64,000 nt of DNA, from the NCBI RefSeq assembly GCF_013033355.1, contig NZ_WQDY01000002.1:248001-312000 (forward strand), given 5' to 3'. A program made the translations under genes and the position numbers. Shown here piece by piece: positions 1 through 64,000 of this stretch. The notes below the pieces were generated by a model that did not search any database, was not told the DNA's origin, and saw nothing but the letters and a program-made list of their open reading frames with translations. Each line of letters begins with the position of its first letter. The stretch's first letter is position 1. Source of the stretch: Ruegeria lacuscaerulensis. Lineage in GTDB: Bacteria > Pseudomonadota > Alphaproteobacteria > Rhodobacterales > Rhodobacteraceae.

Positions 1-1
1 C

Positions 2-1495
2 AAAGCCTTTGGGCCGGTTCAGGCCAACAAAGACATTTCCATCAGCGTCGCCCCCGGATCGATCCATGGGATCATCGGTGAAAACGGTGCGGGCAAATCC
101 ACGCTGATGAGTATCCTCTACGGCTTTTACAAGGCCGATAAGGGCGAGATTTGGATCAACGGTGACAAGACCGAAATTCCCGACAGTCAGGCTGCGATTG
201 CGGCAGGTATTGGGATGGTGTTCCAGCATTTCAAGCTGGTGGAAAACTTTACCGTTCTGGAAAACATCGTTCTGGGTGCCGAGGACGGAGGGCTGCTTGC
301 CCCCTCGCTGTCCAAAGCGCGTAAAGAACTGAAAGCGCTGGAAGAAGAATACGAGCTGTTCGTCGACCCTGACAAACGTATCGACGAAATAGGCGTGGGC
401 ATGCAGCAGCGTGTCGAAATCCTCAAAGCCCTGTATCGCAAGGCCGAGATCCTGATTCTGGACGAACCCACCGGGGTTCTGACCCCGGCCGAGGCCGATC
501 AGCTGTTCCGCATCCTCGACCGGCTGCGGTCCGAGGGCAAGACGATCATCGTGATCACCCACAAGCTGCGCGAGATCATGGAAAACACCGACACCGTCTC
601 GGTCATGCGGCGTGGTGAGATGACGGCCACAGTCAAAACCGCCGATACCAACCCGCAGGAACTGGCCGAGCTTATGGTTGGGCGCAAAGTGCTGTTGCAG
701 GTGGATAAACTGCCCGCAAAACCCGGCCAGCCCGTGCTTGAGATTGAAAATCTGAGTGTCACCGATGGTGCGGGTGTTGAGCGGGTCAAAGGCATCGACC
801 TGACCGTCCGCGCGGGTGAAATCGTGGGCATCGCTGGCGTCGCCGGTAATGGCCAGTCTGAACTGCTTGAGGTTCTGGGCGGGATGCGTCCGGGCCAAGG
901 CACGATCCGCCTGAACGGCGCATCATTGGCGCTGAGCGGGGCGGGCTCGGATGGTCAAACCCGCCGTGCGCAGGGCATTGCGCATGTACCCGAGGACCGC
1001 CAGCGCGAAGGTCTGATCATGGAGTTTCACGCGTGGGAGAACGTGGCCTTCGGCTATCACCGCGACCCGGCCTACAAGCGGGGGCTGTTCATGGACAACG
1101 CAGCCCTACGCGCTGATACAGAGGCCAAGATGGAAAAGTTCGACGTCCGCCCGCCCGATGGCTGGCTGGCGGCCAAGAACTTCTCGGGCGGAAACCAACA
1201 AAAAATTGTCGTCGCGCGCGAGATCGAGCGGAACCCCGATCTGTTGCTGGTTGGTCAGCCAACACGCGGCGTGGATATTGGTGCGATCGAGTTCATTCAC
1301 AAACAGATCGTTGCTCTGCGCGATCAGGGCAAGGCGATCTTGCTGGTTTCGGTCGAGCTGGAAGAGATCTTCTCGCTGTCCGACCGGATTGCGGTGATGT
1401 TTGACGGACATATCATGGGCGAACGCCTGCCCCATGAGACGGATGAAAAAGAGCTGGGCCTGCTGATGGCCGGTGTTGCGGGAAAGGCCGCGTGA
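2..1495 (+). CDS. Nucleoside/simple-sugar-type ABC importer ATPase, two ABC domains (5' end cut by window)
   Basis: Cytoplasmic ATPase with two fused nucleotide-binding domains, as in the BmpA-linked purine nucleoside importers and the RbsA/YufO-like group. Coding continues in frame from the first bases of the window, so the true start lies upstream and about 15 residues are probably missing. The first Walker A GENGAGKST lies at bases 77-103, with Walker B ILILDEPTG further on. The second domain has a degenerate P-loop (GVAGNGQSE), signature NFSGGNQQK and Walker B-like DLLLVGQPTRGVD, the usual asymmetry of this family. The stop is 3 bases before the permease start, so the operon is tight. The substrate is inferred from family resemblance; no binding-protein gene is visible here. 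Confidence 0.9.
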   Translation, partial: KAFGPVQANKDISISVAPGSIHGIIGENGAGKSTLMSILYGFYKADKGEIWINGDKTEIPDSQAAIAAGIGMVFQHFKLVENFTVLENIVLGAEDGGLLAPSLSKARKELKALEEEYELFVDPDKRIDEIGVGMQQRVEILKALYRKAEILILDEPTGVLTPAEADQLFRILDRLRSEGKTIIVITHKLREIMENTDTVSVMRRGEMTATVKTADTNPQELAELMVGRKVLLQVDKLPAKPGQPVLEIENLSVTDGAGVERVKGIDLTVRAGEIVGIAGVAGNGQSELLEVLGGMRPGQGTIRLNGASLALSGAGSDGQTRRAQGIAHVPEDRQREGLIMEFHAWENVAFGYHRDPAYKRGLFMDNAALRADTEAKMEKFDVRPPDGWLAAKNFSGGNQQKIVVAREIERNPDLLLVGQPTRGVDIGAIEFIHKQIVALRDQGKAILLVSVELEEIFSLSDRIAVMFDGHIMGERLPHETDEKELGLLMAGVAGKAA

Positions 1496-1498
1496 AGC

Positions 1499-2593
1499 AT
1501 GGATAAAATGCCCAAATGGGCCGATGTCGTTCTGATTCCGCTGATCAGTCTGGTATTGGCCGCAATCCTCTCGGCGCTGGTGATCCTCGCCATAGGTGAA
1601 AACCCCATCGAGGCCGTGAACCTGATGGTCACCGGCGCGCTGGGGTCGACCTATGGCTGGGGCTATACGCTGTATTACGCGACCAACTTCATGTTCACCG
1701 GTCTGGCCGTAGCCGTGGCATTTCACGCGCGTCTGTTTAACATCGGCGGCGAAGGTCAGGCCATGCTGGGCGGTCTGGGCGTTGCCATGGTGTGCCTCTA
1801 TATCGACTGGCCACACTGGAGCATTGCCCTGCTGGCCGCCTGTGTCGGATCGGCCCTGTTCGGTGCCATGTGGGCGGCAATCCCCGCCTACCTGCAAGCC
1901 AAGCGCGGCAGCCACATCGTAATCACCACGATCATGTTCAACTTCATCGCGGCAGCCTTCCTGAACTATATGCTGGTCAACGTGATGCGCCCGCAGGGCT
2001 CGCAAGACCCGGCAACCGCGCGTTTCCCCGAAACGGTGCATTTGCCAACCTTCCAATCCATGTTCTCAACCGCCGAGAATGCTCTGTTCCGGGGCGCGCC
2101 CGCGAATATCTCGTTCTTCGTGGCCTTGCTGGCCTGTGTCGCGGTCTGGGCGCTGATCTGGCGGACGCGGCTGGGTTATGAAATCCGCGCCTATGGCCAT
2201 TCGGAAACCGGGGCCGTCTATGCCGGGATTTCCCCGGTGCGCATTACCATCATCGCCATGCTGATCTCGGGCGGATTGGCCGGAATGATGGCCATCAACA
2301 ACGTCATGGGCGAGGCGGAACGTTTGGTCCTGAACTCGACCGAGGGCGCGGGCTTTATCGGCATCGCCGTGGCGCTGATGGGGCGGTCGCACCCGTTCGG
2401 GGTGTTCCTTGCAGCGATCCTGTTCGGGTTCCTCTATCAGGGCGGTGCAGAACTTGCGCTGTGGACCTCGATCCCGCGTGAGCTGATCGTGGTCATTCAG
2501 GCGCTTGTGATCCTGTTCACCGGAGCGTTGGACAACATGGTACGGATGCCGCTTGAAAAGCTGTTCCTGAGCCTGCGGAAAGGAGCGCAGTGA
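1499..2593 (+). CDS. ABC importer permease (BPD_transp_2 family), first subunit
   Basis: Integral inner-membrane permease of 364 residues and about 8-10 hydrophobic segments, of the branched-chain amino acid/ribose/nucleoside permease family. The motif FNIGGEGQAMLGG near residue 80 is typical of the nucleoside (YufP-like) members. It starts 3 bases after the ATPase stop and its stop overlaps the start of the second permease, so the two are expected to form a heterodimeric channel. Nucleoside specificity is inferred from family and neighbours. Confidence 0.88.
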   Translation: MDKMPKWADVVLIPLISLVLAAILSALVILAIGENPIEAVNLMVTGALGSTYGWGYTLYYATNFMFTGLAVAVAFHARLFNIGGEGQAMLGGLGVAMVCLYIDWPHWSIALLAACVGSALFGAMWAAIPAYLQAKRGSHIVITTIMFNFIAAAFLNYMLVNVMRPQGSQDPATARFPETVHLPTFQSMFSTAENALFRGAPANISFFVALLACVAVWALIWRTRLGYEIRAYGHSETGAVYAGISPVRITIIAMLISGGLAGMMAINNVMGEAERLVLNSTEGAGFIGIAVALMGRSHPFGVFLAAILFGFLYQGGAELALWTSIPRELIVVIQALVILFTGALDNMVRMPLEKLFLSLRKGAQ

Positions 2594-3561
2594 TGGAAGC
2601 TTTCGTAACCCTCGTCCAAGTCCTCGACTCGACCATCCGACTTGCAACACCACTGCTGCTGGCCTGTCTGGCGGGGCTCTATTCCGAACGCGCTGGTATC
2701 TTTGATATCGGGCTTGAGGGCAAGATGCTTATGTCCGCCTTCTTCTCGGCCGCCGTGGCCGCTGTGACCGGCTCGGTCTGGCTGGGCCTTCTGGCAGGAA
2801 TCGGGGCTTCACTGATCCTGTCGGCCCTTCATGGCGTTGCGTCGATCACGTTCCGGGGCAATCAGCTGATCTCGGGCGTCGCGATCAACTTCCTGGCCTC
2901 GGGGATGACCGTTCTGGTCGCACAAAGCTGGTTCCAGCAGGGCGGGCGAACTCCGTCCCTGTTCGGCGGCGGCCGGTTCGAGCCGATCAACTTCCCCTTT
3001 GCCGACGCCATAAGCGGCGTACCCATCGTTGGACCGATCTACTCCGAGCTTCTGTCGGGGCATTCCATCCTCGTCTATGTCGCCTTCCTGATGGTACCGC
3101 TGACGTGGTGGATTCTTTACCGCACCCGCTTTGGCTTGCGCCTGCGGGCAGTGGGCGAAAACCCGGCCGCTGTAGATACCGCAGGTGTCTCGGTCGTGGG
3201 GCTGCGCTTTGCCGCCGTGGCGATTTGCGGCGTGCTGTGCGGAATCGCGGGCGCCTATTTGGCGACCGCCCTGCAAGCCGGGTTCGTCAAGGAAATGACC
3301 GCCGGACGGGGTTTCATCGCACTGGCCGCGCTGATCTTTGCCAAATGGCGGCCTTGGCATGCGATGGGTGCGTGTCTGCTGTTCGGTTTGCTTCAGGCTG
3401 TTGCGCTGAGATTCCAGAATATTGATCTGGGCGGCGTTGTCATCCCGGTACAGGTCATGGACGCCCTGCCCTATATCTTGACCGTGGTGATTCTGGCCGG
3501 GTTCGTTGGCAAAGCCGTTCCACCCCGCGCGGGTGGCGAGCCCTATGTGAAAGAGCGATGA
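2593..3561 (+). CDS. ABC importer permease (BPD_transp_2 family), second subunit
   Basis: Second membrane subunit of the importer, 322 residues from ATG 2593; a GTG at 2590 would add one residue. The ATG is preferred because GGAG at 2582-2585 sits 7 bases upstream and the TGATG overlap with the first permease allows translational coupling. FDIGLEGKMLMSAFF near residue 40 is the counterpart of the FNIGGEGQ motif of the partner. It is the last gene of the operon; a strong hairpin follows at 3604-3633. Confidence 0.88.
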   Translation: MEAFVTLVQVLDSTIRLATPLLLACLAGLYSERAGIFDIGLEGKMLMSAFFSAAVAAVTGSVWLGLLAGIGASLILSALHGVASITFRGNQLISGVAINFLASGMTVLVAQSWFQQGGRTPSLFGGGRFEPINFPFADAISGVPIVGPIYSELLSGHSILVYVAFLMVPLTWWILYRTRFGLRLRAVGENPAAVDTAGVSVVGLRFAAVAICGVLCGIAGAYLATALQAGFVKEMTAGRGFIALAALIFAKWRPWHAMGACLLFGLLQAVALRFQNIDLGGVVIPVQVMDALPYILTVVILAGFVGKAVPPRAGGEPYVKER

Positions 3562-3603
3562 TAAGTCCAGTTTCGGACAGATTTCAGTCCTGTTCGCTGC
3601 AGA

Positions 3604-3633
3604 GCGGCATGCACAGTTGATTTTGCATGCCGC
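3604..3633 (+). terminator. 10-bp perfect stem-loop after the importer operon
   Basis: GCGGCATGCA (3604-3613) and TGCATGCCGC (3624-3633) form a perfect 10-bp stem with a 10-base loop, 43 bases after the permease stop. No U-run follows, so it is either a non-canonical terminator or a 3'-end stabilising structure. The rest of the 3562-3809 gap holds no convincing gene. Confidence 0.45.
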
Positions 3634-3809
3634 AGACGCTCTAAAGAGGTATGCGAGTGTTTCCTGTGCCAGCCAATTCCGGACACATACCCACCCGGGT
3701 AAATTGCCCAATGGGTTCAAAGCCACGCCTCACGCAGAATTCAAAGCTCTTTCCGGAAACGGACCGCATATCATCACCTAACACACCTGTTAACAAGACC
3801 TAGTGCCCC

Positions 3810-4730
3810 ATGCAGATTTACCTTCCTATCGCCGAAGTCTCTGTTAACGCTTTTCTGCTGCTGGGTTTGGGCGGTATGGTCGGTATCCTCTCCGGCATGT
3901 TTGGCGTCGGCGGCGGGTTCCTGATGACACCGCTTCTGTTCTTTATTGGTATCCCTCCGGCCGTTGCTGTTGCGACCGAGGCGAACCAAATCGTCGCGTC
4001 TTCGTTTTCCGGTGTTCTGGCACATTTCAGGCGTAAGACCGTCGACCTAAAGATGGGCACTGTCCTGCTGACGGGAGGTCTAATCGGCGCGGCCCTTGGG
4101 GTGGTGGTATTCAACTACCTCAAGAGTCTTGGTCAGGTCGATCTGCTGGTTACCCTGTGCTATGTTGTTTTCCTGGGCGTGGTCGGCAGCCTGATGTTCA
4201 TCGAAAGCCTGAATGCGCTGCGAAAGTCCAAAAAAGGTGGCGCTGCGCCTGCGAAACGACGACAGCGTGGCTGGGTTCATGCCATGCCCTTCAAAATGCG
4301 TTTCCGCACCTCGGGCCTTTATATCTCGGTCATCCCGCCGATTGTGGTAGGGCTGTGCGTTGGGGTTCTTTCAGCGATCATGGGGGTCGGAGGCGGCTTT
4401 ATCATGGTGCCTGCTATGATCTATCTGCTGGGAATGCCCACCAAAGTTGTCGTCGGCACCTCGCTTTTTCAGATCATTTTCGTAACAGCGTTCACCACGA
4501 TGCTGCACGCGACAACGAACTATACGGTTGATATCGTTCTGGCTGTTCTGCTGCTGGTCGGAGGCGTCATAGGCGCGCAGATCGGCACGGTGATCGGCGC
4601 GCGTATGCCGGCCGAGCAGCTGCGCGTTCTGCTGGCTGCGTTGGTTTTGGTCGTTTGCGGAAAACTGGCGCTTGATCTGCTTTTGGAACCGTCCGAGCTG
4701 TATTCGCTGGGCGTGGAAGGGGGGCACTGA
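3810..4730 (+). CDS. TSUP family membrane transporter (TauE/SafE-like)
   Basis: Predicted sulfite/organosulfonate exporter family protein of 306 residues. It shows the internal duplication of the family: GMFGVGGGFLMTP near residue 30 and IMGVGGGFIMVP near residue 195, each in a membrane helix. A basic loop (KSKKGGAAPAKRRQR) lies between the halves. It is followed after 2 bases by a TIGR02186 gene, a common alphaproteobacterial pairing that suggests a shared transport or envelope role. The substrate cannot be read from sequence. Confidence 0.85.
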   Translation: MQIYLPIAEVSVNAFLLLGLGGMVGILSGMFGVGGGFLMTPLLFFIGIPPAVAVATEANQIVASSFSGVLAHFRRKTVDLKMGTVLLTGGLIGAALGVVVFNYLKSLGQVDLLVTLCYVVFLGVVGSLMFIESLNALRKSKKGGAAPAKRRQRGWVHAMPFKMRFRTSGLYISVIPPIVVGLCVGVLSAIMGVGGGFIMVPAMIYLLGMPTKVVVGTSLFQIIFVTAFTTMLHATTNYTVDIVLAVLLLVGGVIGAQIGTVIGARMPAEQLRVLLAALVLVVCGKLALDLLLEPSELYSLGVEGGH

Positions 4731-4732
4731 TC

Positions 4733-5500
4733 ATGCTGAAACGCCTGATCCTTTTGTTTGCCCTGTGCGTGACACCCGCGTTGGCCGAAGAAGAATCCGT
4801 TGTTCTTGGCCTTAGCCAGGATCGTGTGGCGATCACAGCCACGTTTGACGGGTCCGAGATTCTGATTTTCGGGGCCGTCAAACGCGAAACACCCATTCCG
4901 TCCGGTCCCCCGCTTGAGGTCATCGTCGCCGTTGCGGGGCCATCCAGCCCGGTGACCGTTCGCAGAAAAGAACGCAAGCTTGGCATTTGGGTCAATACCG
5001 ACAGCGTTCTGGTCGACCTTGCGCCCAGTTTCTACGCCGTCGCAACAAGCGCGCCGCTGGATGACATTTTATCGGATACCGAAGACCTACGCTATCGTGT
5101 TTCGATTGAACGTGCGATCCGATCTGTCGGTGCAGCGATGCACATTCGCGGGGCACAGGACTTCGCCGATGCCGTGGTGCGAATCCGCGAAGACGAAGGG
5201 CTGTATTCCATTCGCGAGGACACGGTTGCAGTGGACGAACAAACCTTATTTCGGACCTCAATCGACATGCCAGCGGACCTGACCGAAGGAGAGTATGCGG
5301 CGCGCATTTTCCTCACCCGTGGCGGCGCAGTCGTGTCGCAGTTTGAAACCATCATCGACGTGCGCAAAGTGGGGCTGGAACGGTTCCTTTATACAATGTC
5401 CCGCGAACAACCCGTCTGGTATGGGCTGATGTCTCTGGTCATCGCGATTGCCGCTGGCTGGGGCGCTTCTACCGCCTTCCGGCTACTACGCGAAACCTGA
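4733..5500 (+). CDS. TIGR02186 family protein, secreted and membrane anchored
   Basis: 255 residues with a cleavable signal peptide (cleavage near TPALAEEE, about residue 18), a mainly beta periplasmic part and a C-terminal helix (VWYGLMSLVIAIAAGWGAS) that anchors it. It resembles the uncharacterised TIGR02186 family. It lies 2 bases after the TSUP gene, so it is almost certainly cotranscribed and probably an accessory of that transporter. No biochemical function is known to me. Confidence 0.8.
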   Translation: MLKRLILLFALCVTPALAEEESVVLGLSQDRVAITATFDGSEILIFGAVKRETPIPSGPPLEVIVAVAGPSSPVTVRRKERKLGIWVNTDSVLVDLAPSFYAVATSAPLDDILSDTEDLRYRVSIERAIRSVGAAMHIRGAQDFADAVVRIREDEGLYSIREDTVAVDEQTLFRTSIDMPADLTEGEYAARIFLTRGGAVVSQFETIIDVRKVGLERFLYTMSREQPVWYGLMSLVIAIAAGWGASTAFRLLRET

Positions 5501-5501
5501 G

Positions 5502-6230
5502 TTACCCACGCCCAATGTAAGGCATCGTAGTCGCCATAACCGTCATGAACTGAACATTCGCATCGGGCGGCAAACTGGCCATGTGAAGCACCGAACGGGC
5601 AGCGTCACCAACGTCCATCGTGGGGTCCAGCTGCTGCCCCGCTGCGACGGCATTGTCTACCAAATCCTGCACCATCTGCGTCCGCGCGTTGCCGATATCG
5701 ATCTGACCGCAGGCAACGCCAAATGCCCGCCCGTCCAAAGACAAGCTACGTGTCAACCCAGTGATCGCGTGTTTCGTTGCCGAATAATGCACCGAGTTTG
5801 GTCGCGGTACGTGGGCTGCAATCGATCCGTTATTGATGATCCGGCCGCCCTGAGGCGTTTGGTGTCGCATGATCCGAAAGGCTTCGCGCGCGCATAGGAA
5901 CATTCCGTTCAAGTTGACGTTTACACTTTGGTACCAGTCTTCCAACGCGATCTCATCAATGGTGCCGCCGGGGGCAAAGATACCCGCATTGTTGAACAGG
6001 ACATCCAGCCTGTCCGCCCTATTGGAAAACGTCCGAAAGGCCCGAGATACCGCAACCGGATCCGTCACGTCGGCAGCCAGAACGATCGCCTTGGGGTGCT
6101 GTTGCGCAATTTCGTCTAGCTTATCGGCACTGCGGGCCAACAAACCTACGGTCCAACCCTCATTCAGAAACAGCTCGGCTGTGGCGCGCCCTATGCCAGA
6201 GCTTGCGCCGGTTACGATGATCGTCTTCAT
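5502..6230 (-). CDS. Short-chain dehydrogenase/reductase (SDR)
   Basis: Classical NAD(P)-dependent SDR of 242 residues. TGASSGIG at residues 7-14 binds the cofactor, NNAG is at 80-83, and the catalytic set is Ser136, Tyr149 and Lys153 (YSATK). It overlaps the upstream helicase gene by 4 bases (ATGA), so the two are cotranscribed, although no functional link is obvious. The substrate is unknown. It converges with the TIGR02186 gene with one base between stops. Confidence 0.88.
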   Translation of the reverse strand: MKTIIVTGASSGIGRATAELFLNEGWTVGLLARSADKLDEIAQQHPKAIVLAADVTDPVAVSRAFRTFSNRADRLDVLFNNAGIFAPGGTIDEIALEDWYQSVNVNLNGMFLCAREAFRIMRHQTPQGGRIINNGSIAAHVPRPNSVHYSATKHAITGLTRSLSLDGRAFGVACGQIDIGNARTQMVQDLVDNAVAAGQQLDPTMDVGDAARSVLHMASLPPDANVQFMTVMATTMPYIGRG

Positions 6231-7759
6231 GTCTCTTCCGCCTCCAATGTCAGCGAGGCCGCCGGAACCGCCCTCAGATCATCCACGCGCAGAGGATAAG
6301 TCGGCTTGGCCAAACGGTTTCGCACCACCCAAATCAACCGTTCCTGCGCACGCGTGATGGCCACATAGGCCAGACGTTTCCAAAGGGGCTGCCCCGCTTC
6401 GGTTCGGCCCATCCGAGCAGCCGCGTAGATATCGGGTGCAAAGACCTGCACCGTGTCCCATTGCGAGCCCTGCGCCTTGTGGATGGTCACGGCCGCCCCA
6501 TGCAGAAAGGTCGCGCCCATGCGGGCGGCATAGGGGATGAACGGCTCTTCCTCATCTGGCATTTCGATTTTCACGATCGAGGCCGCGCTGACCTGCGGGT
6601 CCTCGGCCCCCATGACGTGCAGGCGCGAAAAACCCGGCTTGCGACCCGGCCCCAGATAAACAACCTGCGCCCCTTTGATCAGCCCGCGCGCTTCAAGGTC
6701 CAGACGCTTCTTGCGATGCTTCAAGGGCAGTTCGATCCCATCACAGATCAGCGGCTCGCCTTCCAGCAATTCGGTGTCCGGGGCACCATGCACCTGCCGA
6801 AACGCCTGAATCAAACGGATACGTGTCGCATTGCGCCACACCAGAACCGGGCTGCGGGCCATCAGATCAACCTCGACCCGCTGCCCCCACACGACGCGGT
6901 CATCCTGCCGGGCCGTTTGTTCAACCAGACGCTCGAAATCTTCAAACCCCATGGCAGGGTCCGCCAGCGCATGGGCCAAATCCAAAATGGGGTTGTCTGC
7001 AGTCTGGCGGTGCACCCGGTGCAGGATTTGCTTGCGCGGCTCGGGCAGACCGTCAAACACCATGCTGCCCGATTGATTGACCGGAGCAAGCTGCGCCGGA
7101 TCGCCAAACAGCAACAACGTTGGGAAAATCTCCTGCAGGTCTTCGAACTGCCGGTCATCCAACATCGAAGCTTCGTCCACGAACCCGATATCCAAGGGTT
7201 CTTCCCGACGCTTCCAGCCAGTAATGAAATCCGAACCACGTAGCCCCGCCGCGGCCAATGCACCCGGAATGGACTTGTTGTTTTCATAAAACGCGGCGGC
7301 ACGGTCCAGTGCCTCGTCCGTCAGCCCCTCGATCTCGGGGCGTTCGTCGTTTCCGGCCAGCCACTCGGCAATCCGCTCATATTCTGGGTCATAGACCGGG
7401 GTATAGAGGATGCGGTGGATCGTGGTCGCAGGAACCCCGCGCAACCGCAATACGCTGGCGGCCTTGTTGGTGGGGGCCAGAATTGCAAGGCTGCGTTTGT
7501 CCCGCGCCTTGCGGCTTTCAAAATCGCCCGAGACGATCTGAACGCCAGTTTCAGCCAGCGCCTTATAAAGCTCGGCCAACAGCAGCGTCTTGCCCGACCC
7601 AGCCTTGCCGATCACCGCCATCACACCGGATTTTCCGTTGCCCGGCAGTTTCAGCAAGGCATCGTCATCCAGATCAACGCCTGCCGACCTCAACATCTCT
7701 GCGATGTTGTCATAGGCGGCGGCCTGATCGTCCGAGAAGGTCACGAGGGGCGTAGACAT
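6227..7759 (-). CDS. RecD-like superfamily 1 ATP-dependent DNA helicase
   Basis: 510-residue SF1 helicase or exonuclease V alpha-like protein. Walker A GKAGSGKT is at residues 51-58, the DEAS Walker B is in GFVDEASMLD, and C-terminal UvrD_C_2 motifs are HKAQGSQWDTV and YVAITRAQERLIWV. It is shorter than full RecD2 and has no visible N-terminal HhH repeats. Its likely role is DNA unwinding in repair. It is the first gene of a two-gene unit with the SDR. Confidence 0.85.
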   Translation of the reverse strand: MSTPLVTFSDDQAAAYDNIAEMLRSAGVDLDDDALLKLPGNGKSGVMAVIGKAGSGKTLLLAELYKALAETGVQIVSGDFESRKARDKRSLAILAPTNKAASVLRLRGVPATTIHRILYTPVYDPEYERIAEWLAGNDERPEIEGLTDEALDRAAAFYENNKSIPGALAAAGLRGSDFITGWKRREEPLDIGFVDEASMLDDRQFEDLQEIFPTLLLFGDPAQLAPVNQSGSMVFDGLPEPRKQILHRVHRQTADNPILDLAHALADPAMGFEDFERLVEQTARQDDRVVWGQRVEVDLMARSPVLVWRNATRIRLIQAFRQVHGAPDTELLEGEPLICDGIELPLKHRKKRLDLEARGLIKGAQVVYLGPGRKPGFSRLHVMGAEDPQVSAASIVKIEMPDEEEPFIPYAARMGATFLHGAAVTIHKAQGSQWDTVQVFAPDIYAAARMGRTEAGQPLWKRLAYVAITRAQERLIWVVRNRLAKPTYPLRVDDLRAVPAASLTLEAEET

Positions 7760-7819
7760 GGCGCGACCCTACAAGGCCGCGCCAGCTATCACCAGATGCG
7801 GTTTCCGCTTTTCCGCAAG

Positions 7820-8458
7820 TTATGCCGACAGAGCAAACCGATGCTGCCGCGCGGTTCCGAAAGCGGTCTTGAACCAAAGACGCGACAGTTCACGCGGGAT
7901 ACCGGCCCGTTCGGCCACACGGTTGCAATCGTCAGAAGAATAAGGCCACAGCCCTACCGAAATCTGATTACGCCCCGTTCCTTGCGACCCCAACACCACC
8001 GGAGACGACCCGATCAGCCGGTAAATCCTGATCATTCGTGCATCAAACACGCCGGCGATGTGGGTCAGGCCGAACCCTTCCATGATTTCGCCCCCGCTCA
8101 GCATGATAGCACCGGCGGTATGCGGGCTAGCGGTGCGCGACAGGCAAAACCGCGTTACTTCCCAGATCAATGGACTGTGGATCGGCTCACCTCCGGTCAA
8201 ATGTCCGAAGACTTCGTTTACCATGACGCGCCCGGTTGTCGGCAACACACGCATCGAGCCGCCATGACTGCCGTCTTCTTCTTCCCAGATAACATAGAGC
8301 GGGTTCAGATCATCATATTGATCCCGCTCTTCCCCCCTTTCATTGACATATACGTCCCAACCCAGTCGGGTTTTGAACTGATCGGCTCGGTCGCGGAACA
8401 TTCCGTCGGCGAGCTCCGGAAACTTGTTAAGTTCGTCGGCAAACAAATAGCGCAACAT
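7820..8458 (-). CDS. Acyl-homoserine-lactone synthase (LuxI family)
   Basis: Autoinducer synthase of 212 residues that joins an acyl chain from acyl-ACP (or acyl-CoA) to S-adenosylmethionine. Family-invariant residues are in register with LuxI: Arg24, Phe28 and Trp34 near the N-terminus, acidic residues about 43-50, Arg70, Glu100 and Arg103 (WEVTRF). It lies 82 bases downstream of the luxR-type gene on the same strand and begins ATG with an AGGGG-type ribosome site. The lactone chain length cannot be predicted. Confidence 0.92.
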   Translation of the reverse strand: MLRYLFADELNKFPELADGMFRDRADQFKTRLGWDVYVNERGEERDQYDDLNPLYVIWEEEDGSHGGSMRVLPTTGRVMVNEVFGHLTGGEPIHSPLIWEVTRFCLSRTASPHTAGAIMLSGGEIMEGFGLTHIAGVFDARMIRIYRLIGSSPVVLGSQGTGRNQISVGLWPYSSDDCNRVAERAGIPRELSRLWFKTAFGTARQHRFALSA

Positions 8459-8475
8459 GACATTTCCCCTTGTCG

Positions 8476-8487
8476 TCCTGTGCAGGA
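8476..8487. promoter_or_regulatory. TCCTGTGCAGGA inverted repeat in front of luxI
   Basis: A 12-bp inverted repeat (TCCTG, TG, CAGGA) lies between luxR and luxI, about 18 bases before the luxI start codon. It resembles the inner arms of a lux box (CCTG...CAGG) but the spacer is far shorter than the classical 20-bp box. It could be a LuxR-type site or a 5'-leader hairpin. Confidence 0.35.
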
Positions 8488-8540
8488 ACGAAGGGGGTAC
8501 GAAGTCGTGGTTAATTTACCGTTCGAGGTGCGCGCGGCCG

Positions 8541-9260
8541 TTAAACCACTATTAATCCCCGGCTTAACGCTGTTGCGATCGCATGGGTCGTGTTCTGTGC
8601 CCCAAGTTTGGCACGGGCACTTTCGATATAAACCCTCAGTGTATGCTCAGAGATCGACAGAGAATGCGCCACCTGTGCGCGACTGTAGCCCCGCGCAAGT
8701 AGGGTCATGGCGTCCACCTCGCGGGGTGACAATCCACGCGGCGCGTCTGGTTGGCGGTCGGTCTCAAATTCCAGCGCTTTGCGATTGAAATAATGAGCAA
8801 TCAAAATCAGCTCGCGCCCATGCGCATCAATAAATCTTTTCCAGCTGTTATCGTCGCAGGAATGGTTAACGGTGAACAAGGCAAACTGACCATTAGGACC
8901 TCGAATCGGGATAGAATAGCCCTGATTGCCCACCCCGTGTTCGAGCGCATCCTGAAGAAAACTCTTCGCCACCTTGCCCGACCAGTCCAAGGACTTCCAA
9001 TCCACCGGGTGAAAGCGTTGGAAACAGCCCAGAATTACCGGATCAATACGGTGGTAATTCCGCTCGCGGTATCGTTCTGCCCAGGCGTCGGGATAGGTGG
9101 TATAACCGTATTGGTCACCTGCCCCGTCAACCCAATGATATATAAGATGTTCAACCTGTAGCCGGTCGCGCAACCTGACGGCAACATCGCTTAGTTCATC
9201 AAGCGCGCTGGTGTTTTCCAAGTCCTCCAGGACCTGAGCCATATCCGGTGTTGTTCCCAT
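8541..9260 (-). CDS. LuxR family quorum-sensing transcription regulator
   Basis: N-terminal autoinducer-binding domain (conserved aromatic and acidic residues in YTTYPDAWAERYRERNYHR and IDPV) and C-terminal LuxR/GerE helix-turn-helix (GLSPREVDAMTLLARGYS to the end). It should bind the lactone made by the adjacent LuxI and control luxI and others. The start is uncertain: ATG 9281, 9260 and 9242 are all open and none has a clean ribosome site. I give 9260 (239 residues). All three fall inside the small upstream ORF, so translation is probably coupled to it. Confidence 0.88.
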   Translation of the reverse strand: MGTTPDMAQVLEDLENTSALDELSDVAVRLRDRLQVEHLIYHWVDGAGDQYGYTTYPDAWAERYRERNYHRIDPVILGCFQRFHPVDWKSLDWSGKVAKSFLQDALEHGVGNQGYSIPIRGPNGQFALFTVNHSCDDNSWKRFIDAHGRELILIAHYFNRKALEFETDRQPDAPRGLSPREVDAMTLLARGYSRAQVAHSLSISEHTLRVYIESARAKLGAQNTTHAIATALSRGLIVV

Positions 9261-9417
9261 TCGCGGGCGTCCGAGCCTCATCCTTCAAGGACGCAATCTC
9301 AGCCGCTGCGATCAGCTTGGTGTCATCCAACTGCTCGGCAAGCGCGGTCAAACCGTTCTCAACGGCGAATGCGTTGAGATCCGACAAAACGTCCAGTATC
9401 CACTCATTTTTCGCCAT
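9199..9417 (-). CDS. Small protein overlapping the luxR start (72 aa)
   Basis: Unrecognised acidic protein whose first 48 residues (MAKNEWILDVLSDLNAF, then LAEQLDDTKLIAAAEI) look like genuine helical coding sequence. It has a good ribosome site (GGAG 9 bases before ATG 9417). Its last 20 or so residues overlap luxR in another frame and are low complexity, so the C-terminus may not be constrained. It may be an upstream partner or a coupling ORF for luxR. Confidence 0.6.
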   Translation of the reverse strand: MAKNEWILDVLSDLNAFAVENGLTALAEQLDDTKLIAAAEIASLKDEARTPANGNNTGYGSGPGGLGKHQRA

Positions 9418-9571
9418 CTAGAGTCGCTCCGAAACGGTTAACGAAGGGTTAACACAACCATAACATGTGCAGTGTTTTTGCGACTATTCACTGGTTTCTA
9501 CTCCCCAAAAATAGCGGGATCGGGTTTTGCAAGTCGTTGAAAACGATCACCCGCGCCCAAAACGCAGCGCA

Positions 9572-9599
9572 CCCGCGAACCGAATTAACGATTCGCGGG
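9572..9599 (-). terminator. Stem-loop downstream of ccr
   Basis: CCCGCGAA (9572-9579) pairs with TTCGCGGG (9592-9599) around a 12-base AT-rich loop, 24 bases past the ccr stop on the minus strand. No U-run follows. It probably marks the ccr 3' end. Confidence 0.5.
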
Positions 9600-9623
9600 C
9601 GCAATTTCTAGGAAGCAGGCCGG

Positions 9624-10910
9624 TTACCCGCGTGCGTCCAGAACCTCTTCGAGGGTGCGCATTCCGGTGCGCGGTGCCTGAACCAGAACCGACATGTTGC
9701 CGGGCTTATGCTCGTTGCGCATCATTTTCATGTGGGCTTCGGGCAGCTCGTTCCACGCAAAGACTTCAGACATGCAGGGGTCCAGACGACGCTCGACCAT
9801 CAGCTGGTTTGCCGCCGATGCCTGCTTCAGATGTGCAAAGTGCGAACCCTGAAGACGCTTCTGGTGCATCCACATATAACGCACGTCGAAGGTCAGGTTG
9901 TATCCGGTGGTGCCAGCACAGATGACGACCATACCGCCCTTTTTCACCACGAAGGTCGAGACAGGGAAAGTGCTTTCGCCGGGGTGTTCGAACACCATGT
10001 CGACATTCACACCCTTGCCGGTGATGTCCCAGATGGCCTTGCCGAATTTGCGGGCCTCTTTGAACCACTCGGCATATTCCGGCGTGTTTACGGTAGGCAG
10101 CTGACCCCAGCAGTTGAAATCTTTGCGGTTCAGAACGCCCTTTGCGCCCAGACCCATCACGAAATCACGCTTGCTTTCATCCGAGATCACACCGATCGCA
10201 TTTGCGCCCGCCGTATTGATCAACTGGATCGCATAAGACCCCAGACCACCCGAAGCGCCCCAAACCAAAACGTTCTGACCGGGTTTCAGGTCATGCGGCT
10301 CGTGACCGAAAAGCATCCGGTAGGCGGTGGCCAGTGTCAGCGTATAGCAGGCGCTTTCTTCCCAGGTCAGGTGCTTGGGGCGCGGCATCAACTGCTGCGC
10401 TTGGACATTGGTGAACTGGGCAAAAGACCCGTCCGGTGTCTCATAGCCCCAGATACGCTGGCTGTCGGAGTACATCGGATCGCCGCCATTGCAGGCTTCG
10501 TCGTCGCCGTCATCCTGATTGCAATGGATCACGACCTCATCACCCACTTTCCAGCGGCGCACTTTGTCGCCCACGGCCCAGACGATGCCCGAAGCATCCG
10601 AACCCGCGATATGGAACGGTTGACCGTGACCGTCAAACGGGCTGATCGGTTTGCCCAGCGACGCCCAAACGCCGTTATAATTCACACCTGCCGCCATCAC
10701 CAGAACCAGCACCTCGTGGCTGTCCAGCTTGGGCACATCGACCACTTCCAGCTGCATGGCCGTGTCCGGCTCGCCATGGCGTTCCTTACGGATCGCCCAC
10801 GCATACATTTTCTTAGGTACAAATCCCATCGGAGGGATTTCACCCATCTCATAGAGGTCTTTTTCCGGCGCGTCGTAGGACGCGATACCGCTTTCGGTGT
10901 CCAGAGCCAT
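9624..10910 (-). CDS. ccr: Crotonyl-CoA carboxylase/reductase
   Basis: Key enzyme of the ethylmalonyl-CoA pathway: reductive carboxylation of crotonyl-CoA to (2S)-ethylmalonyl-CoA with NADPH and CO2. At 428 residues it matches the family length. It is a medium-chain reductase with a GroES-like N-terminal half, Rossmann motif WGASGGLGSYAIQL near residue 220, and family signatures VNYNGVWASLG, HCNQDDGDDE and GSHFAHLKQA that distinguish it from ordinary quinone reductases. ecm lies nearby and mch and mcl2 are 11-13 kb away. A ribosome site (AAGGAGG) precedes the ATG. Confidence 0.95.
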   Translation of the reverse strand: MALDTESGIASYDAPEKDLYEMGEIPPMGFVPKKMYAWAIRKERHGEPDTAMQLEVVDVPKLDSHEVLVLVMAAGVNYNGVWASLGKPISPFDGHGQPFHIAGSDASGIVWAVGDKVRRWKVGDEVVIHCNQDDGDDEACNGGDPMYSDSQRIWGYETPDGSFAQFTNVQAQQLMPRPKHLTWEESACYTLTLATAYRMLFGHEPHDLKPGQNVLVWGASGGLGSYAIQLINTAGANAIGVISDESKRDFVMGLGAKGVLNRKDFNCWGQLPTVNTPEYAEWFKEARKFGKAIWDITGKGVNVDMVFEHPGESTFPVSTFVVKKGGMVVICAGTTGYNLTFDVRYMWMHQKRLQGSHFAHLKQASAANQLMVERRLDPCMSEVFAWNELPEAHMKMMRNEHKPGNMSVLVQAPRTGMRTLEEVLDARG

Positions 10911-10985
10911 GTTGGCCTCCTTTTATCTAACCCTTCGCCGCGATGCAGAATCGCCTGCGTTACCAGATGAGATATTTGGACCTGA

Positions 10986-10999
10986 GCAATATTGCAATA
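10986..10999. promoter_or_regulatory. AT-rich palindromes in the ccr promoter region
   Basis: Two overlapping palindromes, GCAATATTGC (10986-10995) and TATTGCAATA (10990-10999), lie about 75 bases upstream of the ccr start. A CAATATTGC sequence also precedes phaB (53392-53400). It is a candidate operator for control of the acetoacetyl/crotonyl-CoA branch; the regulator is unknown. Confidence 0.35.
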
Positions 11000-11022
11000 G
11001 AATTTGAACCTATTTTGTAATT

Positions 11023-12411
11023 TTATGACCCAGCGGGTGCAGAAATTTCTTTTGCTGACGCAGCATCCCCAAACTCGATATCTTCCCGCGCAGAGGCCGC
11101 GTAGTAGTTCAACAGGTCAACCCGTTGACCAGATTGGGATATTTTTCCATCCACCTGCTTCAGGATCCGCCTCTGCACGAGTTGGTCCAGAGCTTGGGTT
11201 ATCACAGTGTCATCTGGATCTGCCGAAGTTCCGTCGCGTCGCATGGAATCCGAAACAATACGTCGGACGTCATCTTCCAGCAATTCACCACGTTCCTGGA
11301 TCAGTTTGCAGATCGCCGGCAGAGGGACAAGCGGGATAGCATCTTTAATACGGCCCATCAGGGCACGCGCCAGATCTGTCATAACGTCCCGCTCATGCTC
11401 GGTACGAAACTCCCGCAACGAGATCGGTTTCCCATACCGCACCGACGCGAGTCCGAACCGAGTGTACCGCCCGATCAAACGGCGACCGATCTGCTTGAGA
11501 ATCCAACCCGTGATCACCCCAATACGGGCGCGAAAACGCCTTTCATTCCCCAGTGCAGCCTTGGTCAGGATCGTATCTTCAAGAACCCGGTCGTAATTCA
11601 GCGCGACAGGCACAAAGACCACATCTCGTCCATCCGGTTTGGTTCCATCCAGAATATACTTTAGAAGACCCAGCTTAGGGCGCCCCAGAGCACCACTTAG
11701 GCTTAGCCCCCCTTCAGGGAACATAGCCTGCGTTACCCCTGCTTCGGTCGCGTGACGCACATAACAGGCCAGGACCTGCCGGTAGAGCTCGCTGCCCGAT
11801 CTGCGGCGGATAAAGTAAGCGCCCATGGCCCGGATCAGGCGGCTGAGCGGCCAGACACGCGCCCACTCGCCCACCGCATAGGACAACGCCGAGTGCTGCG
11901 CGGCCAGATACGTGACCAAAACGTAATCCATGTTGCTGCGATGGTTCATCACAAACACAACGGTTGCGTCGTGGTCGATGTTTTTTATCGCCTCGTCATC
12001 CTGATAGCTGAGGCGCACATCGTAGAACGCATTGCTCAGCATGCGGGCGACCCGAATTGCAAAACTGAAATACGCCACCGCCGAGAAAGATGGCACGATC
12101 TCACGCGCGTAACGGCGGGCGGTTTCGAAAGCCACCGCTTCGGGGACGCCGGTTTCATGTGCATGATCCTGAACCGCTTGTCCCACTTGGGGGTCGTAAA
12201 TCAGGCGCTGGATCATGTCGTGCCGCTCGGCCAGCTTGAAAGGCTGAATCGGGCGCTGCAGCCGCGTATTCAGGCGCTTAACCGCACGTTCAAGGCGACG
12301 ACGAAAGAACCATCGCACGGACGGAAACAGAAAATGCGAAGCAAATGTGACCGCGGCAAACACCAGGATCAGCAAAAACAGCCAAAGCGGAAGCTCCACG
12401 GTCTCAGTCAT
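11023..12411 (-). CDS. Glycerophosphate acyltransferase (PlsB/PlsC superfamily)
   Basis: Membrane acyltransferase of 462 residues from ATG 12411; a longer reading to 12486 lacks support and runs into the ecm promoter. One N-terminal helix (LPLWLFLLILVFAAVTFASHF) precedes the catalytic domain with HRSNMD (the HX4D motif) and FPEGGLS. It is longer than PlsC and resembles glycerol-3-phosphate acyltransferases, so it probably acts in phospholipid synthesis. It lies between ccr and the divergent ecm. Confidence 0.82.
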   Translation of the reverse strand: MTETVELPLWLFLLILVFAAVTFASHFLFPSVRWFFRRRLERAVKRLNTRLQRPIQPFKLAERHDMIQRLIYDPQVGQAVQDHAHETGVPEAVAFETARRYAREIVPSFSAVAYFSFAIRVARMLSNAFYDVRLSYQDDEAIKNIDHDATVVFVMNHRSNMDYVLVTYLAAQHSALSYAVGEWARVWPLSRLIRAMGAYFIRRRSGSELYRQVLACYVRHATEAGVTQAMFPEGGLSLSGALGRPKLGLLKYILDGTKPDGRDVVFVPVALNYDRVLEDTILTKAALGNERRFRARIGVITGWILKQIGRRLIGRYTRFGLASVRYGKPISLREFRTEHERDVMTDLARALMGRIKDAIPLVPLPAICKLIQERGELLEDDVRRIVSDSMRRDGTSADPDDTVITQALDQLVQRRILKQVDGKISQSGQRVDLLNYYAASAREDIEFGDAASAKEISAPAGS

Positions 12412-12554
12412 GCGCGCACCCTGACAGCAAACGTTGCGTCCTACAATCACAAGAACTGCATATGCCGCATCGCAGCGAATTGACATATCCCGAAAATTGC
12501 GCTTTAGAAGCCTTCAAAGTAATTTTATTGCCCACCAAGGACACGAGGCCCGCC

Positions 12555-14519
12555 ATGACGCAGACGCAGAAAGATCGCCCCTGGCTCATCCGAACCTACG
12601 CCGGTCATTCCACCGCAAAGGCGTCGAACACATTGTATCGCGGCAATCTGGCAAAGGGTCAAACCGGGCTGTCAGTGGCCTTCGATTTGCCCACTCAAAC
12701 TGGTTATGACAGCGACCATACGTTGGCTCGGGGCGAGGTCGGGAAAGTCGGCGTTCCTATCAGTCACTTGGGCGACATGCGAGTTCTGTTCGACCAAATT
12801 CCGCTGGAACAGATGAATACCTCGATGACCATCAACGCAACGGCACCATGGTTGCTGGCGCTTTATATCGCCGTGGCCGAAGAACAAGGCGCGGATGTCT
12901 CCAAGCTGCAAGGCACGGTTCAGAACGATCTGATCAAGGAATATCTGAGCCGCGGCACTTACGTGTGCCCGCCGAAACCGTCGCTGAAGATGATCGCGGA
13001 TGTGGCCGAGTACTGCTATACCAACGTGCCAAAATGGAACCCGATGAACGTGTGTTCCTATCACTTGCAAGAAGCTGGCGCGACACCTGAACAAGAGCTG
13101 GCCTATGCCCTTGCAACAGCAATCGCTGTTCTGGACGAGCTGCGCCCGCGCGTACCGGCCGAAGATTTCCCCGCGCTCTGCGGTCGGATTTCGTTTTTTG
13201 TGAACGCGGGCATCCGTTTTGTCACCGAGATGTGCAAGATGCGCGCCTTCGTGGATCTTTGGGACGAGATTCTGAAAGACCGTTACGGGGTCGAAGATCC
13301 CAAGTTCCGCCGCTTCCGCTACGGCGTGCAGGTGAACTCGCTCGGCTTGACCGAGCAACAACCAGAAAACAACGTCTATCGCATCCTGATCGAGATGTTG
13401 GCCGTGACTCTGTCGAAAAAGGCCCGCGCCCGCGCGGTTCAGTTGCCTGCCTGGAACGAGGCGCTGGGTCTGCCCCGCCCATGGGATCAGCAATGGTCGA
13501 TGCGGATGCAGCAGATTCTGGCCTATGAGACCGATCTTCTGGAATACGGCGATCTGTTCGACGGCAACCCCGCTGTCGACGCTAAGGTCGAAGAACTGAA
13601 AGCAGGCGCGCGCGCCGAGTTGGCAAATCTGGATTCGATGGGTGGTGCTGTCGCTTCGATCGAATACATGAAGTCCCGTCTGGTGGACTCGAACGCCGAG
13701 CGCCTGAATCGCATCGAACGTAATGAAACCGTTGTCGTCGGCGTGAACAAGTGGACCGAAGGTGAACCCTCACCGCTGCAGACCGAAGACGGCGGCATCA
13801 TGGTTGTCGATCCAGCGGTCGAGCAAGAGCAGATCAGCCGTCTCAACGAATGGCGCTCCGAGCGCGATGACGCGGCCGTTACCGCGGCGTTGGCGTCATT
13901 GCGCGAAGCGGCGCAGACAGGTGCGAACGTCATGGAGCCTTCGATCGCAGCTGCCAAGGCCGGTGTCACCACTGGCGAATGGGCCGAAGAAATGCGCAAG
14001 GTTTATGGCACCTATCGTGGGCCGACCGGTGTGTCCGGGTCGGTATCGAACAAAACCGAAGGTTTGGAAGACCTGCGCGCCGCTGTGGATGCGGTCAGCG
14101 ACAAGCTTGGTCGTCGTCTGAAGTTTCTGGTCGGCAAGCCAGGGTTGGACGGCCATTCAAACGGCGCGGAACAGATCGCTTTCCGCGCCCGCGATTGCGG
14201 TATGGACATCAGCTATGAAGGCATCCGTCTGACACCCGAAGAAATTGTGACCGCGGCGATGGAAGATCAGGCTCATGTGATTGGCCTTTCAATCTTGTCG
14301 GGCAGCCATATTCCTCTGGTGCAGGATGTCATGGCGCGCCTGAATACCGCCGGCTTAGACGTTCCGGTAATTGTCGGCGGGATCATCCCCGAAGATGATG
14401 CGGAAAAGCTGAGAGCAATGGGCGTCGCGCAGATCTATACCCCCAAGAACTTTGAGCTGAACGCAATAATGGGGGATATTGTTACGCTGGTTGACCCTCA
14501 AAACATTGCCGCTCAATAA
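12555..14519 (+). CDS. ecm: (2R)-Ethylmalonyl-CoA mutase
   Basis: Coenzyme B12-dependent mutase converting (2R)-ethylmalonyl-CoA to (2S)-methylsuccinyl-CoA. It has 654 residues from ATG 12555, chosen because GAGG lies 6 bases upstream and MTQTQKDRPWLIRTYAGHST matches the family start; the frame is open to 12462. The barrel domain contains KGQTGLSVAFDLPTQTGYD and the C-terminal cobalamin domain has the DxHxxG motif (GLDGHSNGAEQ, around residue 530). Shorter than methylmalonyl-CoA mutase and next to ccr, it fits Ecm rather than McmA. It is divergent from the acyltransferase with a 143-base promoter gap. Confidence 0.93.
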   Translation: MTQTQKDRPWLIRTYAGHSTAKASNTLYRGNLAKGQTGLSVAFDLPTQTGYDSDHTLARGEVGKVGVPISHLGDMRVLFDQIPLEQMNTSMTINATAPWLLALYIAVAEEQGADVSKLQGTVQNDLIKEYLSRGTYVCPPKPSLKMIADVAEYCYTNVPKWNPMNVCSYHLQEAGATPEQELAYALATAIAVLDELRPRVPAEDFPALCGRISFFVNAGIRFVTEMCKMRAFVDLWDEILKDRYGVEDPKFRRFRYGVQVNSLGLTEQQPENNVYRILIEMLAVTLSKKARARAVQLPAWNEALGLPRPWDQQWSMRMQQILAYETDLLEYGDLFDGNPAVDAKVEELKAGARAELANLDSMGGAVASIEYMKSRLVDSNAERLNRIERNETVVVGVNKWTEGEPSPLQTEDGGIMVVDPAVEQEQISRLNEWRSERDDAAVTAALASLREAAQTGANVMEPSIAAAKAGVTTGEWAEEMRKVYGTYRGPTGVSGSVSNKTEGLEDLRAAVDAVSDKLGRRLKFLVGKPGLDGHSNGAEQIAFRARDCGMDISYEGIRLTPEEIVTAAMEDQAHVIGLSILSGSHIPLVQDVMARLNTAGLDVPVIVGGIIPEDDAEKLRAMGVAQIYTPKNFELNAIMGDIVTLVDPQNIAAQ

Positions 14520-14644
14520 CAGTCGCATTACCTGTTCTTTTTCAATATCTATTCCATGGTAAATTGGGATAGATATCGCCCGTTGTTGGATTTACGGCAT
14601 TGCTTTGAAAACGCCGTAATAAAACTTGGGCTGGGAGAACACGA

Positions 14645-14962
14645 ATGGCGATTAACCTTGAAAAAATGTCGCGCAAAGAGCTGATTGACCTGCGCGGACA
14701 GTTAGATAAGGCATTAATAAAAGCAGAAAAACGCGAACGGCAAGAGGCTTTGAAAGCTGCAGAAAAAGCTGCGGCAGAATTCGGCTTTTCCTTGTCTGAA
14801 TTGTCGGATGGCGGCATCGGATCGGGCAGTAAACCAAAAGCAAATGCCAAATATCGCAACCCATCTGAGCCAACTCAAACGTGGTCTGGACGCGGACGCA
14901 AACCGCAATGGGTTCATGACGCGCTCAATTCCGGAGCGGATATAGCCGATTTGGAAATCTGA
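14645..14962 (+). CDS. H-NS/HvrA-like nucleoid-associated protein
   Basis: 105 residues: an N-terminal coiled-coil rich in Lys, Glu and Ala (about 5-45), a flexible linker, and a C-terminal DNA-binding motif [20 protein letters not shown] typical of the H-NS family in alphaproteobacteria (HvrA, Spb). It should bind AT-rich DNA. The gene and its 125-base upstream gap are visibly AT-richer than the flanks. It is 17 bases ahead of deoD. Confidence 0.88.
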
Positions 14963-14979
14963 TAGGAATTAACTTTGAC

Positions 14980-15690
14980 ATGACAATTCATATTGGTGCC
15001 GAAAAAGGCGAAATTGCAGAAACGGTTCTTTTGCCCGGCGACCCATACCGGGCAAAATGGGCGGCCGAAACGTTTCTGGACGACGTAAAACAAGTCAACA
15101 ATGTGCGCGGCATGTTGGGGTTCACCGGGACGTGGAAGGGCAACCGCGTAACCATTCAGGGCAGCGGGATGGGTATGCCATCGCTCTCGATCTACGTGAA
15201 CGAGCTGATCCGCGATTATGGAGCCAAGACCCTGATCCGCATCGGTTCATGCGGCGGCATGCAGGATAAGGTCAATATCCGCGACGTGATCCTTGCGATG
15301 ACATCGACCACGCTTAGCACGCCGTCCCGCGGGATCATGAAAGAGCTGAATTTTGCCCCGTGTGCGGATTGGGACCTGTTGCAAGCCGCCGCGACGGCTG
15401 CAGCCGCGAAGGGTACGCCGACCCTTGTAGGGGGCATTTACTCGTCCGACGTTTTTTATGATGAGCGCCCCGACTTGAATGAACAGATGGTGCGTCATGG
15501 TATCTTGGGCGTCGAAATGGAAGCTGCCGAGTTGTATATTCTGGCCGCCCGCCATCAATGCAGGGCACTGGCCGTTCTCACCGTCTCGGACCACTTGCTG
15601 ACCGGAGAGGCTCTGCCCTCTTCCGAGCGTGAAAGCAGCTTTGGCGATATGGTCGAGATCGCTCTGCACGCAGCCTTTCCCGCAGCATAG
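14980..15690 (+). CDS. deoD: Purine-nucleoside phosphorylase, DeoD type
   Basis: Hexameric-type purine nucleoside phosphorylase of 236 residues, cleaving (deoxy)nucleosides with phosphate in purine salvage. Seen are the phosphate-binding [10 protein letters not shown] near the N-terminus, RIGSCGGMQ, the nucleoside-binding VEMEAAELY and the catalytic Asp in [10 protein letters not shown] near residue 204. It may work with the nucleoside importer at the left end of the window. It possibly shares a transcript with the H-NS-like gene. Confidence 0.92.
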
Positions 15691-15720
15691 ATTCAAGCAG
15701 GGCGAAACTGCCCTGCTTGT

Positions 15721-15909
15721 TTAGCGCTCTCTAAGACATATGTTCGGCGCGTCTTTACCCTCATGCTGGGCGCCGCAAAACGCGCAGACCCAGATGCCTT
15801 CCTTTCGATGTTGACGCCACCGGCAATCGCGCGACAGGGACGTCGTTCTGGACCGCCAATAAAGGTAGGCGAAAACACCGGCGGCAAGTAAAAGCAACAG
15901 AACAGGCAT
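15721..15909 (-). CDS. Small membrane protein with a Cys-rich tail (62 aa)
   Basis: 62 residues: one N-terminal transmembrane helix (MPVLLLLLAAGVFAYLYW) followed by a basic segment and a zinc-ribbon-like VCAFCGAQHEG with a third cysteine near the end. I do not recognise the family. It lies 30 bases downstream of the 48-aa ORF on the same strand and converges with deoD. Confidence 0.65.
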   Translation of the reverse strand: MPVLLLLLAAGVFAYLYWRSRTTSLSRDCRWRQHRKEGIWVCAFCGAQHEGKDAPNICLRER

Positions 15910-15939
15910 GGCTATCCATTGCCCATTCCGCCCATCGCA

Positions 15940-16086
15940 TCAAGCCGCGTTCGCGTATTCAAAAAGCTCAGGTTCGCGCAGCTCTGCAGTTTCGGTGGGT
16001 TCAGGCATGTAGTAAGCCCACGCCTGTTCCAAAAGCGCCAGCGCCTCAGCTGCGTTCGATTTGTTTTCAGATTCTTGCACTTGCAT
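15940..16086 (-). CDS. Micro-protein of 48 aa
   Basis: The minus-strand ORF reads MQVQESENKSNAAEALALLE and then an acidic, Pro-rich tail ending LFEYANAA. Codon use is normal for the genome (GAG, GCG, CTG) and a paired gene follows 30 bases on. The ribosome site is weak (GGGA). A strong GGAGGAG stands 27 bases further upstream, in front of an overlapping 14-codon frame, which may be a leader. Function unknown; reality inferred from composition. Confidence 0.5.
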   Translation of the reverse strand: MQVQESENKSNAAEALALLEQAWAYYMPEPTETAELREPELFEYANAA

Positions 16087-16238
16087 CGGAGCGATCCCAT
16101 TCCGGTTCCATCACTCCTCCCTGTGCGGAAAATAGGCTGTCAAGCTGCGGGGGTCACCTCATCTTTTTGCAGTCTCGCCATTCCTCATTTGCATGCAAGG
16201 CTGGCATATGGTTTTGCCAACCTTGCGGGTCATTTGAT

Positions 16239-16487
16239 TTACGCGGTGACACAGGCATTCGCTTGGGCGGCCTGCGCTTCGCTAACCCCGCTGCCCGGAA
16301 CAAACACCTCGGTGTGTTTGCCATCCTTTCAGACAATCTGAGTGGTGAATTGGCCTTCAATCCCGGCTTGATTTGCGCAATCCACCTGTTTGAAAACAAG
16401 GTCCGCCCGGCTGCCACTTGATCCGCTGCATGCGGACACAACCGCAAGCGCAACGAGGGGAAAAACCTTTGTCAGCATTCTAGTCAT
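16239..16487 (-). pseudogene. Small lipoprotein gene interrupted by an in-frame TGA
   Basis: From ATG 16487 (GGAG 7 bases upstream) the frame encodes a lipoprotein signal peptide with lipobox VVSAC, then SGSSGSRADLVFKQVDCANQ and reaches TGA at 16329-16331 after 52 residues. The same frame continues without gap as KDGKHTEVFVPGSGVSEAQ to NACVTA and a TAA at 16239-16241, with coding-like codon use, giving a product of about 82 residues. A single CGA-to-TGA or TGG-to-TGA change would explain it. Either a recent nonsense mutation, a sequence error, or a genuine 52-aa product. Confidence 0.6.
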
Positions 16488-16525
16488 TGAGGTACTCCGA
16501 TATTTCAATACCCGCATGACACGAA

Positions 16526-16566
16526 AAACCCCGGGAGGTTTCCATCCCAGGGTTTGTCATTTTTTG
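16526..16566 (-). terminator. Rho-independent terminator after sdhB
   Basis: Arms 16526-16536 and 16545-16555 (AAACCC and GGGTTT with an inner GGGA and TCCC block, one mismatch) form a stem. On the minus strand it ends in a run of five T just after the sdhB stop. A T-run at 16561-16566 on the plus strand may make it bidirectional. Confidence 0.8.
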
Positions 16567-16575
16567 AAACTGTGA

Positions 16576-17355
16576 TCAAACTGCCCGTTCGACCATCATC
16601 TTTTTGATTTCGGCAATCGCCTTGGCCGGGTTCAGACCCTTGGGGCAAGTCTTGGCGCAGTTCATGATCGTGTGGCAACGATACAGTTTGAAGGGATCTT
16701 CCAACTCGTCCAGACGTTCACCCGTGGCCTCATCGCGGCTGTCGATGATCCAGCGATAGGCGTGCAACAATGCTGCGGGCCCAAGGTAGCGATCGCCATT
16801 CCACCAATAGCTGGGGCACGAGGTCGAGCAGCTTGCGCACATCACGCACTCATACAGACCATCCAACTTTTTGCGATCTTCGATGGACTGCTTCCACTCT
16901 TTCGCAGGGCGGTTGGTCTTGGTTTCCAGCCATGGCATGATCGAGGCATGCTGAGCATAGAAATGCGTCAGGTCCGGTATCAGGTCCTTGACGACCGGCA
17001 TATGCGGCAGCGGGTAAATCTTAACATCGCCCTTGATCTCATCCATGCCATAGATACAGGCCAACGTGTTGATCCCGTCGATGTTCATCGCGCAGGATCC
17101 GCAAATGCCTTCGCGGCAGGACCGGCGGAAAGTCAGGGTTGGGTCAATCTCGTTCTTGATCTTGATCAGCGCGTCCAAAACCATTGGACCACAGTTGTCC
17201 ATATCAACGAAATAGGTATCAACCCTAGGATTCTGACCATCATCCGGGTTCCAGCGATAGATCTGAAACTTGCGCACGTTGGTTGCGCCATCCGGCTTGG
17301 GCCAGGTTTTTCCGGTTGTGATCCGGGAATTCTTTGGCAGGGTGAGCTGTACCAT
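16576..17355 (-). CDS. sdhB: Succinate dehydrogenase iron-sulfur subunit
   Basis: Complex II electron-transfer subunit, 259 residues from ATG 17355 (GAGG 6 bases upstream; the longer frame to 17430 is not supported). [2Fe-2S] ligands are Cys80, 85, 88 and 100; the [4Fe-4S] and [3Fe-4S] ligands lie in Cys170-180 ([11 protein letters not shown]) and Cys227, 233 and 237. Unusually it is not contiguous with sdhA: a glycosyltransferase gene on the other strand and a bidirectional terminator lie between, so it must have its own promoter in 17356-17518. Confidence 0.95.
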
Positions 17356-17440
17356 TTCCGACCTCGCTAAATTCCTGCGCATTGATACACTCAGAACCGC
17401 TGAAAGCCAACCATTTAGCCTTGAAAACACCCAATAAAAT

Positions 17441-17456
17441 TAGGCAAATTCGCCTA
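17441..17456. promoter_or_regulatory. Inverted repeat between sdhB and the glycosyltransferase
   Basis: TAGGC (17441-17445) and GCCTA (17452-17456) flank AAATTC in the 163-base divergent gap that must hold the sdhB promoter. Possible operator. No GTGATCAC element like that of sdhC is present here. Confidence 0.3.
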
Positions 17457-17518
17457 TGCACCGGGATTTAGCAATCAGGCAAGACCCCGCAAATGATGAG
17501 CAGCATCCGGGACCCTAA

Positions 17519-18574
17519 ATGCAGACCAAAGTCGCCAATTTCCCATACGGCACGAAGAACCCTTATCAGGATATGATGTATTCGGCTTGCAGCCCCGAAT
17601 TCACTTTGTCCGCCCCACGCGAGGTTTCGTTTGCGCAATTCGCAAACCCCGATTTCAGAGCAGCACACAGGATTATTCATCTTCATTGGGATGACCGCCT
17701 GTTCCGTATCGTCGAATCCGATGACACAAGTCCGCTTTTTCATGAAGTCAAACGAGGGCTAGAGCGCTACCGGGAAAACGGCGGGCGTCTGATTTGGACC
17801 ATCCACAACCAGGCAGCGCATTCGCAGGCCGAGCTTACCGACAATTTTCGGCAGATTCGCCAGCAACTGACTCAGATGTCTGACCTGATTCATGTGCATA
17901 CACCCCACGCGGCGCGTCACATGATCTCGGAATATGGTGCAGATTCAGAGAAGATTCGATTGATTCCCCATCCAAGTTACCTTGGCGTCTATGAGCCGAC
18001 AGAGGTCACGCTTAACCGGTCAGCGCCCGCAAACCAACCGATCCGATTCCTGGCTTTTGGTGCAATGCGTGGAAATCGTGACCTGGACAAGCTGCATGAA
18101 GTCGCCCGCAAATTGACCAATCGCGGACATTCGTTCGAGCTATCGGTGGTCGGGAAAGTCTTTCGCTCGGGACGCAGGCTAATGCGTCGAATGCAGGTGA
18201 ATCCGAATGTGACCGTGATTTCCGACCGTGTTCCGGACGACGAAATTCCCACGATTTTCTCGCAATCGCATGTCTACACCTTGCCATCAATGAACACGTT
18301 TACGTCGGGAACTGCCATGCTGGCCCAAACCTTCGGGCTTCCGATCATTGGCCCGGACATTGATCCACACAAACACACGACCCCCGAAGCCTGTCATGAC
18401 CTGTTGTATCCGGCGCAAAACCCGCGCGGATTGATCCGGACGATGATGCGGGTGATGGAAATGTCAAAAGACGAACTGAACGAAAAACGCCGAGCCTGCT
18501 TGCAATTCGCTGTTGCCCGTCAACCAGCCCATATTTCTGGTCAGTTGAAGCAAGCTCTTGCAGAACTCACATAG
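17519..18574 (+). CDS. Glycosyltransferase, GT4-like (GT-B fold)
   Basis: 351 residues with no membrane helix. The N-terminal half has IIHLHWDDRLF and LIWTIHNQAAHS; the C-terminal half has a Rossmann-like segment (IRFLAFGAMRGNRDLD), VVGKVFRSG, and the late donor-binding region HVYTLPSMNTFTSGTAM, as in GT-B family 4 enzymes. Donor and acceptor are unknown. It stands alone on the plus strand inside the sdh locus. Confidence 0.72.
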   Translation: MQTKVANFPYGTKNPYQDMMYSACSPEFTLSAPREVSFAQFANPDFRAAHRIIHLHWDDRLFRIVESDDTSPLFHEVKRGLERYRENGGRLIWTIHNQAAHSQAELTDNFRQIRQQLTQMSDLIHVHTPHAARHMISEYGADSEKIRLIPHPSYLGVYEPTEVTLNRSAPANQPIRFLAFGAMRGNRDLDKLHEVARKLTNRGHSFELSVVGKVFRSGRRLMRRMQVNPNVTVISDRVPDDEIPTIFSQSHVYTLPSMNTFTSGTAMLAQTFGLPIIGPDIDPHKHTTPEACHDLLYPAQNPRGLIRTMMRVMEMSKDELNEKRRACLQFAVARQPAHISGQLKQALAELT

Positions 18575-18588
18575 GGAGACTGTCTCAT

Positions 18589-18621
18589 AAAAAAGCCACC
18601 CAGCTTATGGGTGGCTTTTTT
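18589..18621. terminator. Bidirectional terminator between the glycosyltransferase and sdhA
   Basis: A-run, GCCACCCA (18595-18602), GCTTA loop, TGGGTGGC (18608-18615), T-run. The stem extends through the A and T runs to 14 pairs, and both strands end in at least five U, so it can stop transcripts of the convergent glycosyltransferase and sdhCDA. Confidence 0.9.
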
Positions 18622-18641
18622 GTGGTTTTTAAACAAATGCG

Positions 18642-20447
18642 TCAGAAAGTCCGCGCCTTCGGTGCGATTTTCTTGAGGCTGATTCCGCCTTCGGCTTCGG
18701 TCGTCAGCGGGTCCGCAATCACAGGACGATAGCTGAGCTCAACCTTATTACCCTCGACCCGGCTGACGGTGTGAACACGCCAGTTCTCATCATCGCGCTC
18801 GGCAAAATCCTCATGGGCATGGGCACCACGAGATTCCTTACGCGCTTCGGCTCCGACGATCGTTGCCAATGCGCTCGGCATCAGGTTGCCCAGTTCCAGC
18901 GTCTCCATCAGGTCGCTATTCCACACCAACGAGCGGTCGGTGACTTTCAGATCATCCATCTTAGCCGCAATGGCCGTCATCTTTTCGACGCCTTCGGCCA
19001 TGGTCTTGGCGGTACGGAATACTGCCGCGTCAGCCTGCATGGTTTTCTGCATCTCAAGCCGCAGGTCGGCGGTCGGAATCGAACCATTGGCGTTGCGTGC
19101 CGCATCGAACCGGTCAAAAGCCTTATCGACCGACGCCTGATTCAGCACCGGATTCGCAGCCTCGGCATCTACAACCTTACCGGCCCGGATCGCGGCCGCG
19201 CGGCCAAAGACCACAAGGTCGATCAAAGAGTTCGAGCCCAAGCGGTTTGCCCCATGAACTGAGGCACAACCGGCCTCGCCCACAGCCATCAGGCCGGGAA
19301 CCACGGCGGTTGGGTTATCGGCGGTGGGGTTCAGAACCTCGCCCCAATAGTTTGTGGGGATACCGCCCATGTTGTAGTGAACCGTCGGCAGAACCGGGAT
19401 CGGTTCCTTGGTGACATCCACGCCCGCAAAGACGCGCGCAGATTCTGAAATGCCCGGCAAACGCTCGGCCAGCGCCTCGGCAGGCAGGTGGCTGAGGTTC
19501 AGGTGGATATGGTCGCCATTGTCACCGTGGCCACGGCCTTCGCGGATTTCCATCGTCATCGAACGGCTTACATAGTCACGGGGCGCCAGGTCTTTGTACT
19601 GGGGCGCATAGCGCTCCATAAACCGCTCGCCTTCCGAGTTGGTCAGGTATCCGCCCTCTCCTCGCGCGCCTTCGGTGATCAAGCAGCCCGAACCGTAGAT
19701 GCCGGTGGGGTGGAACTGCACGAACTCCATATCCTGCAAGGCCAGGCCTGCACGGGCCACCATGCCGCCGCCGTCGCCGGTGCAGGTATGGGCCGAAGTT
19801 GCGCTGAAATAGGCGCGACCGTAACCGCCGGTCGCCAGCACAACCATCTTGGCATTGAAAACATGCATCGTGCCGTCGTCCAGCTTCCAGCAGACGACGC
19901 CCTGACACTGCCCATCGTCGGACATGATCAGGTCGATGGCGAAGTATTCGATGTAGAACTCGGCGTTGTTCTTCAGCGATTGCCCGTACAGAGTATGCAG
20001 GATCGCGTGGCCGGTCCGGTCAGCAGCCGCACAGGTGCGCTGCACTGCAGGGCCTTCGCCAAATTCGGTGGTGTGGCCACCGAACGGGCGCTGATAGATC
20101 TTACCTTCCTCGGTCCGGCTGAAAGGCACACCGTAGTGCTCCAGCTCGTACACGGCCTTGGGCGCCTCACGCGCGAGGTATTCCATTGCGTCAGTATCGC
20201 CCAGCCAGTCCGAGCCTTTGACGGTGTCGTACATGTGCCACTGCCAGTGGTCCGGACCCATATTCGACAGTGACGCGGCAATGCCGCCCTGCGCCGCCAC
20301 TGTATGCGAGCGGGTCGGAAAAACCTTGGTTACACAGGCGGTGCGCAACCCTTGTTCGGCCATGCCCAGGGTGGCCCGCAGACCCGCCCCACCGGCGCCG
20401 ACAACGACCACGTCATATTCGTGCGTTTCGTATTCGTATGCAGCCAT
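18642..20447 (-). CDS. sdhA: Succinate dehydrogenase flavoprotein subunit
   Basis: 601 residues, normal length. Dinucleotide-binding [15 protein letters not shown] near the N-terminus, [10 protein letters not shown] with the histidine for covalent [23 protein letters not shown], and catalytic-region [20 protein letters not shown]. It oxidises succinate to fumarate at the cytoplasmic face. It is preceded by sdhC and sdhD with short gaps and followed by the bidirectional terminator, so sdhB is excluded from this transcript. Confidence 0.96.
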
Positions 20448-20465
20448 TTCTTTCAGCTCCGGGAA

Positions 20466-20837
20466 TTAGAGGGCAATGCGGGCGATGGCGAATAGGCCCG
20501 CCGCAGCCGCGCCGTAGGACAAGCAGGTGGTCAGGATGATCAGGACCTTCTCGGTCGTGCCGTGGGTATAATCCTCAAGCATCACCTGCGCCCCTTCGGC
20601 GAAGTGTTTCATGCCGATCACAAGCGTCAGTGCCGCAACAATTGCCGGGAACGGGCGCGAATAGTAGTCCAGCACCACATCATAAGGCTGCCCCAGCATG
20701 GGACCAAAGGTGAAGATGAACAGCGGAACAAGGATCAGCAATGCCACCGAGCTGACCTTCATCCGCCAGAAATGAGCTGTGCCTGCCTTGGCCGATCCAA
20801 GGCCACTGGCGCGTTTGCGGTCTGTCAGATAACGCAT
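20466..20837 (-). CDS. sdhD: Succinate dehydrogenase membrane anchor subunit
   Basis: 123 residues with three hydrophobic segments (SVALLILVPLFIFTFGPML; IVAALTLVIGMKHF; ILTTCLSYGAAAAGLFAIA). HFAEGAQVMLEDYTHG in helix II contains residues expected near haem b and quinone. It lies 12 bases after sdhC and 18 before sdhA. Confidence 0.92.
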   Translation of the reverse strand: MRYLTDRKRASGLGSAKAGTAHFWRMKVSSVALLILVPLFIFTFGPMLGQPYDVVLDYYSRPFPAIVAALTLVIGMKHFAEGAQVMLEDYTHGTTEKVLIILTTCLSYGAAAAGLFAIARIAL

Positions 20838-20849
20838 GTCTGGCCTCCT

Positions 20850-21236
20850 TTACGCAACGATGATCAGGGTCAGCAGGGTCAGGACAACCGACCCGATGAC
20901 AACCGCCCAACCCAGCTTCTCCGCGACCTGCAACTCCAGCCCCTTCGCGTTGTCCCAGATCAGGTGCCGAGCACCTGCCAGCGTGTGGTACCACAACCCC
21001 CACAGGGACAGAGCCATCACAAGATCACCCAAAACCGATGTCAGCCACCAATTCGCACGCTCGTATGCTTCGGGCGAGGATGCGGCGGCCAGAAACCACC
21101 ATACGATCAGCAAGGCCGCCACGATCATCGCGTTCCCGGTGATACGGGTCAGAATAGAGGTGACCGAGGTCAACTGCGGGCGATAGATCGACAGATGCGG
21201 CGATAACGGGCGATTGCCCCGGTTAACATCGGCCAT
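20850..21236 (-). CDS. sdhC: Succinate dehydrogenase cytochrome b556 subunit
   Basis: 128 residues from ATG 21236, chosen for the AAGGAG 6 bases upstream and the family start RPLSPHLSIYRPQLTSVTSI. Three transmembrane helices; the histidines in WYHTLAGARHLIWD are the haem b ligand region. First gene of sdhCDA. Its promoter region carries the tandem GTGATCAC element at 21349-21383. Confidence 0.93.
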   Translation of the reverse strand: MADVNRGNRPLSPHLSIYRPQLTSVTSILTRITGNAMIVAALLIVWWFLAAASSPEAYERANWWLTSVLGDLVMALSLWGLWYHTLAGARHLIWDNAKGLELQVAEKLGWAVVIGSVVLTLLTLIIVA

Positions 21237-21348
21237 GGCGGCTCCTTTTCGGTTGGCTACCGAACGTTTTACTGTTTTTTGCGACTCTGTCACGTGCTGC
21301 AGATGCAAAAAAGCCTAATATTGGAGCAAAATGACGCATATTTGAGAA

Positions 21349-21383
21349 TTGTGATCACACAAAATAATGACGTGATCACAAAT
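21349..21383 (-). promoter_or_regulatory. Tandem GTGATCAC operator upstream of sdhC
   Basis: Two perfect palindromes GTGATCAC at 21351-21358 and 21372-21379, repeated at 21 bp (two helical turns). In the direction of sdhC the element reads ATTTGTGATCAC, a 13-bp AT-rich spacer, then GTGATCACAA. 114 bases separate the near palindrome from the sdhC start codon. The same arrangement precedes sucC. A dimer-of-dimers regulator, probably an activator from its distance, is inferred. Confidence 0.75.
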
Positions 21384-21434
21384 GAATTCAAGTCCATCGA
21401 GTGTTAGCGCCGCGACTTCCGAATCTGCATTCAC

Positions 21435-22097
21435 TCAGTCCAGACCTGCGGTTTGCTGCGTCACTTCCCGCAACAATTTCTTGCGAATACGTTCGGGGTA
21501 ATCTTCAAACCCCGCAGCCGAGACCACAAAGGCCCCTTCGCCCACGATCACGTTTTCAAAGAAGTAGGCGGTCAGGTCTGGTTCGCTTTCTTCGATCGCA
21601 ATCGCGTTCACTGTTACACCTTGGCTACGCAAAACTTCATGTATCTCGCTAGGCTCAACCCCTTCGTTAGAGGTTCCATCACCCGAGATATCGATAAGAT
21701 GCCTTTTGCAGGTGGCGACTTCGTCAAAACTCGACAGCGTCATTTCCAGGGCCTCGCCTATTGCGGTCGAGAAATTACGCCAGACGCGCGGGTCAGCAGC
21801 CACCTGATCTGCAAACAGATCCAGCGTTTCGAAACTGTCGATATTGGTCCAGGGGATTGTGATCTTCTGCCGCGAGGCGCCTGTCCATTGCACAAGCATC
21901 AAGCGGGCCTGACCACGCACCAGTGCTTCAGACACGATGGGATCGCGCAAACCTGCAGCCAACCCGTCCATCTGAATACGGTATTCCGAGGAATCAACCG
22001 ATCCAGAGACATCCACTGCCAACGCCAGCGCAAGATCGCAGGCCATGGCGGGTGAAGCCAGGCAAAAACTCAAAGCTATAGATCGGAACGCGCGCAT
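21435..22097 (-). CDS. DUF1194 secreted von Willebrand factor A-like protein
   Basis: 220 residues with a signal peptide (cleavage after SPAMA, near residue 19) and a VWA domain starting ALAVDVSGSVD, a complete DxSxS metal-ion site; the later acidic site is in DISGDGTSNEGV. It matches the DUF1194 family of alphaproteobacteria. Periplasmic, function unknown. It lies downstream of mch on the same strand, 55 bases from its stop. Confidence 0.85.
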   Translation of the reverse strand: MRAFRSIALSFCLASPAMACDLALALAVDVSGSVDSSEYRIQMDGLAAGLRDPIVSEALVRGQARLMLVQWTGASRQKITIPWTNIDSFETLDLFADQVAADPRVWRNFSTAIGEALEMTLSSFDEVATCKRHLIDISGDGTSNEGVEPSEIHEVLRSQGVTVNAIAIEESEPDLTAYFFENVIVGEGAFVVSAAGFEDYPERIRKKLLREVTQQTAGLD

Positions 22098-22152
22098 GAC
22101 CGCAGCCTAGCACGAATGACGCGGGCTGCGATCACATGAATGTGGGTAGGTA

Positions 22153-23181
22153 TCAAACAGGCATCAATGCCCAGTAGTCCAGATCAAGCAACACATTGGG
22201 CATATAGCGCCCGTCTTCGTTTTTCAGCAGGAAGGGTTCGCCGCACTTTGTTGCGACCAAGCGTAGACGGATCGCCCCCACGCCGGGCACGCCGGTTTCG
22301 GCCTTGTCCAGAACCTCGGACCACGCCTTGATCGTATCACCCGCAAAACACGGGTTGGCGTGCGCGCCGCCATTCAGGCCCACCACCATCTGCGCATTGG
22401 CCAGACCATTGAAAGACAATGCCCGCGCCATCGAGATCACGTGACCGCCATAAATCAGGCGTCCCTCCGGGCGGAAGGTCAGGTCGAAATGCACTTTGGC
22501 GGTGTTCTGCCAAAGGCGGGTGGCCAGCATATGCTCGGCCTCTTCTATTGTGACACCGTCCACGTGGTCGATCTTTTCGCCGATCTCATAATCGCCCCAG
22601 CGATGCGCCTCACAGGCTTGGGCAAAATCGTAGTTCGAGAAATTCAAACCCTGCGGAATGACCAGATCACTTGGCTCCAACGCCTTTTTCAACTCGGGCA
22701 CCACTGCGTCGGGTGCGGGGGCGGACAGGTCTGATTTGCGGACCATCACCCAGCGGACATATTCCATGACCGCCTCATCGCGCTGATTCAGGCCACGGGT
22801 GCGCACATAAACCACCCCGGTTTTGCCGTTCGAGTTCTGCTTGACCCCGATCACCTCGGATTCCGACCGCAGAGTGTCGCCAGCATAAACCGGTTTCAGC
22901 CAGCGCCCCTCGGCATAGCCCAGATTGGCAACTGCATTCAGAGAGACATCCGGCACTGTCTTGCCGAACACCACATGAAACGCCGCCAGATCGTCCAACG
23001 GGCTTTGTGGCAAGCCGGATGCCCGGGCAAACTCGTCCGAGGAATAGAGCGCATGACGCGCAGGATAGAGCGCGTGATACAGCGCCCGCTCACCATCGGT
23101 AACGGTGCGCGGCACCGCGTGTTGCAGCACCTGCCCGACGGAATAGTCCTCGAAAAAGCGGCCCGGATTGGTCTTTGCCAT
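22153..23181 (-). CDS. mch: Mesaconyl-CoA hydratase (beta-methylmalyl-CoA dehydratase)
   Basis: Ethylmalonyl-CoA pathway enzyme that hydrates mesaconyl-C1-CoA to beta-methylmalyl-CoA. 342 residues made of two MaoC-like hot-dog halves. Family features are GRFFEDYSVGQVLQHAVPRT at the start, FGKTVPDVSLNAVANLGYAE, and the second-half RPEGRLIYGGHVISMARALS. Last gene of the tight mcl2, nnrU-like, DUF1737, mch operon; its start overlaps the DUF1737 stop by one base. Confidence 0.92.
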   Translation of the reverse strand: MAKTNPGRFFEDYSVGQVLQHAVPRTVTDGERALYHALYPARHALYSSDEFARASGLPQSPLDDLAAFHVVFGKTVPDVSLNAVANLGYAEGRWLKPVYAGDTLRSESEVIGVKQNSNGKTGVVYVRTRGLNQRDEAVMEYVRWVMVRKSDLSAPAPDAVVPELKKALEPSDLVIPQGLNFSNYDFAQACEAHRWGDYEIGEKIDHVDGVTIEEAEHMLATRLWQNTAKVHFDLTFRPEGRLIYGGHVISMARALSFNGLANAQMVVGLNGGAHANPCFAGDTIKAWSEVLDKAETGVPGVGAIRLRLVATKCGEPFLLKNEDGRYMPNVLLDLDYWALMPV

Positions 23182-23387
23182 TATTGCTGTCCCAGTTTCA
23201 TATCGGGTGAATAGTCGGCCGCGACCTCTTTGGTCACAGCCTGCGCACAGCGCATCACGTTGTTTGCGGCGTCAAAGGCATAGGACGGGTCACCATACAG
23301 CTCCCACCCTTTGGCCAGAGCGTCGGACACTTTGTGGCAAAAGGCCGAGGTGTCCTCCTCCGTCAGCAGACGATAGAGTTTTGCCAT
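23181..23387 (-). CDS. DUF1737 small protein
   Basis: 68 residues from ATG 23387 (GAGGGGA upstream), beginning MAKLYRLLTEEDTSAFCHKV and containing KGWELYGDPSYAFD, the core of DUF1737. The longer frame to 23510 is unsupported. Soluble, unknown function. Its position between nnrU-like and mch in every overlap suggests a role tied to the ethylmalonyl-CoA enzymes. Confidence 0.82.
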   Translation of the reverse strand: MAKLYRLLTEEDTSAFCHKVSDALAKGWELYGDPSYAFDAANNVMRCAQAVTKEVAADYSPDMKLGQQ

Positions 23388-23397
23388 TTTATTCCCC

Positions 23398-23952
23398 TCA
23401 CGATCCGAACGGAGACGGGCCGACCAGCCCGTGAATATAACCGATGACACCCAGCAGAACGATCGAGGCCACAAAGAACATCGCGTCTTTGCCGTAGGTT
23501 CCGGGTTCACCGGGTGTCCAGTCAGGCTCGGACTTGTTGATCACGATCACTTCGACCACGGCCCAGGCCAGCAATCCGCCGAACAGGATGATCGAGGCCA
23601 GATCGCCATTTACCAGCAGATGCGCAAAGGCCCACAGCTTGAACCCGCCCAGCATCGGATGGCGCAGCTTGTTCAGCAGGCGGCCTTTCTTGGGTGCGGG
23701 GCTCATCAGGAAGATGGCGATCAGCACCAGCAGGTTGTTGACGTGGATCAGGAATGTGGGCGGCGCCCAGACATAGATGAAATCGGTCATGCGATAGCCG
23801 AAGATCATCAGCAAAATCGCCGCCACCAGCGCCAGTGCCACCGCACCTTTGCCGCCATTGCCCATGGCCTCGCGCTGCGTAGGCGCGACGCGTTTTAACA
23901 GATGTGCGGCCCACCAAAGCGCCACACCAAGGATCAGAAGAACGAAGCCCAT
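23398..23952 (-). CDS. NnrU-like membrane protein
   Basis: 184 residues, about five transmembrane helices, with LRHPMLGGFKLWAFAHLLVNGD, the hallmark of the NnrU/isoprenylcysteine-methyltransferase-like family. NnrU was named from nitrite/NO reduction loci, but here it sits 6 bases after mcl2 and 10 before DUF1737 in a carbon-assimilation operon, with no denitrification gene in view. Function in this context is unknown. Confidence 0.85.
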   Translation of the reverse strand: MGFVLLILGVALWWAAHLLKRVAPTQREAMGNGGKGAVALALVAAILLMIFGYRMTDFIYVWAPPTFLIHVNNLLVLIAIFLMSPAPKKGRLLNKLRHPMLGGFKLWAFAHLLVNGDLASIILFGGLLAWAVVEVIVINKSEPDWTPGEPGTYGKDAMFFVASIVLLGVIGYIHGLVGPSPFGS

Positions 23953-23958
23953 GCTGGC

Positions 23959-24816
23959 TTACCCCGCTTGCAAAGCTGAAATCGCCTCTGCTTTTGCCAG
24001 AATTTCGCGGGCGGTTGCAACGTGCAGGTTCTCAACAATTTTGCCATCCACGACAGCAACGCCTTGCCCTTGCGCCTCGACCTCTTCAAAAGCAGCGATC
24101 TGACGTTGGGCCAAGTCGATTTCCGCATCCGAGGGCGCATAGGCCGCGTTGGTGATTTCGACCTGAGCCGGGTGTATCAGCGTCTTGCCGTCAAAGCCCA
24201 TATCGCGGCCCTGCGTACATTCTGCGGCTAGCCCCTCGTCATCCTTGAAGGCGTTATAAACGCCGTCCACGATGATCAGGCCCTCGGCCTTGGCGGCCAG
24301 CAGACACAGGCCCAGCGAGGTCATCAGCGGCAGGCGATCGGGACGGAAACGGGTCTGCAATTCCTTGGCCAAATCGTTGGTGCCCATCACAAACCCCGCC
24401 ATCAGCGGATGCGCGGCAATTTCGGCGGCGTTCAGCATACCGCGCGGTGTCTCCATCATCGCCCAGATCGGGATATCTCCGGTGATCGCCGCCAGAGCGT
24501 CTACATCAGCGGCCGAGTTCACCTTAGGCAACAGAACCACATCGGCATCCATGTCCCGCACGGCCTCGGCATCAGCACGGCCCCATTTGGTGTCCAGCCC
24601 GTTGATGCGCACGATCTTGACCCGCGCGCCGTATCCGCCCGCGGCCAAAGCGGCCTTGAGCGTTTCCCGCGCGTTCTCTTTTTCATCCGCGGCAACCGCA
24701 TCTTCCAGATCAAAGATGATCGCGTCGACCGGCAGGGTGCGCGCCTTGTCCAGCGCCCGATCTTTCGAGCCGGGGATATACAGTACAGAACGATAGGGGC
24801 GCTGACGGGGGTCCAT
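23959..24816 (-). CDS. mcl2: (3S)-Malyl-CoA thioesterase (Mcl2-type, HpcH/citrate lyase family)
   Basis: 285 residues from ATG 24816 (GGGAGAGG upstream). RSVLYIPGSKDRALDKA, the metal-binding IIFDLEDAVA, AMMETPRGMLNAAEI and GFDGKTLIHPAQVE place it in the HpcH/CitE superfamily. From memory of the Rhodobacter sphaeroides proteins it resembles Mcl2, which hydrolyses (3S)-malyl-CoA to malate, rather than the lyase Mcl1 that begins with an OLFGPGSRP-like motif. First gene of the operon with mch. The Mcl1 alternative cannot be fully excluded without alignment. Confidence 0.85.
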   Translation of the reverse strand: MDPRQRPYRSVLYIPGSKDRALDKARTLPVDAIIFDLEDAVAADEKENARETLKAALAAGGYGARVKIVRINGLDTKWGRADAEAVRDMDADVVLLPKVNSAADVDALAAITGDIPIWAMMETPRGMLNAAEIAAHPLMAGFVMGTNDLAKELQTRFRPDRLPLMTSLGLCLLAAKAEGLIIVDGVYNAFKDDEGLAAECTQGRDMGFDGKTLIHPAQVEITNAAYAPSDAEIDLAQRQIAAFEEVEAQGQGVAVVDGKIVENLHVATAREILAKAEAISALQAG

Positions 24817-24987
24817 TGGCCTCTCCCTTAAGAAATAAAGTTGCGCGGAATGGGGCATTTTTTGCCGGAAAGTTCAAGAGCAAAATCGCCGCATTGCAGC
24901 ATAAGCGACGCAACGTGCGTTGGCTTAACCGGATTTCGGTGCCTCGCCTGCACCCTTTGGGGCAGATGGAATCGAAAGGGTGCACGG

Positions 24988-25283
24988 ATGAAAAAGACGC
25001 TGTTCAAGATGACGATGGGGCTGGGCATCATGGTGCTGGCCGCCCAGCAGGTACAGGCCCGGAACTGCGCCCCGCGCGAAGACGTGGTCAAGCGGTTGAC
25101 CGAAACCTATGGCGAGACCCGTCAGGGCATCGGCATCGCGCGCCGAGGCGCGGTGATGGAGGTCTATGCCTCGGACACAAGCGGTAGTTGGACGATCACG
25201 GTGACGATGCCAGACGGAATGACCTGTCTGATCGCGTCCGGTCAGTCTTATGAGGACATGGCCGAGGCGCTGCCGCCCAACGT

Positions 25284-25287
<4 letters not shown>
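24988..25287 (+). CDS. Secreted small protein of unknown function (99 aa)
   Basis: From ATG 24988 (AAAGGG 7 bases upstream): signal peptide to about VQARNC, then a compact domain with two cysteines (NCAPRE and GMTCLIASG) that could form a disulfide. No family recognised by name, though similar periplasmic proteins are common in Rhodobacterales. Divergent from mcl2; its stop overlaps the convergent TSUP gene by 4 bases. Confidence 0.72.
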
Positions 25288-27148
<1,861 letters not shown>

Positions 27149-27170
27149 TCCTTCCACAGCACAAAATTCA

Positions 27171-27204
27171 AAAAAACCGGTCCTCTTTGGGCCGGTTTTC
27201 TTTT
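27171..27204 (+). terminator. Rho-independent terminator after mdh
   Basis: AAAACCGG (27173-27180) and CCGGTTTT (27192-27199) with an 11-base loop, preceded by A and followed by CTTTT. It starts 24 bases after the mdh stop. Confidence 0.85.
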
Positions 27205-27230
27205 GCAATCAAGGCTGATGTTAGACGTGT

Positions 27231-27244
27231 CGCCAATGTTGGCG
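27231..27244. promoter_or_regulatory. CGCCAATGTTGGCG palindrome upstream of sucC
   Basis: Perfect 6+2+6 inverted repeat (CGCCAA, TG, TTGGCG) 81 bases before the tandem GTGATCAC operator. Possible second regulator site; no counterpart found upstream of sdhC. Confidence 0.35.
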
Positions 27245-27324
27245 CAAACGTCGCAAATCCTTTATTTGTTGGCACCAATGGCCATGCGTATCCAGATATC
27301 GAATCAACATACACCGCCCACAAA

Positions 27325-27361
27325 ATTTGTGATCACACCAGAAAATACTGTGATCACAAAT
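27325..27361 (+). promoter_or_regulatory. Tandem GTGATCAC operator upstream of sucC
   Basis: ATTTGTGATCAC, 13-base spacer, GTGATCACAAAT, with palindromes at 27329-27336 and 27350-27357 (21-bp period). 109 bases separate the near palindrome from the sucC ATG, and it is about 70 bases before the likely -10. It matches the sdhC element in palindrome, flanks, spacing and distance. Confidence 0.78.
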
Positions 27362-27466
27362 GCTGAAAATCTTTGCTAAAAACCGCGTCGGCGGCAAAAA
27401 AACCTTTAAACTTGTCCCCTAGACACCCCTATAACGATCTAATCGTAGTCAGACGGGACAATTTCG

Positions 27467-28660
27467 ATGAATATTCACGAATACCAAGCCAAGGCTCTTC
27501 TTCGCAGCTATGGCGCTCCGGTCTCCGAAGGTCGCGCGGTTCTGCGCGCCGAGGAAGCCAAAACCGCAGCCGGTGAACTGGATGGCCCCCTTTGGGTTGT
27601 CAAAGCCCAAATCCACGCAGGTGGCCGCGGCAAGGGCTCGTTCAAAGAGGCCGACGCCGGTGAAAAGGGCGGTGTCCGTCTGACCAAATCGGTCGAAGAG
27701 GCCGCCGAAGAAGCCAAAAAGATGCTGGGCCGCACGCTGGTTACACATCAGACCGGCCCCGCGGGCAAGCAGGTCAACCGCATTTATATCGAGGCCGGGT
27801 CCGGCATCGAGCGTGAGTTGTATCTGGCGCTGCTGGTGGATCGCCAGACCAGCCGCATTTCCTTTGTCTGCTCGACCGAAGGCGGCATGGACATCGAAGA
27901 AGTGGCCGAGTCCACGCCCGAGAAAATCCTGTCCTTCTCGGTGGACCCTGTGACCGGCTATCAGGCCTATCACGGTCGTCGCATCGCCTTCTCGCTGGGT
28001 CTGCAAGGCGCGCAGGTCAAGCAATGCGTCAAGCTGATGGGTCAGCTGTACCAAGCCTTCGTCGAGAAGGACATGGAGATGCTGGAGATCAACCCGCTGA
28101 TCGTGGCCGAAGGCGGCGACCTCAAGGTGCTGGACGCCAAGCTGGGCTTTGACGGCAACGCGGTTTACCGCCACCCCGACATCGCTGAACTGCGCGACGA
28201 GACCGAGGAAGACCCCAAAGAACTCGAAGCCTCGAAATACGACCTGAACTACATCGCGCTGGATGGTGAGATTGGGTGCATGGTGAACGGTGCCGGTCTG
28301 GCGATGGCGACCATGGACATCATCAAACTGTATGGTGCCGAGCCTGCCAACTTCCTCGATGTAGGTGGCGGAGCCACCAAAGAGAAAGTGACCGAGGCGT
28401 TCAAGATCATCACCTCGGACCCGAACGTCAAAGGCATTCTGGTCAACATCTTCGGCGGCATCATGCGCTGTGATGTGATTGCCGAAGGCGTAGTCGCCGC
28501 GGTGAAAGAGGTCGGCCTCAAGGTTCCCCTGGTCGTGCGTCTGGAAGGCACGAACGTTGAGAAGGGCAAAGAGATCATCAACACCTCTGGCCTGGACGTA
28601 ATCGCAGCGGACGACCTGAAAGACGGTGCCGAGAAGATCGTGAAGGCCGTCAAAGGCTGA
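27467..28660 (+). CDS. sucC: Succinyl-CoA synthetase beta subunit (ADP-forming)
   Basis: 397 residues, ATP-grasp enzyme of the TCA cycle. [20 protein letters not shown] start, HAGGRGKG nucleotide loop, EINPLIV metal site, and C-terminal [11 protein letters not shown]. First gene of the suc operon, downstream of the tandem operator. Confidence 0.97.
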
Positions 28661-28673
28661 TGTCATCCCGTTG

Positions 28674-28723
28674 GATGGGCTTCGGCCCATCTTTCCCAAG
28701 ATTTCGGTGGGCTGAGGCCCGCC
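28674..28723 (+). repeat. Two GC-rich hairpins between sucC and sucD
   Basis: Hairpin 1: GATGGGC (28674-28680), TTCG tetraloop, GCCCATC (28685-28691). Hairpin 2: GGTGGGC (28706-28712), TGAG, GCCCGCC (28717-28723), one G.U pair. Both fall in the 82-base gap. They could set sucC:sucD mRNA stability or be REP-like elements; related GC-rich hairpins follow sucD. Confidence 0.6.
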
Positions 28724-28742
28724 CTACAAAGGAGAACGCCAG

Positions 28743-29624
28743 ATGGCAGTCCTCATCGACGAAAATACCAAAGTGATCTGTCAGGGCTTTACCGGCTCGC
28801 AGGGCACATTCCACTCTGAACAGGCCATTGCTTATGGCACCAAGATGGTCGGCGGCGTGACCCCCGGCAAAGGCGGGATGACCCATCTTGACCTGCCCGT
28901 GTTCAACTCGGTCCACGAGGCCAAGCATGTGACCGAAGCCAATGCCTCGGTGATCTATGTGCCACCGCCCTTCGCAGCTGACTCGATCCTCGAAGCGATT
29001 GACGCCGAGATGGAAGTGATCGTCTGCATCACCGAAGGCATCCCGGTTCTGGACATGATGAAGGTAAAGCGCGCGCTGGAAGGCTCCAAATCGCGCCTGA
29101 TCGGCCCGAACTGCCCCGGTGTCATCACGCCGGATGCCTGCAAGATCGGCATCATGCCCGGCCACATCCACAAGCGCGGCTCGGTCGGCGTTGTGTCTCG
29201 TTCCGGTACCCTCACTTATGAGGCTGTCAAACAGACCACTGACGTGGGTCTGGGCCAGTCAACCTGCGTCGGCATCGGCGGCGACCCGATCAAAGGCACC
29301 GAACATATCGACGTGCTGGAGTGGTTCCTGGCCGATGACGAGACCCACTCGATCATCATGATCGGTGAGATCGGTGGCTCGGCCGAGGAAGAGGCCGCTC
29401 AGTTCCTGGCGGATGAAGCCAAGAAGGGCCGCAAAAAGCCGGTTGCCGGTTTCATCGCTGGGCGCACAGCCCCTCCGGGCCGCCGCATGGGCCACGCGGG
29501 CGCGATCGTCGCTGGCGGCAAAGGCGGTGCCGAGGACAAGATCGAAGCCATGCGCTCGGCCGGTATCGTCGTGGCAGAAAGCCCGGCAACGCTGGGTGAG
29601 GCCGTGCTGGAAGCGATTGGGTAA
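28743..29624 (+). CDS. sucD: Succinyl-CoA synthetase alpha subunit
   Basis: 293 residues. N-terminal CoA-binding [16 protein letters not shown] and the active-site histidine region [23 protein letters not shown] ribosome site. Works with SucC to make ATP from succinyl-CoA. Followed by a GC-rich repeat and an unexpected AT-richer ORF before sucA. Confidence 0.97.
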
Positions 29625-29654
29625 AATGGAACAGGCGCTGATCTCAGAACTGAG

Positions 29655-29731
29655 GGCAGCGCCCGCCCAAGGGGTGGGCAAGAAGCACCCGCCCTTTGGG
29701 GCGGGTTGGGCGATGCCCGGCGGTGCCCACC
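29655..29731. repeat. GC-rich hairpin cluster (REP-like) after sucD
   Basis: ACCCGCCC (29687-29694), TTTG, GGGCGGGT (29699-29706) is a perfect 8-bp stem. A neighbouring GCCCGCCC pairs with GGTGGGC on the left, and TGGGC pairs with GCCCA on the right. The block is sharply more GC-rich than the ORF that follows. It resembles the short GC-rich intergenic repeats of Roseobacter genomes, which cannot be checked here. Confidence 0.5.
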
Positions 29732-30051
29732 GTGCGGGTCTCTTAATTTTGCTCTCCTTTCTAGGAACATCTGTTGCATCCCAAAACTCTGGTATTGTTC
29801 CAATGGATCAATTCGTTGTTCGAGCTATTCCAGGCCTCGATGGTGCCGAAACAGATTTACTAGAGAACGACAAGATCGCTTTCACCTATCTGAACATTCG
29901 AGTTGACGACGCCGAAATGCGTGCAGCGGCCGAATTATGGTGTTCACAGTTTGACGGAAAAGCGCGTTTGGTTTCAGACGTGCAAGTGGGACGTTACTAC
30001 TGGTTGCTCGAACGTCGTCAAACTACGTTTGATTGCACCGGTGTAAACTAA
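29713..30051 (+). CDS. AT-richer secreted orphan between sucD and DUF805 (112 aa)
   Basis: From ATG 29713 a signal-peptide-like GLLILLSFLGTSVASQ is followed by a small domain with two cysteines (WCSQF and DCTGVN). I recognise no family. GC is roughly 48% from about 29745 on, well below the suc genes, and codon use differs (TTA, CTA, ATT). The start lies inside the GC-rich hairpin block, so the N-terminus may be rearranged. It may be a recent acquisition in the suc operon. Confidence 0.5.
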   Translation: MPGGAHRAGLLILLSFLGTSVASQNSGIVPMDQFVVRAIPGLDGAETDLLENDKIAFTYLNIRVDDAEMRAAAELWCSQFDGKARLVSDVQVGRYYWLLERRQTTFDCTGVN

Positions 30052-30075
30052 AGAGGAGGAAGAGTTTAAATCGCC

Positions 30076-30618
30076 ATGACCTTCTCCGATGCCATCCGCA
30101 CCTGTTTCTCCAAGTTCTTCACGTTCTCTGGTCGCGCCTCGCGGCCTGAATACTGGTTCTTTTTCCTGTTCATCGTGATCTGGAGCCTCATCGCAGGTTT
30201 CATCGACCTTCAGTTTTTCACGCAAGTCGCCACGACCGAGACCGAAACGACGAAATCCGTCGCTGCCACATCGAGTCAACCGGTGCAGAGCATTGTCAGC
30301 CTAATCGTCTTCTTCCCGCATCTCGCGGTCGCATGGCGGCGAATGCATGATACCGGACGCAGCGGGCTTTATGCTCTGTTTCCGCTGCTCCTGATGGCCG
30401 GGGCCGTTGCGGTGCTGGTGTTCGGTATCGGCATGGCGTCCAGCTTCCAGCATGGCGGCAACCTGGATGTCCTGTTCACCCGCGCGACTTTACTGATTGT
30501 TATACCCACCCTTCTAATCCTGATGATCTCGCCGCTTCTGGTGCTGTGGTGGCTGACCCGCCCCAGCCAGCCAGGCACCAACAAATACGGTCCCAACCCA
30601 TATGAGGTAACCCAATGA
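30076..30618 (+). CDS. DUF805 inner-membrane protein
   Basis: 180 residues. FTFSGRASRPEYWFFFLF at the start is diagnostic of DUF805, with four hydrophobic segments and WRRMHDTGRSGLYAL between helices. Its stop overlaps the sucA start by 4 bases (ATGA), so it is translated with sucA. Function unknown. Confidence 0.88.
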   Translation: MTFSDAIRTCFSKFFTFSGRASRPEYWFFFLFIVIWSLIAGFIDLQFFTQVATTETETTKSVAATSSQPVQSIVSLIVFFPHLAVAWRRMHDTGRSGLYALFPLLLMAGAVAVLVFGIGMASSFQHGGNLDVLFTRATLLIVIPTLLILMISPLLVLWWLTRPSQPGTNKYGPNPYEVTQ

Positions 30619-33572
30619 CCGAGCACTCGCCCAACTCCGCCTTTCATGCCTCAAGCTTCATGCAGGGGCACAACGCCGAATACCTGGAGCAGCTTTACGC
30701 TCAATACACGCGCGACCCGAACGCGGTTGATGCGGCCTGGGCCGAGTTCTTTCGCGCCATGGGCGATGCCTCGCCGGATGTGCAGCGCGAGGCCGAGGGG
30801 CCATCCTGGGCGCGCACCGACTGGCCGCCGATGCCGGCGGATGACCTGACCGGGGCGCTCACGGGCGAGTGGGCCGAGATTGACGCCAAGGCGGCGGGCA
30901 ACAAGATCAAAGATAAGGCGGCGGCCAAGGGCGTTGAGGTCAGCGAAGACCAGATCAAGCGCGCGGTGCTGGACAGCCTGCGGGCCTTGATGCTGATCCG
31001 GGCCTATCGGATTCGGGGCCATCTGGCCGCCGATCTCGACCCGCTGGGGATGCGCGCCGCAACAAACCACCCCGAGCTGGATCCAAAGACCTATGGCTTT
31101 ACCGAGGCCGACATGGACCGGCCTATTTTTATCGACAACGTGCTGGGCCTGCAGATGGCCTCTATGCGGCAGATCGTTGATATCGTGAAACGCACATATT
31201 GCGGCACCTTTGCGCTGCAATACATGCATATCTCGGATCCAGAACAGGCTGCTTGGCTGAAGGAACGGATCGAAGGTTATGGCAAGGAAATCGCGTTCAC
31301 CAAGGAAGGACGCAAGGCGATCCTGAACAAGATGGTCGAGGCCGAGGGCTTCGAGAAATTCCTGCACGTCAAATACATGGGCACCAAGCGGTTCGGCCTG
31401 GACGGCGGTGAGGCTCTGATCCCCGCGATGGAACAGATCATCAAGCGCGGCGGCGCGCTGGGTGTGCGTGACATTGTTATCGGGATGCCGCACCGAGGCC
31501 GTCTTAACATTCTGGCCAACGTGATGCGCAAACCCTATCGCGCGATCTTCAACGAATTCCAGGGTGGCAGCTTCAAGCCCGAGGATGTGGATGGCTCAGG
31601 CGATGTAAAATACCACCTCGGCGCCTCGAGCGACCGCGAGTTTGATGGCAACAGCGTTCACCTGTCGCTGACGGCCAACCCCTCGCACCTTGAGGCGGTG
31701 AACCCCGTCGTTCTGGGCAAGGTCCGCGCTAAGCAGGACCAGTTGAAAGACAGCGAGCGTACCGCTGTGATGGGCATCCTGCTGCATGGCGACGCGGCCT
31801 TTGCTGGTCAGGGTGTCGTGGCCGAAGGGTTTGGCCTGTCGGGTCTGCGCGGTCACAAAACCGGCGGCACCATGCATATCGTAGTGAACAACCAGATCGG
31901 GTTCACCACTGCGCCGCATTTCAGCCGCTCCAGCCCCTACCCCACCGATATCGCGCTGATGGTTGAGGCACCGATCTTCCACGTGAACGGTGACGACCCT
32001 GAGGCCGTGGTTCATGCCGCCAAGGTTGCGACCGAGTTCCGCCAGAAGTTCCACAAGGATGTGGTCATCGACATCTTCTGCTACCGCCGGTTTGGTCACA
32101 ACGAGGGCGACGAGCCCATGTTCACCAACCCGATCATGTACAAGAAGATCAAGACACATAAGACGACCCTGTCGCTGTATACCGAGCGTCTGGTCAAAGA
32201 CGGCCTGATCCCCGAAGGCGAGATCGAGGATATGAAAGCCGCCTTCCAGGCGCAGCTGAATGACGAGTTCGAAGCCGGGAAAGACTATAAGCCCAACAAG
32301 GCCGACTGGTTGGATGGGCGCTGGTCACATCTGGACAAGAATAAAGACGAATATGTCAGGGGCGATACCGCGATCACGCCAGAAACTATGGCCGAGGTCG
32401 GCACAGCCCTGACCCATGTTCCTGCGGATATTGCTTTGCACAAAACAGTGGGCCGTCTTTTGGACCACAAAAAGCAGATGTTCGACAATGGCAAAGGCTT
32501 TGACTGGGCTACAGGTGAGGCGCTGGCCTTCGGCTCGCTTTTGACCGAAGGCTATCCGGTGCGTCTGTCTGGCCAAGACGCGACACGCGGGACGTTCAGC
32601 CAACGCCATTCTGGCTTTGTCCATCAGGAAACAGAAGAGCGGTACTATCCGCTGAACAACATCCGGGCCGGTCAATCACAGTACGAGGTGATCGACTCGA
32701 TGCTGTCGGAATACGCGGTGCTTGGGTTCGAATATGGCTATTCGCTGGCAGAACCCAACGCGCTGACCCTGTGGGAAGCGCAGTTTGGCGACTTTGCCAA
32801 CGGCGCGCAGATCATGTTCGACCAGTTCATCAGCTCGGGCGAAAGCAAATGGCTGCGCATGTCTGGTCTGGTCACGCTGCTGCCGCACGGGTTCGAAGGG
32901 CAAGGCCCCGAACACTCGTCAGCGCGTCTGGAACGGTTCCTGCAGATGTGTGGTCAGGACAACTGGATCGTGGCGAACTGTACGACGCCTGCGAACTATT
33001 TCCACATCTTGCGCCGTCAGCTGCACCGGACCTTCCGCAAACCGCTGATCCTGGTGACGCCGAAATCGCTGTTGCGGCACAAGCTGGCCGTCAGCACGGC
33101 TGCGGATTTCACCACCGGCTCCAGCTTCCATCGGGTGCTGTGGGATGACGCGCAGCATGGCAATTCTGACACCAAGCTGGTCAAGGATGACAAGATCAAG
33201 CGAGTCGTTCTGTGTTCGGGCAAGGTCTACTATGACTTGCTGGAAGAACGGGACGCGCGCGGCATCGACGACGTCTATCTAATGCGGATCGAGCAATATT
33301 ATCCTTTCCCGGCGCACTCGCTGATCAACGAGCTTGAGCGTTTCAAGGGCGCCGAGATCGTCTGGTGTCAGGAAGAGCCCAAGAACCAGGGTGCCTGGTC
33401 CTTTATCGAACCCAACATCGAATGGGTTTTGACCCGGATTAAAGCAAAACATACACGGCCCCGCTATGTCGGCCGCGCTACTTCGGCCTCGCCCGCGACG
33501 GGTCTGGCCAGCCAACACAAAGCCCAACAAGAAGCGCTGGTGAACGAAGCGCTGAGCATTGAAGGAAAATAA
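30615..33572 (+). CDS. sucA: 2-Oxoglutarate dehydrogenase E1 component
   Basis: 985 residues, thiamine diphosphate-dependent decarboxylase. The N-terminal [20 protein letters not shown] segment, [14 protein letters not shown], the ThDP-site [13 protein letters not shown] and [10 protein letters not shown], and C-terminal [16 protein letters not shown] are all present. GAGG 7 bases upstream of ATG. Its TAA overlaps the first possible sucB start. Confidence 0.97.
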
Positions 33573-33574
33573 TG

Positions 33575-35083
33575 ATGTCCATTGAAGTTCGTGTTCCCAC
33601 GCTGGGCGAGTCGGTCACCGAGGCCACAGTTGCAACCTGGTTCAAGAAACCGGGTGACGCAGTGGCCGTGGATGAAATGCTGTGCGAGTTGGAGACTGAC
33701 AAAGTCACAGTCGAAGTTCCTGCCCCCGCAGCGGGCGTGATGGGTGAGATCGTCGCGGCCGAGGGTGAAACCGTTGGCGTTGATGCCTTGTTGGCCACTA
33801 TCACCGCAGGCGAAGGCGCAGCCGCTGCTCCGGCACCGGCGGCGGCGGCCCCGCCAGCTGAGGCTCCGGCCGCATCGGGTGGCAGCGTTGACGTAATGGT
33901 CCCCACTCTGGGCGAATCCGTGACCGAGGCGACCGTGTCCACATGGTTCAAACAGGTCGGCGACGCCGTCGCGCAGGATGAAATGCTGTGTGAGCTGGAA
34001 ACCGACAAAGTTTCGGTCGAAGTTCCGGCCCCCGCCGCAGGTGTTCTTGCGGAAATCACCGCGCCGGAGGGCACGACCGTTGACGCATCGGCGAAACTGG
34101 CCGTGATCTCGGGCGCAGGTGCTGTTGCGGTTCCGGCGGCTGCTCCGGCAGCGGCGGCCCCTGCAGCTGCGGCCACGGGCAAGGACGTGTCCAACGCACC
34201 TTCGGCTGAGAAAGCGATGGCACAAGCCGGTCTGTCGGCTGATCAGGTCACCGGCACCGGCCGCGACGGCCGCATCATGAAAGAGGACGTGGCCCGCGCC
34301 GTGGCAACCGCTGCGGCCCCTGCGCCCGCCGCGGCTCCGGCTCCGGCCCCTGCGCCGCGCGCGCCAGTGGCCGCTGATGACGCCGCGCGCGAGGAACGGG
34401 TCAAGATGACCCGCCTGCGCCAGACCATCGCCAAGCGCCTGAAAGACAGCCAGAACACCGCCGCAATGCTGACCACTTATAATGAGGTGGACATGACCGA
34501 GGTGATGGCCCTGCGCAACCAGTACAAAGACCAGTTCGAGAAGAAGCACGGTGTGCGTCTGGGCTTTATGTCCTTCTTCACCAAGGCTTGCTGCCACGCG
34601 CTGAAAGAAGTGCCCGAGGTGAATGCCGAGATCGACGGCACCGACATCGTTTACAAGAACTTCGTCCATATGGGCGTGGCCGCCGGTACCCCGACCGGTC
34701 TGGTGGTTCCGGTCATCCGCGATGCTGACAGCATGTCCTTCGCGGCGATCGAAAAAGCCATTGCCGAAAAGGGCAAACGTGCTCGTGACGGCAAGTTGTC
34801 GATGGCGGAAATGCAGGGCGGCACCTTCACCATCTCGAACGGTGGTGTTTACGGCTCACTGATGTCCTCGCCGATCCTGAACCCCCCGCAATCGGGTATT
34901 CTGGGCATGCATAAGATCCAGGATCGCCCGATGGCGATCAATGGTCAGGTTGTGATCCGTCCGATGATGTATCTGGCGCTGTCCTATGACCACCGGATCG
35001 TCGACGGCAAAGGCGCTGTGACCTTCCTAGTGCGCGTGAAAGAAGCGCTGGAAGATCCGCGCCGCCTGCTGATGGATCTTTAA
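33575..35083 (+). CDS. sucB: 2-Oxoglutarate dehydrogenase E2 (dihydrolipoyl succinyltransferase), two lipoyl domains
   Basis: 502 residues from ATG 33575 (ATG 33572 also possible; AAGGA at 33562-33566 serves either). Two near-identical lipoyl domains (about 1-78 and 107-182), each with the lipoylated Lys in ELETDKV, joined by Ala/Pro linkers; then an E1/E3-binding domain ([17 protein letters not shown]) and the catalytic domain ending in [17 protein letters not shown]. coli SucB has one lipoyl domain; two are usual in related alphaproteobacteria as far as I recall. Confidence 0.96.
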
Positions 35084-35085
35084 TC

Positions 35086-35355
35086 ATGGCAACACATGTT
35101 CTGTGGCAGGCCGATGTAGCCGATTTCGATGCCTGGCTGACCGTGTTCCGCGAAGATCAGCCTATGCGCAAGGCGGCAGGCATCTACGACCTGCACGTTT
35201 GGCGCGACCCCGATCAGCGCGACCACGCCATCGCGATGTTTGAGGTGCGCGATCTGGACAAGGCCCGTGCTTTTCTGGATTCGCAGGAATTGGCGATGCA
35301 CCACGAACGCGGCGGCGTTGCCCATATCCAGGTGAAACTGCTGCAGCCTGTCTGA
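35086..35355 (+). CDS. Small alpha/beta protein after sucB (89 aa)
   Basis: Starts 2 bases after the sucB stop. 89 soluble residues with a pattern of a ferredoxin-like or dimeric alpha/beta-barrel fold (MATHVLWQADVADFDAWLTV, AIAMFEVRDLDKARAFLDS). Family not assigned. Cotranslation with sucB suggests a link to the dehydrogenase complex, but that is inference. Confidence 0.7.
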   Translation: MATHVLWQADVADFDAWLTVFREDQPMRKAAGIYDLHVWRDPDQRDHAIAMFEVRDLDKARAFLDSQELAMHHERGGVAHIQVKLLQPV

Positions 35356-35365
35356 CTCTGAAACA

Positions 35366-35396
35366 GCCCGTGTGCGGGACGATCTCGCACACGGGC
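35366..35396 (+). terminator. 11-bp perfect stem-loop after the sucB-linked gene
   Basis: GCCCGTGTGCG (35366-35376) and CGCACACGGGC (35386-35396) around a 9-base loop. No U-run follows. It may be an mRNA 3'-end barrier within the suc-lpd region rather than a terminator. Confidence 0.5.
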
Positions 35397-35484
35397 ACGC
35401 ACATACCTGTGAACCCAGCCTGCCTTCACCCCCGGCGGATGGTAATCGCAAGACCGGACTGAGATTTACAAAAGGATAAACATC

Positions 35485-35877
35485 ATGTCTTCCGAGCTTT
35501 CGATACTTGCCCTCTATGGCCTTGTGGTCATCGTTGTGGTGCTGCTGAATGTCCTGACTGCAATGTCTCAGGTCGGGCTGATGACGCTGGGTGGCGCGCG
35601 CGATGACATGCCGCCTTTGACCGGAGTTGCCGGACGAGTGGAACGCGCACTAGCAAATTCCGTCGTGGCCATGGCCCTGTTCGCCCCTGCAGTTTTGGTC
35701 CTGTCTGCCAAAGACGCCTTTACCGGTGGTACGTTGTTTGCAGCACAGATCTTTCTGCTCGCGCGGATCGCCTTTGTGCCGATCTACGCCTTTGCCATCC
35801 CCGTTCCGTTCCTGCGCACCACTGTCTGGCTGGCAGGGTTCCTGGCAACGGCTTACCTTTACCTTCAAGCGCTTTGA
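35485..35877 (+). CDS. MAPEG family membrane protein, first of a tandem pair
   Basis: 130 residues with four hydrophobic segments; the pattern GRVERALANSVVAMALFAPAV and LLARIAFVPIYAF is typical of bacterial MAPEG (glutathione and eicosanoid-type) proteins. Activity unknown. Lies between sucB and lpd. Confidence 0.82.
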   Translation: MSSELSILALYGLVVIVVVLLNVLTAMSQVGLMTLGGARDDMPPLTGVAGRVERALANSVVAMALFAPAVLVLSAKDAFTGGTLFAAQIFLLARIAFVPIYAFAIPVPFLRTTVWLAGFLATAYLYLQAL

Positions 35878-35964
35878 GGCGCGACTCGCCGCGCCCTACA
35901 CAATGGCGCGGCTCTGACACAGTTTGCCGCGATCAGGCTCTGCAACGAATACCGGATGGTAGAC

Positions 35965-36354
35965 ATGACCCCCGAAACCACAGTTCTTACCCTGGCCGCC
36001 CTGCTTTGGGCCGTTCAGTTCATCGCATATCTGGCCGTCGGCCACGGCAAGATTGACCTGAACAAAGCCATAGGCCCCCGCGACACAGAGGTTGATCGCC
36101 CCGGAGCGTCGGGCCGGATGCACCGCGCGCTCAGCAACATGACCGAGGGGCTGACCCTGTTCGCCATTGCCGCCCTTGTCATTACCGTGACAGGACAATC
36201 GACCTCATTCACCGCCACTGCCGCCTGGATTTTTCTGATCGCGCGCGTTCTTTATGTTCCGGCCTATGCGCTGGGCTGGACGCCGTGGCGCACAATCATC
36301 TGGATGGCCGGCTTTTTAGCAACTGTCGCAATGCTGCTTGCGGCGCTGTTTTAA
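35965..36354 (+). CDS. MAPEG family membrane protein, second of a tandem pair
   Basis: 129 residues from ATG 35965 (an alternative ATG is at 35956). Same architecture as the first copy (GRMHRALSNMTEGLTLFAIAA, LIARVLYVPAYALGW) but clearly diverged, so an old duplication. 79 bases before lpd. Confidence 0.82.
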   Translation: MTPETTVLTLAALLWAVQFIAYLAVGHGKIDLNKAIGPRDTEVDRPGASGRMHRALSNMTEGLTLFAIAALVITVTGQSTSFTATAAWIFLIARVLYVPAYALGWTPWRTIIWMAGFLATVAMLLAALF

Positions 36355-36433
36355 CCGTGTTTCTCAGGTTAGAATAAAACGCCTAGGGATCAGGGCGCAC
36401 GCCCACACCATAGAACAACAAAGGACCATTTGA

Positions 36434-37822
36434 ATGGCAAACTATGACGTCATCGTAATCGGAGCCGGCCCCGGCGGCTATGTCTGTGCCATCCGCTGCG
36501 CCCAGCTGGGCCTGAAAACTGCCGTTGTCGAAGGGCGTGACACGCTGGGCGGCACCTGCCTGAACGTGGGCTGCATCCCGTCCAAGGCGCTGCTGCACGC
36601 GAGCCATCAGCTGCACGAGGCCGAGCATAACTTTGCCAAGATGGGTCTCAAGGGCAAAAGCCCCTCGGTCGACTGGAAGCAGATGCAGTCCTACAAGGAT
36701 GAAGTGATCGACGGCAACACCAAGGGCATCGAGTTCCTGTTCAAGAAGAACAAGATCGACTGGCTGAAAGGCTGGGGTTCGATCCCCGCTGCCGGGCAGG
36801 TCAAAGTGGGGAACGAGGTTCACACCGCCAAGAACATCATCATCGCATCCGGGTCCGAGCCGTCCTCGCTGCCCGGAGTTGAGGTGGATGAAAAGGTCGT
36901 CGTGACCTCGACCGGCGCGCTGTCGCTGGGCAAGATCCCGAAAAAGATGGTCGTGATCGGCGCGGGCGTAATCGGGCTGGAACTGGGCTCGGTCTATCAG
37001 CGTCTGGGGGCCGAGGTGACGGTGATCGAATTCCTCGACGTGATTACGCCGGGCATGGACCCCGAGGTTCAAAAGACCTTCCAGCGCATCCTCAAGAAGC
37101 AGGGCCTGAAATTTGTCATGGGCGCCGCCGTGCAAAAGACCGAGGCCACCAAGACGAAGGCCAAGGTCACCTACAAGCTGCGCAAAGATGACAGCGAGCA
37201 TGTGATTGAGGCTGACACCGTGCTGGTCGCCACCGGGCGCAAGCCATTCTCGGACGGTCTGGGACTGGAGGTTTTGGGCGTCGAGATGACCCAGCGCGGT
37301 CAGATCAAAGTGGGGGCCGACTGGCAGACCAACGTGCCCGGCATCTATGCCATCGGCGATGTGACCGAGGGCCCGATGCTGGCCCACAAGGCCGAGGATG
37401 AGGGCATGGCCGCAGCCGAACAGGTCGCGGGCAAGCATGGCCATGTGAATTATGGAGTCATTCCGGGCGTCATCTACACTTGGCCCGAGGTCGCCAATGT
37501 CGGTGAGACCGAGGAAACCCTGAAAGCTGCAGGTCGCGCCTATAAGGTCGGCAAGTTCATGTTCATGGGCAATGGACGTGCCAAGGCAAACTTCGCCGCT
37601 GATGGGTTCGTCAAGATTCTGGCCGACAAAGAGACCGACCGCATTCTTGGCGCCCACATCATCGGCCCCGCAGCGGGTGATCTGATCCACGAGGTCTGCG
37701 TTGCAATGGAATTCGGGGCCTCAGCCGAGGATCTGGCCCTGACCTGCCACGCGCACCCGACCTATTCCGAGGCGGTACGCGAAGCGGCGCTGGCCTGCGG
37801 CGACGGTCCGATCCACAGTTAA
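36434..37822 (+). CDS. lpd: Dihydrolipoyl dehydrogenase (E3)
   Basis: 462 residues, normal length. FAD-binding [13 protein letters not shown], redox-active disulfide in [13 protein letters not shown] (Cys about 41 and 46), NAD-binding [14 protein letters not shown], and C-terminal His-Glu in CHAHPTYSE. Reoxidises the lipoyl groups of SucB. Last gene of the suc cluster; a U-less hairpin follows at 37830-37856. Confidence 0.96.
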
Positions 37823-37829
37823 GTTATGT

Positions 37830-37856
37830 GACCCCGGCGACTACTTTGCCGGGGTC
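37830..37856. terminator. Stem-loop between lpd and the convergent tetR
   Basis: GACCCCGGC (37830-37838) and GCCGGGGTC (37848-37856) form a perfect 9-bp stem. It overlaps the last codons of tetR on the other strand and has no U-run. Probable lpd 3' end. Confidence 0.5.
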
Positions 37857-38407
37857 AACCACGCTATCAAATATCCCTCTAGTCGGTCTGTAAACGTGCT
37901 GGCCGAGTGTAGCGCGCAGAATTTCAGCGACATCGCTTGCAAGGCAAAGGCCTGAACCCCTTCGGCCTGTAGGTCCGCCGAAATATCCTGACGCAATTGG
38001 GCGGTTTTCAACCAATCGGAAACCAGACGGAAATACCTTTCGAAACACTGCGCAATCGGGCCTATTTCAGCGATCGCCGCCGCCCCTGAATAACGCAGTA
38101 TCAGATCGAACACATAGCGTTCGGACATCATAAAACTGTGTATCGGCTCCAACGCTACTACAATTTGGTGCACGTTTTGCGGGGACGATCCAGCTTCGAC
38201 AGAATCAAAACACGCGCTTAGCTTTTCGCCAATCAGGATTTCCATCAAGGCGTCCTTGTCCTTGAAATGCGCAAAGAACGTGCCCTTTGCCACGCCGGCA
38301 GTCTGCACCACGTCCTCAACGCGCAGAGCTTCAAACCCGCCGCTCTCAACAACTTCTGCCGCAGCAGCCAACAGGCGCGCACGAGTTTTCAAAGTACGTT
38401 TTTGCAT
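37841..38407 (-). CDS. TetR/AcrR family transcription repressor
   Basis: 188 residues from ATG 38407; a GTG at 38422 would add five. The N-terminal helix-turn-helix is VEDVVQTAGVAKGTFFAHFKD; the ligand domain is not assignable. It is divergent from an NAD(P)H oxidoreductase gene, and the gap holds three copies of one operator, so it almost surely represses both genes until a ligand (perhaps a quinone or electrophile) binds. Confidence 0.9.
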   Translation of the reverse strand: MQKRTLKTRARLLAAAAEVVESGGFEALRVEDVVQTAGVAKGTFFAHFKDKDALMEILIGEKLSACFDSVEAGSSPQNVHQIVVALEPIHSFMMSERYVFDLILRYSGAAAIAEIGPIAQCFERYFRLVSDWLKTAQLRQDISADLQAEGVQAFALQAMSLKFCALHSASTFTDRLEGYLIAWLTPAK

Positions 38408-38428
38408 AAGGTTCTTTCGCACAGTTTT

Positions 38429-38492
38429 TGACCGTGGTCAAATTTTTTATTGACCGTGGTCATTTTTGATTCTAAATAAATGACCGTGGTCA
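38429..38492. promoter_or_regulatory. Three TGACCGTGGTCA operators between tetR and the oxidoreductase gene
   Basis: Identical 12-mers at 38429-38440, 38451-38462 and 38481-38492, arms TGACC and GGTCA around GT. Spacings are 22 and 30 bp. The third copy ends 5 bases before the AGGAG ribosome site of the oxidoreductase gene, a repressor position. Binding by the adjacent TetR is inferred from location. Confidence 0.85.
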
Positions 38493-38509
38493 CTTTTAGG
38501 AGAAATCAA

Positions 38510-39103
38510 ATGAAACTCAAAAAGATCCTCATCCTTGATGGGCACCCGGCTGAAAACAGCCTGTCCCGGACTTTCGCACAGACCTACGCAGACGCTGCAC
38601 GCGCCAAAGGACATGAAATACGGATGGTTCATCTGAGCGAACTGCAGTTCGATCACGACTTTGGCCAGGGCAATTACCAGAATTTCAAACCGTTGGAGCC
38701 GGTGTTGGAGCAGGTTTTGCAAGACGTCGAATGGAGTGATCATCTGGTTTTGACGACACCGATGTGGTGGGGTGGTCTTCCCGCCAAGCTGAAGGGATTG
38801 ATAGACCGGATGTTCATCCCCGGCCGAACCTTTGACACCAGAAACACCACCCTGGCAGGCTTGCCCGCACCCTTACTTTCCGGCCGCACAGCGCGCGTGA
38901 TCCTGACGTCAGACACACCTGGCTGGTTTATGCGGCTTGTCTACCGGCAGGCTCTGGTAAGGCAGATCAAAGGTCAGATTCTTGGATTTGTCGGCTTTAA
39001 ACCGACCCGATTCACTTATTTCGCCGGGGCGAGCCAACCCAAAGAAGGCCTCGTGGAACAATGGATCTCACATATCGCTAAGATCGGAGCAGCCGCAATT
39101 TGA
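38510..39103 (+). CDS. NAD(P)H-dependent oxidoreductase, flavodoxin fold (quinone reductase-like)
   Basis: 197 residues from ATG 38510 (AGGAG 7 bases upstream). KKILILDGHPAENSLSRTFA and LTTPMWWGGLPAKLKGLIDR are typical of the NQO1/MdaB/YwrO group of FMN or FAD quinone reductases. Likely two-electron reduction of quinones in detoxification, under the adjacent TetR. Confidence 0.88.
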   Translation: MKLKKILILDGHPAENSLSRTFAQTYADAARAKGHEIRMVHLSELQFDHDFGQGNYQNFKPLEPVLEQVLQDVEWSDHLVLTTPMWWGGLPAKLKGLIDRMFIPGRTFDTRNTTLAGLPAPLLSGRTARVILTSDTPGWFMRLVYRQALVRQIKGQILGFVGFKPTRFTYFAGASQPKEGLVEQWISHIAKIGAAAI

Positions 39104-39111
39104 TATTCTGC

Positions 39112-39717
39112 TTACCACATCGTTTGTGCGGCGCGTGCGCCCCACTCCCGGTCATAGCGCAAGCCACCCTCGTCTCCATCTGACGCTTCGGCCAGAAGTT
39201 CACCAACTGTGGGCAGATCGGCCGTCTCGTCCCCGTTGTTCCAGGTTCGAGCGCGCATCAAGGCGCGGGCGCATTGCGAATAGATTTCGGCGATCTGAAC
39301 GACAATCACGGTGGTCGGTCGTTTACCCTGTTTTTCGAACCGAGCTACCAGATTCTCGTCAGCAGTCACTTTGGCGGTTCCGTTCACGCGCACGACGTTG
39401 TTGGAACCGGGCACCACGAACATCAGTGATACGCGAGGATCGCGGACTATGTTGCGTAGGCTATCGAGGCGATTATTTCCACGCCAGTCCGGCATGGCAA
39501 TTGTGTGCGGATCCAATTCAAGAACCACCGGGCCGTCATCCCCGCGTGGACTGCCATCTACGCCTTCGGGGCCCACAGTGCTGAGAACGCATAGGCGTGA
39601 GGCCATTATCCACTTGCGATACAATGGCGTCATCCTGTGCACCACCTTGCGCAGCGAAGGTGCCGCCGGCGTACCATACAATCCCTTTAGGGTTTCGATA
39701 TCCTCAACGAAATTCAT
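39112..39717 (-). CDS. PPOX-class FMN flavoprotein
   Basis: 201 residues from ATG 39717. Pyridoxamine 5'-phosphate oxidase-like split barrel; SRLCVLSTVGPEGVDGSPRGD and GNNRLDSLRNIVRDPRVSLMF are characteristic of the larger MSMEG_1061-type members. Substrate unknown. It overlaps the end of plsC by 14 bases. Confidence 0.82.
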   Translation of the reverse strand: MNFVEDIETLKGLYGTPAAPSLRKVVHRMTPLYRKWIMASRLCVLSTVGPEGVDGSPRGDDGPVVLELDPHTIAMPDWRGNNRLDSLRNIVRDPRVSLMFVVPGSNNVVRVNGTAKVTADENLVARFEKQGKRPTTVIVVQIAEIYSQCARALMRARTWNNGDETADLPTVGELLAEASDGDEGGLRYDREWGARAAQTMW

Positions 39718-40444
39718 CAGGATCAAACCCCACTTCTTTCATCAACGTGTTCGAGCGATCCTCTATCACATCTTCTAGGCGTTCCAAAAATGAACCCCGT
39801 TCAACACCCGGTTCGATCCGATCAAGAAAGTCGACAATCGCCAGGCCGGGTTTACGCATGATGCCCGAGCGTGGCCAGAACACGCCCGCATTTGTGGCGA
39901 CAGGTACACAGGGAAAACCCAGCCCCTCGTACAGGACCGCAGTGCCCACCTTATAAGGTTTCTGCACCCCAGGCGCGACGCGCGTTCCCTGGGGATAGAT
40001 GACCAGTTGACCGGGTTCGGAGAATTCTTTCGCGACGTCCTTGACCATCTTTGCCACCGCCGCACCTTTTTTACCGCGGTCCACCGGAATGCACCCCAAA
40101 CGACGCGCGTAAACTCCGATAATCGGGGTCCACATAAGCTCTCGTTTCATGATGAACTTGGCCTGCGGCATCGCGTTGAAGATCATGATGATATCTAAGA
40201 AAGACTGGTGCTTCGCGCCTACGACAACCTCATCTACTGGCGCGGTTCCACGCACTTCGCATCGAATACCAACCATCCAACGCGCCAGCCACATAGTAGA
40301 CCGCGCATAGGACTTGCACGCCTTCCGAGCCCCCTGCTTTGCAAAGATGGCGTAGGGCGCGAAGACGATACCAAGGATCAGCATCCAAACATAGATGACG
40401 ATCATGAAAACCAAAGAGCGAAACCACTGAACCGCTGTTGCCAT
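39704..40444 (-). CDS. plsC: 1-Acyl-sn-glycerol-3-phosphate acyltransferase
   Basis: 246 residues from ATG 40444, which shares one base with the ftsX stop (TGATG). N-terminal hydrophobic helix, then KHQSFLD (HX4D) and YPQGTR, the PlsC motifs. Makes phosphatidic acid at the inner membrane. Grouping ftsE, ftsX, plsC is common in Rhodobacterales. Confidence 0.9.
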   Translation of the reverse strand: MATAVQWFRSLVFMIVIYVWMLILGIVFAPYAIFAKQGARKACKSYARSTMWLARWMVGIRCEVRGTAPVDEVVVGAKHQSFLDIIMIFNAMPQAKFIMKRELMWTPIIGVYARRLGCIPVDRGKKGAAVAKMVKDVAKEFSEPGQLVIYPQGTRVAPGVQKPYKVGTAVLYEGLGFPCVPVATNAGVFWPRSGIMRKPGLAIVDFLDRIEPGVERGSFLERLEDVIEDRSNTLMKEVGFDPDEFR

Positions 40445-41343
40445 CAAGAAAGCTCCTTCAGTTTTCGGCTGGCGGCGCTCCATGTCGCCAGAAACGCGAC
40501 AGTGGCCCCCAGTATCGGAATCAGGGTTGGCAGTAGCCAGCCGACCCCTTTGAAACCAAGCCCAGTCAAAAAACCACCTTCATCCGAAGCCTCGGGCAAC
40601 AGCAGAACACCGGTCATACCAAGAAACATTCCAACCATCGCCCCAAAGAACGCACGATACGTGAACCGTCTGACAAACGCATTGGCGATAAACCGGTCCT
40701 GCGCCCCAACAAGACGCAGAACCTCGATGATCTGGGCATTTGCGGCAAGCGACGCATTGGCCGCCAGCGTGATCATCGCCGCTGTGGCGCCCCCGATCAG
40801 CAGGATCGAGACCCACCCCAGCCTGCGTAAGGACATCGCCGCATCGACCAGAGGCTCGCGCCATCGGGTATGATCATCCAACACCGCTCCGGGCACCTCG
40901 GCCCCCAGGCGCAGACGCAAACCTGCGGCATCCATACCGGGCTCGCCTTCGATCACTTCGATCAATTGCGGGACGGGCAGCGTGTCCAGTGGCAGATCAG
41001 AACCAAACCAAGGAGATAGCAGGGCGATTTGTTCCTCGGCCGTCAAAGCACGGGCTGACGCCACGCCAGGTGTTTGCGACAGAACGGCCAGCGCAGCCTT
41101 GGTTTGGGCCGCAAGCTGATCTGCGGGCGCGTTGATGCGCAGGGTCGCCGCCCCGGCCAGCTCGGTGGCCCAACGATCCGCCAACCGTCCCGAAGCTAGT
41201 GACAAAGCCAAGGCAAAAACGGCCAGGAACGCCATAGCGCCTGACACGAACACGGTCAGTTGCGCAGTATAGCCGGTGGGCGGGACAACACGATCAGCGC
41301 TGGTGTCCCGCTTCAACAGGTTGCGGATGGCACCGTTGCTCAT
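40444..41343 (-). CDS. ftsX: Cell-division ABC permease FtsX
   Basis: 299 residues: N-terminal cytoplasmic tail, helix GAMAFLAVFALALSLASG, a periplasmic domain (about 60-165) and three further helices, the FtsX topology. With FtsE it controls septal peptidoglycan hydrolases. Start overlaps the ftsE stop by 4 bases. Confidence 0.9.
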   Translation of the reverse strand: MSNGAIRNLLKRDTSADRVVPPTGYTAQLTVFVSGAMAFLAVFALALSLASGRLADRWATELAGAATLRINAPADQLAAQTKAALAVLSQTPGVASARALTAEEQIALLSPWFGSDLPLDTLPVPQLIEVIEGEPGMDAAGLRLRLGAEVPGAVLDDHTRWREPLVDAAMSLRRLGWVSILLIGGATAAMITLAANASLAANAQIIEVLRLVGAQDRFIANAFVRRFTYRAFFGAMVGMFLGMTGVLLLPEASDEGGFLTGLGFKGVGWLLPTLIPILGATVAFLATWSAASRKLKELS

Positions 41344-42017
41344 AGATCCGCCCCCGCCAGTTGCACTTGTCGCTGAGAAATACGCAACACCCGTGCCTGA
41401 ACCTGACTTTTGGCCGCCCGTATTAGGCTAAGGTCATGCGTAGCGATCAGCACCGTCTTACCCATCTTGTTCAACTCGACCAACAGGCGCAGCAGTCGTT
41501 GGGACATTTCCCAATCAACGTTGCCGGTGGGTTCATCTGCCAAAACGACGTCAGGAGACAGGATCACCGCACGCGCCAGTGCCGCGCGTTGGCGCTCACC
41601 CCCGGACAGTTCCGGCGGAAGCGCGTCCTTGCGGTCTCCCAAACCAACCCAGTTCAGCAGCTCCGAAAGGTCCTCTTGTTGCGCAGCTTCACCGCGCCCT
41701 GACACCATCAGCGGCAGCGCTACGTTTTCGGCAAGGGACATGTGATCCAGAAATCGGCAATCCTGATGCACTACACCAATCCGGCGGCGCAGCAGCGCCA
41801 TCTGATCCCGGTCCAGCCCGGCAATGTCTTGTTCAAATGCGGACAACCGACCCGACGTCGGCAACAAAGCGCCATAGCAGAGTTTGAGCAGCGTCGTTTT
41901 CCCTGCCCCCGAGGGACCGGTCAAAAAGTGGAATGATCCGGACTGCAACCGTAAGGATACATCGCTCAGCAGGGCGCCACCACCATAAGTATAGCTGACA
42001 TTTTCCAGCTCGATCAC
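41340..42017 (-). CDS. ftsE: Cell-division ATP-binding protein FtsE
   Basis: 225 residues starting with GTG at 42017 (GGGGG upstream). Walker A GPSGAGKTTLL, Q-loop VHQDCRFL, signature LSGGERQRAALARA, Walker B VVLADEPTGNVD. ATPase of the FtsEX complex. Divergent from the zinc-ribbon gene. Confidence 0.93.
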   Translation of the reverse strand: MIELENVSYTYGGGALLSDVSLRLQSGSFHFLTGPSGAGKTTLLKLCYGALLPTSGRLSAFEQDIAGLDRDQMALLRRRIGVVHQDCRFLDHMSLAENVALPLMVSGRGEAAQQEDLSELLNWVGLGDRKDALPPELSGGERQRAALARAVILSPDVVLADEPTGNVDWEMSQRLLRLLVELNKMGKTVLIATHDLSLIRAAKSQVQARVLRISQRQVQLAGADL

Positions 42018-42200
42018 GAAAGCCCCCAGTTTGCTTACCGCTCTTCTTGCCCGAGCGTCGTTGTTGTTTCAATGCCTGCACCGGGTCGAATTGGTGACAC
42101 TTAGTTGGCGAAACCGAAAACACCCTTTGCTGTCAGGTCTTAACGGAATATCATCCCTGAAAAAACTATTATCAGGCCAGTTCCCCGGCCCGGAGGCAGC

Positions 42201-42947
42201 ATGCGTCTTACATGTCCGAATTGCAGTGCCCAGTACGAGGTTCCAGATGAGGTCATTCCCGCCGAGGGTCGGGATGTGCAGTGTTCGAACTGTGAAAAGA
42301 CCTGGTTTCAAAGCAAACACCCCGTAGCCGATACGGCAGAGGTTGAGCCAAAGGTTGAGCCCGAGACCGTTCCGGTTGCTCCGCCGGTCGACGAACCGGC
42401 TCTGGCCCCTGCGCCACAAAAACCCGACGTGGCGGCTGAACAACCGGCCAAATCGGAAGACACGCAGAAATCTGTCCATGTCGATCCTGACGTTGCCAGT
42501 ATTCTTAAGGAAGAGGCCGCACGCGAGGCTGATCTACGCGCAAAGGAAGCCGAAAACCTTGAGACCCAGCCCGATCTGGGCCTGGATCCTCCGCAAGCGC
42601 CCGATCCCGAGGAACGTATCAAGGAACTGACCCGCACCGAGGCAGCAAAGGATGCAGCCGAAGTCGAACCGCTACCGGATGTTGAGGCAATAAACTCGAG
42701 CCTGCGCAGCGATGAACCTGTAGCGAAGAAAAATGAGGTTCAGCCTCTGCCACGCAGCTCGGGCAGCGGCTTCAAGCGTGGCTTTGTGATCGCCATCGTC
42801 ATCGGTGTTGTTTTGCTGTTGCTCTATGCCAACGCGCAGCAGATTTCCGAAGCCGTACCGCAAGCCGATCCGGTTCTGGGCAGCTATGTTTCGCTGGTCG
42901 ACCAAGCCCGTTTGTGGCTCGAGGCACAGACGGGATCAGGAAGCTAA
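42201..42947 (+). CDS. Zinc-ribbon (MJ0042-type) single-pass membrane protein
   Basis: 248 residues. N-terminal zinc ribbon CPNCSAQYEVP to CSNCEKTWF (Cys5, 8, 30, 33), a long Pro/Glu-rich disordered middle (about 40-185), and a C-terminal helix GFVIAIVIGVVLLLLYANA. Divergent from ftsEX. Function unknown; the family often appears near cell-division genes. Confidence 0.82.
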   Translation: MRLTCPNCSAQYEVPDEVIPAEGRDVQCSNCEKTWFQSKHPVADTAEVEPKVEPETVPVAPPVDEPALAPAPQKPDVAAEQPAKSEDTQKSVHVDPDVASILKEEAAREADLRAKEAENLETQPDLGLDPPQAPDPEERIKELTRTEAAKDAAEVEPLPDVEAINSSLRSDEPVAKKNEVQPLPRSSGSGFKRGFVIAIVIGVVLLLLYANAQQISEAVPQADPVLGSYVSLVDQARLWLEAQTGSGS

Positions 42948-42955
42948 TCCTGCAA

Positions 42956-45496
42956 TCAGAACCGTTCGAGAAGCCGCTTGAGGTATTCCAATTCGATATC
43001 GGGGCGATCCGACTCACCCGTACGGCGGCGGATTTCGTCCAGCAACTCGCGCGCGCGGCGATAGACATCTTCGCCCTGCAACAGGCTGTCATCAGTCGAA
43101 ATCGTGCCTGAAGAACCGGGGCTGCGACCAAGCGGGTCACGATTGTTGGCTTGCATGTCGCCTTCCTGCGAGCCCTGACCCGGTTGGTTCTGTTGGTTCT
43201 GAGCCAGCGCTTCACCAAGCGAACGCATTCCCTCGCGAAGAGCTTCCATAGCTTCGGACTGGTTGTCGATTGCGTCGGCCAATTCATCATTGCGCAACGC
43301 TTGCTCGGCCTCATCCATCGCGCGTCCAGCGCGTCCCAACGCATCCCGCGCGGCGTCACCCTCGGGCGTTCCTGCACCGGGCAGGTTTTGCTGTTGCCGT
43401 CCCAGCTCGTCTCTCAGAGCCTGCTGGCGATCGGCCAGCGACCCTTGGCCCTGCTGGCCCTCACCAGCCTGATCCGAACCTTGACCCTGACCCCCTTGGC
43501 CTTCGTGGCTTTCACCGCGGCCCTGACCACCATTGCGGCCCTCGTTGCCCTGGTTTTCACCGGCCTGCGCGCCGGGGTTGAACTGTTCCTGCAAATCCCG
43601 GAAAGCCTGGTCGCTGAGGCCCTGCTGCTCGCGCAGAGTCTCGGCCAGACCTTCCATGGCCTGTTGGCCTTCGGATTGCTGCCCCTGACCCTGGCCTTGG
43701 GTGACTCGCATATTTTCCATCATCTGCTGGAACTCTTCCAACGCTTGCTGCGCCTCGGCCATGCGGCCCTGTTCCATCAGCTCTTGAATGCGATCCATCA
43801 TCCGTTGCAGATCGTCCTGCGTCATTTGCATGGTCTCGCCGTTCTGACCTTGCTGGTTTTCACCACCTTCGCCATTTTCCTGCGCCAGGCGCTGCAGCTG
43901 GCGCATATAGTCCTGCGTCGCCTCGCGCAGTTCTTGCATCAGCTCGGCAATTTCTTCGTCCGACGCGCCGTTCTGCATCGCTTCGGTCAGACGTTCCTGC
44001 GCGCGGCGCATACGCTCCAGCGCATCAGCCAGCGTCCCATCTTCGATCAGAACCGCCAATTCCCACAGCGATTGCGCGATCTCTTCCTGCTGTTTCGGCT
44101 TCAGATCATATTCGGTAAATGTTTCGAGCCTGCGCAAGGTCACCCGCAGGCGCAGATATGCGGTATCCGAACGAAAGAACCCCTCGGGAAGATGCGAAAT
44201 GGCCCGCAACAGCTGGGCCACTCTGGGCGCGTTCTCACGCGACCACAACAGATCTCGCCGCTGCTCTATGATCGCCGCGGCCAACGGATCAAAGAACCGA
44301 CGAGCTGGCAGAGCGGTCATGTAGGGTTCTGATTGCCCCTCTTGATTCGCAGCGTCACGCGCTGTCAGAGAGATTTTGACCGGAAGATGTGCCCATGGAT
44401 GCTGTGAAAAATCCTCAATCAGGTCTTCGACAAAATCCGCACGATCACCGGTGATCGGCATGGGGAGCTCGACCTGAATGGATTCGCGCGACTCGGGGTC
44501 TGTTGTCAGGCCGTAACGACGATCAACCGAAGCCAGATCCAACTCAATCACGGCCGCACCGGACACGACGCCATAATCATCGCTGGCTGCGAAGGGCAGC
44601 TTCATCTGCCCCCCGGCCTCGGCCTCGGCACTGTCGGCAACGCTGATCAGCGGCGGGGAATCGGCAATGACGTTCAACGCCCAGTCCTTGCCCGCAGGGC
44701 CTTCGATCTTCAGTTCGCCCGACCGGTCCGCAACAAATTCCTGTTCGGGTTCGGTTGCAGCTTCGGTGCCAAGCGCAGTGGTCGTCTCGGTCAGGCTGTG
44801 CGCGCCGACTTCACCATAAAACCGCAGAGTGATGCGGCTGCCTTGTGGAACAGACAGTGTCGCATCGGATTGGTCCGCCAAATAAAGCGTCGGCAATCCG
44901 GTATAGCGCGGAGGTTCCACCCAGCCTTCCCACGTCGGACCCTGCCCAGCGACGGCCGCACCGGGCGCCATCTCGGCCACCGACCCAATTCGCCAGAACG
45001 ACCCGAACAAGGCAGCGACAACCAAAGCCAGCAAAGCAGAATAGCGCAACGCATAGGGGTCGCGATCTGCCAGACGCAGGTTGGGTTTGACCGGATCAGC
45101 CTGCGCCGCCCGTTGCGCCATTCGCTGCTGATGCGCATGCCACAACGCCACCGAATCCGAATCCATTGCCCCAATGGCCTGATCGTCCATCAGCGCCTGA
45201 ATGGGGCGACCAGGCAGAGTCTCGTCCAAACGCGCAAGCGCCTCGGCCCGAGTCGGCAGGTGGAATCGCTGCACCCCAAACGCCAAGGCCGCCATAAGGC
45301 CAAGCACGGCCAGAGAACCGATAATCCATACGGTCTCAACCGATACGAGATCTTGCAGGCCCAGCATCAAAGCGGCCAAAACGGCCATAATACCCGAGAA
45401 AAGAGGCCAAAATGCGCGCCAAACCCGTTCGGCCAGCATACCCGCATGCGTCAGCCACAGGGACGGTCTTGGGATCGGCAAGGTCTGTTTGGCCAT
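42956..45496 (-). CDS. TIGR02302/DUF4175 large membrane protein
   Basis: 846 residues. Three hydrophobic segments in the first 160 residues, a long alpha-helical region, and from about residue 540 a low-complexity stretch very rich in Gln, Gly and Glu. Matches the uncharacterised alphaproteobacterial TIGR02302 family in length and layout. Follows lysA by 40 bases on the same strand, as in related genomes. Confidence 0.85.
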   Translation of the reverse strand: MAKQTLPIPRPSLWLTHAGMLAERVWRAFWPLFSGIMAVLAALMLGLQDLVSVETVWIIGSLAVLGLMAALAFGVQRFHLPTRAEALARLDETLPGRPIQALMDDQAIGAMDSDSVALWHAHQQRMAQRAAQADPVKPNLRLADRDPYALRYSALLALVVAALFGSFWRIGSVAEMAPGAAVAGQGPTWEGWVEPPRYTGLPTLYLADQSDATLSVPQGSRITLRFYGEVGAHSLTETTTALGTEAATEPEQEFVADRSGELKIEGPAGKDWALNVIADSPPLISVADSAEAEAGGQMKLPFAASDDYGVVSGAAVIELDLASVDRRYGLTTDPESRESIQVELPMPITGDRADFVEDLIEDFSQHPWAHLPVKISLTARDAANQEGQSEPYMTALPARRFFDPLAAAIIEQRRDLLWSRENAPRVAQLLRAISHLPEGFFRSDTAYLRLRVTLRRLETFTEYDLKPKQQEEIAQSLWELAVLIEDGTLADALERMRRAQERLTEAMQNGASDEEIAELMQELREATQDYMRQLQRLAQENGEGGENQQGQNGETMQMTQDDLQRMMDRIQELMEQGRMAEAQQALEEFQQMMENMRVTQGQGQGQQSEGQQAMEGLAETLREQQGLSDQAFRDLQEQFNPGAQAGENQGNEGRNGGQGRGESHEGQGGQGQGSDQAGEGQQGQGSLADRQQALRDELGRQQQNLPGAGTPEGDAARDALGRAGRAMDEAEQALRNDELADAIDNQSEAMEALREGMRSLGEALAQNQQNQPGQGSQEGDMQANNRDPLGRSPGSSGTISTDDSLLQGEDVYRRARELLDEIRRRTGESDRPDIELEYLKRLLERF

Positions 45497-45536
45497 AAAG
45501 GCGAGCCTCCGTCAGCAGGCCCGCGCGCCAATCGCG

Positions 45537-46802
45537 TCAAAGCCACTCGGGTATGGTATCGCGGTTTATGATTTCGTCAAAGCTTGGCCGTTCACGAATA
45601 ACTGCAAATTGATCCCCATGCACCAGAACTTCGGGGATCAAAGGGCGCGTGTTGTATTCGCTGGACATCACCGCTCCGTAAGCTCCGGCACTGCGGAAAG
45701 CGACCAGATCACCAGCGGCCAGAGGCGGCATGTTGCGCTGTTTTGCGAATGTATCGCCCGTTTCACACACAGGGCCCACGATGTCATAGGGTTGCTGTTC
45801 TACTCCCGGCGCGGGTTCGTTCACGGCGACGATGTCGTGATGCGCCTCATACATCGCGGGACGGATCAGGTCGTTCATCGCACCATCAAGGATCAGGAAA
45901 TCGCGGCCCTCGCCCGATTTCACATAGATCACCTTACTGACCATCAAACCCGCATTGCCCGCGATCAGACGGCCTGGTTCGATCTCAATCTCGCACCCAA
46001 GATGGCCCAGCGTTTTCTGGATAAGCGCGCCGTACTCCACCGGCAGCGGCGGCGCGTCATTGGCGCGAGTGTAGGGGATGCCCAGCCCGCCGCCCAAATC
46101 GAGACGGCGGATATTGTGGCCTTCGGCGCGCAGCTGTTCGGTCAGCTCGGCGACCTTGGTATAGGCCAGCTCGAACGGTGCCAGCTCGGTCAGTTGCGAG
46201 CCGATATGGACGTCGATGCCAATCACCTCCAGCCCCGGCAGGGTGGCGGCATGTGCGTAAACCTCGAACGCGCGCGCGATCGGGATGCCGAATTTGTTTT
46301 CCGACTTGCCGGTGGCGATCTTGGCGTGAGTCTTGGCGTCCACATCCGGGTTCACCCGCACGGTGATCGGTGCGATCACGCCCAATTCCATAGCGATGGC
46401 GTTGATCACTTCCATCTCGGGCTCAGATTCCACGTTGAACTGGCGAATGCCGCCGGTCAGCGCAATGCGAATCTCATCCGCTGTTTTACCAACACCCGAG
46501 AACACGATCTTGTCGCCCGGCACGCCTGCGGCTTTGGCCCGCAGATATTCCCCGCCCGAGACCACATCCATCCCCGCGCCCGCCTGCGCCAGCGTCTTCA
46601 GAATCGCCTGATTGCTGGCGGCCTTCATCGCATAGCAGACAAGGTGATCCATCCCGTCCAGCGCATCGTCAAACAGCTTGAAATGCCGCAGCAGAGTTGC
46701 TGTCGAATAGACATAGAACGGGGTTCCGACCGCGGCTGCGATCTCGGAAATCGGGACATCCTCGGCGAAAAGCGCGCCGTCGCGGTAGAGAAAGTGATCC
46801 AT
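45537..46802 (-). CDS. lysA: Diaminopimelate decarboxylase
   Basis: 421 residues, PLP enzyme of fold type III; last step of lysine synthesis. PLP lysine in VCYAMKAASN, HIGSQLTELAPF, GGGLGIPY, EPGRLIAGNAG, and the catalytic cysteine in GPVCETGD. Normal length. Confidence 0.96.
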   Translation of the reverse strand: MDHFLYRDGALFAEDVPISEIAAAVGTPFYVYSTATLLRHFKLFDDALDGMDHLVCYAMKAASNQAILKTLAQAGAGMDVVSGGEYLRAKAAGVPGDKIVFSGVGKTADEIRIALTGGIRQFNVESEPEMEVINAIAMELGVIAPITVRVNPDVDAKTHAKIATGKSENKFGIPIARAFEVYAHAATLPGLEVIGIDVHIGSQLTELAPFELAYTKVAELTEQLRAEGHNIRRLDLGGGLGIPYTRANDAPPLPVEYGALIQKTLGHLGCEIEIEPGRLIAGNAGLMVSKVIYVKSGEGRDFLILDGAMNDLIRPAMYEAHHDIVAVNEPAPGVEQQPYDIVGPVCETGDTFAKQRNMPPLAAGDLVAFRSAGAYGAVMSSEYNTRPLIPEVLVHGDQFAVIRERPSFDEIINRDTIPEWL

Positions 46803-46867
46803 ACCTGCGCGCTTAGACCAAAAGAGGTCTGCGGATCAATGGATTCCGTGCGACTTGCAACGTTGCC

Positions 46868-47017
46868 TTAGTTGGATGTCGACACACCCACCCGACCATA
46901 ACCGGAAATCGAAATGCCCGAACCGCTGGGTTCGGGTTCTGGTTCTGGGCGTGGTGCATAATTCGGGTCACATGCCGCAAGCACGACAAGGGTCAGGATA
47001 AGGCCGGTCAGTTTCAT
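46868..47017 (-). CDS. Small lipoprotein upstream of lysA (49 aa)
   Basis: From ATG 47017: signal peptide with lipobox VLAAC, then a Pro/Glu repeat RPEPEPEPSGSG and a short tail. Too short for an enzyme. It occupies the LppL position found next to lysA in other proteobacteria, but homology is not shown. Confidence 0.7.
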   Translation of the reverse strand: MKLTGLILTLVVLAACDPNYAPRPEPEPEPSGSGISISGYGRVGVSTSN

Positions 47018-47064
47018 TCTGCTCTCATTTGAAAAACGTTGTGCGTCAAGCAAGGCCGTCGCAG

Positions 47065-47247
47065 TTACAGCCCCAAAAAGACACCAAGGCCGCCTTTGCG
47101 CAGCCCAACGCCTACGCCACCATAAGTACCGCTGCTTCCGACACCGATATTCGCGCTCATTGTGGGTTGGATTGGCTCGCCATCCGCTCCGCAGGCCGCA
47201 AGGCCGAAACCGGTAGCAATCAAAACCAGAACTTGCACAATCCGCAT
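47065..47247 (-). CDS. Small Gly-rich lipoprotein downstream of argH (60 aa)
   Basis: From ATG 47247, overlapping the argH stop. Lipobox GLAAC, then about 40 residues rich in Gly and Val (TYGGVGVGLRKGG). Second lipoprotein of an argH-lipoprotein-lipoprotein-lysA order. Function unknown. Confidence 0.7.
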   Translation of the reverse strand: MRIVQVLVLIATGFGLAACGADGEPIQPTMSANIGVGSSGTYGGVGVGLRKGGLGVFLGL

Positions 47248-48635
47248 TACAGCCGCGCCTTCCATCGCTTGATCTGGGTACGAACCTGATCGGGGGCCGT
47301 ACCGCCGTAGGATTGTCGCGAGTTTACCGAATTTTCGACCGTAAGGACAGAATAGACATCATCGGTAATATCGCCGTGGACCGATTGCATGTCGTCCAAC
47401 GTCAGATCAGGTAGATCGCAGCCCTTGGTTTCGGCCATGGCCACAAGCGACCCGGTGACATGGTGCGCGTCGCGAAATGGCAGGCCCAGAACGCGCACCA
47501 ACCAGTCGGCCAGATCAGTTGCGGTCGAGAAGCCCGAGCCTGCTGCAGCCGCCAGACTGTCGCGATTGGCGGTCATGTCCTTAACCATCCCTTCCATCGC
47601 GGCCAATGCCAGCATCCAGTTGTCAGCGGCGTCAAAGACCTGTTCCTTGTCTTCCTGCATGTCCTTGGAATAGGCCAGTGGTAGGCCCTTCATCACCATC
47701 ATCAGTGCGGTATTGGCCCCATAAATCCGCCCCACCTTGGCGCGGATCAGTTCCGCCGCGTCGGGGTTTTTCTTCTGCGGCATAATTGAAGAGCCGGTCG
47801 AGAACCGATCCGACAGCGTCACAAACCGGAACTGGGCCGACGACCAGATCACCAGCTCTTCTGCAAAGCGCGACAAGTGAACCGCGCAGATCGAGGCTGT
47901 CGACAGGAATTCCAGCGCAAAATCCCGGTCGCTGACTGCATCCAACGAGTTTGCGGCGGGACGGTCAAAGCCCAATGCCTCAGCCGTCATCCGGCGGTCG
48001 ATCGGGAAAGATGTACCTGCCAACGCCGCCGCACCCAGTGGGGATTCGTTCATCCGGGCACGCGCGTCGCGGACGCGGGACAGATCGCGGCCAAACATCT
48101 CGACATAGGCCATCATGTGATGGCCCCATGTGACGGGCTGCGCCGTTTGCAAGTGCGTGAATCCGGGCATGACCCAATCGGCCCCAGCCTCGGCCTGTGT
48201 CAACAGCGCTCGGATCAGGGCCAGAAGGCCGGTTTCCGCAGCGTCGAACTGATCACGCACCCAAAGTTTGAAATCGGTCGCGACTTGGTCATTGCGACTG
48301 CGCCCGGTGTGCAGACGCCCCGCGGGTTCTCCGATGACTTCTTTCAGGCGCGCCTCGACATTCATGTGAATATCTTCCAGCGCGGTCGAAAACTGAAACG
48401 AACCGGACTGGATTTCTGACAAGACTGTGAGCAGCCCTTCCCGAATAGCCTGCGCATCACTATCACTTATGACGCCTGTGGCCGCTAACATGGCGGCATG
48501 GGCGCGCGAGCCTGCGATGTCCTGGGCTGCCATCCGCTGATCGAACCCGATCGAGGCATTGATTGCCTCCATGATCGCGTCTGGACCGGCGGCAAAGCGG
48601 CCGCCCCACATCTGGTTCGAGGATTGATCGGTCAT
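47247..48635 (-). CDS. argH: Argininosuccinate lyase
   Basis: 462 residues, normal. Fumarase/aspartase superfamily: [16 protein letters not shown] in [13 protein letters not shown], and signature [12 protein letters not shown]. Final step of arginine synthesis. Divergent from the TlpA-like gene with 21 bases between start codons. Confidence 0.96.
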
Positions 48636-48656
48636 GTAAGAAAACCCGGAGTTGAT

Positions 48657-49223
48657 ATGCGCCTATTTCGTCTGATCCCCCTTTATATGGCCCTTGCGTT
48701 AGGTGCAAATGCCGCTTTGGCCGCAGATGCCGAAACCCTGGCGCCGCTGCGCGACGGCACTCTAAAACGCCTGATCTTGCACAAGGAACCCAAGCCCAAG
48801 GCCCCCATTGAGTTCCAGTTAGAAGATGACGGCGGCACCGCAACGTTGGCTGATTACAAGGGCAAATACGTTCTGGTGAATTTCTGGGCCACGTGGTGCG
48901 CACCCTGCCGCAAGGAAATGCCACAGATTGCTGAGCTGCAGGAAGAGTTCGGCGGCGACAAGTTCGAGGTCGTGACGCTGGCCACCGGCCGCAATTCGCC
49001 CGCCGGGATCAAGAAGTTCTTCGAGGAAAACGGCATCGCCAACCTGCCCCGCCATCAGGACGCGGGCTCGGCTGTGGCGCGAGAATTTGGCGTGATTGCC
49101 TTGCCGATCACTGTGATCCTTGATCCCAACGGGGATGAAATAGCCCGCCTGATCGGCGATGCCGAATGGAACTCCGACAGTGCCAAAGCAATTGTTGGCG
49201 CATTGGTGGGCGGCGAAGGCTAA
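48657..49223 (+). CDS. TlpA-like periplasmic thioredoxin
   Basis: 188 residues from ATG 48657 (GGAG 5 bases upstream). Signal peptide (cleavage near NAALAADA), then a thioredoxin fold with redox CAPC (Cys81, Cys84) in [16 protein letters not shown] and cis-Pro in VIALPITVI. Thiol:disulfide exchange in the periplasm, possibly in cytochrome c maturation. Strong terminator follows. Confidence 0.9.
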
Positions 49224-49249
49224 TCGCAGTCGACTTTGAAAATGCGGTA

Positions 49250-49280
49250 ACCGGTCCGTACCTCGCGGGCCGGTCTTTTT
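49250..49280 (+). terminator. Rho-independent terminator after the TlpA-like gene
   Basis: ACCGGTCCG (49250-49258) and CGGGCCGGT (49266-49274) with one G.U pair, 7-base loop, then CTTTTT. Confidence 0.85.
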
Positions 49281-49355
49281 CTGCGAGAGGCTTACGCAAC
49301 GCCACCTTTGACACTGCCGCAAGCGACTTGCACTCTGCCCTGCGGGAGGATGGCC

Positions 49356-49742
49356 ATGCCGCTTGGAATATTGCTGGTTCTGGTGATCGGGGGGATCGCG
49401 GGGATCACCTTGATGATGCATCTTGCGGGCAAGTCTCGTATCACGCAGCTAACCCCGGACAGCGCAAAAGCCGCTTGGTTGCGACACGTACCCGGCGACG
49501 AGGTTGTTGATGTAACGATCACCAATGACGGCCATACGGCCTTGATCCGAACACCTGCGGGCAACGGCCTTGTCTGGTCGTTCGGCGCCGACACCGTGGC
49601 GCGTCACCTTCTGGATTTTGACAGGCTTGACCGCGCCGAAGGGTTTGAAATCCGGTTTCACGATTTCGCCACACCCAAAGTTCTTATCCGTCTTGACGAT
49701 TTCGAGCGCCAGCACTGGCAAAACCTGATGGAGCCCGTATGA
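49356..49742 (+). CDS. Membrane-anchored small protein (128 aa)
   Basis: Start at ATG 49356, with GGGAGG 6 bases upstream (ATG 49350 is too close). One N-terminal helix (LGILLVLVIGGIAGITLMM) then a soluble domain with DVTITNDGHTALIRTPAG. Family not recognised. Overlaps the next gene by 4 bases. Confidence 0.75.
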   Translation: MPLGILLVLVIGGIAGITLMMHLAGKSRITQLTPDSAKAAWLRHVPGDEVVDVTITNDGHTALIRTPAGNGLVWSFGADTVARHLLDFDRLDRAEGFEIRFHDFATPKVLIRLDDFERQHWQNLMEPV

Positions 49743-50710
49743 CCGACCAAGTAACCTTCCCCGACGCCGTTCAGTGGGCCGTTCCATTCTTTATCGCCGC
49801 CATTCTGGCCGAGTTCCTTTGGATCGCCGCCAAAGGCAGAGGTGGCCGGTACGAGACGCGTGACGCGGTGACCTCGTTGATCATGGGTGCGGGGAATATC
49901 ACCTCGGGCCTGTTATTGGGCTTTATCGCCTATGCGTTCTTCATGTGGCTGTGGCAGGTGACGCCCTTGAACCTGGGCACCTCGATTCCGGTCATCATTC
50001 TGTGTTTTGTACTGGACGATTTAAGGTACTATTGGGTTCATCGGTTCGGTCATCGCATCCGCTGGGTCTGGGCCAGCCACGTCAATCATCACAGCTCACA
50101 GCACTACAACCTGACGACTGCGCTGCGGCAAACTTGGACTTATACTTTCACCTTCATGATGGTGGTGCGCGCGCCTCTGATCCTGTTGGGGTTCCACCCG
50201 GCTATGGTGCTGTTCGTGGGCGGACTGAACCTGATCTATCAGTTCTGGATCCACACCGAAGCGATTGGCAAAATGCCGCGCTGGTTCGAGGCGGTGATGA
50301 ACACACCCAGCCACCACCGCGCCCATCATGGCCGAAATGCGCGCTATCTGGATTGCAACTATGCTGGTGTCTTCATCATCTGGGACAAGATGTTTGGTAC
50401 ATTTGTACCCGAGCAAGAGGATGATCGCGTCGATTTCGGGCTGGTCCATAATATTGGTACGTTTAACCCGCTTCGCGTGGCCTTCCATGAATGGGTCGGG
50501 ATCTGGCGCGACGCAACACAACCCGGCCTGAGCCTTCGTCAGCGAATGGCCTATTGCTTTGCCCCGCCCGGCTACAGTCATGACGGCAGCCGTGACAACT
50601 CGGATCAGATCAAAGCCAAGCACATCGCATTGCATCCCGAGGATCGTGGAACGCCCGGATTCGAGCGTTTCCAGCCCGAAGCGCCTAATTCTGAGGCAAA
50701 ACAGGCTTGA
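49739..50710 (+). CDS. Sterol desaturase/fatty acid hydroxylase family protein
   Basis: 323 residues, several helices. The di-iron histidine clusters are present: HRFGH, HVNHHSSQH and HRAHHG with NTPSHH. An O2-dependent membrane hydroxylase or desaturase; the substrate is unknown. Coupled to the preceding small protein (ATGA overlap). Confidence 0.88.
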   Translation: MTDQVTFPDAVQWAVPFFIAAILAEFLWIAAKGRGGRYETRDAVTSLIMGAGNITSGLLLGFIAYAFFMWLWQVTPLNLGTSIPVIILCFVLDDLRYYWVHRFGHRIRWVWASHVNHHSSQHYNLTTALRQTWTYTFTFMMVVRAPLILLGFHPAMVLFVGGLNLIYQFWIHTEAIGKMPRWFEAVMNTPSHHRAHHGRNARYLDCNYAGVFIIWDKMFGTFVPEQEDDRVDFGLVHNIGTFNPLRVAFHEWVGIWRDATQPGLSLRQRMAYCFAPPGYSHDGSRDNSDQIKAKHIALHPEDRGTPGFERFQPEAPNSEAKQA

Positions 50711-50800
50711 ACCCGCCGACCGACCTGGGGTCGTTCCTTGAAAACCGGTCACCGTCGCCCATATCACTTTGATATGTAGCTGTCCGACAGGAGACCCGAA

Positions 50801-50989
50801 ATGACCCGTTTAGTGACCATATCCACAGTGTTGGGTTTGACGGGTCTTGTGATCGCCATGATGACCGCTTTGAGCGGCGCAGCGTCTCCGATCGTGGCAC
50901 TCGGTTTTGCCATGATGGCCCTCGGCTTTGCCGGAGCGGTGATCGGGGCGGCCATTTCGGTCGGACGGATGTCGCCGATCGCGCGCTAA
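50801..50989 (+). CDS. Small two-helix membrane protein (62 aa)
   Basis: AGGAG 8 bases before ATG. Two hydrophobic segments (LVTISTVLGLTGLVIAMM; IVALGFAMMALGFAGAVIGA) separated by a short loop. No family recognised. Good ribosome site and composition support a real gene. Confidence 0.68.
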   Translation: MTRLVTISTVLGLTGLVIAMMTALSGAASPIVALGFAMMALGFAGAVIGAAISVGRMSPIAR

Positions 50990-51073
50990 CGTAGTCGAGC
51001 GGCATTAACCGCAAATTCACAAGTTTGTCCTGAAATCCACCCATGACCGATGACGGTAAAAGGTGGACCACGC

Positions 51074-51907
51074 ATGACGGACAAGAAACTCGCGGATTTG
51101 CCAGAAGGGTCCGACAGCCCGTTAAATGCGGCCGTGATCTCTCGAGATGCGTCAACCGTTCAAATGGCAACCGACGCTGTGAAGCACAAACAATGTAAAC
51201 TGGCTTTTCAACCCGTGATGCAGGCGAACCCTCCGCATGGTGTCGCGTTTTACGAGGGGTTCATTCGGGTTCTGGATGAAACCGGCCGGGTGATACCGGC
51301 GCGAGACTTTATGCCTCAACTGGAAAACACGCCAATTGGCCGCGAGTTGGACTGTATCGCGCTGGAAATGGGGCTGCGCGCATTGGCCCGGCATCCGGAG
51401 ATACGCATGTCCGTCAACATGTCGGCACGATCAATTGGATACAGCAGATGGTCGCGCGTCCTCGAAAGATTCCTGAAGAAAGACACCAGTATCGGAGAGC
51501 GGCTGATCCTGGAAATCTCGGAAAACTCCGCCATGACAGTTCCAGAACTGGTCATGGACTTCATGGACCGGATGCAGCCGCGCGGCGTCGCCTTTGCACT
51601 GGACGACTTTGGCGCCAGCAATTTCAGCTTTCGGCATTTCCGCGAGTTTTTGTTTGATGCAGCCAAGATTGACGGCCAGTTCATACGTGGGATCAGCGCG
51701 AATCCGGACAATCAAGCCCTGGTTCGCGCGCTTATTGCCGTCGCGCGCGAGTTCGAAATTCTGGTTACAGCCGAATCGGTCGAAACCAAAGAAGATGCAG
51801 AATTTCTGGTCGCTAACGGCGTCGATTGCCTTCAAGGTTTCTTGTTCGGCGCCCCCACAGTGTCCGCCCCTTGGAAGACAAAAAACGAAATAAAAACAGC
51901 GGGGTGA
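51074..51907 (+). CDS. EAL-domain cyclic-di-GMP phosphodiesterase-like protein
   Basis: 277 residues from ATG 51074. No sensory or GGDEF domain; EAL only. The signature motif is EGFIR (Glu61) rather than EALVR, but other catalytic residues are there: SVNMSARS, ILEISEN, LDDFGASNF, AAKIDGQFI, TAESVET and CLQGFLFG. Activity is plausible but the EAL-to-EGF change leaves it open. Confidence 0.85.
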   Translation: MTDKKLADLPEGSDSPLNAAVISRDASTVQMATDAVKHKQCKLAFQPVMQANPPHGVAFYEGFIRVLDETGRVIPARDFMPQLENTPIGRELDCIALEMGLRALARHPEIRMSVNMSARSIGYSRWSRVLERFLKKDTSIGERLILEISENSAMTVPELVMDFMDRMQPRGVAFALDDFGASNFSFRHFREFLFDAAKIDGQFIRGISANPDNQALVRALIAVAREFEILVTAESVETKEDAEFLVANGVDCLQGFLFGAPTVSAPWKTKNEIKTAG

Positions 51908-51952
51908 GCTCCATTACCTAGCGGCACCCTACCTGAGACAAGCTGACCGTTG

Positions 51953-51964
51953 CTGCAGCAGCAG
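51953..51964. promoter_or_regulatory. CTGC-N4-GCAG site upstream of phaA
   Basis: CTGC AGCA GCAG lies 126 bases before the phaA start within a GCAGCAGCA run. As I recall, PhaR repressors of related bacteria bind CTGC-N3/4-GCAG. Because the local triplet repeat makes such a match likely, confidence is limited. Confidence 0.4.
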
Positions 51965-52089
51965 CATTGCGTTATTCCAATATCAGTTGGAGCGGGGGAT
52001 CATGAGGCGCTCTGAACCGATAGGGACCTTTCCCTGTTGCCTGCGCCGTCACGTTTCCCACAGAACCTTGACGGTAAAGGATTGTCTTA

Positions 52090-53265
52090 ATGACCAACGT
52101 AGTAATCGCATCCGCAGCACGCACTGGTGTCGGTAGTTTTGGCGGCTCGTTCGCAAACACACCCGCGCATGACTTGGGTACCGCCGTTCTCGAAGCCGTT
52201 GTCGAACGTGCAGGGATCGAAAAGGGCGAGGTCAGCGAGACCATTATGGGTCAGGTTCTGACAGCAGCACAGGGTCAGAACCCTGCGCGTCAGGCGCACA
52301 TCAACGCGGGTCTGCCCAAAGAAAGCGCCGCATGGGTCATCAACCAGGTTTGTGGTTCGGGCCTACGGGCGGTTGCCCTGGGCGCACAGCACATCCAACT
52401 GGGAGATGCCGATATTGTCGCCGCCGGCGGTCAGGAAAACATGACCCTGTCGCCCCACGCCGCAGCACTGCGTGCCGGTCACAAGATGGGCGACATGAAA
52501 TATATCGACACCATGATCCGCGACGGTCTGTGGGACGCATTTAACGGCTATCACATGGGTCAGACCGCTGAAAACGTAGCCGAGCAATGGCAAATCAGCC
52601 GCGACATGCAGGACGAATTTGCCGTCGCCAGCCAGAACAAGGCCGAAGCTGCGCAAAAGGCTGGTAAGTTCGCGGATGAGATCACGCCCTTCACCATCAA
52701 GACCCGCAAGGGCGACATCGTGATGGACAGCGACGAATATATTCGCCACGGCGCAACCATGGAGGCCATGGGCAAGCTGCGCCCTGCCTTCACCAAAGAG
52801 GGTTCGGTTACGGCGGCGAACGCATCCGGTTTGAATGACGGTGCGGCGGCGACACTTCTGATGTCGGCCGAGAATGCGGAAAAGCGCGGGATTGAGCCTC
52901 TGGCCCGCATCGCGTCCTTCGCCACTGTTGGTCTGGACCCGTCGATCATGGGCGTCGGCCCGATCTATGCCTCGCGCAAAGCGCTGGAGAAAGCGGGTTG
53001 GTCAGTTGACGATCTGGATCTGGTTGAGGCAAACGAAGCCTTCGCCGCACAGGCTTGTGCTGTGAACAAGGACATGGGTTGGGATCCGTCGATCGTGAAC
53101 GTGAATGGTGGCGCCATCGCCATCGGCCACCCAATCGGTGCCTCGGGCTGCCGGGTTCTGAACACGCTGCTGTTCGAAATGAAGCGCCGTGATGCGAAAA
53201 AGGGTTTGGCGACCCTTTGCATCGGCGGCGGCATGGGCGTCGCCCTGTGCGTGGAGCGCGACTAA
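52090..53265 (+). CDS. phaA: Acetyl-CoA acetyltransferase (beta-ketothiolase)
   Basis: 391 residues, biosynthetic thiolase. Nucleophile Cys in [14 protein letters not shown] (near residue 88), GHPIGASG histidine and CIGGGMG cysteine near the C-terminus. Condenses two acetyl-CoA to acetoacetyl-CoA for polyhydroxybutyrate and the ethylmalonyl-CoA pathway. AAAGGA ribosome site; own terminator. Confidence 0.95.
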
Positions 53266-53286
53266 GCTTTTAAGCACTGAACATCG

Positions 53287-53314
53287 AAAGGGCGCCCCGC
53301 AGGCGCCCTTTTTT
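53287..53314 (+). terminator. Rho-independent terminator after phaA
   Basis: AAAGGGCGCC, CCGCA loop, GGCGCCC followed by six T (53309-53314). It separates phaA from phaB. Confidence 0.92.
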
Positions 53315-53391
53315 GTTACAGTGGGGCTGACTCAAAGATGCGACGATATTGCCCTATGGGTTTCGACGATTCTCAACGAAACAATATTGCG

Positions 53392-53404
53392 CAAGATTAC
53401 CTAT
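53392..53404. promoter_or_regulatory. CAATATTGCGCAA motif upstream of phaB
   Basis: CAATATTGC shared with the ccr promoter overlaps the palindrome TTGCGCAA (53397-53404), 46 bases before phaB. Candidate operator for a regulator common to PHB and ethylmalonyl-CoA genes. Confidence 0.35.
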
Positions 53405-53450
53405 CAAAGTAACAGCATTACCAAGACGACTTAAATTGGAGGAAGCCTAA

Positions 53451-54173
53451 ATGGCACGTACAGCACTCGTCACCGGCGGTTCCCGCGGCATCGGCGCAGC
53501 AATTTCCAAGGCGCTGAAAGCCGAAGGATACAATGTTGCAGCCACCTATGCCGGCAACGATGAAGCGGCCGCAAAATTCACCGAGGAAACCGGCATTGCC
53601 ACATACAAGTGGAACGTGGCTGATTATGACGAATCCAAAGCGGGTATCGAAAAAGTAGAGGCCGAGGTTGGCCCCATTGACATCGTGGTCGCCAACGCGG
53701 GCATCACCCGCGACGCCCCGTTCCACAAGATGACCCCGGAACAGTGGCATCAGGTGATCGACACCAACCTGACCGGCGTGTTCAACACTGTGCACCCCGT
53801 CTGGCCCGGCATGCGCGAGCGCAAATTCGGTCGCATCATCGTCATCAGCTCGATCAACGGTCAGAAGGGTCAGTTCGCGCAGGTGAACTATGCGGCGACC
53901 AAGGCCGGTGATCTGGGCATCGTGAAATCACTCGCGCAGGAAGGCGCGCGGGCTGGTATCACCGCAAACGCCATCTGCCCCGGCTACATCGCAACCGAGA
54001 TGGTCATGGCTGTGCCTGAGAAGGTACGCGAATCGATCATCGGCCAAATCCCCGCAGGACGTTTGGGCGAACCCGAGGAAATCGCACGCTGCGTGGCTTT
54101 CCTGGCATCGGACGATTCGCAGTTCATCAATGGATCGACCATTTCGGCCAACGGTGCGCAGTTCTTCGTTTAA
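53451..54173 (+). CDS. phaB: Acetoacetyl-CoA reductase
   Basis: 240 residues, NADPH-dependent SDR giving (R)-3-hydroxybutyryl-CoA. TGGSRGIGAAIS cofactor loop, NAGITRD, ISSINGQKGQFAQVNYAATKAG with catalytic Ser, Tyr and Lys. GGAGG ribosome site. Follows phaA but after its terminator. Confidence 0.94.
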   Translation: MARTALVTGGSRGIGAAISKALKAEGYNVAATYAGNDEAAAKFTEETGIATYKWNVADYDESKAGIEKVEAEVGPIDIVVANAGITRDAPFHKMTPEQWHQVIDTNLTGVFNTVHPVWPGMRERKFGRIIVISSINGQKGQFAQVNYAATKAGDLGIVKSLAQEGARAGITANAICPGYIATEMVMAVPEKVRESIIGQIPAGRLGEPEEIARCVAFLASDDSQFINGSTISANGAQFFV

Positions 54174-54193
54174 TCCCTGTGCAAAACGAAAAC

Positions 54194-54223
54194 GGGCCGG
54201 TCTTTTAAGACCGGCCCTTTTTT
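54194..54223 (+). terminator. Rho-independent terminator after phaB
   Basis: GGGCCGGTCT (54194-54203), TTTTA loop, AGACCGGCCC (54208-54217), then TTTTTT. Confidence 0.93.
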
Positions 54224-54249
54224 ATCCCGTAAGAACGCGCGCGCTGCGC

Positions 54250-54360
54250 TCAGCGGGAACCGAATAGCCATTTCACCAAGTCACCGATCGCGCGGGACCG
54301 TTCGAAATGGGCACGCCGAAAGGCGCGGGCGACAGAGGGGCTGGAGGTTGCCTCGATCAT
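54250..54360 (-). CDS. 36-aa basic micro-protein (DUF1127-like)
   Basis: MIEATSSPSVARAFRRAHFE, then a basic amphipathic helix ending WLFGSR. AAAGGAG lies 7 bases before ATG 54360, an excellent ribosome site. Resembles the short Arg-rich DUF1127-like proteins of Rhodobacterales, which are often linked to small RNA and stress control. Divergent from a GcvA-like LysR gene. Confidence 0.65.
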   Translation of the reverse strand: MIEATSSPSVARAFRRAHFERSRAIGDLVKWLFGSR

Positions 54361-54470
54361 GGAATATCTCCTTTCAGTTCAGCGTTGTTTGACTTGAGAT
54401 CAATATGAGGCTTATTTTTACGGCTGACAAACGAGCTTTCTTCTGATCTCAGTTAAGATATTCTTACCCT

Positions 54471-55418
54471 ATGAGCGACTACCTACCGCCACTTACCGCC
54501 CTACGGGCCTTTGATGCCGCCGCGCGCCACATGTCTTTTTCCAAGGCTGCAGAAGAACTGCATGTCACGCCCGCAGCCCTGTCCTTTCAGATCAAATCGC
54601 TGGAGGAGCATCTGGGACGCCCCCTGTTTCGTCGCCTCAACCGGGCGGTGGAATTGACGGAAGCCGGGCGCGCCTTGGCCCCCGGTGCGGCAGACGGATT
54701 CGCCACGCTACAAGCCGCGTGGCAGGCGGCCCGGCGGCTGGGCAATGACACCAGCCTGACCGTTACGGCGGGCCCGGCGTTGACGGCCAAGTGGTTGGCT
54801 CCGCGGCTCTATGACTTTGCCCGCGCGCATCCAGAGATCGACCTGAAGTTCTCGGCCACACTACGTAACATGGACCTCGAGAGGGATGATGTAGATGTGG
54901 CGATCCGCTTTGGCTATGGCGGGGACGAAGGGCTGTATTCCGTCCCCGTTCGCAAGGAGTGGCTGACCCCGGTGATGACCCCGGATATGGCCGAACAATT
55001 TCCAACGCCTGAAAGCCTGCGGGAGGCCCCCTTGATCTTTGACGACTCGATTGCGTTTCTGCGGCCCCCATCTGACTGGCCCACTTGGTTTCGGGCCGTC
55101 GGGGTAGACTTCAACCCACAGCACGGCGCGCATTTTTCCAACGCGGATCATGCGATTGACGCAGCAGTTGCCGGAGTGGGCGTCGTGCTCGGCCGAAGGG
55201 CTATGATTATCAAGGATCTGGCGGAAGGCCGTTTGGTAGCCCCCTTCAAGGTCGCAATCGAGACCATGGGCCGCTTCCGGTTTCTGTGTCTTAAAGGGGC
55301 CGAAAACAGACCTCAGATTGCGGCGTTCCGCGATTGGTTCATGTCCGAGATTGAAAAGACTGCGCATTTGTCGGATGAGTTCGAAATCATTCCGGTGGAA
55401 GAGGTGCCCGCACCGTGA
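54471..55418 (+). CDS. LysR family regulator, GcvA-like
   Basis: 315 residues. N-terminal helix-turn-helix (LTALRAFDAAARHMSFSKAA, EELHVTPAALSFQIKSLEE) of the GcvA branch, then a periplasmic-binding-protein-like effector domain. Divergent from the 36-aa micro-gene over 110 bases, its probable target. Overlaps the DMT transporter start by 4 bases. Confidence 0.9.
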   Translation: MSDYLPPLTALRAFDAAARHMSFSKAAEELHVTPAALSFQIKSLEEHLGRPLFRRLNRAVELTEAGRALAPGAADGFATLQAAWQAARRLGNDTSLTVTAGPALTAKWLAPRLYDFARAHPEIDLKFSATLRNMDLERDDVDVAIRFGYGGDEGLYSVPVRKEWLTPVMTPDMAEQFPTPESLREAPLIFDDSIAFLRPPSDWPTWFRAVGVDFNPQHGAHFSNADHAIDAAVAGVGVVLGRRAMIIKDLAEGRLVAPFKVAIETMGRFRFLCLKGAENRPQIAAFRDWFMSEIEKTAHLSDEFEIIPVEEVPAP

Positions 55419-56281
55419 CAAGAACGCGCGCAACAGGAATCGGCTTTGTCGCCGTCCTGCTTTGGGCCCTGCTGGCCCTCTTTACGGTTGGGTCCGCGCC
55501 CACGCCGCCTTTGCTGCTGAACGCGTTGTGCTTTTCCATCGGTGGAGCGCTGGGATTGGGTTGGACATGGGCCACAGGCGGATTGAGTCAGCTTCGAGAA
55601 ATCCCGTGGACGACCTATCTGTTCGGTACAATCGGTCTTTTTGGCTATCATGCGCTGTATTTCTCGGCTTTGCGCATGGCCCCTGCCGCAGAGGCCGGGC
55701 TTATCGCCTATCTGTGGCCTCTGCTGATCGTCCTGCTCTCGGGGCTCTTGCCCGGAGAACAATTGCGCATCGGCCACCTGATCGGGGCCTGCCTGGGTTT
55801 CGCCGGGGCCGCCGTGATCATCGCGGGTGGCGGTAGCAGCGGTTTTCAGGCTGAACACCTGCCTGGGTATGCCTTGGCCTTGATGTGCGCGCTGACATGG
55901 TCGGGCTATTCCGTGCTGTCGCGTCGTCTGGGCGACACGCCAACCAGTTCGGTGGCTGTGTTCTGTGTGGCCACGGCCATCGCCTCGGGCCTTTTGCACA
56001 TCGCCGTTGAAGAGACAGTCTGGCCAGAAACCATTCTGGGTTGGGGATCAGTCATAGCTCTTGGGTTGGGGCCCGTTGGCTTGGCGTTTTATGTCTGGGA
56101 TATCGGGATCAAGCAGGGCGACATTCAAATTTTGGGCACGTCATCTTACGCGGCCCCGCTTCTGTCTACGCTTGTTCTGGTGGTCGCCGGGATCGCCGCC
56201 CCAAGCTGGGGTCTGGCGATCGCGGCCGTTTTAATCACTGGCGGCGCTTTGATCGCCGCCCGGGCCAGTATGCGTCGTTAA
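55415..56281 (+). CDS. EamA/DMT superfamily exporter
   Basis: 288 residues, GTG start overlapping the lysR stop (GTGA). Ten hydrophobic segments in two EamA repeats. Probable metabolite exporter regulated with or by the adjacent LysR; substrate unknown. Confidence 0.87.
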   Translation: MTRTRATGIGFVAVLLWALLALFTVGSAPTPPLLLNALCFSIGGALGLGWTWATGGLSQLREIPWTTYLFGTIGLFGYHALYFSALRMAPAAEAGLIAYLWPLLIVLLSGLLPGEQLRIGHLIGACLGFAGAAVIIAGGGSSGFQAEHLPGYALALMCALTWSGYSVLSRRLGDTPTSSVAVFCVATAIASGLLHIAVEETVWPETILGWGSVIALGLGPVGLAFYVWDIGIKQGDIQILGTSSYAAPLLSTLVLVVAGIAAPSWGLAIAAVLITGGALIAARASMRR

Positions 56282-56442
56282 CTCGACAATCGCTCAATCT
56301 CTTCCTTGAGCCTTAGCTTCTGTTTTTTGAGCTGAGCAATGTGAAGGTCGTCGATACCAGGCGAGCGTTGTGCTTGTTCAACTTCAAGACCGAGGTTTTC
56401 GTGCTTTTTCTTAAGTTCGGTCAGGTGTGCGCTCACGCTCAT
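56278..56442 (-). CDS. DUF465/YdcH family small protein
   Basis: 54 residues from ATG 56442. Antiparallel coiled-coil pattern MSVSAHLTELKKKHENLGLE with the DUF465 end LKKQKLRLKEEIERL. Function unknown. Converges with the DMT gene with a 4-base overlap. Confidence 0.85.
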   Translation of the reverse strand: MSVSAHLTELKKKHENLGLEVEQAQRSPGIDDLHIAQLKKQKLRLKEEIERLSS

Positions 56443-56566
56443 GGCGGTACTCCTCTGTTGATGTCTGAGTTTCACGTAAGAAGTTGAGCACATCGTTTCC
56501 ACCCTGTCACGCTGCGGGTGCATAGAAAATATAACAAATCCGACAAAATCGGCTGGTTAATGCCTG

Positions 56567-57337
56567 TCAGCTGGAAAATCCGGGCAAGCCAGCCCCTTCG
56601 CGCAATACGGCCGAAACTGGCGGAGTGTAACTGTCACCGTCTACCTCATGGCGCTCACCTGAATGGAGAACCAGCGGGGCATGCAGTTGAAACGCGGCTT
56701 TTCCGCCCTTTCTGCCCCTCAGAATAACCAGTTCAGCACGTCGACCAACACGGGCGAACAACGGCAATACTTCGACAGACCCCAAGCACCCCTCACAGGC
56801 GGCCAGCATATCTGGTAACCGGTCCGCTTTCTGAATCATGTGCAGATAACCCCGGGGGGCAAGGCGTTTGGCCGCAGTCTCGATCCAAAGGTTCAACGGC
56901 GTGTTCTCACCCAATGCGGCGCTACGGCCTTCATCCGCCGCCGGGCTGTGGGCTCCGGCCCGATAATAGGGCGGGTTCGCAATAACGTGATCGAACTGGC
57001 GCTGTTTGAGATCGGACGGCAAAGCGGTCAGATCAGCCTCAAAAAGCTCAAGCGAGACGGAATTCTCAGCGGCATTCCGCCGCGCCAGATCGGCATATGC
57101 AGGCTGCAACTCGACCCCCACAGCCTGCAGATCGGGTACGCGGGCCATCAGGCAAAACACAGCAGCACCGGCGCCGCATCCCAGATCCAGAACTGTCTGA
57201 CCGGGTATTGCGGGTACAGATGCGGCCAATAAAACAGGGTCCACGCCTGCGCGATAGCCCATTATGGGTTGCCACAGGCGCACACGCCCGCCCAGAAAGT
57301 CGTTTCGGGTCAGGTCGGGGTCAGCAAACAGTGTCAT
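56567..57337 (-). CDS. tRNA1(Val) A37 N6-methyltransferase-like protein
   Basis: 256 residues. Rossmann SAM motif VLDLGCGAGAAVFCL, and the N6-adenine catalytic NPPYY (VIANPPYYRAG). N-terminal GRVRLWQPIMGYRAGVDPVLL matches the TrmN6/YfiC group. Overlaps the DUF2007 gene by 4 bases. Confidence 0.85.
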   Translation of the reverse strand: MTLFADPDLTRNDFLGGRVRLWQPIMGYRAGVDPVLLAASVPAIPGQTVLDLGCGAGAAVFCLMARVPDLQAVGVELQPAYADLARRNAAENSVSLELFEADLTALPSDLKQRQFDHVIANPPYYRAGAHSPAADEGRSAALGENTPLNLWIETAAKRLAPRGYLHMIQKADRLPDMLAACEGCLGSVEVLPLFARVGRRAELVILRGRKGGKAAFQLHAPLVLHSGERHEVDGDSYTPPVSAVLREGAGLPGFSS

Positions 57338-57549
57338 CGACCCAAAGGGATATCATTGTCGTGCATGACACGTTCGGCGCGGGTCAGGTCATCGGCGCGC
57401 ACCATCAAGCGGCGGGGGAAGATTCCAATGCCACCTTCGAGGATGCTCATATTTACGTCCATCTGAAAGCAGTCTATATCCTCGCCCTCAAGAAGGGCGG
57501 ATGCAAAGGCCAGAATCGTCGGATCAGTGCTGCGCAAAAGTTCTTTCAT
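57334..57549 (-). CDS. DUF2007 small protein
   Basis: 71 residues, MKELLRSTDPTILAFASALL then PRRLMVRADDLTRAERVM, the DUF2007 ferredoxin-like fold. Proposed signal-transducer-like family with no known role. Cotranscribed with trmN6-like; divergent from the polyprenyl synthase. Confidence 0.85.
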   Translation of the reverse strand: MKELLRSTDPTILAFASALLEGEDIDCFQMDVNMSILEGGIGIFPRRLMVRADDLTRAERVMHDNDIPLGR

Positions 57550-57605
57550 GGGGATGGATGTAAGGGCAAGGCGGCCGCGATGTCGAGCCTTGTATCAAGG
57601 GTGTG

Positions 57606-58604
57606 ATGAATATCGACACGGTTACAAAACCGCATGAGCGTTTGGCGGAAATCCTGACGGGCGAAATGGGCGCGGTCAACGAGTTGATCCGCACGCGCAT
57701 GGCGTCAGAACACGCGCCGCGCATTCCCGAAGTCACCGCGCATCTGGTCGAGGCAGGCGGCAAACGCCTGCGCCCGATGCTGACCTTGGCGGCGGCGCGG
57801 CTGTTTGGCTATGCCGGAGATCACCACGTACGTCTGGCCGCGACGGTCGAGTTTATTCACACCGCAACCCTGCTGCATGATGATGTGGTCGACGAGAGCG
57901 CCCAACGGCGCGGGCGGCCTACAGCGAACCTTCTGTGGGACAACAAATCCAGCGTTCTGGTCGGTGATTACCTGTTCTCCCGCAGCTTTCAGTTGATGGT
58001 TGAGACAGGATCGCTGCGGGTTCTGGATATCCTCGCCAATGCCTCGGCCACGATTGCCGAAGGCGAAGTGCTGCAAATGACTGCCGCAACCGATCTGGGC
58101 ACGACCGAGGCGATTTACTTACAGGTTGTGCGCGGCAAGACGGCGGCGCTGTTCTCGGCTGCGACCGAGGTGGGCGGCGTGATCGCAGGCGCGACCGAGG
58201 AACAGGTCAAGGCGCTTTATAACTATGGCGACGCGATGGGGATTGCGTTCCAGATTGCGGATGATCTGCTGGACTATCAAGGCGACAGCGCAGCCACCGG
58301 CAAGAATGTGGGCGACGATTTCCGCGAGCGTAAGCTAACCTTGCCAGTGATCAAAGCTGTGGCGCAGGCCACCCCCGACGAACACGCCTTCTGGGAACGC
58401 ACCATCGGACGCGGTCGTCAGGAAGAGGGTGATCTGGACCACGCGCTTGGGCTGATGGCCAAGTACAGCACGCTTGAAGCAACGCGGGCGGATGCATTCG
58501 GCTGGGCAAACAAGGCCAAAGCATCGCTGGAGGCTCTGCCTGATCACGAGATCCGCACGCTGTTGTGTGACCTCGCCGACTACGTGGTCTCGCGCCTCAA
58601 TTAA
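57606..58604 (+). CDS. Polyprenyl diphosphate synthase (quinone side chain)
   Basis: 332 residues from ATG 57606 (GTG 57603 alternative). Trans-prenyltransferase with first Asp-rich motif LLHDDVVDES, RRGRPTAN, and second IADDLLDYQG. Long-chain type (IspB/DdsA); most likely makes the C50 tail of ubiquinone-10. Converges with ispE with an 8-base overlap. Confidence 0.92.
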   Translation: MNIDTVTKPHERLAEILTGEMGAVNELIRTRMASEHAPRIPEVTAHLVEAGGKRLRPMLTLAAARLFGYAGDHHVRLAATVEFIHTATLLHDDVVDESAQRRGRPTANLLWDNKSSVLVGDYLFSRSFQLMVETGSLRVLDILANASATIAEGEVLQMTAATDLGTTEAIYLQVVRGKTAALFSAATEVGGVIAGATEEQVKALYNYGDAMGIAFQIADDLLDYQGDSAATGKNVGDDFRERKLTLPVIKAVAQATPDEHAFWERTIGRGRQEEGDLDHALGLMAKYSTLEATRADAFGWANKAKASLEALPDHEIRTLLCDLADYVVSRLN

Positions 58605-59418
58605 GCTGAGTCGCGCGGCACCACCAATCGGGATGGGCCGCACCGATCTCATAAGCCGCGAAATGCGCGTCTTTCATCGTGGGATAAAGCGCAAAACAGG
58701 TCGAACCCGACCCTGACATGCGGGCCATAAAGGCCGCTTTGGTGCCTGCCAGTTCATCCAGAACGCGGGCGACCTCAGGGGCCAGGCCCGTTGTTGGCGG
58801 CTCAAGGTCGTTGCGTTGACTCCGCAACCAATCGGCGCAGGTTTCGACAGTCTCAAACTCGGGGATATCAGCGGGCATTGGTGGATTGTCGCGGCTTTCC
58901 AGCGCCGAGAATACGCGCCCTGTGGGCACCTCGACGCCAGGGTTAACCAACAGGGCTGGCAGAGAGGGCAGCGAAGCGGGCGTCAGATCGTCCCCAATGC
59001 CCCGCATTCGCATGGCCCGAGCCGCGACGCAGACCGGGATATCGGCCCCCAGCGACAGGGCCACGTCGGGTAAGACTGTCCTGCCCTGCTCTGCCGCCAT
59101 CCGTAGTGTCGCCGCCGCGTCCGAGGACCCGCCCCCAATGCCGCCGCCATGCGGTAGCACTTTGTTCAGGTCGATTTGTCCGGTCCAACCCGCCGCCTGT
59201 GCGGCTTTCCAAACCAGATTTCGGCTATCTGCTGGTACGCCATCGGCGTGTTCACCCGTCACTGCAATCGTCAGGGCATCGCCAGGAGTGAACTGCAGCG
59301 TGTCACCCACATCAGCAAAGACCACCAGAGAATCCAGCAGGTGATAGCCATCCTCGCGGCGGCCGGTCACATGCAGGGTCAGATTGATCTTGGCGGGGGC
59401 AAACGCCTCAGCCTTCAT
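58597..59418 (-). CDS. ispE: 4-Diphosphocytidyl-2-C-methyl-D-erythritol kinase
   Basis: 273 residues, GHMP kinase of the MEP isoprenoid pathway. FAPAKINLTLHVTGRREDGYH at the start and the ATP loop LPHGGGIGGGSSDAAATL. Supplies precursors for the adjacent polyprenyl synthase. Start overlaps the TPR gene by 11 bases. Confidence 0.94.
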   Translation of the reverse strand: MKAEAFAPAKINLTLHVTGRREDGYHLLDSLVVFADVGDTLQFTPGDALTIAVTGEHADGVPADSRNLVWKAAQAAGWTGQIDLNKVLPHGGGIGGGSSDAAATLRMAAEQGRTVLPDVALSLGADIPVCVAARAMRMRGIGDDLTPASLPSLPALLVNPGVEVPTGRVFSALESRDNPPMPADIPEFETVETCADWLRSQRNDLEPPTTGLAPEVARVLDELAGTKAAFMARMSGSGSTCFALYPTMKDAHFAAYEIGAAHPDWWCRATQLN

Positions 59419-61120
59419 TGGCCACTTTCAGGGGCTCGGCCCCTTCTTCGACAAGAACCGCGTCCAGTCCAATTTCCAGCTTGCGGCGGATACGGTCCGG
59501 ATCGGCCTCGCCATCCGTGTCTTCGGGGTCGATGAAAGACAGAGCACGTTTCCACTGGAACTCGGCCTCGCGCGCACGACCCACGGCCCAATAGACATCG
59601 CCCAGATGATCATTGACGACCGGATCAACAGGCATCAGCTCGACCGCATGCTCCATATGTTCGACCGCCTCGTTGTAGCGGCCTAAACGGAACAGAACCC
59701 AGCCAAGGCTGTCAACAATATAGCCGCTGTCAGGGCGCGCTGCCACGGCGCGTTCGATCATATCCAGCGCCTCATCCAGCTTTTCCTGACGCTCGACCAG
59801 CGAATAACCCAGATAGTTTAACACCTGCGGCTGATCTGGATTCAGCTCCAGCGCGCGGCGGAAATCGGCTTCGGCCTGATCCCACTGCTTGAGGCGTTCG
59901 TGCGAGATGCCTCGGGCGTAGTGCAGGAACCAGTTGCCCCCCACACCCGAATCGATCAGTTCGATCGCAGTGTTATAGGTTTCCACTGCAGCCGCGTAGT
60001 CTTCCTCGCGGCGCTGCAGATCGGCAAGCGCCACATGCACACTGGGCAGGTCAGGGCTTTTGGCGGCCAGGTTCTGCAGAACTTCGGCCGCGGCATCTGT
60101 CTTGCCCGCGCGGCCCAAAACCTCGGCGCGGCCTAGTTCAGCCGCATGGTAGTCGCTGCTGGTCGCTGGCACTTTACGATAGGCTTCGACCGCAAGATCA
60201 TATTGCTCAAGCCCATCTAGCAATTCAGCACTCAGCAGGATCGCGTCGACATGATCCGAGCGTAGAAAGGCCGCGAGCTGAGCATAAAGCAGGACATAGT
60301 TCTGTGCGGCTTCGCGACTGAGAGCTGCCCCGACAGAAAAGAACACTTCGGCCATGCCGTCTTGCGGAGAACCGATATGTGTAAAGGGCAAAGTCTCGCC
60401 AGCTTTCAGACGCGCCTCGTACCCTTCGATGGACGGGTCGCTTCCTGCGACAAAGACTTCATCCAAAAAAACCAACGCATCTTCGTTGCGGTCCAGCTGC
60501 GACAGCACTTCGGTACGGGCCAGTGCGGCACGTCGGGTAAAGCGCGCGATCGCGCCGTCATTGGCCGCAAAGATCGCCTCGGCCCCTTCGAAATCTCCGA
60601 TCGAGGCCAGGGCCAGCGCCTTGTGGTAAAGCGCAAATTCGGTAAGCCCTTCTTGCGTGGCAACAGTATCAAACTGCTCCATCGCGTTGGTCATCGCACC
60701 CTGGCCGACATAGGCCCATCCCAACAGTAATCCGTCGACGAGCGGCCCTATGCCTTGCGTTTCCGGGTCACGGGACAGGAATTCATCCAGCTCGCCCTGG
60801 GCCAGCAGATTAACCGCAATGGCCATACGGGCCGCTTGGCTGGCCATACCGAGCTCTTCAATCGCTTGGGCGACCGGCAACGCGCGTTTTATCTGGCCCA
60901 GCGACAGCCGTGCGACCACAACGCTTTCCAGCAGCTTACCGTTCTCGGGGTCGGCACGCAGAGCTTGCGCATAGTATCGTTCGGCCGCGGAGTAATCGTT
61001 CTGGAAAATTGCCTGACGTCCGGCCAGATAGGCTCCGGATCCAGTATCCGCAAAACCCGGAAACGAAAAGGCCGATGAAAGAAGCGCGGCAACTGCCGCG
61101 CGACGTAAGAAGGATACCAC
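59408..61120 (-). CDS. Secreted tetratricopeptide-repeat protein
   Basis: 570 residues from GTG 61120, where AGGA lies 5 bases upstream and the next residues form a signal peptide (SFLRRAAVAALLSSAFSF, cleavage near GFADTG). The frame is open to 61432 but unsupported. About ten TPR-like helical pairs, with canonical copies near the C-terminus (FRRALELNPDQPQVLNYLGY). Periplasmic scaffold; role unknown. Confidence 0.85.
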   Translation of the reverse strand: MVSFLRRAAVAALLSSAFSFPGFADTGSGAYLAGRQAIFQNDYSAAERYYAQALRADPENGKLLESVVVARLSLGQIKRALPVAQAIEELGMASQAARMAIAVNLLAQGELDEFLSRDPETQGIGPLVDGLLLGWAYVGQGAMTNAMEQFDTVATQEGLTEFALYHKALALASIGDFEGAEAIFAANDGAIARFTRRAALARTEVLSQLDRNEDALVFLDEVFVAGSDPSIEGYEARLKAGETLPFTHIGSPQDGMAEVFFSVGAALSREAAQNYVLLYAQLAAFLRSDHVDAILLSAELLDGLEQYDLAVEAYRKVPATSSDYHAAELGRAEVLGRAGKTDAAAEVLQNLAAKSPDLPSVHVALADLQRREEDYAAAVETYNTAIELIDSGVGGNWFLHYARGISHERLKQWDQAEADFRRALELNPDQPQVLNYLGYSLVERQEKLDEALDMIERAVAARPDSGYIVDSLGWVLFRLGRYNEAVEHMEHAVELMPVDPVVNDHLGDVYWAVGRAREAEFQWKRALSFIDPEDTDGEADPDRIRRKLEIGLDAVLVEEGAEPLKVANEG

Positions 61121-61178
61121 CAAAATCCTGCCCTGCCATTGTTGACTGCTGTCTAAGCTAGGGCTTCGGCCGGAAAGA

Positions 61179-61219
61179 GGCAATGGCAGAGCCTTCACGA
61201 CCCTGCCATTGCCCGTTTT
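61179..61219. terminator. Stem-loop after the ETF-quinone oxidoreductase gene
   Basis: GGCAATGGCAG (61179-61189) and CTGCCATTGCC (61203-61213), perfect 11 bp. On the plus strand it is followed by CGTTTTT; on the minus strand, where the upstream gene ends, by CTCTTTCC, a weaker U tract. Confidence 0.7.
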
Positions 61220-61223
61220 TCGC

Positions 61224-62870
61224 TTACATGTTGGGATAATTCGGTCCGTCGCCACCCTGCGGCGTTGTCCAGGTGATGTTCTGGCTGGGATCCTTGATAT
61301 CGCAGGTCTTGCAGTGAACACAGTTCTGGAAGTTGATGACGAATCGCGGACCGTTTTCATCCTCGACCATTTCGTAGACACCCGCCGGGCAATAGCGTTG
61401 CGCAGGTTCGTCGAACTTGGGCATGTTGACACTGACCGGGATTGCCGGGTCGGCCAGTTTCAAATGACAAGGCTGGCTTTCCTCGTGATTGGTGGCCGCG
61501 AAGGATACGTTGGTCAGGCGGTCGAAAGACAGCACGCCATCGGGTTTTGGATAGTCGATGGGCTTGTGCTTGCTGGCTTCCTCGGTCGCCTCGGCATCGT
61601 TCTTGCCGTGGCCAACTGTCCCGAACAACGAAAAGCCCAGCGTGTTGGTCCACATGTCCATTCCGCCTAGCATCAGCGATGCGGTCAGGCCCCATTTCGA
61701 CCAGATCGGCTTGACGTTTCGCACCTTTTTCAGGTCGGAGCCGATGGCACCTTCGCGCACGTCGGTCTCGTATGCGGTCAGTTCGTCGCCCGAACGGTCG
61801 GCTTTGATGGCGTCAAAGGCGGCCTCGGCTGCGGCTTTGCCCGACAGCATCGCGTTATGGTTGCCCTTGATGCGCGGCACGTTGACCATACCCGCCGAAC
61901 AGCCCAGCAGCGCCACACCCGGCGCAACCAGTTTCGGCATCGACTGATAGCCACCCTCGGTGATCGCACGAGCGCCATAGGCCACGCGCTTGCCGCCTTT
62001 CAGCAGTTCAGCCACCATCGGATGGTGCTTGAAGCGCTGGAATTCCATGTAGGGATACAAGTGCGGGTTTTTATAGTTCAGGTGAACCACGAAACCGACA
62101 TAGACCTGATTGTTTTCCAGGTGATAGATGAACGATCCGCCACCCGCGTTGCTGCCCAGTGGCCAGCCCATCGTGTGTGTGACTGAGCCTTCTTTGTGCT
62201 TTGCCGGGTCGATCTCCCAGATTTCTTTCATGCCAACGCCGTATTTCTGCGGCTCTTTGCCCGCTGACAGGTCGTATTTGGCGATAACCTCTTTGGACAG
62301 CGATCCACGCACACCTTCCGACAGGAAGACGTATTTGCCGTGCAGCTCCATCCCCGGCTCGGTGTTCGGACCATATGAGCCATCGGCTTCCAAACCAAAG
62401 ACACCGGCCACCACGCCTTTGACTTCGCCATTTTCGCCGTAAACCAGATCGGAACAGGCCATACCTGGGAAGATTTCTACGCCCAGTTCTTCGGCCTGTT
62501 CGGCCATCCAGCGGCAAACATTGCCCATCGACACGATGTAGTTACCGTGGTTGTTCATCAGCGGCGGCATCGGCCAGTTGGGGATGCGGATCTGACCGGC
62601 CTCACCCAGCATATAGAAATTGTCTTCATGCACCTCTGTGTTCAGCGGCGCGCCCTTCTCTTTCCAGTCCGGGATCAAAGCATCCAGGCCGCAGGGATCA
62701 AGCACCGCACCAGACAGAATGTGCGCCCCGACTTCCGAGCCCTTTTCCAGAACGACAACGTTCAGATCGGCATCCAGCTGTTTCAAACGGATGGCTGCAG
62801 ACAGACCGGCCGGGCCTGCGCCCACGATCACCACATCGTATTCCATCGCTTCGCGTTCAATATCGGCCAT
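61224..62870 (-). CDS. Electron transfer flavoprotein-ubiquinone oxidoreductase
   Basis: 548 residues. FAD motif VVIVGAGPAGLSAAIR at the N-terminus, GWPLGSNAGGGSFIYH in the ubiquinone region, and C-terminal [4Fe-4S] ligands YCPAGVYE with NCVHCKTCDI. Passes electrons from ETF-linked acyl-CoA dehydrogenases to ubiquinone, including methylsuccinyl-CoA dehydrogenase of the ethylmalonyl-CoA pathway. Confidence 0.95.
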   Translation of the reverse strand: MADIEREAMEYDVVIVGAGPAGLSAAIRLKQLDADLNVVVLEKGSEVGAHILSGAVLDPCGLDALIPDWKEKGAPLNTEVHEDNFYMLGEAGQIRIPNWPMPPLMNNHGNYIVSMGNVCRWMAEQAEELGVEIFPGMACSDLVYGENGEVKGVVAGVFGLEADGSYGPNTEPGMELHGKYVFLSEGVRGSLSKEVIAKYDLSAGKEPQKYGVGMKEIWEIDPAKHKEGSVTHTMGWPLGSNAGGGSFIYHLENNQVYVGFVVHLNYKNPHLYPYMEFQRFKHHPMVAELLKGGKRVAYGARAITEGGYQSMPKLVAPGVALLGCSAGMVNVPRIKGNHNAMLSGKAAAEAAFDAIKADRSGDELTAYETDVREGAIGSDLKKVRNVKPIWSKWGLTASLMLGGMDMWTNTLGFSLFGTVGHGKNDAEATEEASKHKPIDYPKPDGVLSFDRLTNVSFAATNHEESQPCHLKLADPAIPVSVNMPKFDEPAQRYCPAGVYEMVEDENGPRFVINFQNCVHCKTCDIKDPSQNITWTTPQGGDGPNYPNM

Positions 62871-62953
62871 CGCGGGCTCCTTAGCTAACTTTCCGAATTG
62901 GCGCTTTGTGCACGTGCTCGGCGCAATTTTCTTTCCCTGCTGACTACATGTTC

Positions 62954-62967
62954 ACCAAGTCCTTGGT
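62954..62967. promoter_or_regulatory. ACCAAGTCCTTGGT palindrome upstream of the ETF-QO gene
   Basis: Perfect 6+2+6 inverted repeat, ACCAAG and TTGGT-type arms around TC, 83 bases upstream of the start codon at 62870. Candidate operator; a fatty-acid regulator is one guess. Confidence 0.4.
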
Positions 62968-62989
62968 CAATCAGAACACGGCGTAACAA

Positions 62990-63004
62990 TGCCGCAATGC
63001 GGCA
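62990..63004 (-). terminator. Weak stem-loop after soxR
   Basis: TGCCGC, AAT, GCGGCA, 2 bases past the soxR stop on the minus strand, followed by TTGTT. Possible weak terminator. Confidence 0.4.
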
Positions 63005-63006
63005 GA

Positions 63007-63462
63007 TCACGCGTCCGGGCTGTCCCCCAGCAGGTACCTGGGGCCACTTCCCTTTGACTTGGCCCGGTCATCCGGGTTGTAAAGCGCACATTTGGGCAAG
63101 CTCAGACAGCCGCAGCCAATGCATCCATCCAGATTGTCACGCAACCGCGTCAGCGTCTCGATTCGCTGATCCAGATGCGCGCGCAGCCCGACGCTGATCT
63201 TTTGCCAGTCTTTTGGTGTTGGCGTCCGATTGCCCGGCAGGCCCGACAACACCTGCCGAATTTCCGGCAGAGACAAACCAAACTGCTGGGCGATCATGAC
63301 AAAGCTCAGCCGCCGGATATCAGCGCGCTGATACCGCCGCTGCCCGCCCGCATTGCGCCACGGGGTGATCAACCCTTGCGCCTCATAGTAGCGAATGGCC
63401 GAAACCGCCAATCCCGTGCGCCGGGCCAAAGCGCCAATGGCCAGCCCCTCGGATAACGCCAA
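63007..63462 (-). CDS. soxR: Redox-sensing MerR-family regulator SoxR
   Basis: 151 residues from TTG 63462, with GGAGG 5 bases upstream; TTG 63477 is an alternative with no ribosome site. N-terminal MerR helix-turn-helix (ALARRTGLAVSAIRYYEAQG) and the SoxR [2Fe-2S] motif CIGCGCLSLPKC with NPDDR after it. Divergent from a glyoxalase-fold gene across a MerR-type promoter. Confidence 0.93.
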   Translation of the reverse strand: MALSEGLAIGALARRTGLAVSAIRYYEAQGLITPWRNAGGQRRYQRADIRRLSFVMIAQQFGLSLPEIRQVLSGLPGNRTPTPKDWQKISVGLRAHLDQRIETLTRLRDNLDGCIGCGCLSLPKCALYNPDDRAKSKGSGPRYLLGDSPDA

Positions 63463-63482
63463 CTTTTCCTCCAACAAATACC

Positions 63483-63513
63483 TTGACCTAAAGTTAGGTT
63501 TAGAAATTACAGT
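63483..63513 (+). promoter_or_regulatory. SoxR-type promoter with 19-bp spacer
   Basis: -35 TTGACC (63483-63488), 19-bp spacer, -10 TACAGT (63508-63513). The inverted repeat ACCTAA AG TTAGGT (63486-63499) fills the spacer. Over-long spacers with a central dyad are the mark of MerR-family activation. It reads toward the gene at 63551. Confidence 0.8.
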
Positions 63514-63550
63514 GAGTCGCGATACGCCTCAAGATGAAAAAGGAGATCCC

Positions 63551-63931
63551 ATGATGGCGACGCTTGAACACACCAACTTTACCGTCCGCGACCCTCAGGC
63601 CTCGGCCAAATGGATGCACGAAGTCTTTGGTTGGAAAACCCGCTGGGAAGGACCGGCCATCGCGGGCGGATATACGGTCCATGTGGGCAGCGCACACACA
63701 TATTTGGCGCTTTACGCGCCCAGCGATCCCAAACCATCACAAGAAAGCAGCTATGACATCGTTGGTGGGCTTAATCATGTTGGTGTTCTGGTCGAAGATA
63801 TCGACGAAACCGAAGCCCGCGTTATCAAGGCAGGATTCACGCCAACGTCGCATGCTGATTACGAACCGGGCAAAAGGTTCTATTTTGATGACGACAACGG
63901 GATCGAATTCGAGGTGATTAGCTACACGTAG
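63551..63931 (+). CDS. VOC (glyoxalase/bleomycin-resistance fold) protein
   Basis: 126 residues from ATG 63551 (ATG 63554 also possible; AAGGAG upstream). Two beta-alpha-beta-beta-beta modules: LEHTNFTVRDPQASAKWM and GLNHVGVLVEDIDETEARV, with metal-type residues His and Glu (GIEFEVISY). Predicted SoxR target; substrate unknown. Confidence 0.88.
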   Translation: MMATLEHTNFTVRDPQASAKWMHEVFGWKTRWEGPAIAGGYTVHVGSAHTYLALYAPSDPKPSQESSYDIVGGLNHVGVLVEDIDETEARVIKAGFTPTSHADYEPGKRFYFDDDNGIEFEVISYT

Positions 63932-63954
63932 GCTGTAATCCGCGTTGGCGTGAT

Positions 63955-64000
63955 TTAGCCCCCTTGCATTTCACGCGCCATTTGGGTCAGGTACTTGACG
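63955..64000 (-). CDS. 3' end of a gene cut by the window edge
   Basis: The minus strand reads VKYLTQMAREMQGG and TAA (63955-63957), open to the edge. Too short to assign. It converges with the VOC gene. Confidence 0.5.
   Translation of the reverse strand, partial: VKYLTQMAREMQGG

Follow-up and report, generated by a model that had tools for sequence, protein, structure and literature searches.

Paired palindromes upstream of sdhC and sucC in Ruegeria lacuscaerulensis: predicted AkgR operators with whole-turn spacing to the sdhC promoter

Introduction

The AkgR regulon of Rhodobacter sphaeroides was reportedly described by Imam et al. in 2015 (mBio), and we take RSP_0981 and RSP_1663 of this organism to be AkgR and CceR, respectively. 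A passage of one citing paper counts GTGATCAC among the AkgR sites of R. sphaeroides and terms AkgR an activator (PMC6365646). A passage of another predicts that RSP_0981, a GntR-family protein, controls the genes of succinyl-CoA synthetase (sucCD), succinate dehydrogenase (sdh) and alpha-ketoglutarate dehydrogenase (PMC4344238), and both passages fit the identity of RSP_0981 with AkgR. A GntR-like regulator of Pseudomonas simiae is given as 32% identical to AkgR in the same passage that lists the palindrome (PMC6365646). The motif, the regulator and its targets are thus already known. We found no description of the pair spacing rule, the phase locking or the akgR site reported below in the open literature searched, which excludes the primary AkgR paper, and the geometry may already be in that paper.

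Results

The window, which is the whole 64,000-nucleotide stretch of R. lacuscaerulensis DNA analyzed here, contains two predicted tandem operators of the form GTGATCAC-N13-GTGATCAC. The operator of sdhC occupies 21351..21379 on the minus strand (cores 21351-21358 and 21372-21379), and that of sucC 27329..27357 on the plus strand (cores 27329-27336 and 27350-27357). The palindrome occurs six times in the window against 1.24 expected, a count reached by none of 100 shuffles, and four of the six copies make up the two pairs (21351/21372 and 27329/27350); the remaining two (551 and 11510) lie within long coding frames resembling an ABC-transporter ATPase and an acyltransferase. Both perfect pairs claimed in an initial annotation of this DNA are real, and no shuffle gave a pair with 10-16 bp between the sites. 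Its remark that no further pair was noticed in the window can be widened to the whole genome (37 contigs, 4.64 Mb), in which the pairs at sdhC and sucC are the only perfect ones at spacings of 3-33 bp. A reversed control pattern gave no pairs genome-wide at the same spacings, and in a mismatch-tolerant scan all the remaining N13 pairs carried at least two mismatches.

The period is 21 bp in both pairs. The nearer palindrome is separated by 114 bases from the sdhC ATG (21236, minus strand) and by 109 bases from the sucC ATG (27467). In the orientation of the downstream gene, ATTT flanks both elements on the left; on the right, the sdhC element has AATT and the sucC element AAAT. The two elements had been described as one design down to the flanks, which holds for the left flank and the 21-bp period but not for the right flank. 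The further suggestion that the sdhC operator was copied in front of sucC stands as to the likeness and not as to the copying, because a shared binding site would give the same resemblance. We also considered single TGTGATCAC sites elsewhere as targets and set them aside. The genome has 43 oriented matches, seven of which belong to the two pairs, and besides these and the akgR site the remaining matches are mostly inside open frames. The intergenic ones lie near genes resembling hflX, a YHS-domain gene, a threonine-phosphate-decarboxylase gene and others.

The sdhC gene (20850..21236, minus strand; supported by tblastn to relatives) is the first of an sdhC-sdhD-sdhA run. By reading, we placed sdhD at 20466..20837 (longest frame), sdhA at 18642..20447 and sdhB at 16576..17430 (longest frame, the true start probably inside), all on the minus strand. 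A glycosyltransferase-like frame on the opposite strand (17519-18574) lies between sdhB and sdhA, so that sdhB may need its own promoter; the region 17519-18574 contains no GTGATCAC. The predicted -35 box of sdhC, GTGACA (21288..21293, minus strand), lies 57 bases from the operator and is strongly conserved in an alignment of 65 relatives; a predicted -10 box, TAAAAC (21266..21271, minus strand), follows after a spacer of 16. On the plus strand, sucC (27467..28660) is followed by sucD (28743..29624), sucA (2-oxoglutarate dehydrogenase E1, 30615..33572) and sucB (2-oxoglutarate dehydrogenase E2, 33572..35083), the last three placed by reading, and we infer that sucA and sucB are transcribed from the sucC promoter. 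The predicted -35 region of sucC, TTTAAAC (27405..27411, plus strand), is 47 bases from the operator, as placed from the sequence and a two-block model of 114 promoters of relatives; the predicted -10 box, CTATAA (27429..27434, plus strand), was placed from the sequence. With these predicted boxes, transcription would begin near 21259 (minus strand) for sdhC and near 27441 (plus strand) for sucC. An RNA-level role of the pairs was set aside, as the pairs are upstream of the predicted promoters.

We evaluated the conservation of the pair in 80 named loci of relatives, brought in by an mdh scan. A perfect pair precedes all 77 of the sucC genes found (three of the 80 loci gave no sucC match); 71 of these pairs have a 13-bp spacer and six a 12-bp spacer. 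At sdhC, a perfect pair was recovered for 65 of the 69 genes found (11 loci gave no match), and here 50 spacers measure 13 bp and 15 measure 12 bp. With further genomes added, the spacer is 13 bp at 74 and 12 bp at 18 sdhC genes, and 13 bp at 105 and 12 bp at nine sucC genes; these rows are not all independent, since some further genomes may share a species with a named locus. Outside the cores, the outer flanks favor TTT and AAA and the inner neighbors favor A and T, and the A/T content of the spacer in relatives is 0.57-0.59 compared to 0.46-0.48 in the surroundings. The expectation that relatives would carry the pair before both sdh and suc was therefore borne out.

The four sdhC genes that lack the perfect pair belong to Aliiruegeria (L052), Tropicimonas (L053 and L066) and Palleronia (L064). 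The Palleronia element has one mismatch, in one core, and in L052, L053 and L066 no sdhC site was found within 400 bp with one mismatch allowed. These three retain the pair at sucC, and at sdhC they still have the GTGACA box. An extra lone GTGATCAC is present 57-205 bp upstream of the sdhC pair in 15 of 65 named loci (400 bp examined), for example in L016-L019; in four Ruegeria loci and in L023 the distance is exactly 57 bp. Two loci labeled 'Nocardioides marinus' (L028) and 'Maritalea mobilis' (L055) group with Leisingera and Roseibacterium loci in the tree and look misnamed.

Further genomes contributed 76 pair regions (L215-L290) among the matches listed, several pairs with other spacings being left out. 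We assigned 71 of the 76 (all except L224, L252, L259, L287 and L288), and the gene after the pair is sucC in 37 and sdhC in 31 (27 by script, four by reading). The rest are one region before fumC, one before a GntR gene and one within a coding frame (L290). A random spread with respect to genes would have spoken against a regulatory element; 68 of the 71 assigned regions, among the matches listed, precede sdhC or sucC. In the fumC case, found in one genus (L221, G042:C16:227993-228621), a perfect GTGATCAC-N13-GTGATCAC is located 124 bp ahead of a fumC-like (fumarate hydratase) start, which makes this a third citric-acid-cycle gene with the same kind of element.

The genome has 28 GntR-domain matches, 25 of them above the family cut-off, and one of these genes (G000:C36:100580-101224) carries GTGATCAC 8 bp upstream of its own ATG. 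Its product has GntR and FCD domains, with E. coli McbR (4p9f) as the best solved-structure match by sequence (E = 1e-19). When we fetched the 30 best orthologs, the own-gene site was present in all 27 that could be parsed (L195 was unparsed). In 25 of the 27 it lies 8-10 bp ahead of the first start codon in frame, and in L172 and L180 it is nearer; it was also found upstream in L177 and L194. Among seven further distinct orthologs parsed, six had the site and that of Cereibacter johrii, a sister of R. sphaeroides, was without it. The C. johrii ortholog adjoins sdhB, behind a metallopeptidase-like gene that also precedes the regulator gene in the genome of the window, and this arrangement fits the locus tags RSP_0974-6 (sdh) and RSP_0981 (GntR gene). 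The presumed orthology of the R. lacuscaerulensis gene to RSP_0981 comes from sister-species synteny and locus-tag order rather than from the RSP_0981 sequence. The locus of a 37% paralog of the regulator (L146) contained no GTGATCAC.

Regulator and pair occur together. Defining a close ortholog by an E-value of at most 2e-83, we found one in 103 of 120 family genomes, and a perfect pair in 102 of the 103 compared to four of the 17 without (Fisher p = 3.7e-13, uncorrected for relatedness); the spacings searched were 3-33 bp in 80 genomes and 12-13 bp in the other 40. The sole exception among ortholog-bearing genomes (G040) has sucC and sdhC pairs with one core mismatch each, and another ortholog-bearing genome (G061) has pairs only with 5- and 14-bp spacers, counted whatever genes they precede. 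The pair occurs without a close ortholog in G019, G033, G096 and G114; G033 encodes a 47% homolog, and the completeness of G033 and G096 is 74% and 77%. Among 289 genomes sampled from the class, four encode a close homolog (E-value up to 1e-50), all of the same family, and a 12-13 bp pair occurs, among the matches listed, in the same four and two others. One of these two is the pair inside an open frame (L290). The other (L289/L199, G266:C189), with a 13-bp spacer, is from another alphaproteobacterial family and precedes the gene of a GntR protein that shares about 30% identity with AkgR; a broader subfamily of GntR regulators may have this palindrome as its typical site.

The results at the regulator gene and the co-occurrence, together with the site list in a passage of PMC6365646 and the target prediction in one of PMC4344238, indicate that the binder of the pair is very probably the GntR regulator AkgR. 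The palindrome is the one listed for AkgR, and the only two perfect pairs in the genome stand before sdhC and sucC. AkgR had been named in the initial annotation, together with CceR, as a central-carbon regulator of R. sphaeroides, and its candidacy agrees with the published GTGATCAC site and the predicted sdh and suc targets in those passages.

We weighed the other name, CceR, at the same point. CceR is a LacI-family protein (PMC5507952, in part), the part of PMC4344238 that treats RSP_1663 predicts that it regulates sdh and mdh in R. sphaeroides, and, according to a passage of PMC11323563, CceR has succinate dehydrogenase, 2-oxoglutarate dehydrogenase and fumarase in its regulon in R. sphaeroides but not in Paracoccus denitrificans. 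The motif predicted for the LacI-family RSP_1663, [A/G/T]GTT N6-8 AAC[A/C/T] in that part of PMC4344238, is however not contained in GTGATCAC, and on this mismatch we set CceR aside as binder of the pairs, a role that we consider very improbable. A strict scan for this motif ([AGT]GTT-N6-8-AAC[ACT]) gave no match upstream of any of sdhC, mdh and sucC, either in the window or in L091. Such a scan may miss real CceR sites, because L091, a sister of R. sphaeroides, gave no match even at its sdhC, and CceR may use other sites to act at these genes. AkgR is not necessarily the sole regulator of the sdh and 2-oxoglutarate dehydrogenase genes, since the CceR regulon of R. sphaeroides, as given in the passage of PMC11323563, includes the same genes.

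We analyzed the gap between operator and promoter, counting from the end of the operator up to base 1 of an NTGAC box; the box was picked by its match to a -10 element and not by distance, within 30 to at most 110 bp of the operator and at least 25 bp from the start codon. A gap could be scored in 89 of 97 sdhC promoters (85 of 93 plus four of four added; the other eight had no TGAC box in range). The gaps fall into four classes, 47-48 bp (five promoters), 57-60 bp (73), 69-70 bp (eight) and 79-80 bp (three), with none in between among the 89; the sdhC gap of the window is 57. A second, lower-scoring candidate box was present in 10 of the 93, and with it the gap of L246 would be 59 rather than 70. 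A protein tree of the 60 named loci for which a gap was obtained requires at least nine changes of class: Celeribacter persicus, for example, has 70 bp where two congeners have 59, and L090 has 80 where its sister L047 has 59. If gaps could land freely at 40-90 bp, all nine changes would come within 1.6 bp of a whole turn with a probability of about 2e-5, a figure calculated post hoc. The whole-turn spacing that characterizes promoters with a phase-dependent upstream activator was thus found at sdhC, in the 89 scorable of 97.

The evidence for phasing at sucC is weaker than that at sdhC. The two-block model placed 92 of 114 sucC promoters in one offset class, eight one turn nearer and 14 elsewhere. 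The scores of the one-turn group (4.6-14.2) overlap those of the other 14 (-6.1 to 8.8), the median of the 92 being 11.3. Six of the eight have an operator-to-start distance of 96-99 compared to a median of 110, about 10-12 bp shorter, and the other two have 103 (L094) and 108 (L088); the L088 promoter was probably misplaced by the model, since its distance is the usual one. Between operator and -35 region, the main sucC class has about 47 bp, one turn less than the main sdhC class. Over this interval, A/T content peaks with a period of about 10 bp at both promoters. The amplitudes at 10.5 bp are 5.9 and 5.6, and shuffles reach at most 1.9 and 1.7, in a null that shifts rows independently, ignores kinship and covers these two promoters and no unrelated ones; the best period at sucC is 9.5-10.

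The whole-turn jumps of the sdhC gap point to a putative phase-locked upstream activator, and the phase locking would also fit a protein that bends the DNA instead of making direct contact. The jumps also bear on whether the pair was kept by shared descent alone, without function. The genomes are related and most share the same gap class, as such descent would have it, but both cores are fixed while flanks and spacers vary, no pair was found in 13 of the 17 relatives without a close ortholog, and the at least nine changes of gap class came in whole turns; we give this reading next to no chance.

Repression by AkgR at both promoters is a further alternative to activation. Many GntR/FCD proteins are repressors, and the site of akgR itself, at the gene start, is in a typical repressor position. 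The sdhC and sucC sites, by contrast, lie well upstream of the predicted -35 elements and that of sdhC is phase-locked to its -35 box, which suits activation, and a passage of PMC6365646 labels AkgR an activator. We therefore favor activation, because the sites are upstream of the promoter and AkgR has been called an activator in print, and regard repression at both promoters as unlikely.

A loop in which AkgR bridges the two pairs is less likely still. The pairs are 6 kb apart here and about 4-14 kb apart in many genomes, among the matches listed, and tandem sites could favor tetramers. Both pairs are nevertheless kept on different large contigs in G001, G063 and G024, and G093 has two pairs 89 kb apart, leaving aside which genes these precede; looping between the operators is improbable given such genomes with distant pairs.

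Discussion

We consider it likely that both elements are operators of AkgR, the GntR/FCD regulator encoded at G000:C36:100580-101224, the sites being predicted from sequence. The earlier proposal that one DNA-binding protein coordinates sdh and suc gains support from the conservation of the pair, its co-occurrence with the GntR gene, the own-gene site and the phasing. The proposed placement of the dimers on one face of the helix would follow from the period: at 20-21 bp the sites would be two helical turns apart, so that two AkgR dimers could sit abreast on one face, about 85-120 bp upstream of the predicted transcription start. From there, AkgR may activate sdh and suc through contact with RNA polymerase across the phased A/T tracts, with the alpha C-terminal domains as one conceivable partner; alternatively, a fixed bend towards the polymerase could replace the contact. 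A single AkgR dimer over the akgR start region would repress akgR itself, autorepression being suggested by the lone site at the akgR start. The signal is probably a carboxylate of central metabolism. These contacts, the direction of control and the ligand are what we infer from the arrangement of the sites. On balance, we favor a scheme in which AkgR has two modes set by geometry: a far-upstream, locked dimer pair that would activate the 2-oxoglutarate-to-fumarate segment through helically registered A/T-tract promoters, and a single dimer that would repress its own gene, with selection keeping phase and not distance.

The comparative geometry yields a sharp prediction on activation by GntR/FCD proteins from about 85-120 bp upstream, namely that insertion of a half turn would kill it and a full turn would not. 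It also offers a rule for calling AkgR targets across the Rhodobacteraceae, a perfect pair 20-21 bp apart, and this rule reveals lineage changes such as the loss at sdhC in Tropicimonas and the fumC pair in one genus.

At class I CRP promoters of E. coli, the activator functions only from certain upstream helical phases. The promoters analyzed here differ in that the protein is of the GntR/FCD type and the sites are paired, and the phase dependence was read from natural whole-turn shifts and not from engineered spacing. McbR of E. coli, the closest solved structure to the regulator by sequence, has to our knowledge no targets in common with AkgR. The deoxyribonate cluster of P. simiae carries the same GTGATCAC, 47-40 bp before the start of its GntR-like gene, but serves another pathway, and a single palindrome is mentioned in the passage that describes it (PMC6365646). 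The closest system is the AkgR regulon of R. sphaeroides, with the same GntR-family regulator, the same GTGATCAC and sdh, sucCD and 2-oxoglutarate dehydrogenase genes as targets; compared to that regulon, as known from passages of citing papers, what is described here is the paired layout at 20-21 bp, the phasing with the promoter and the palindrome at akgR itself.
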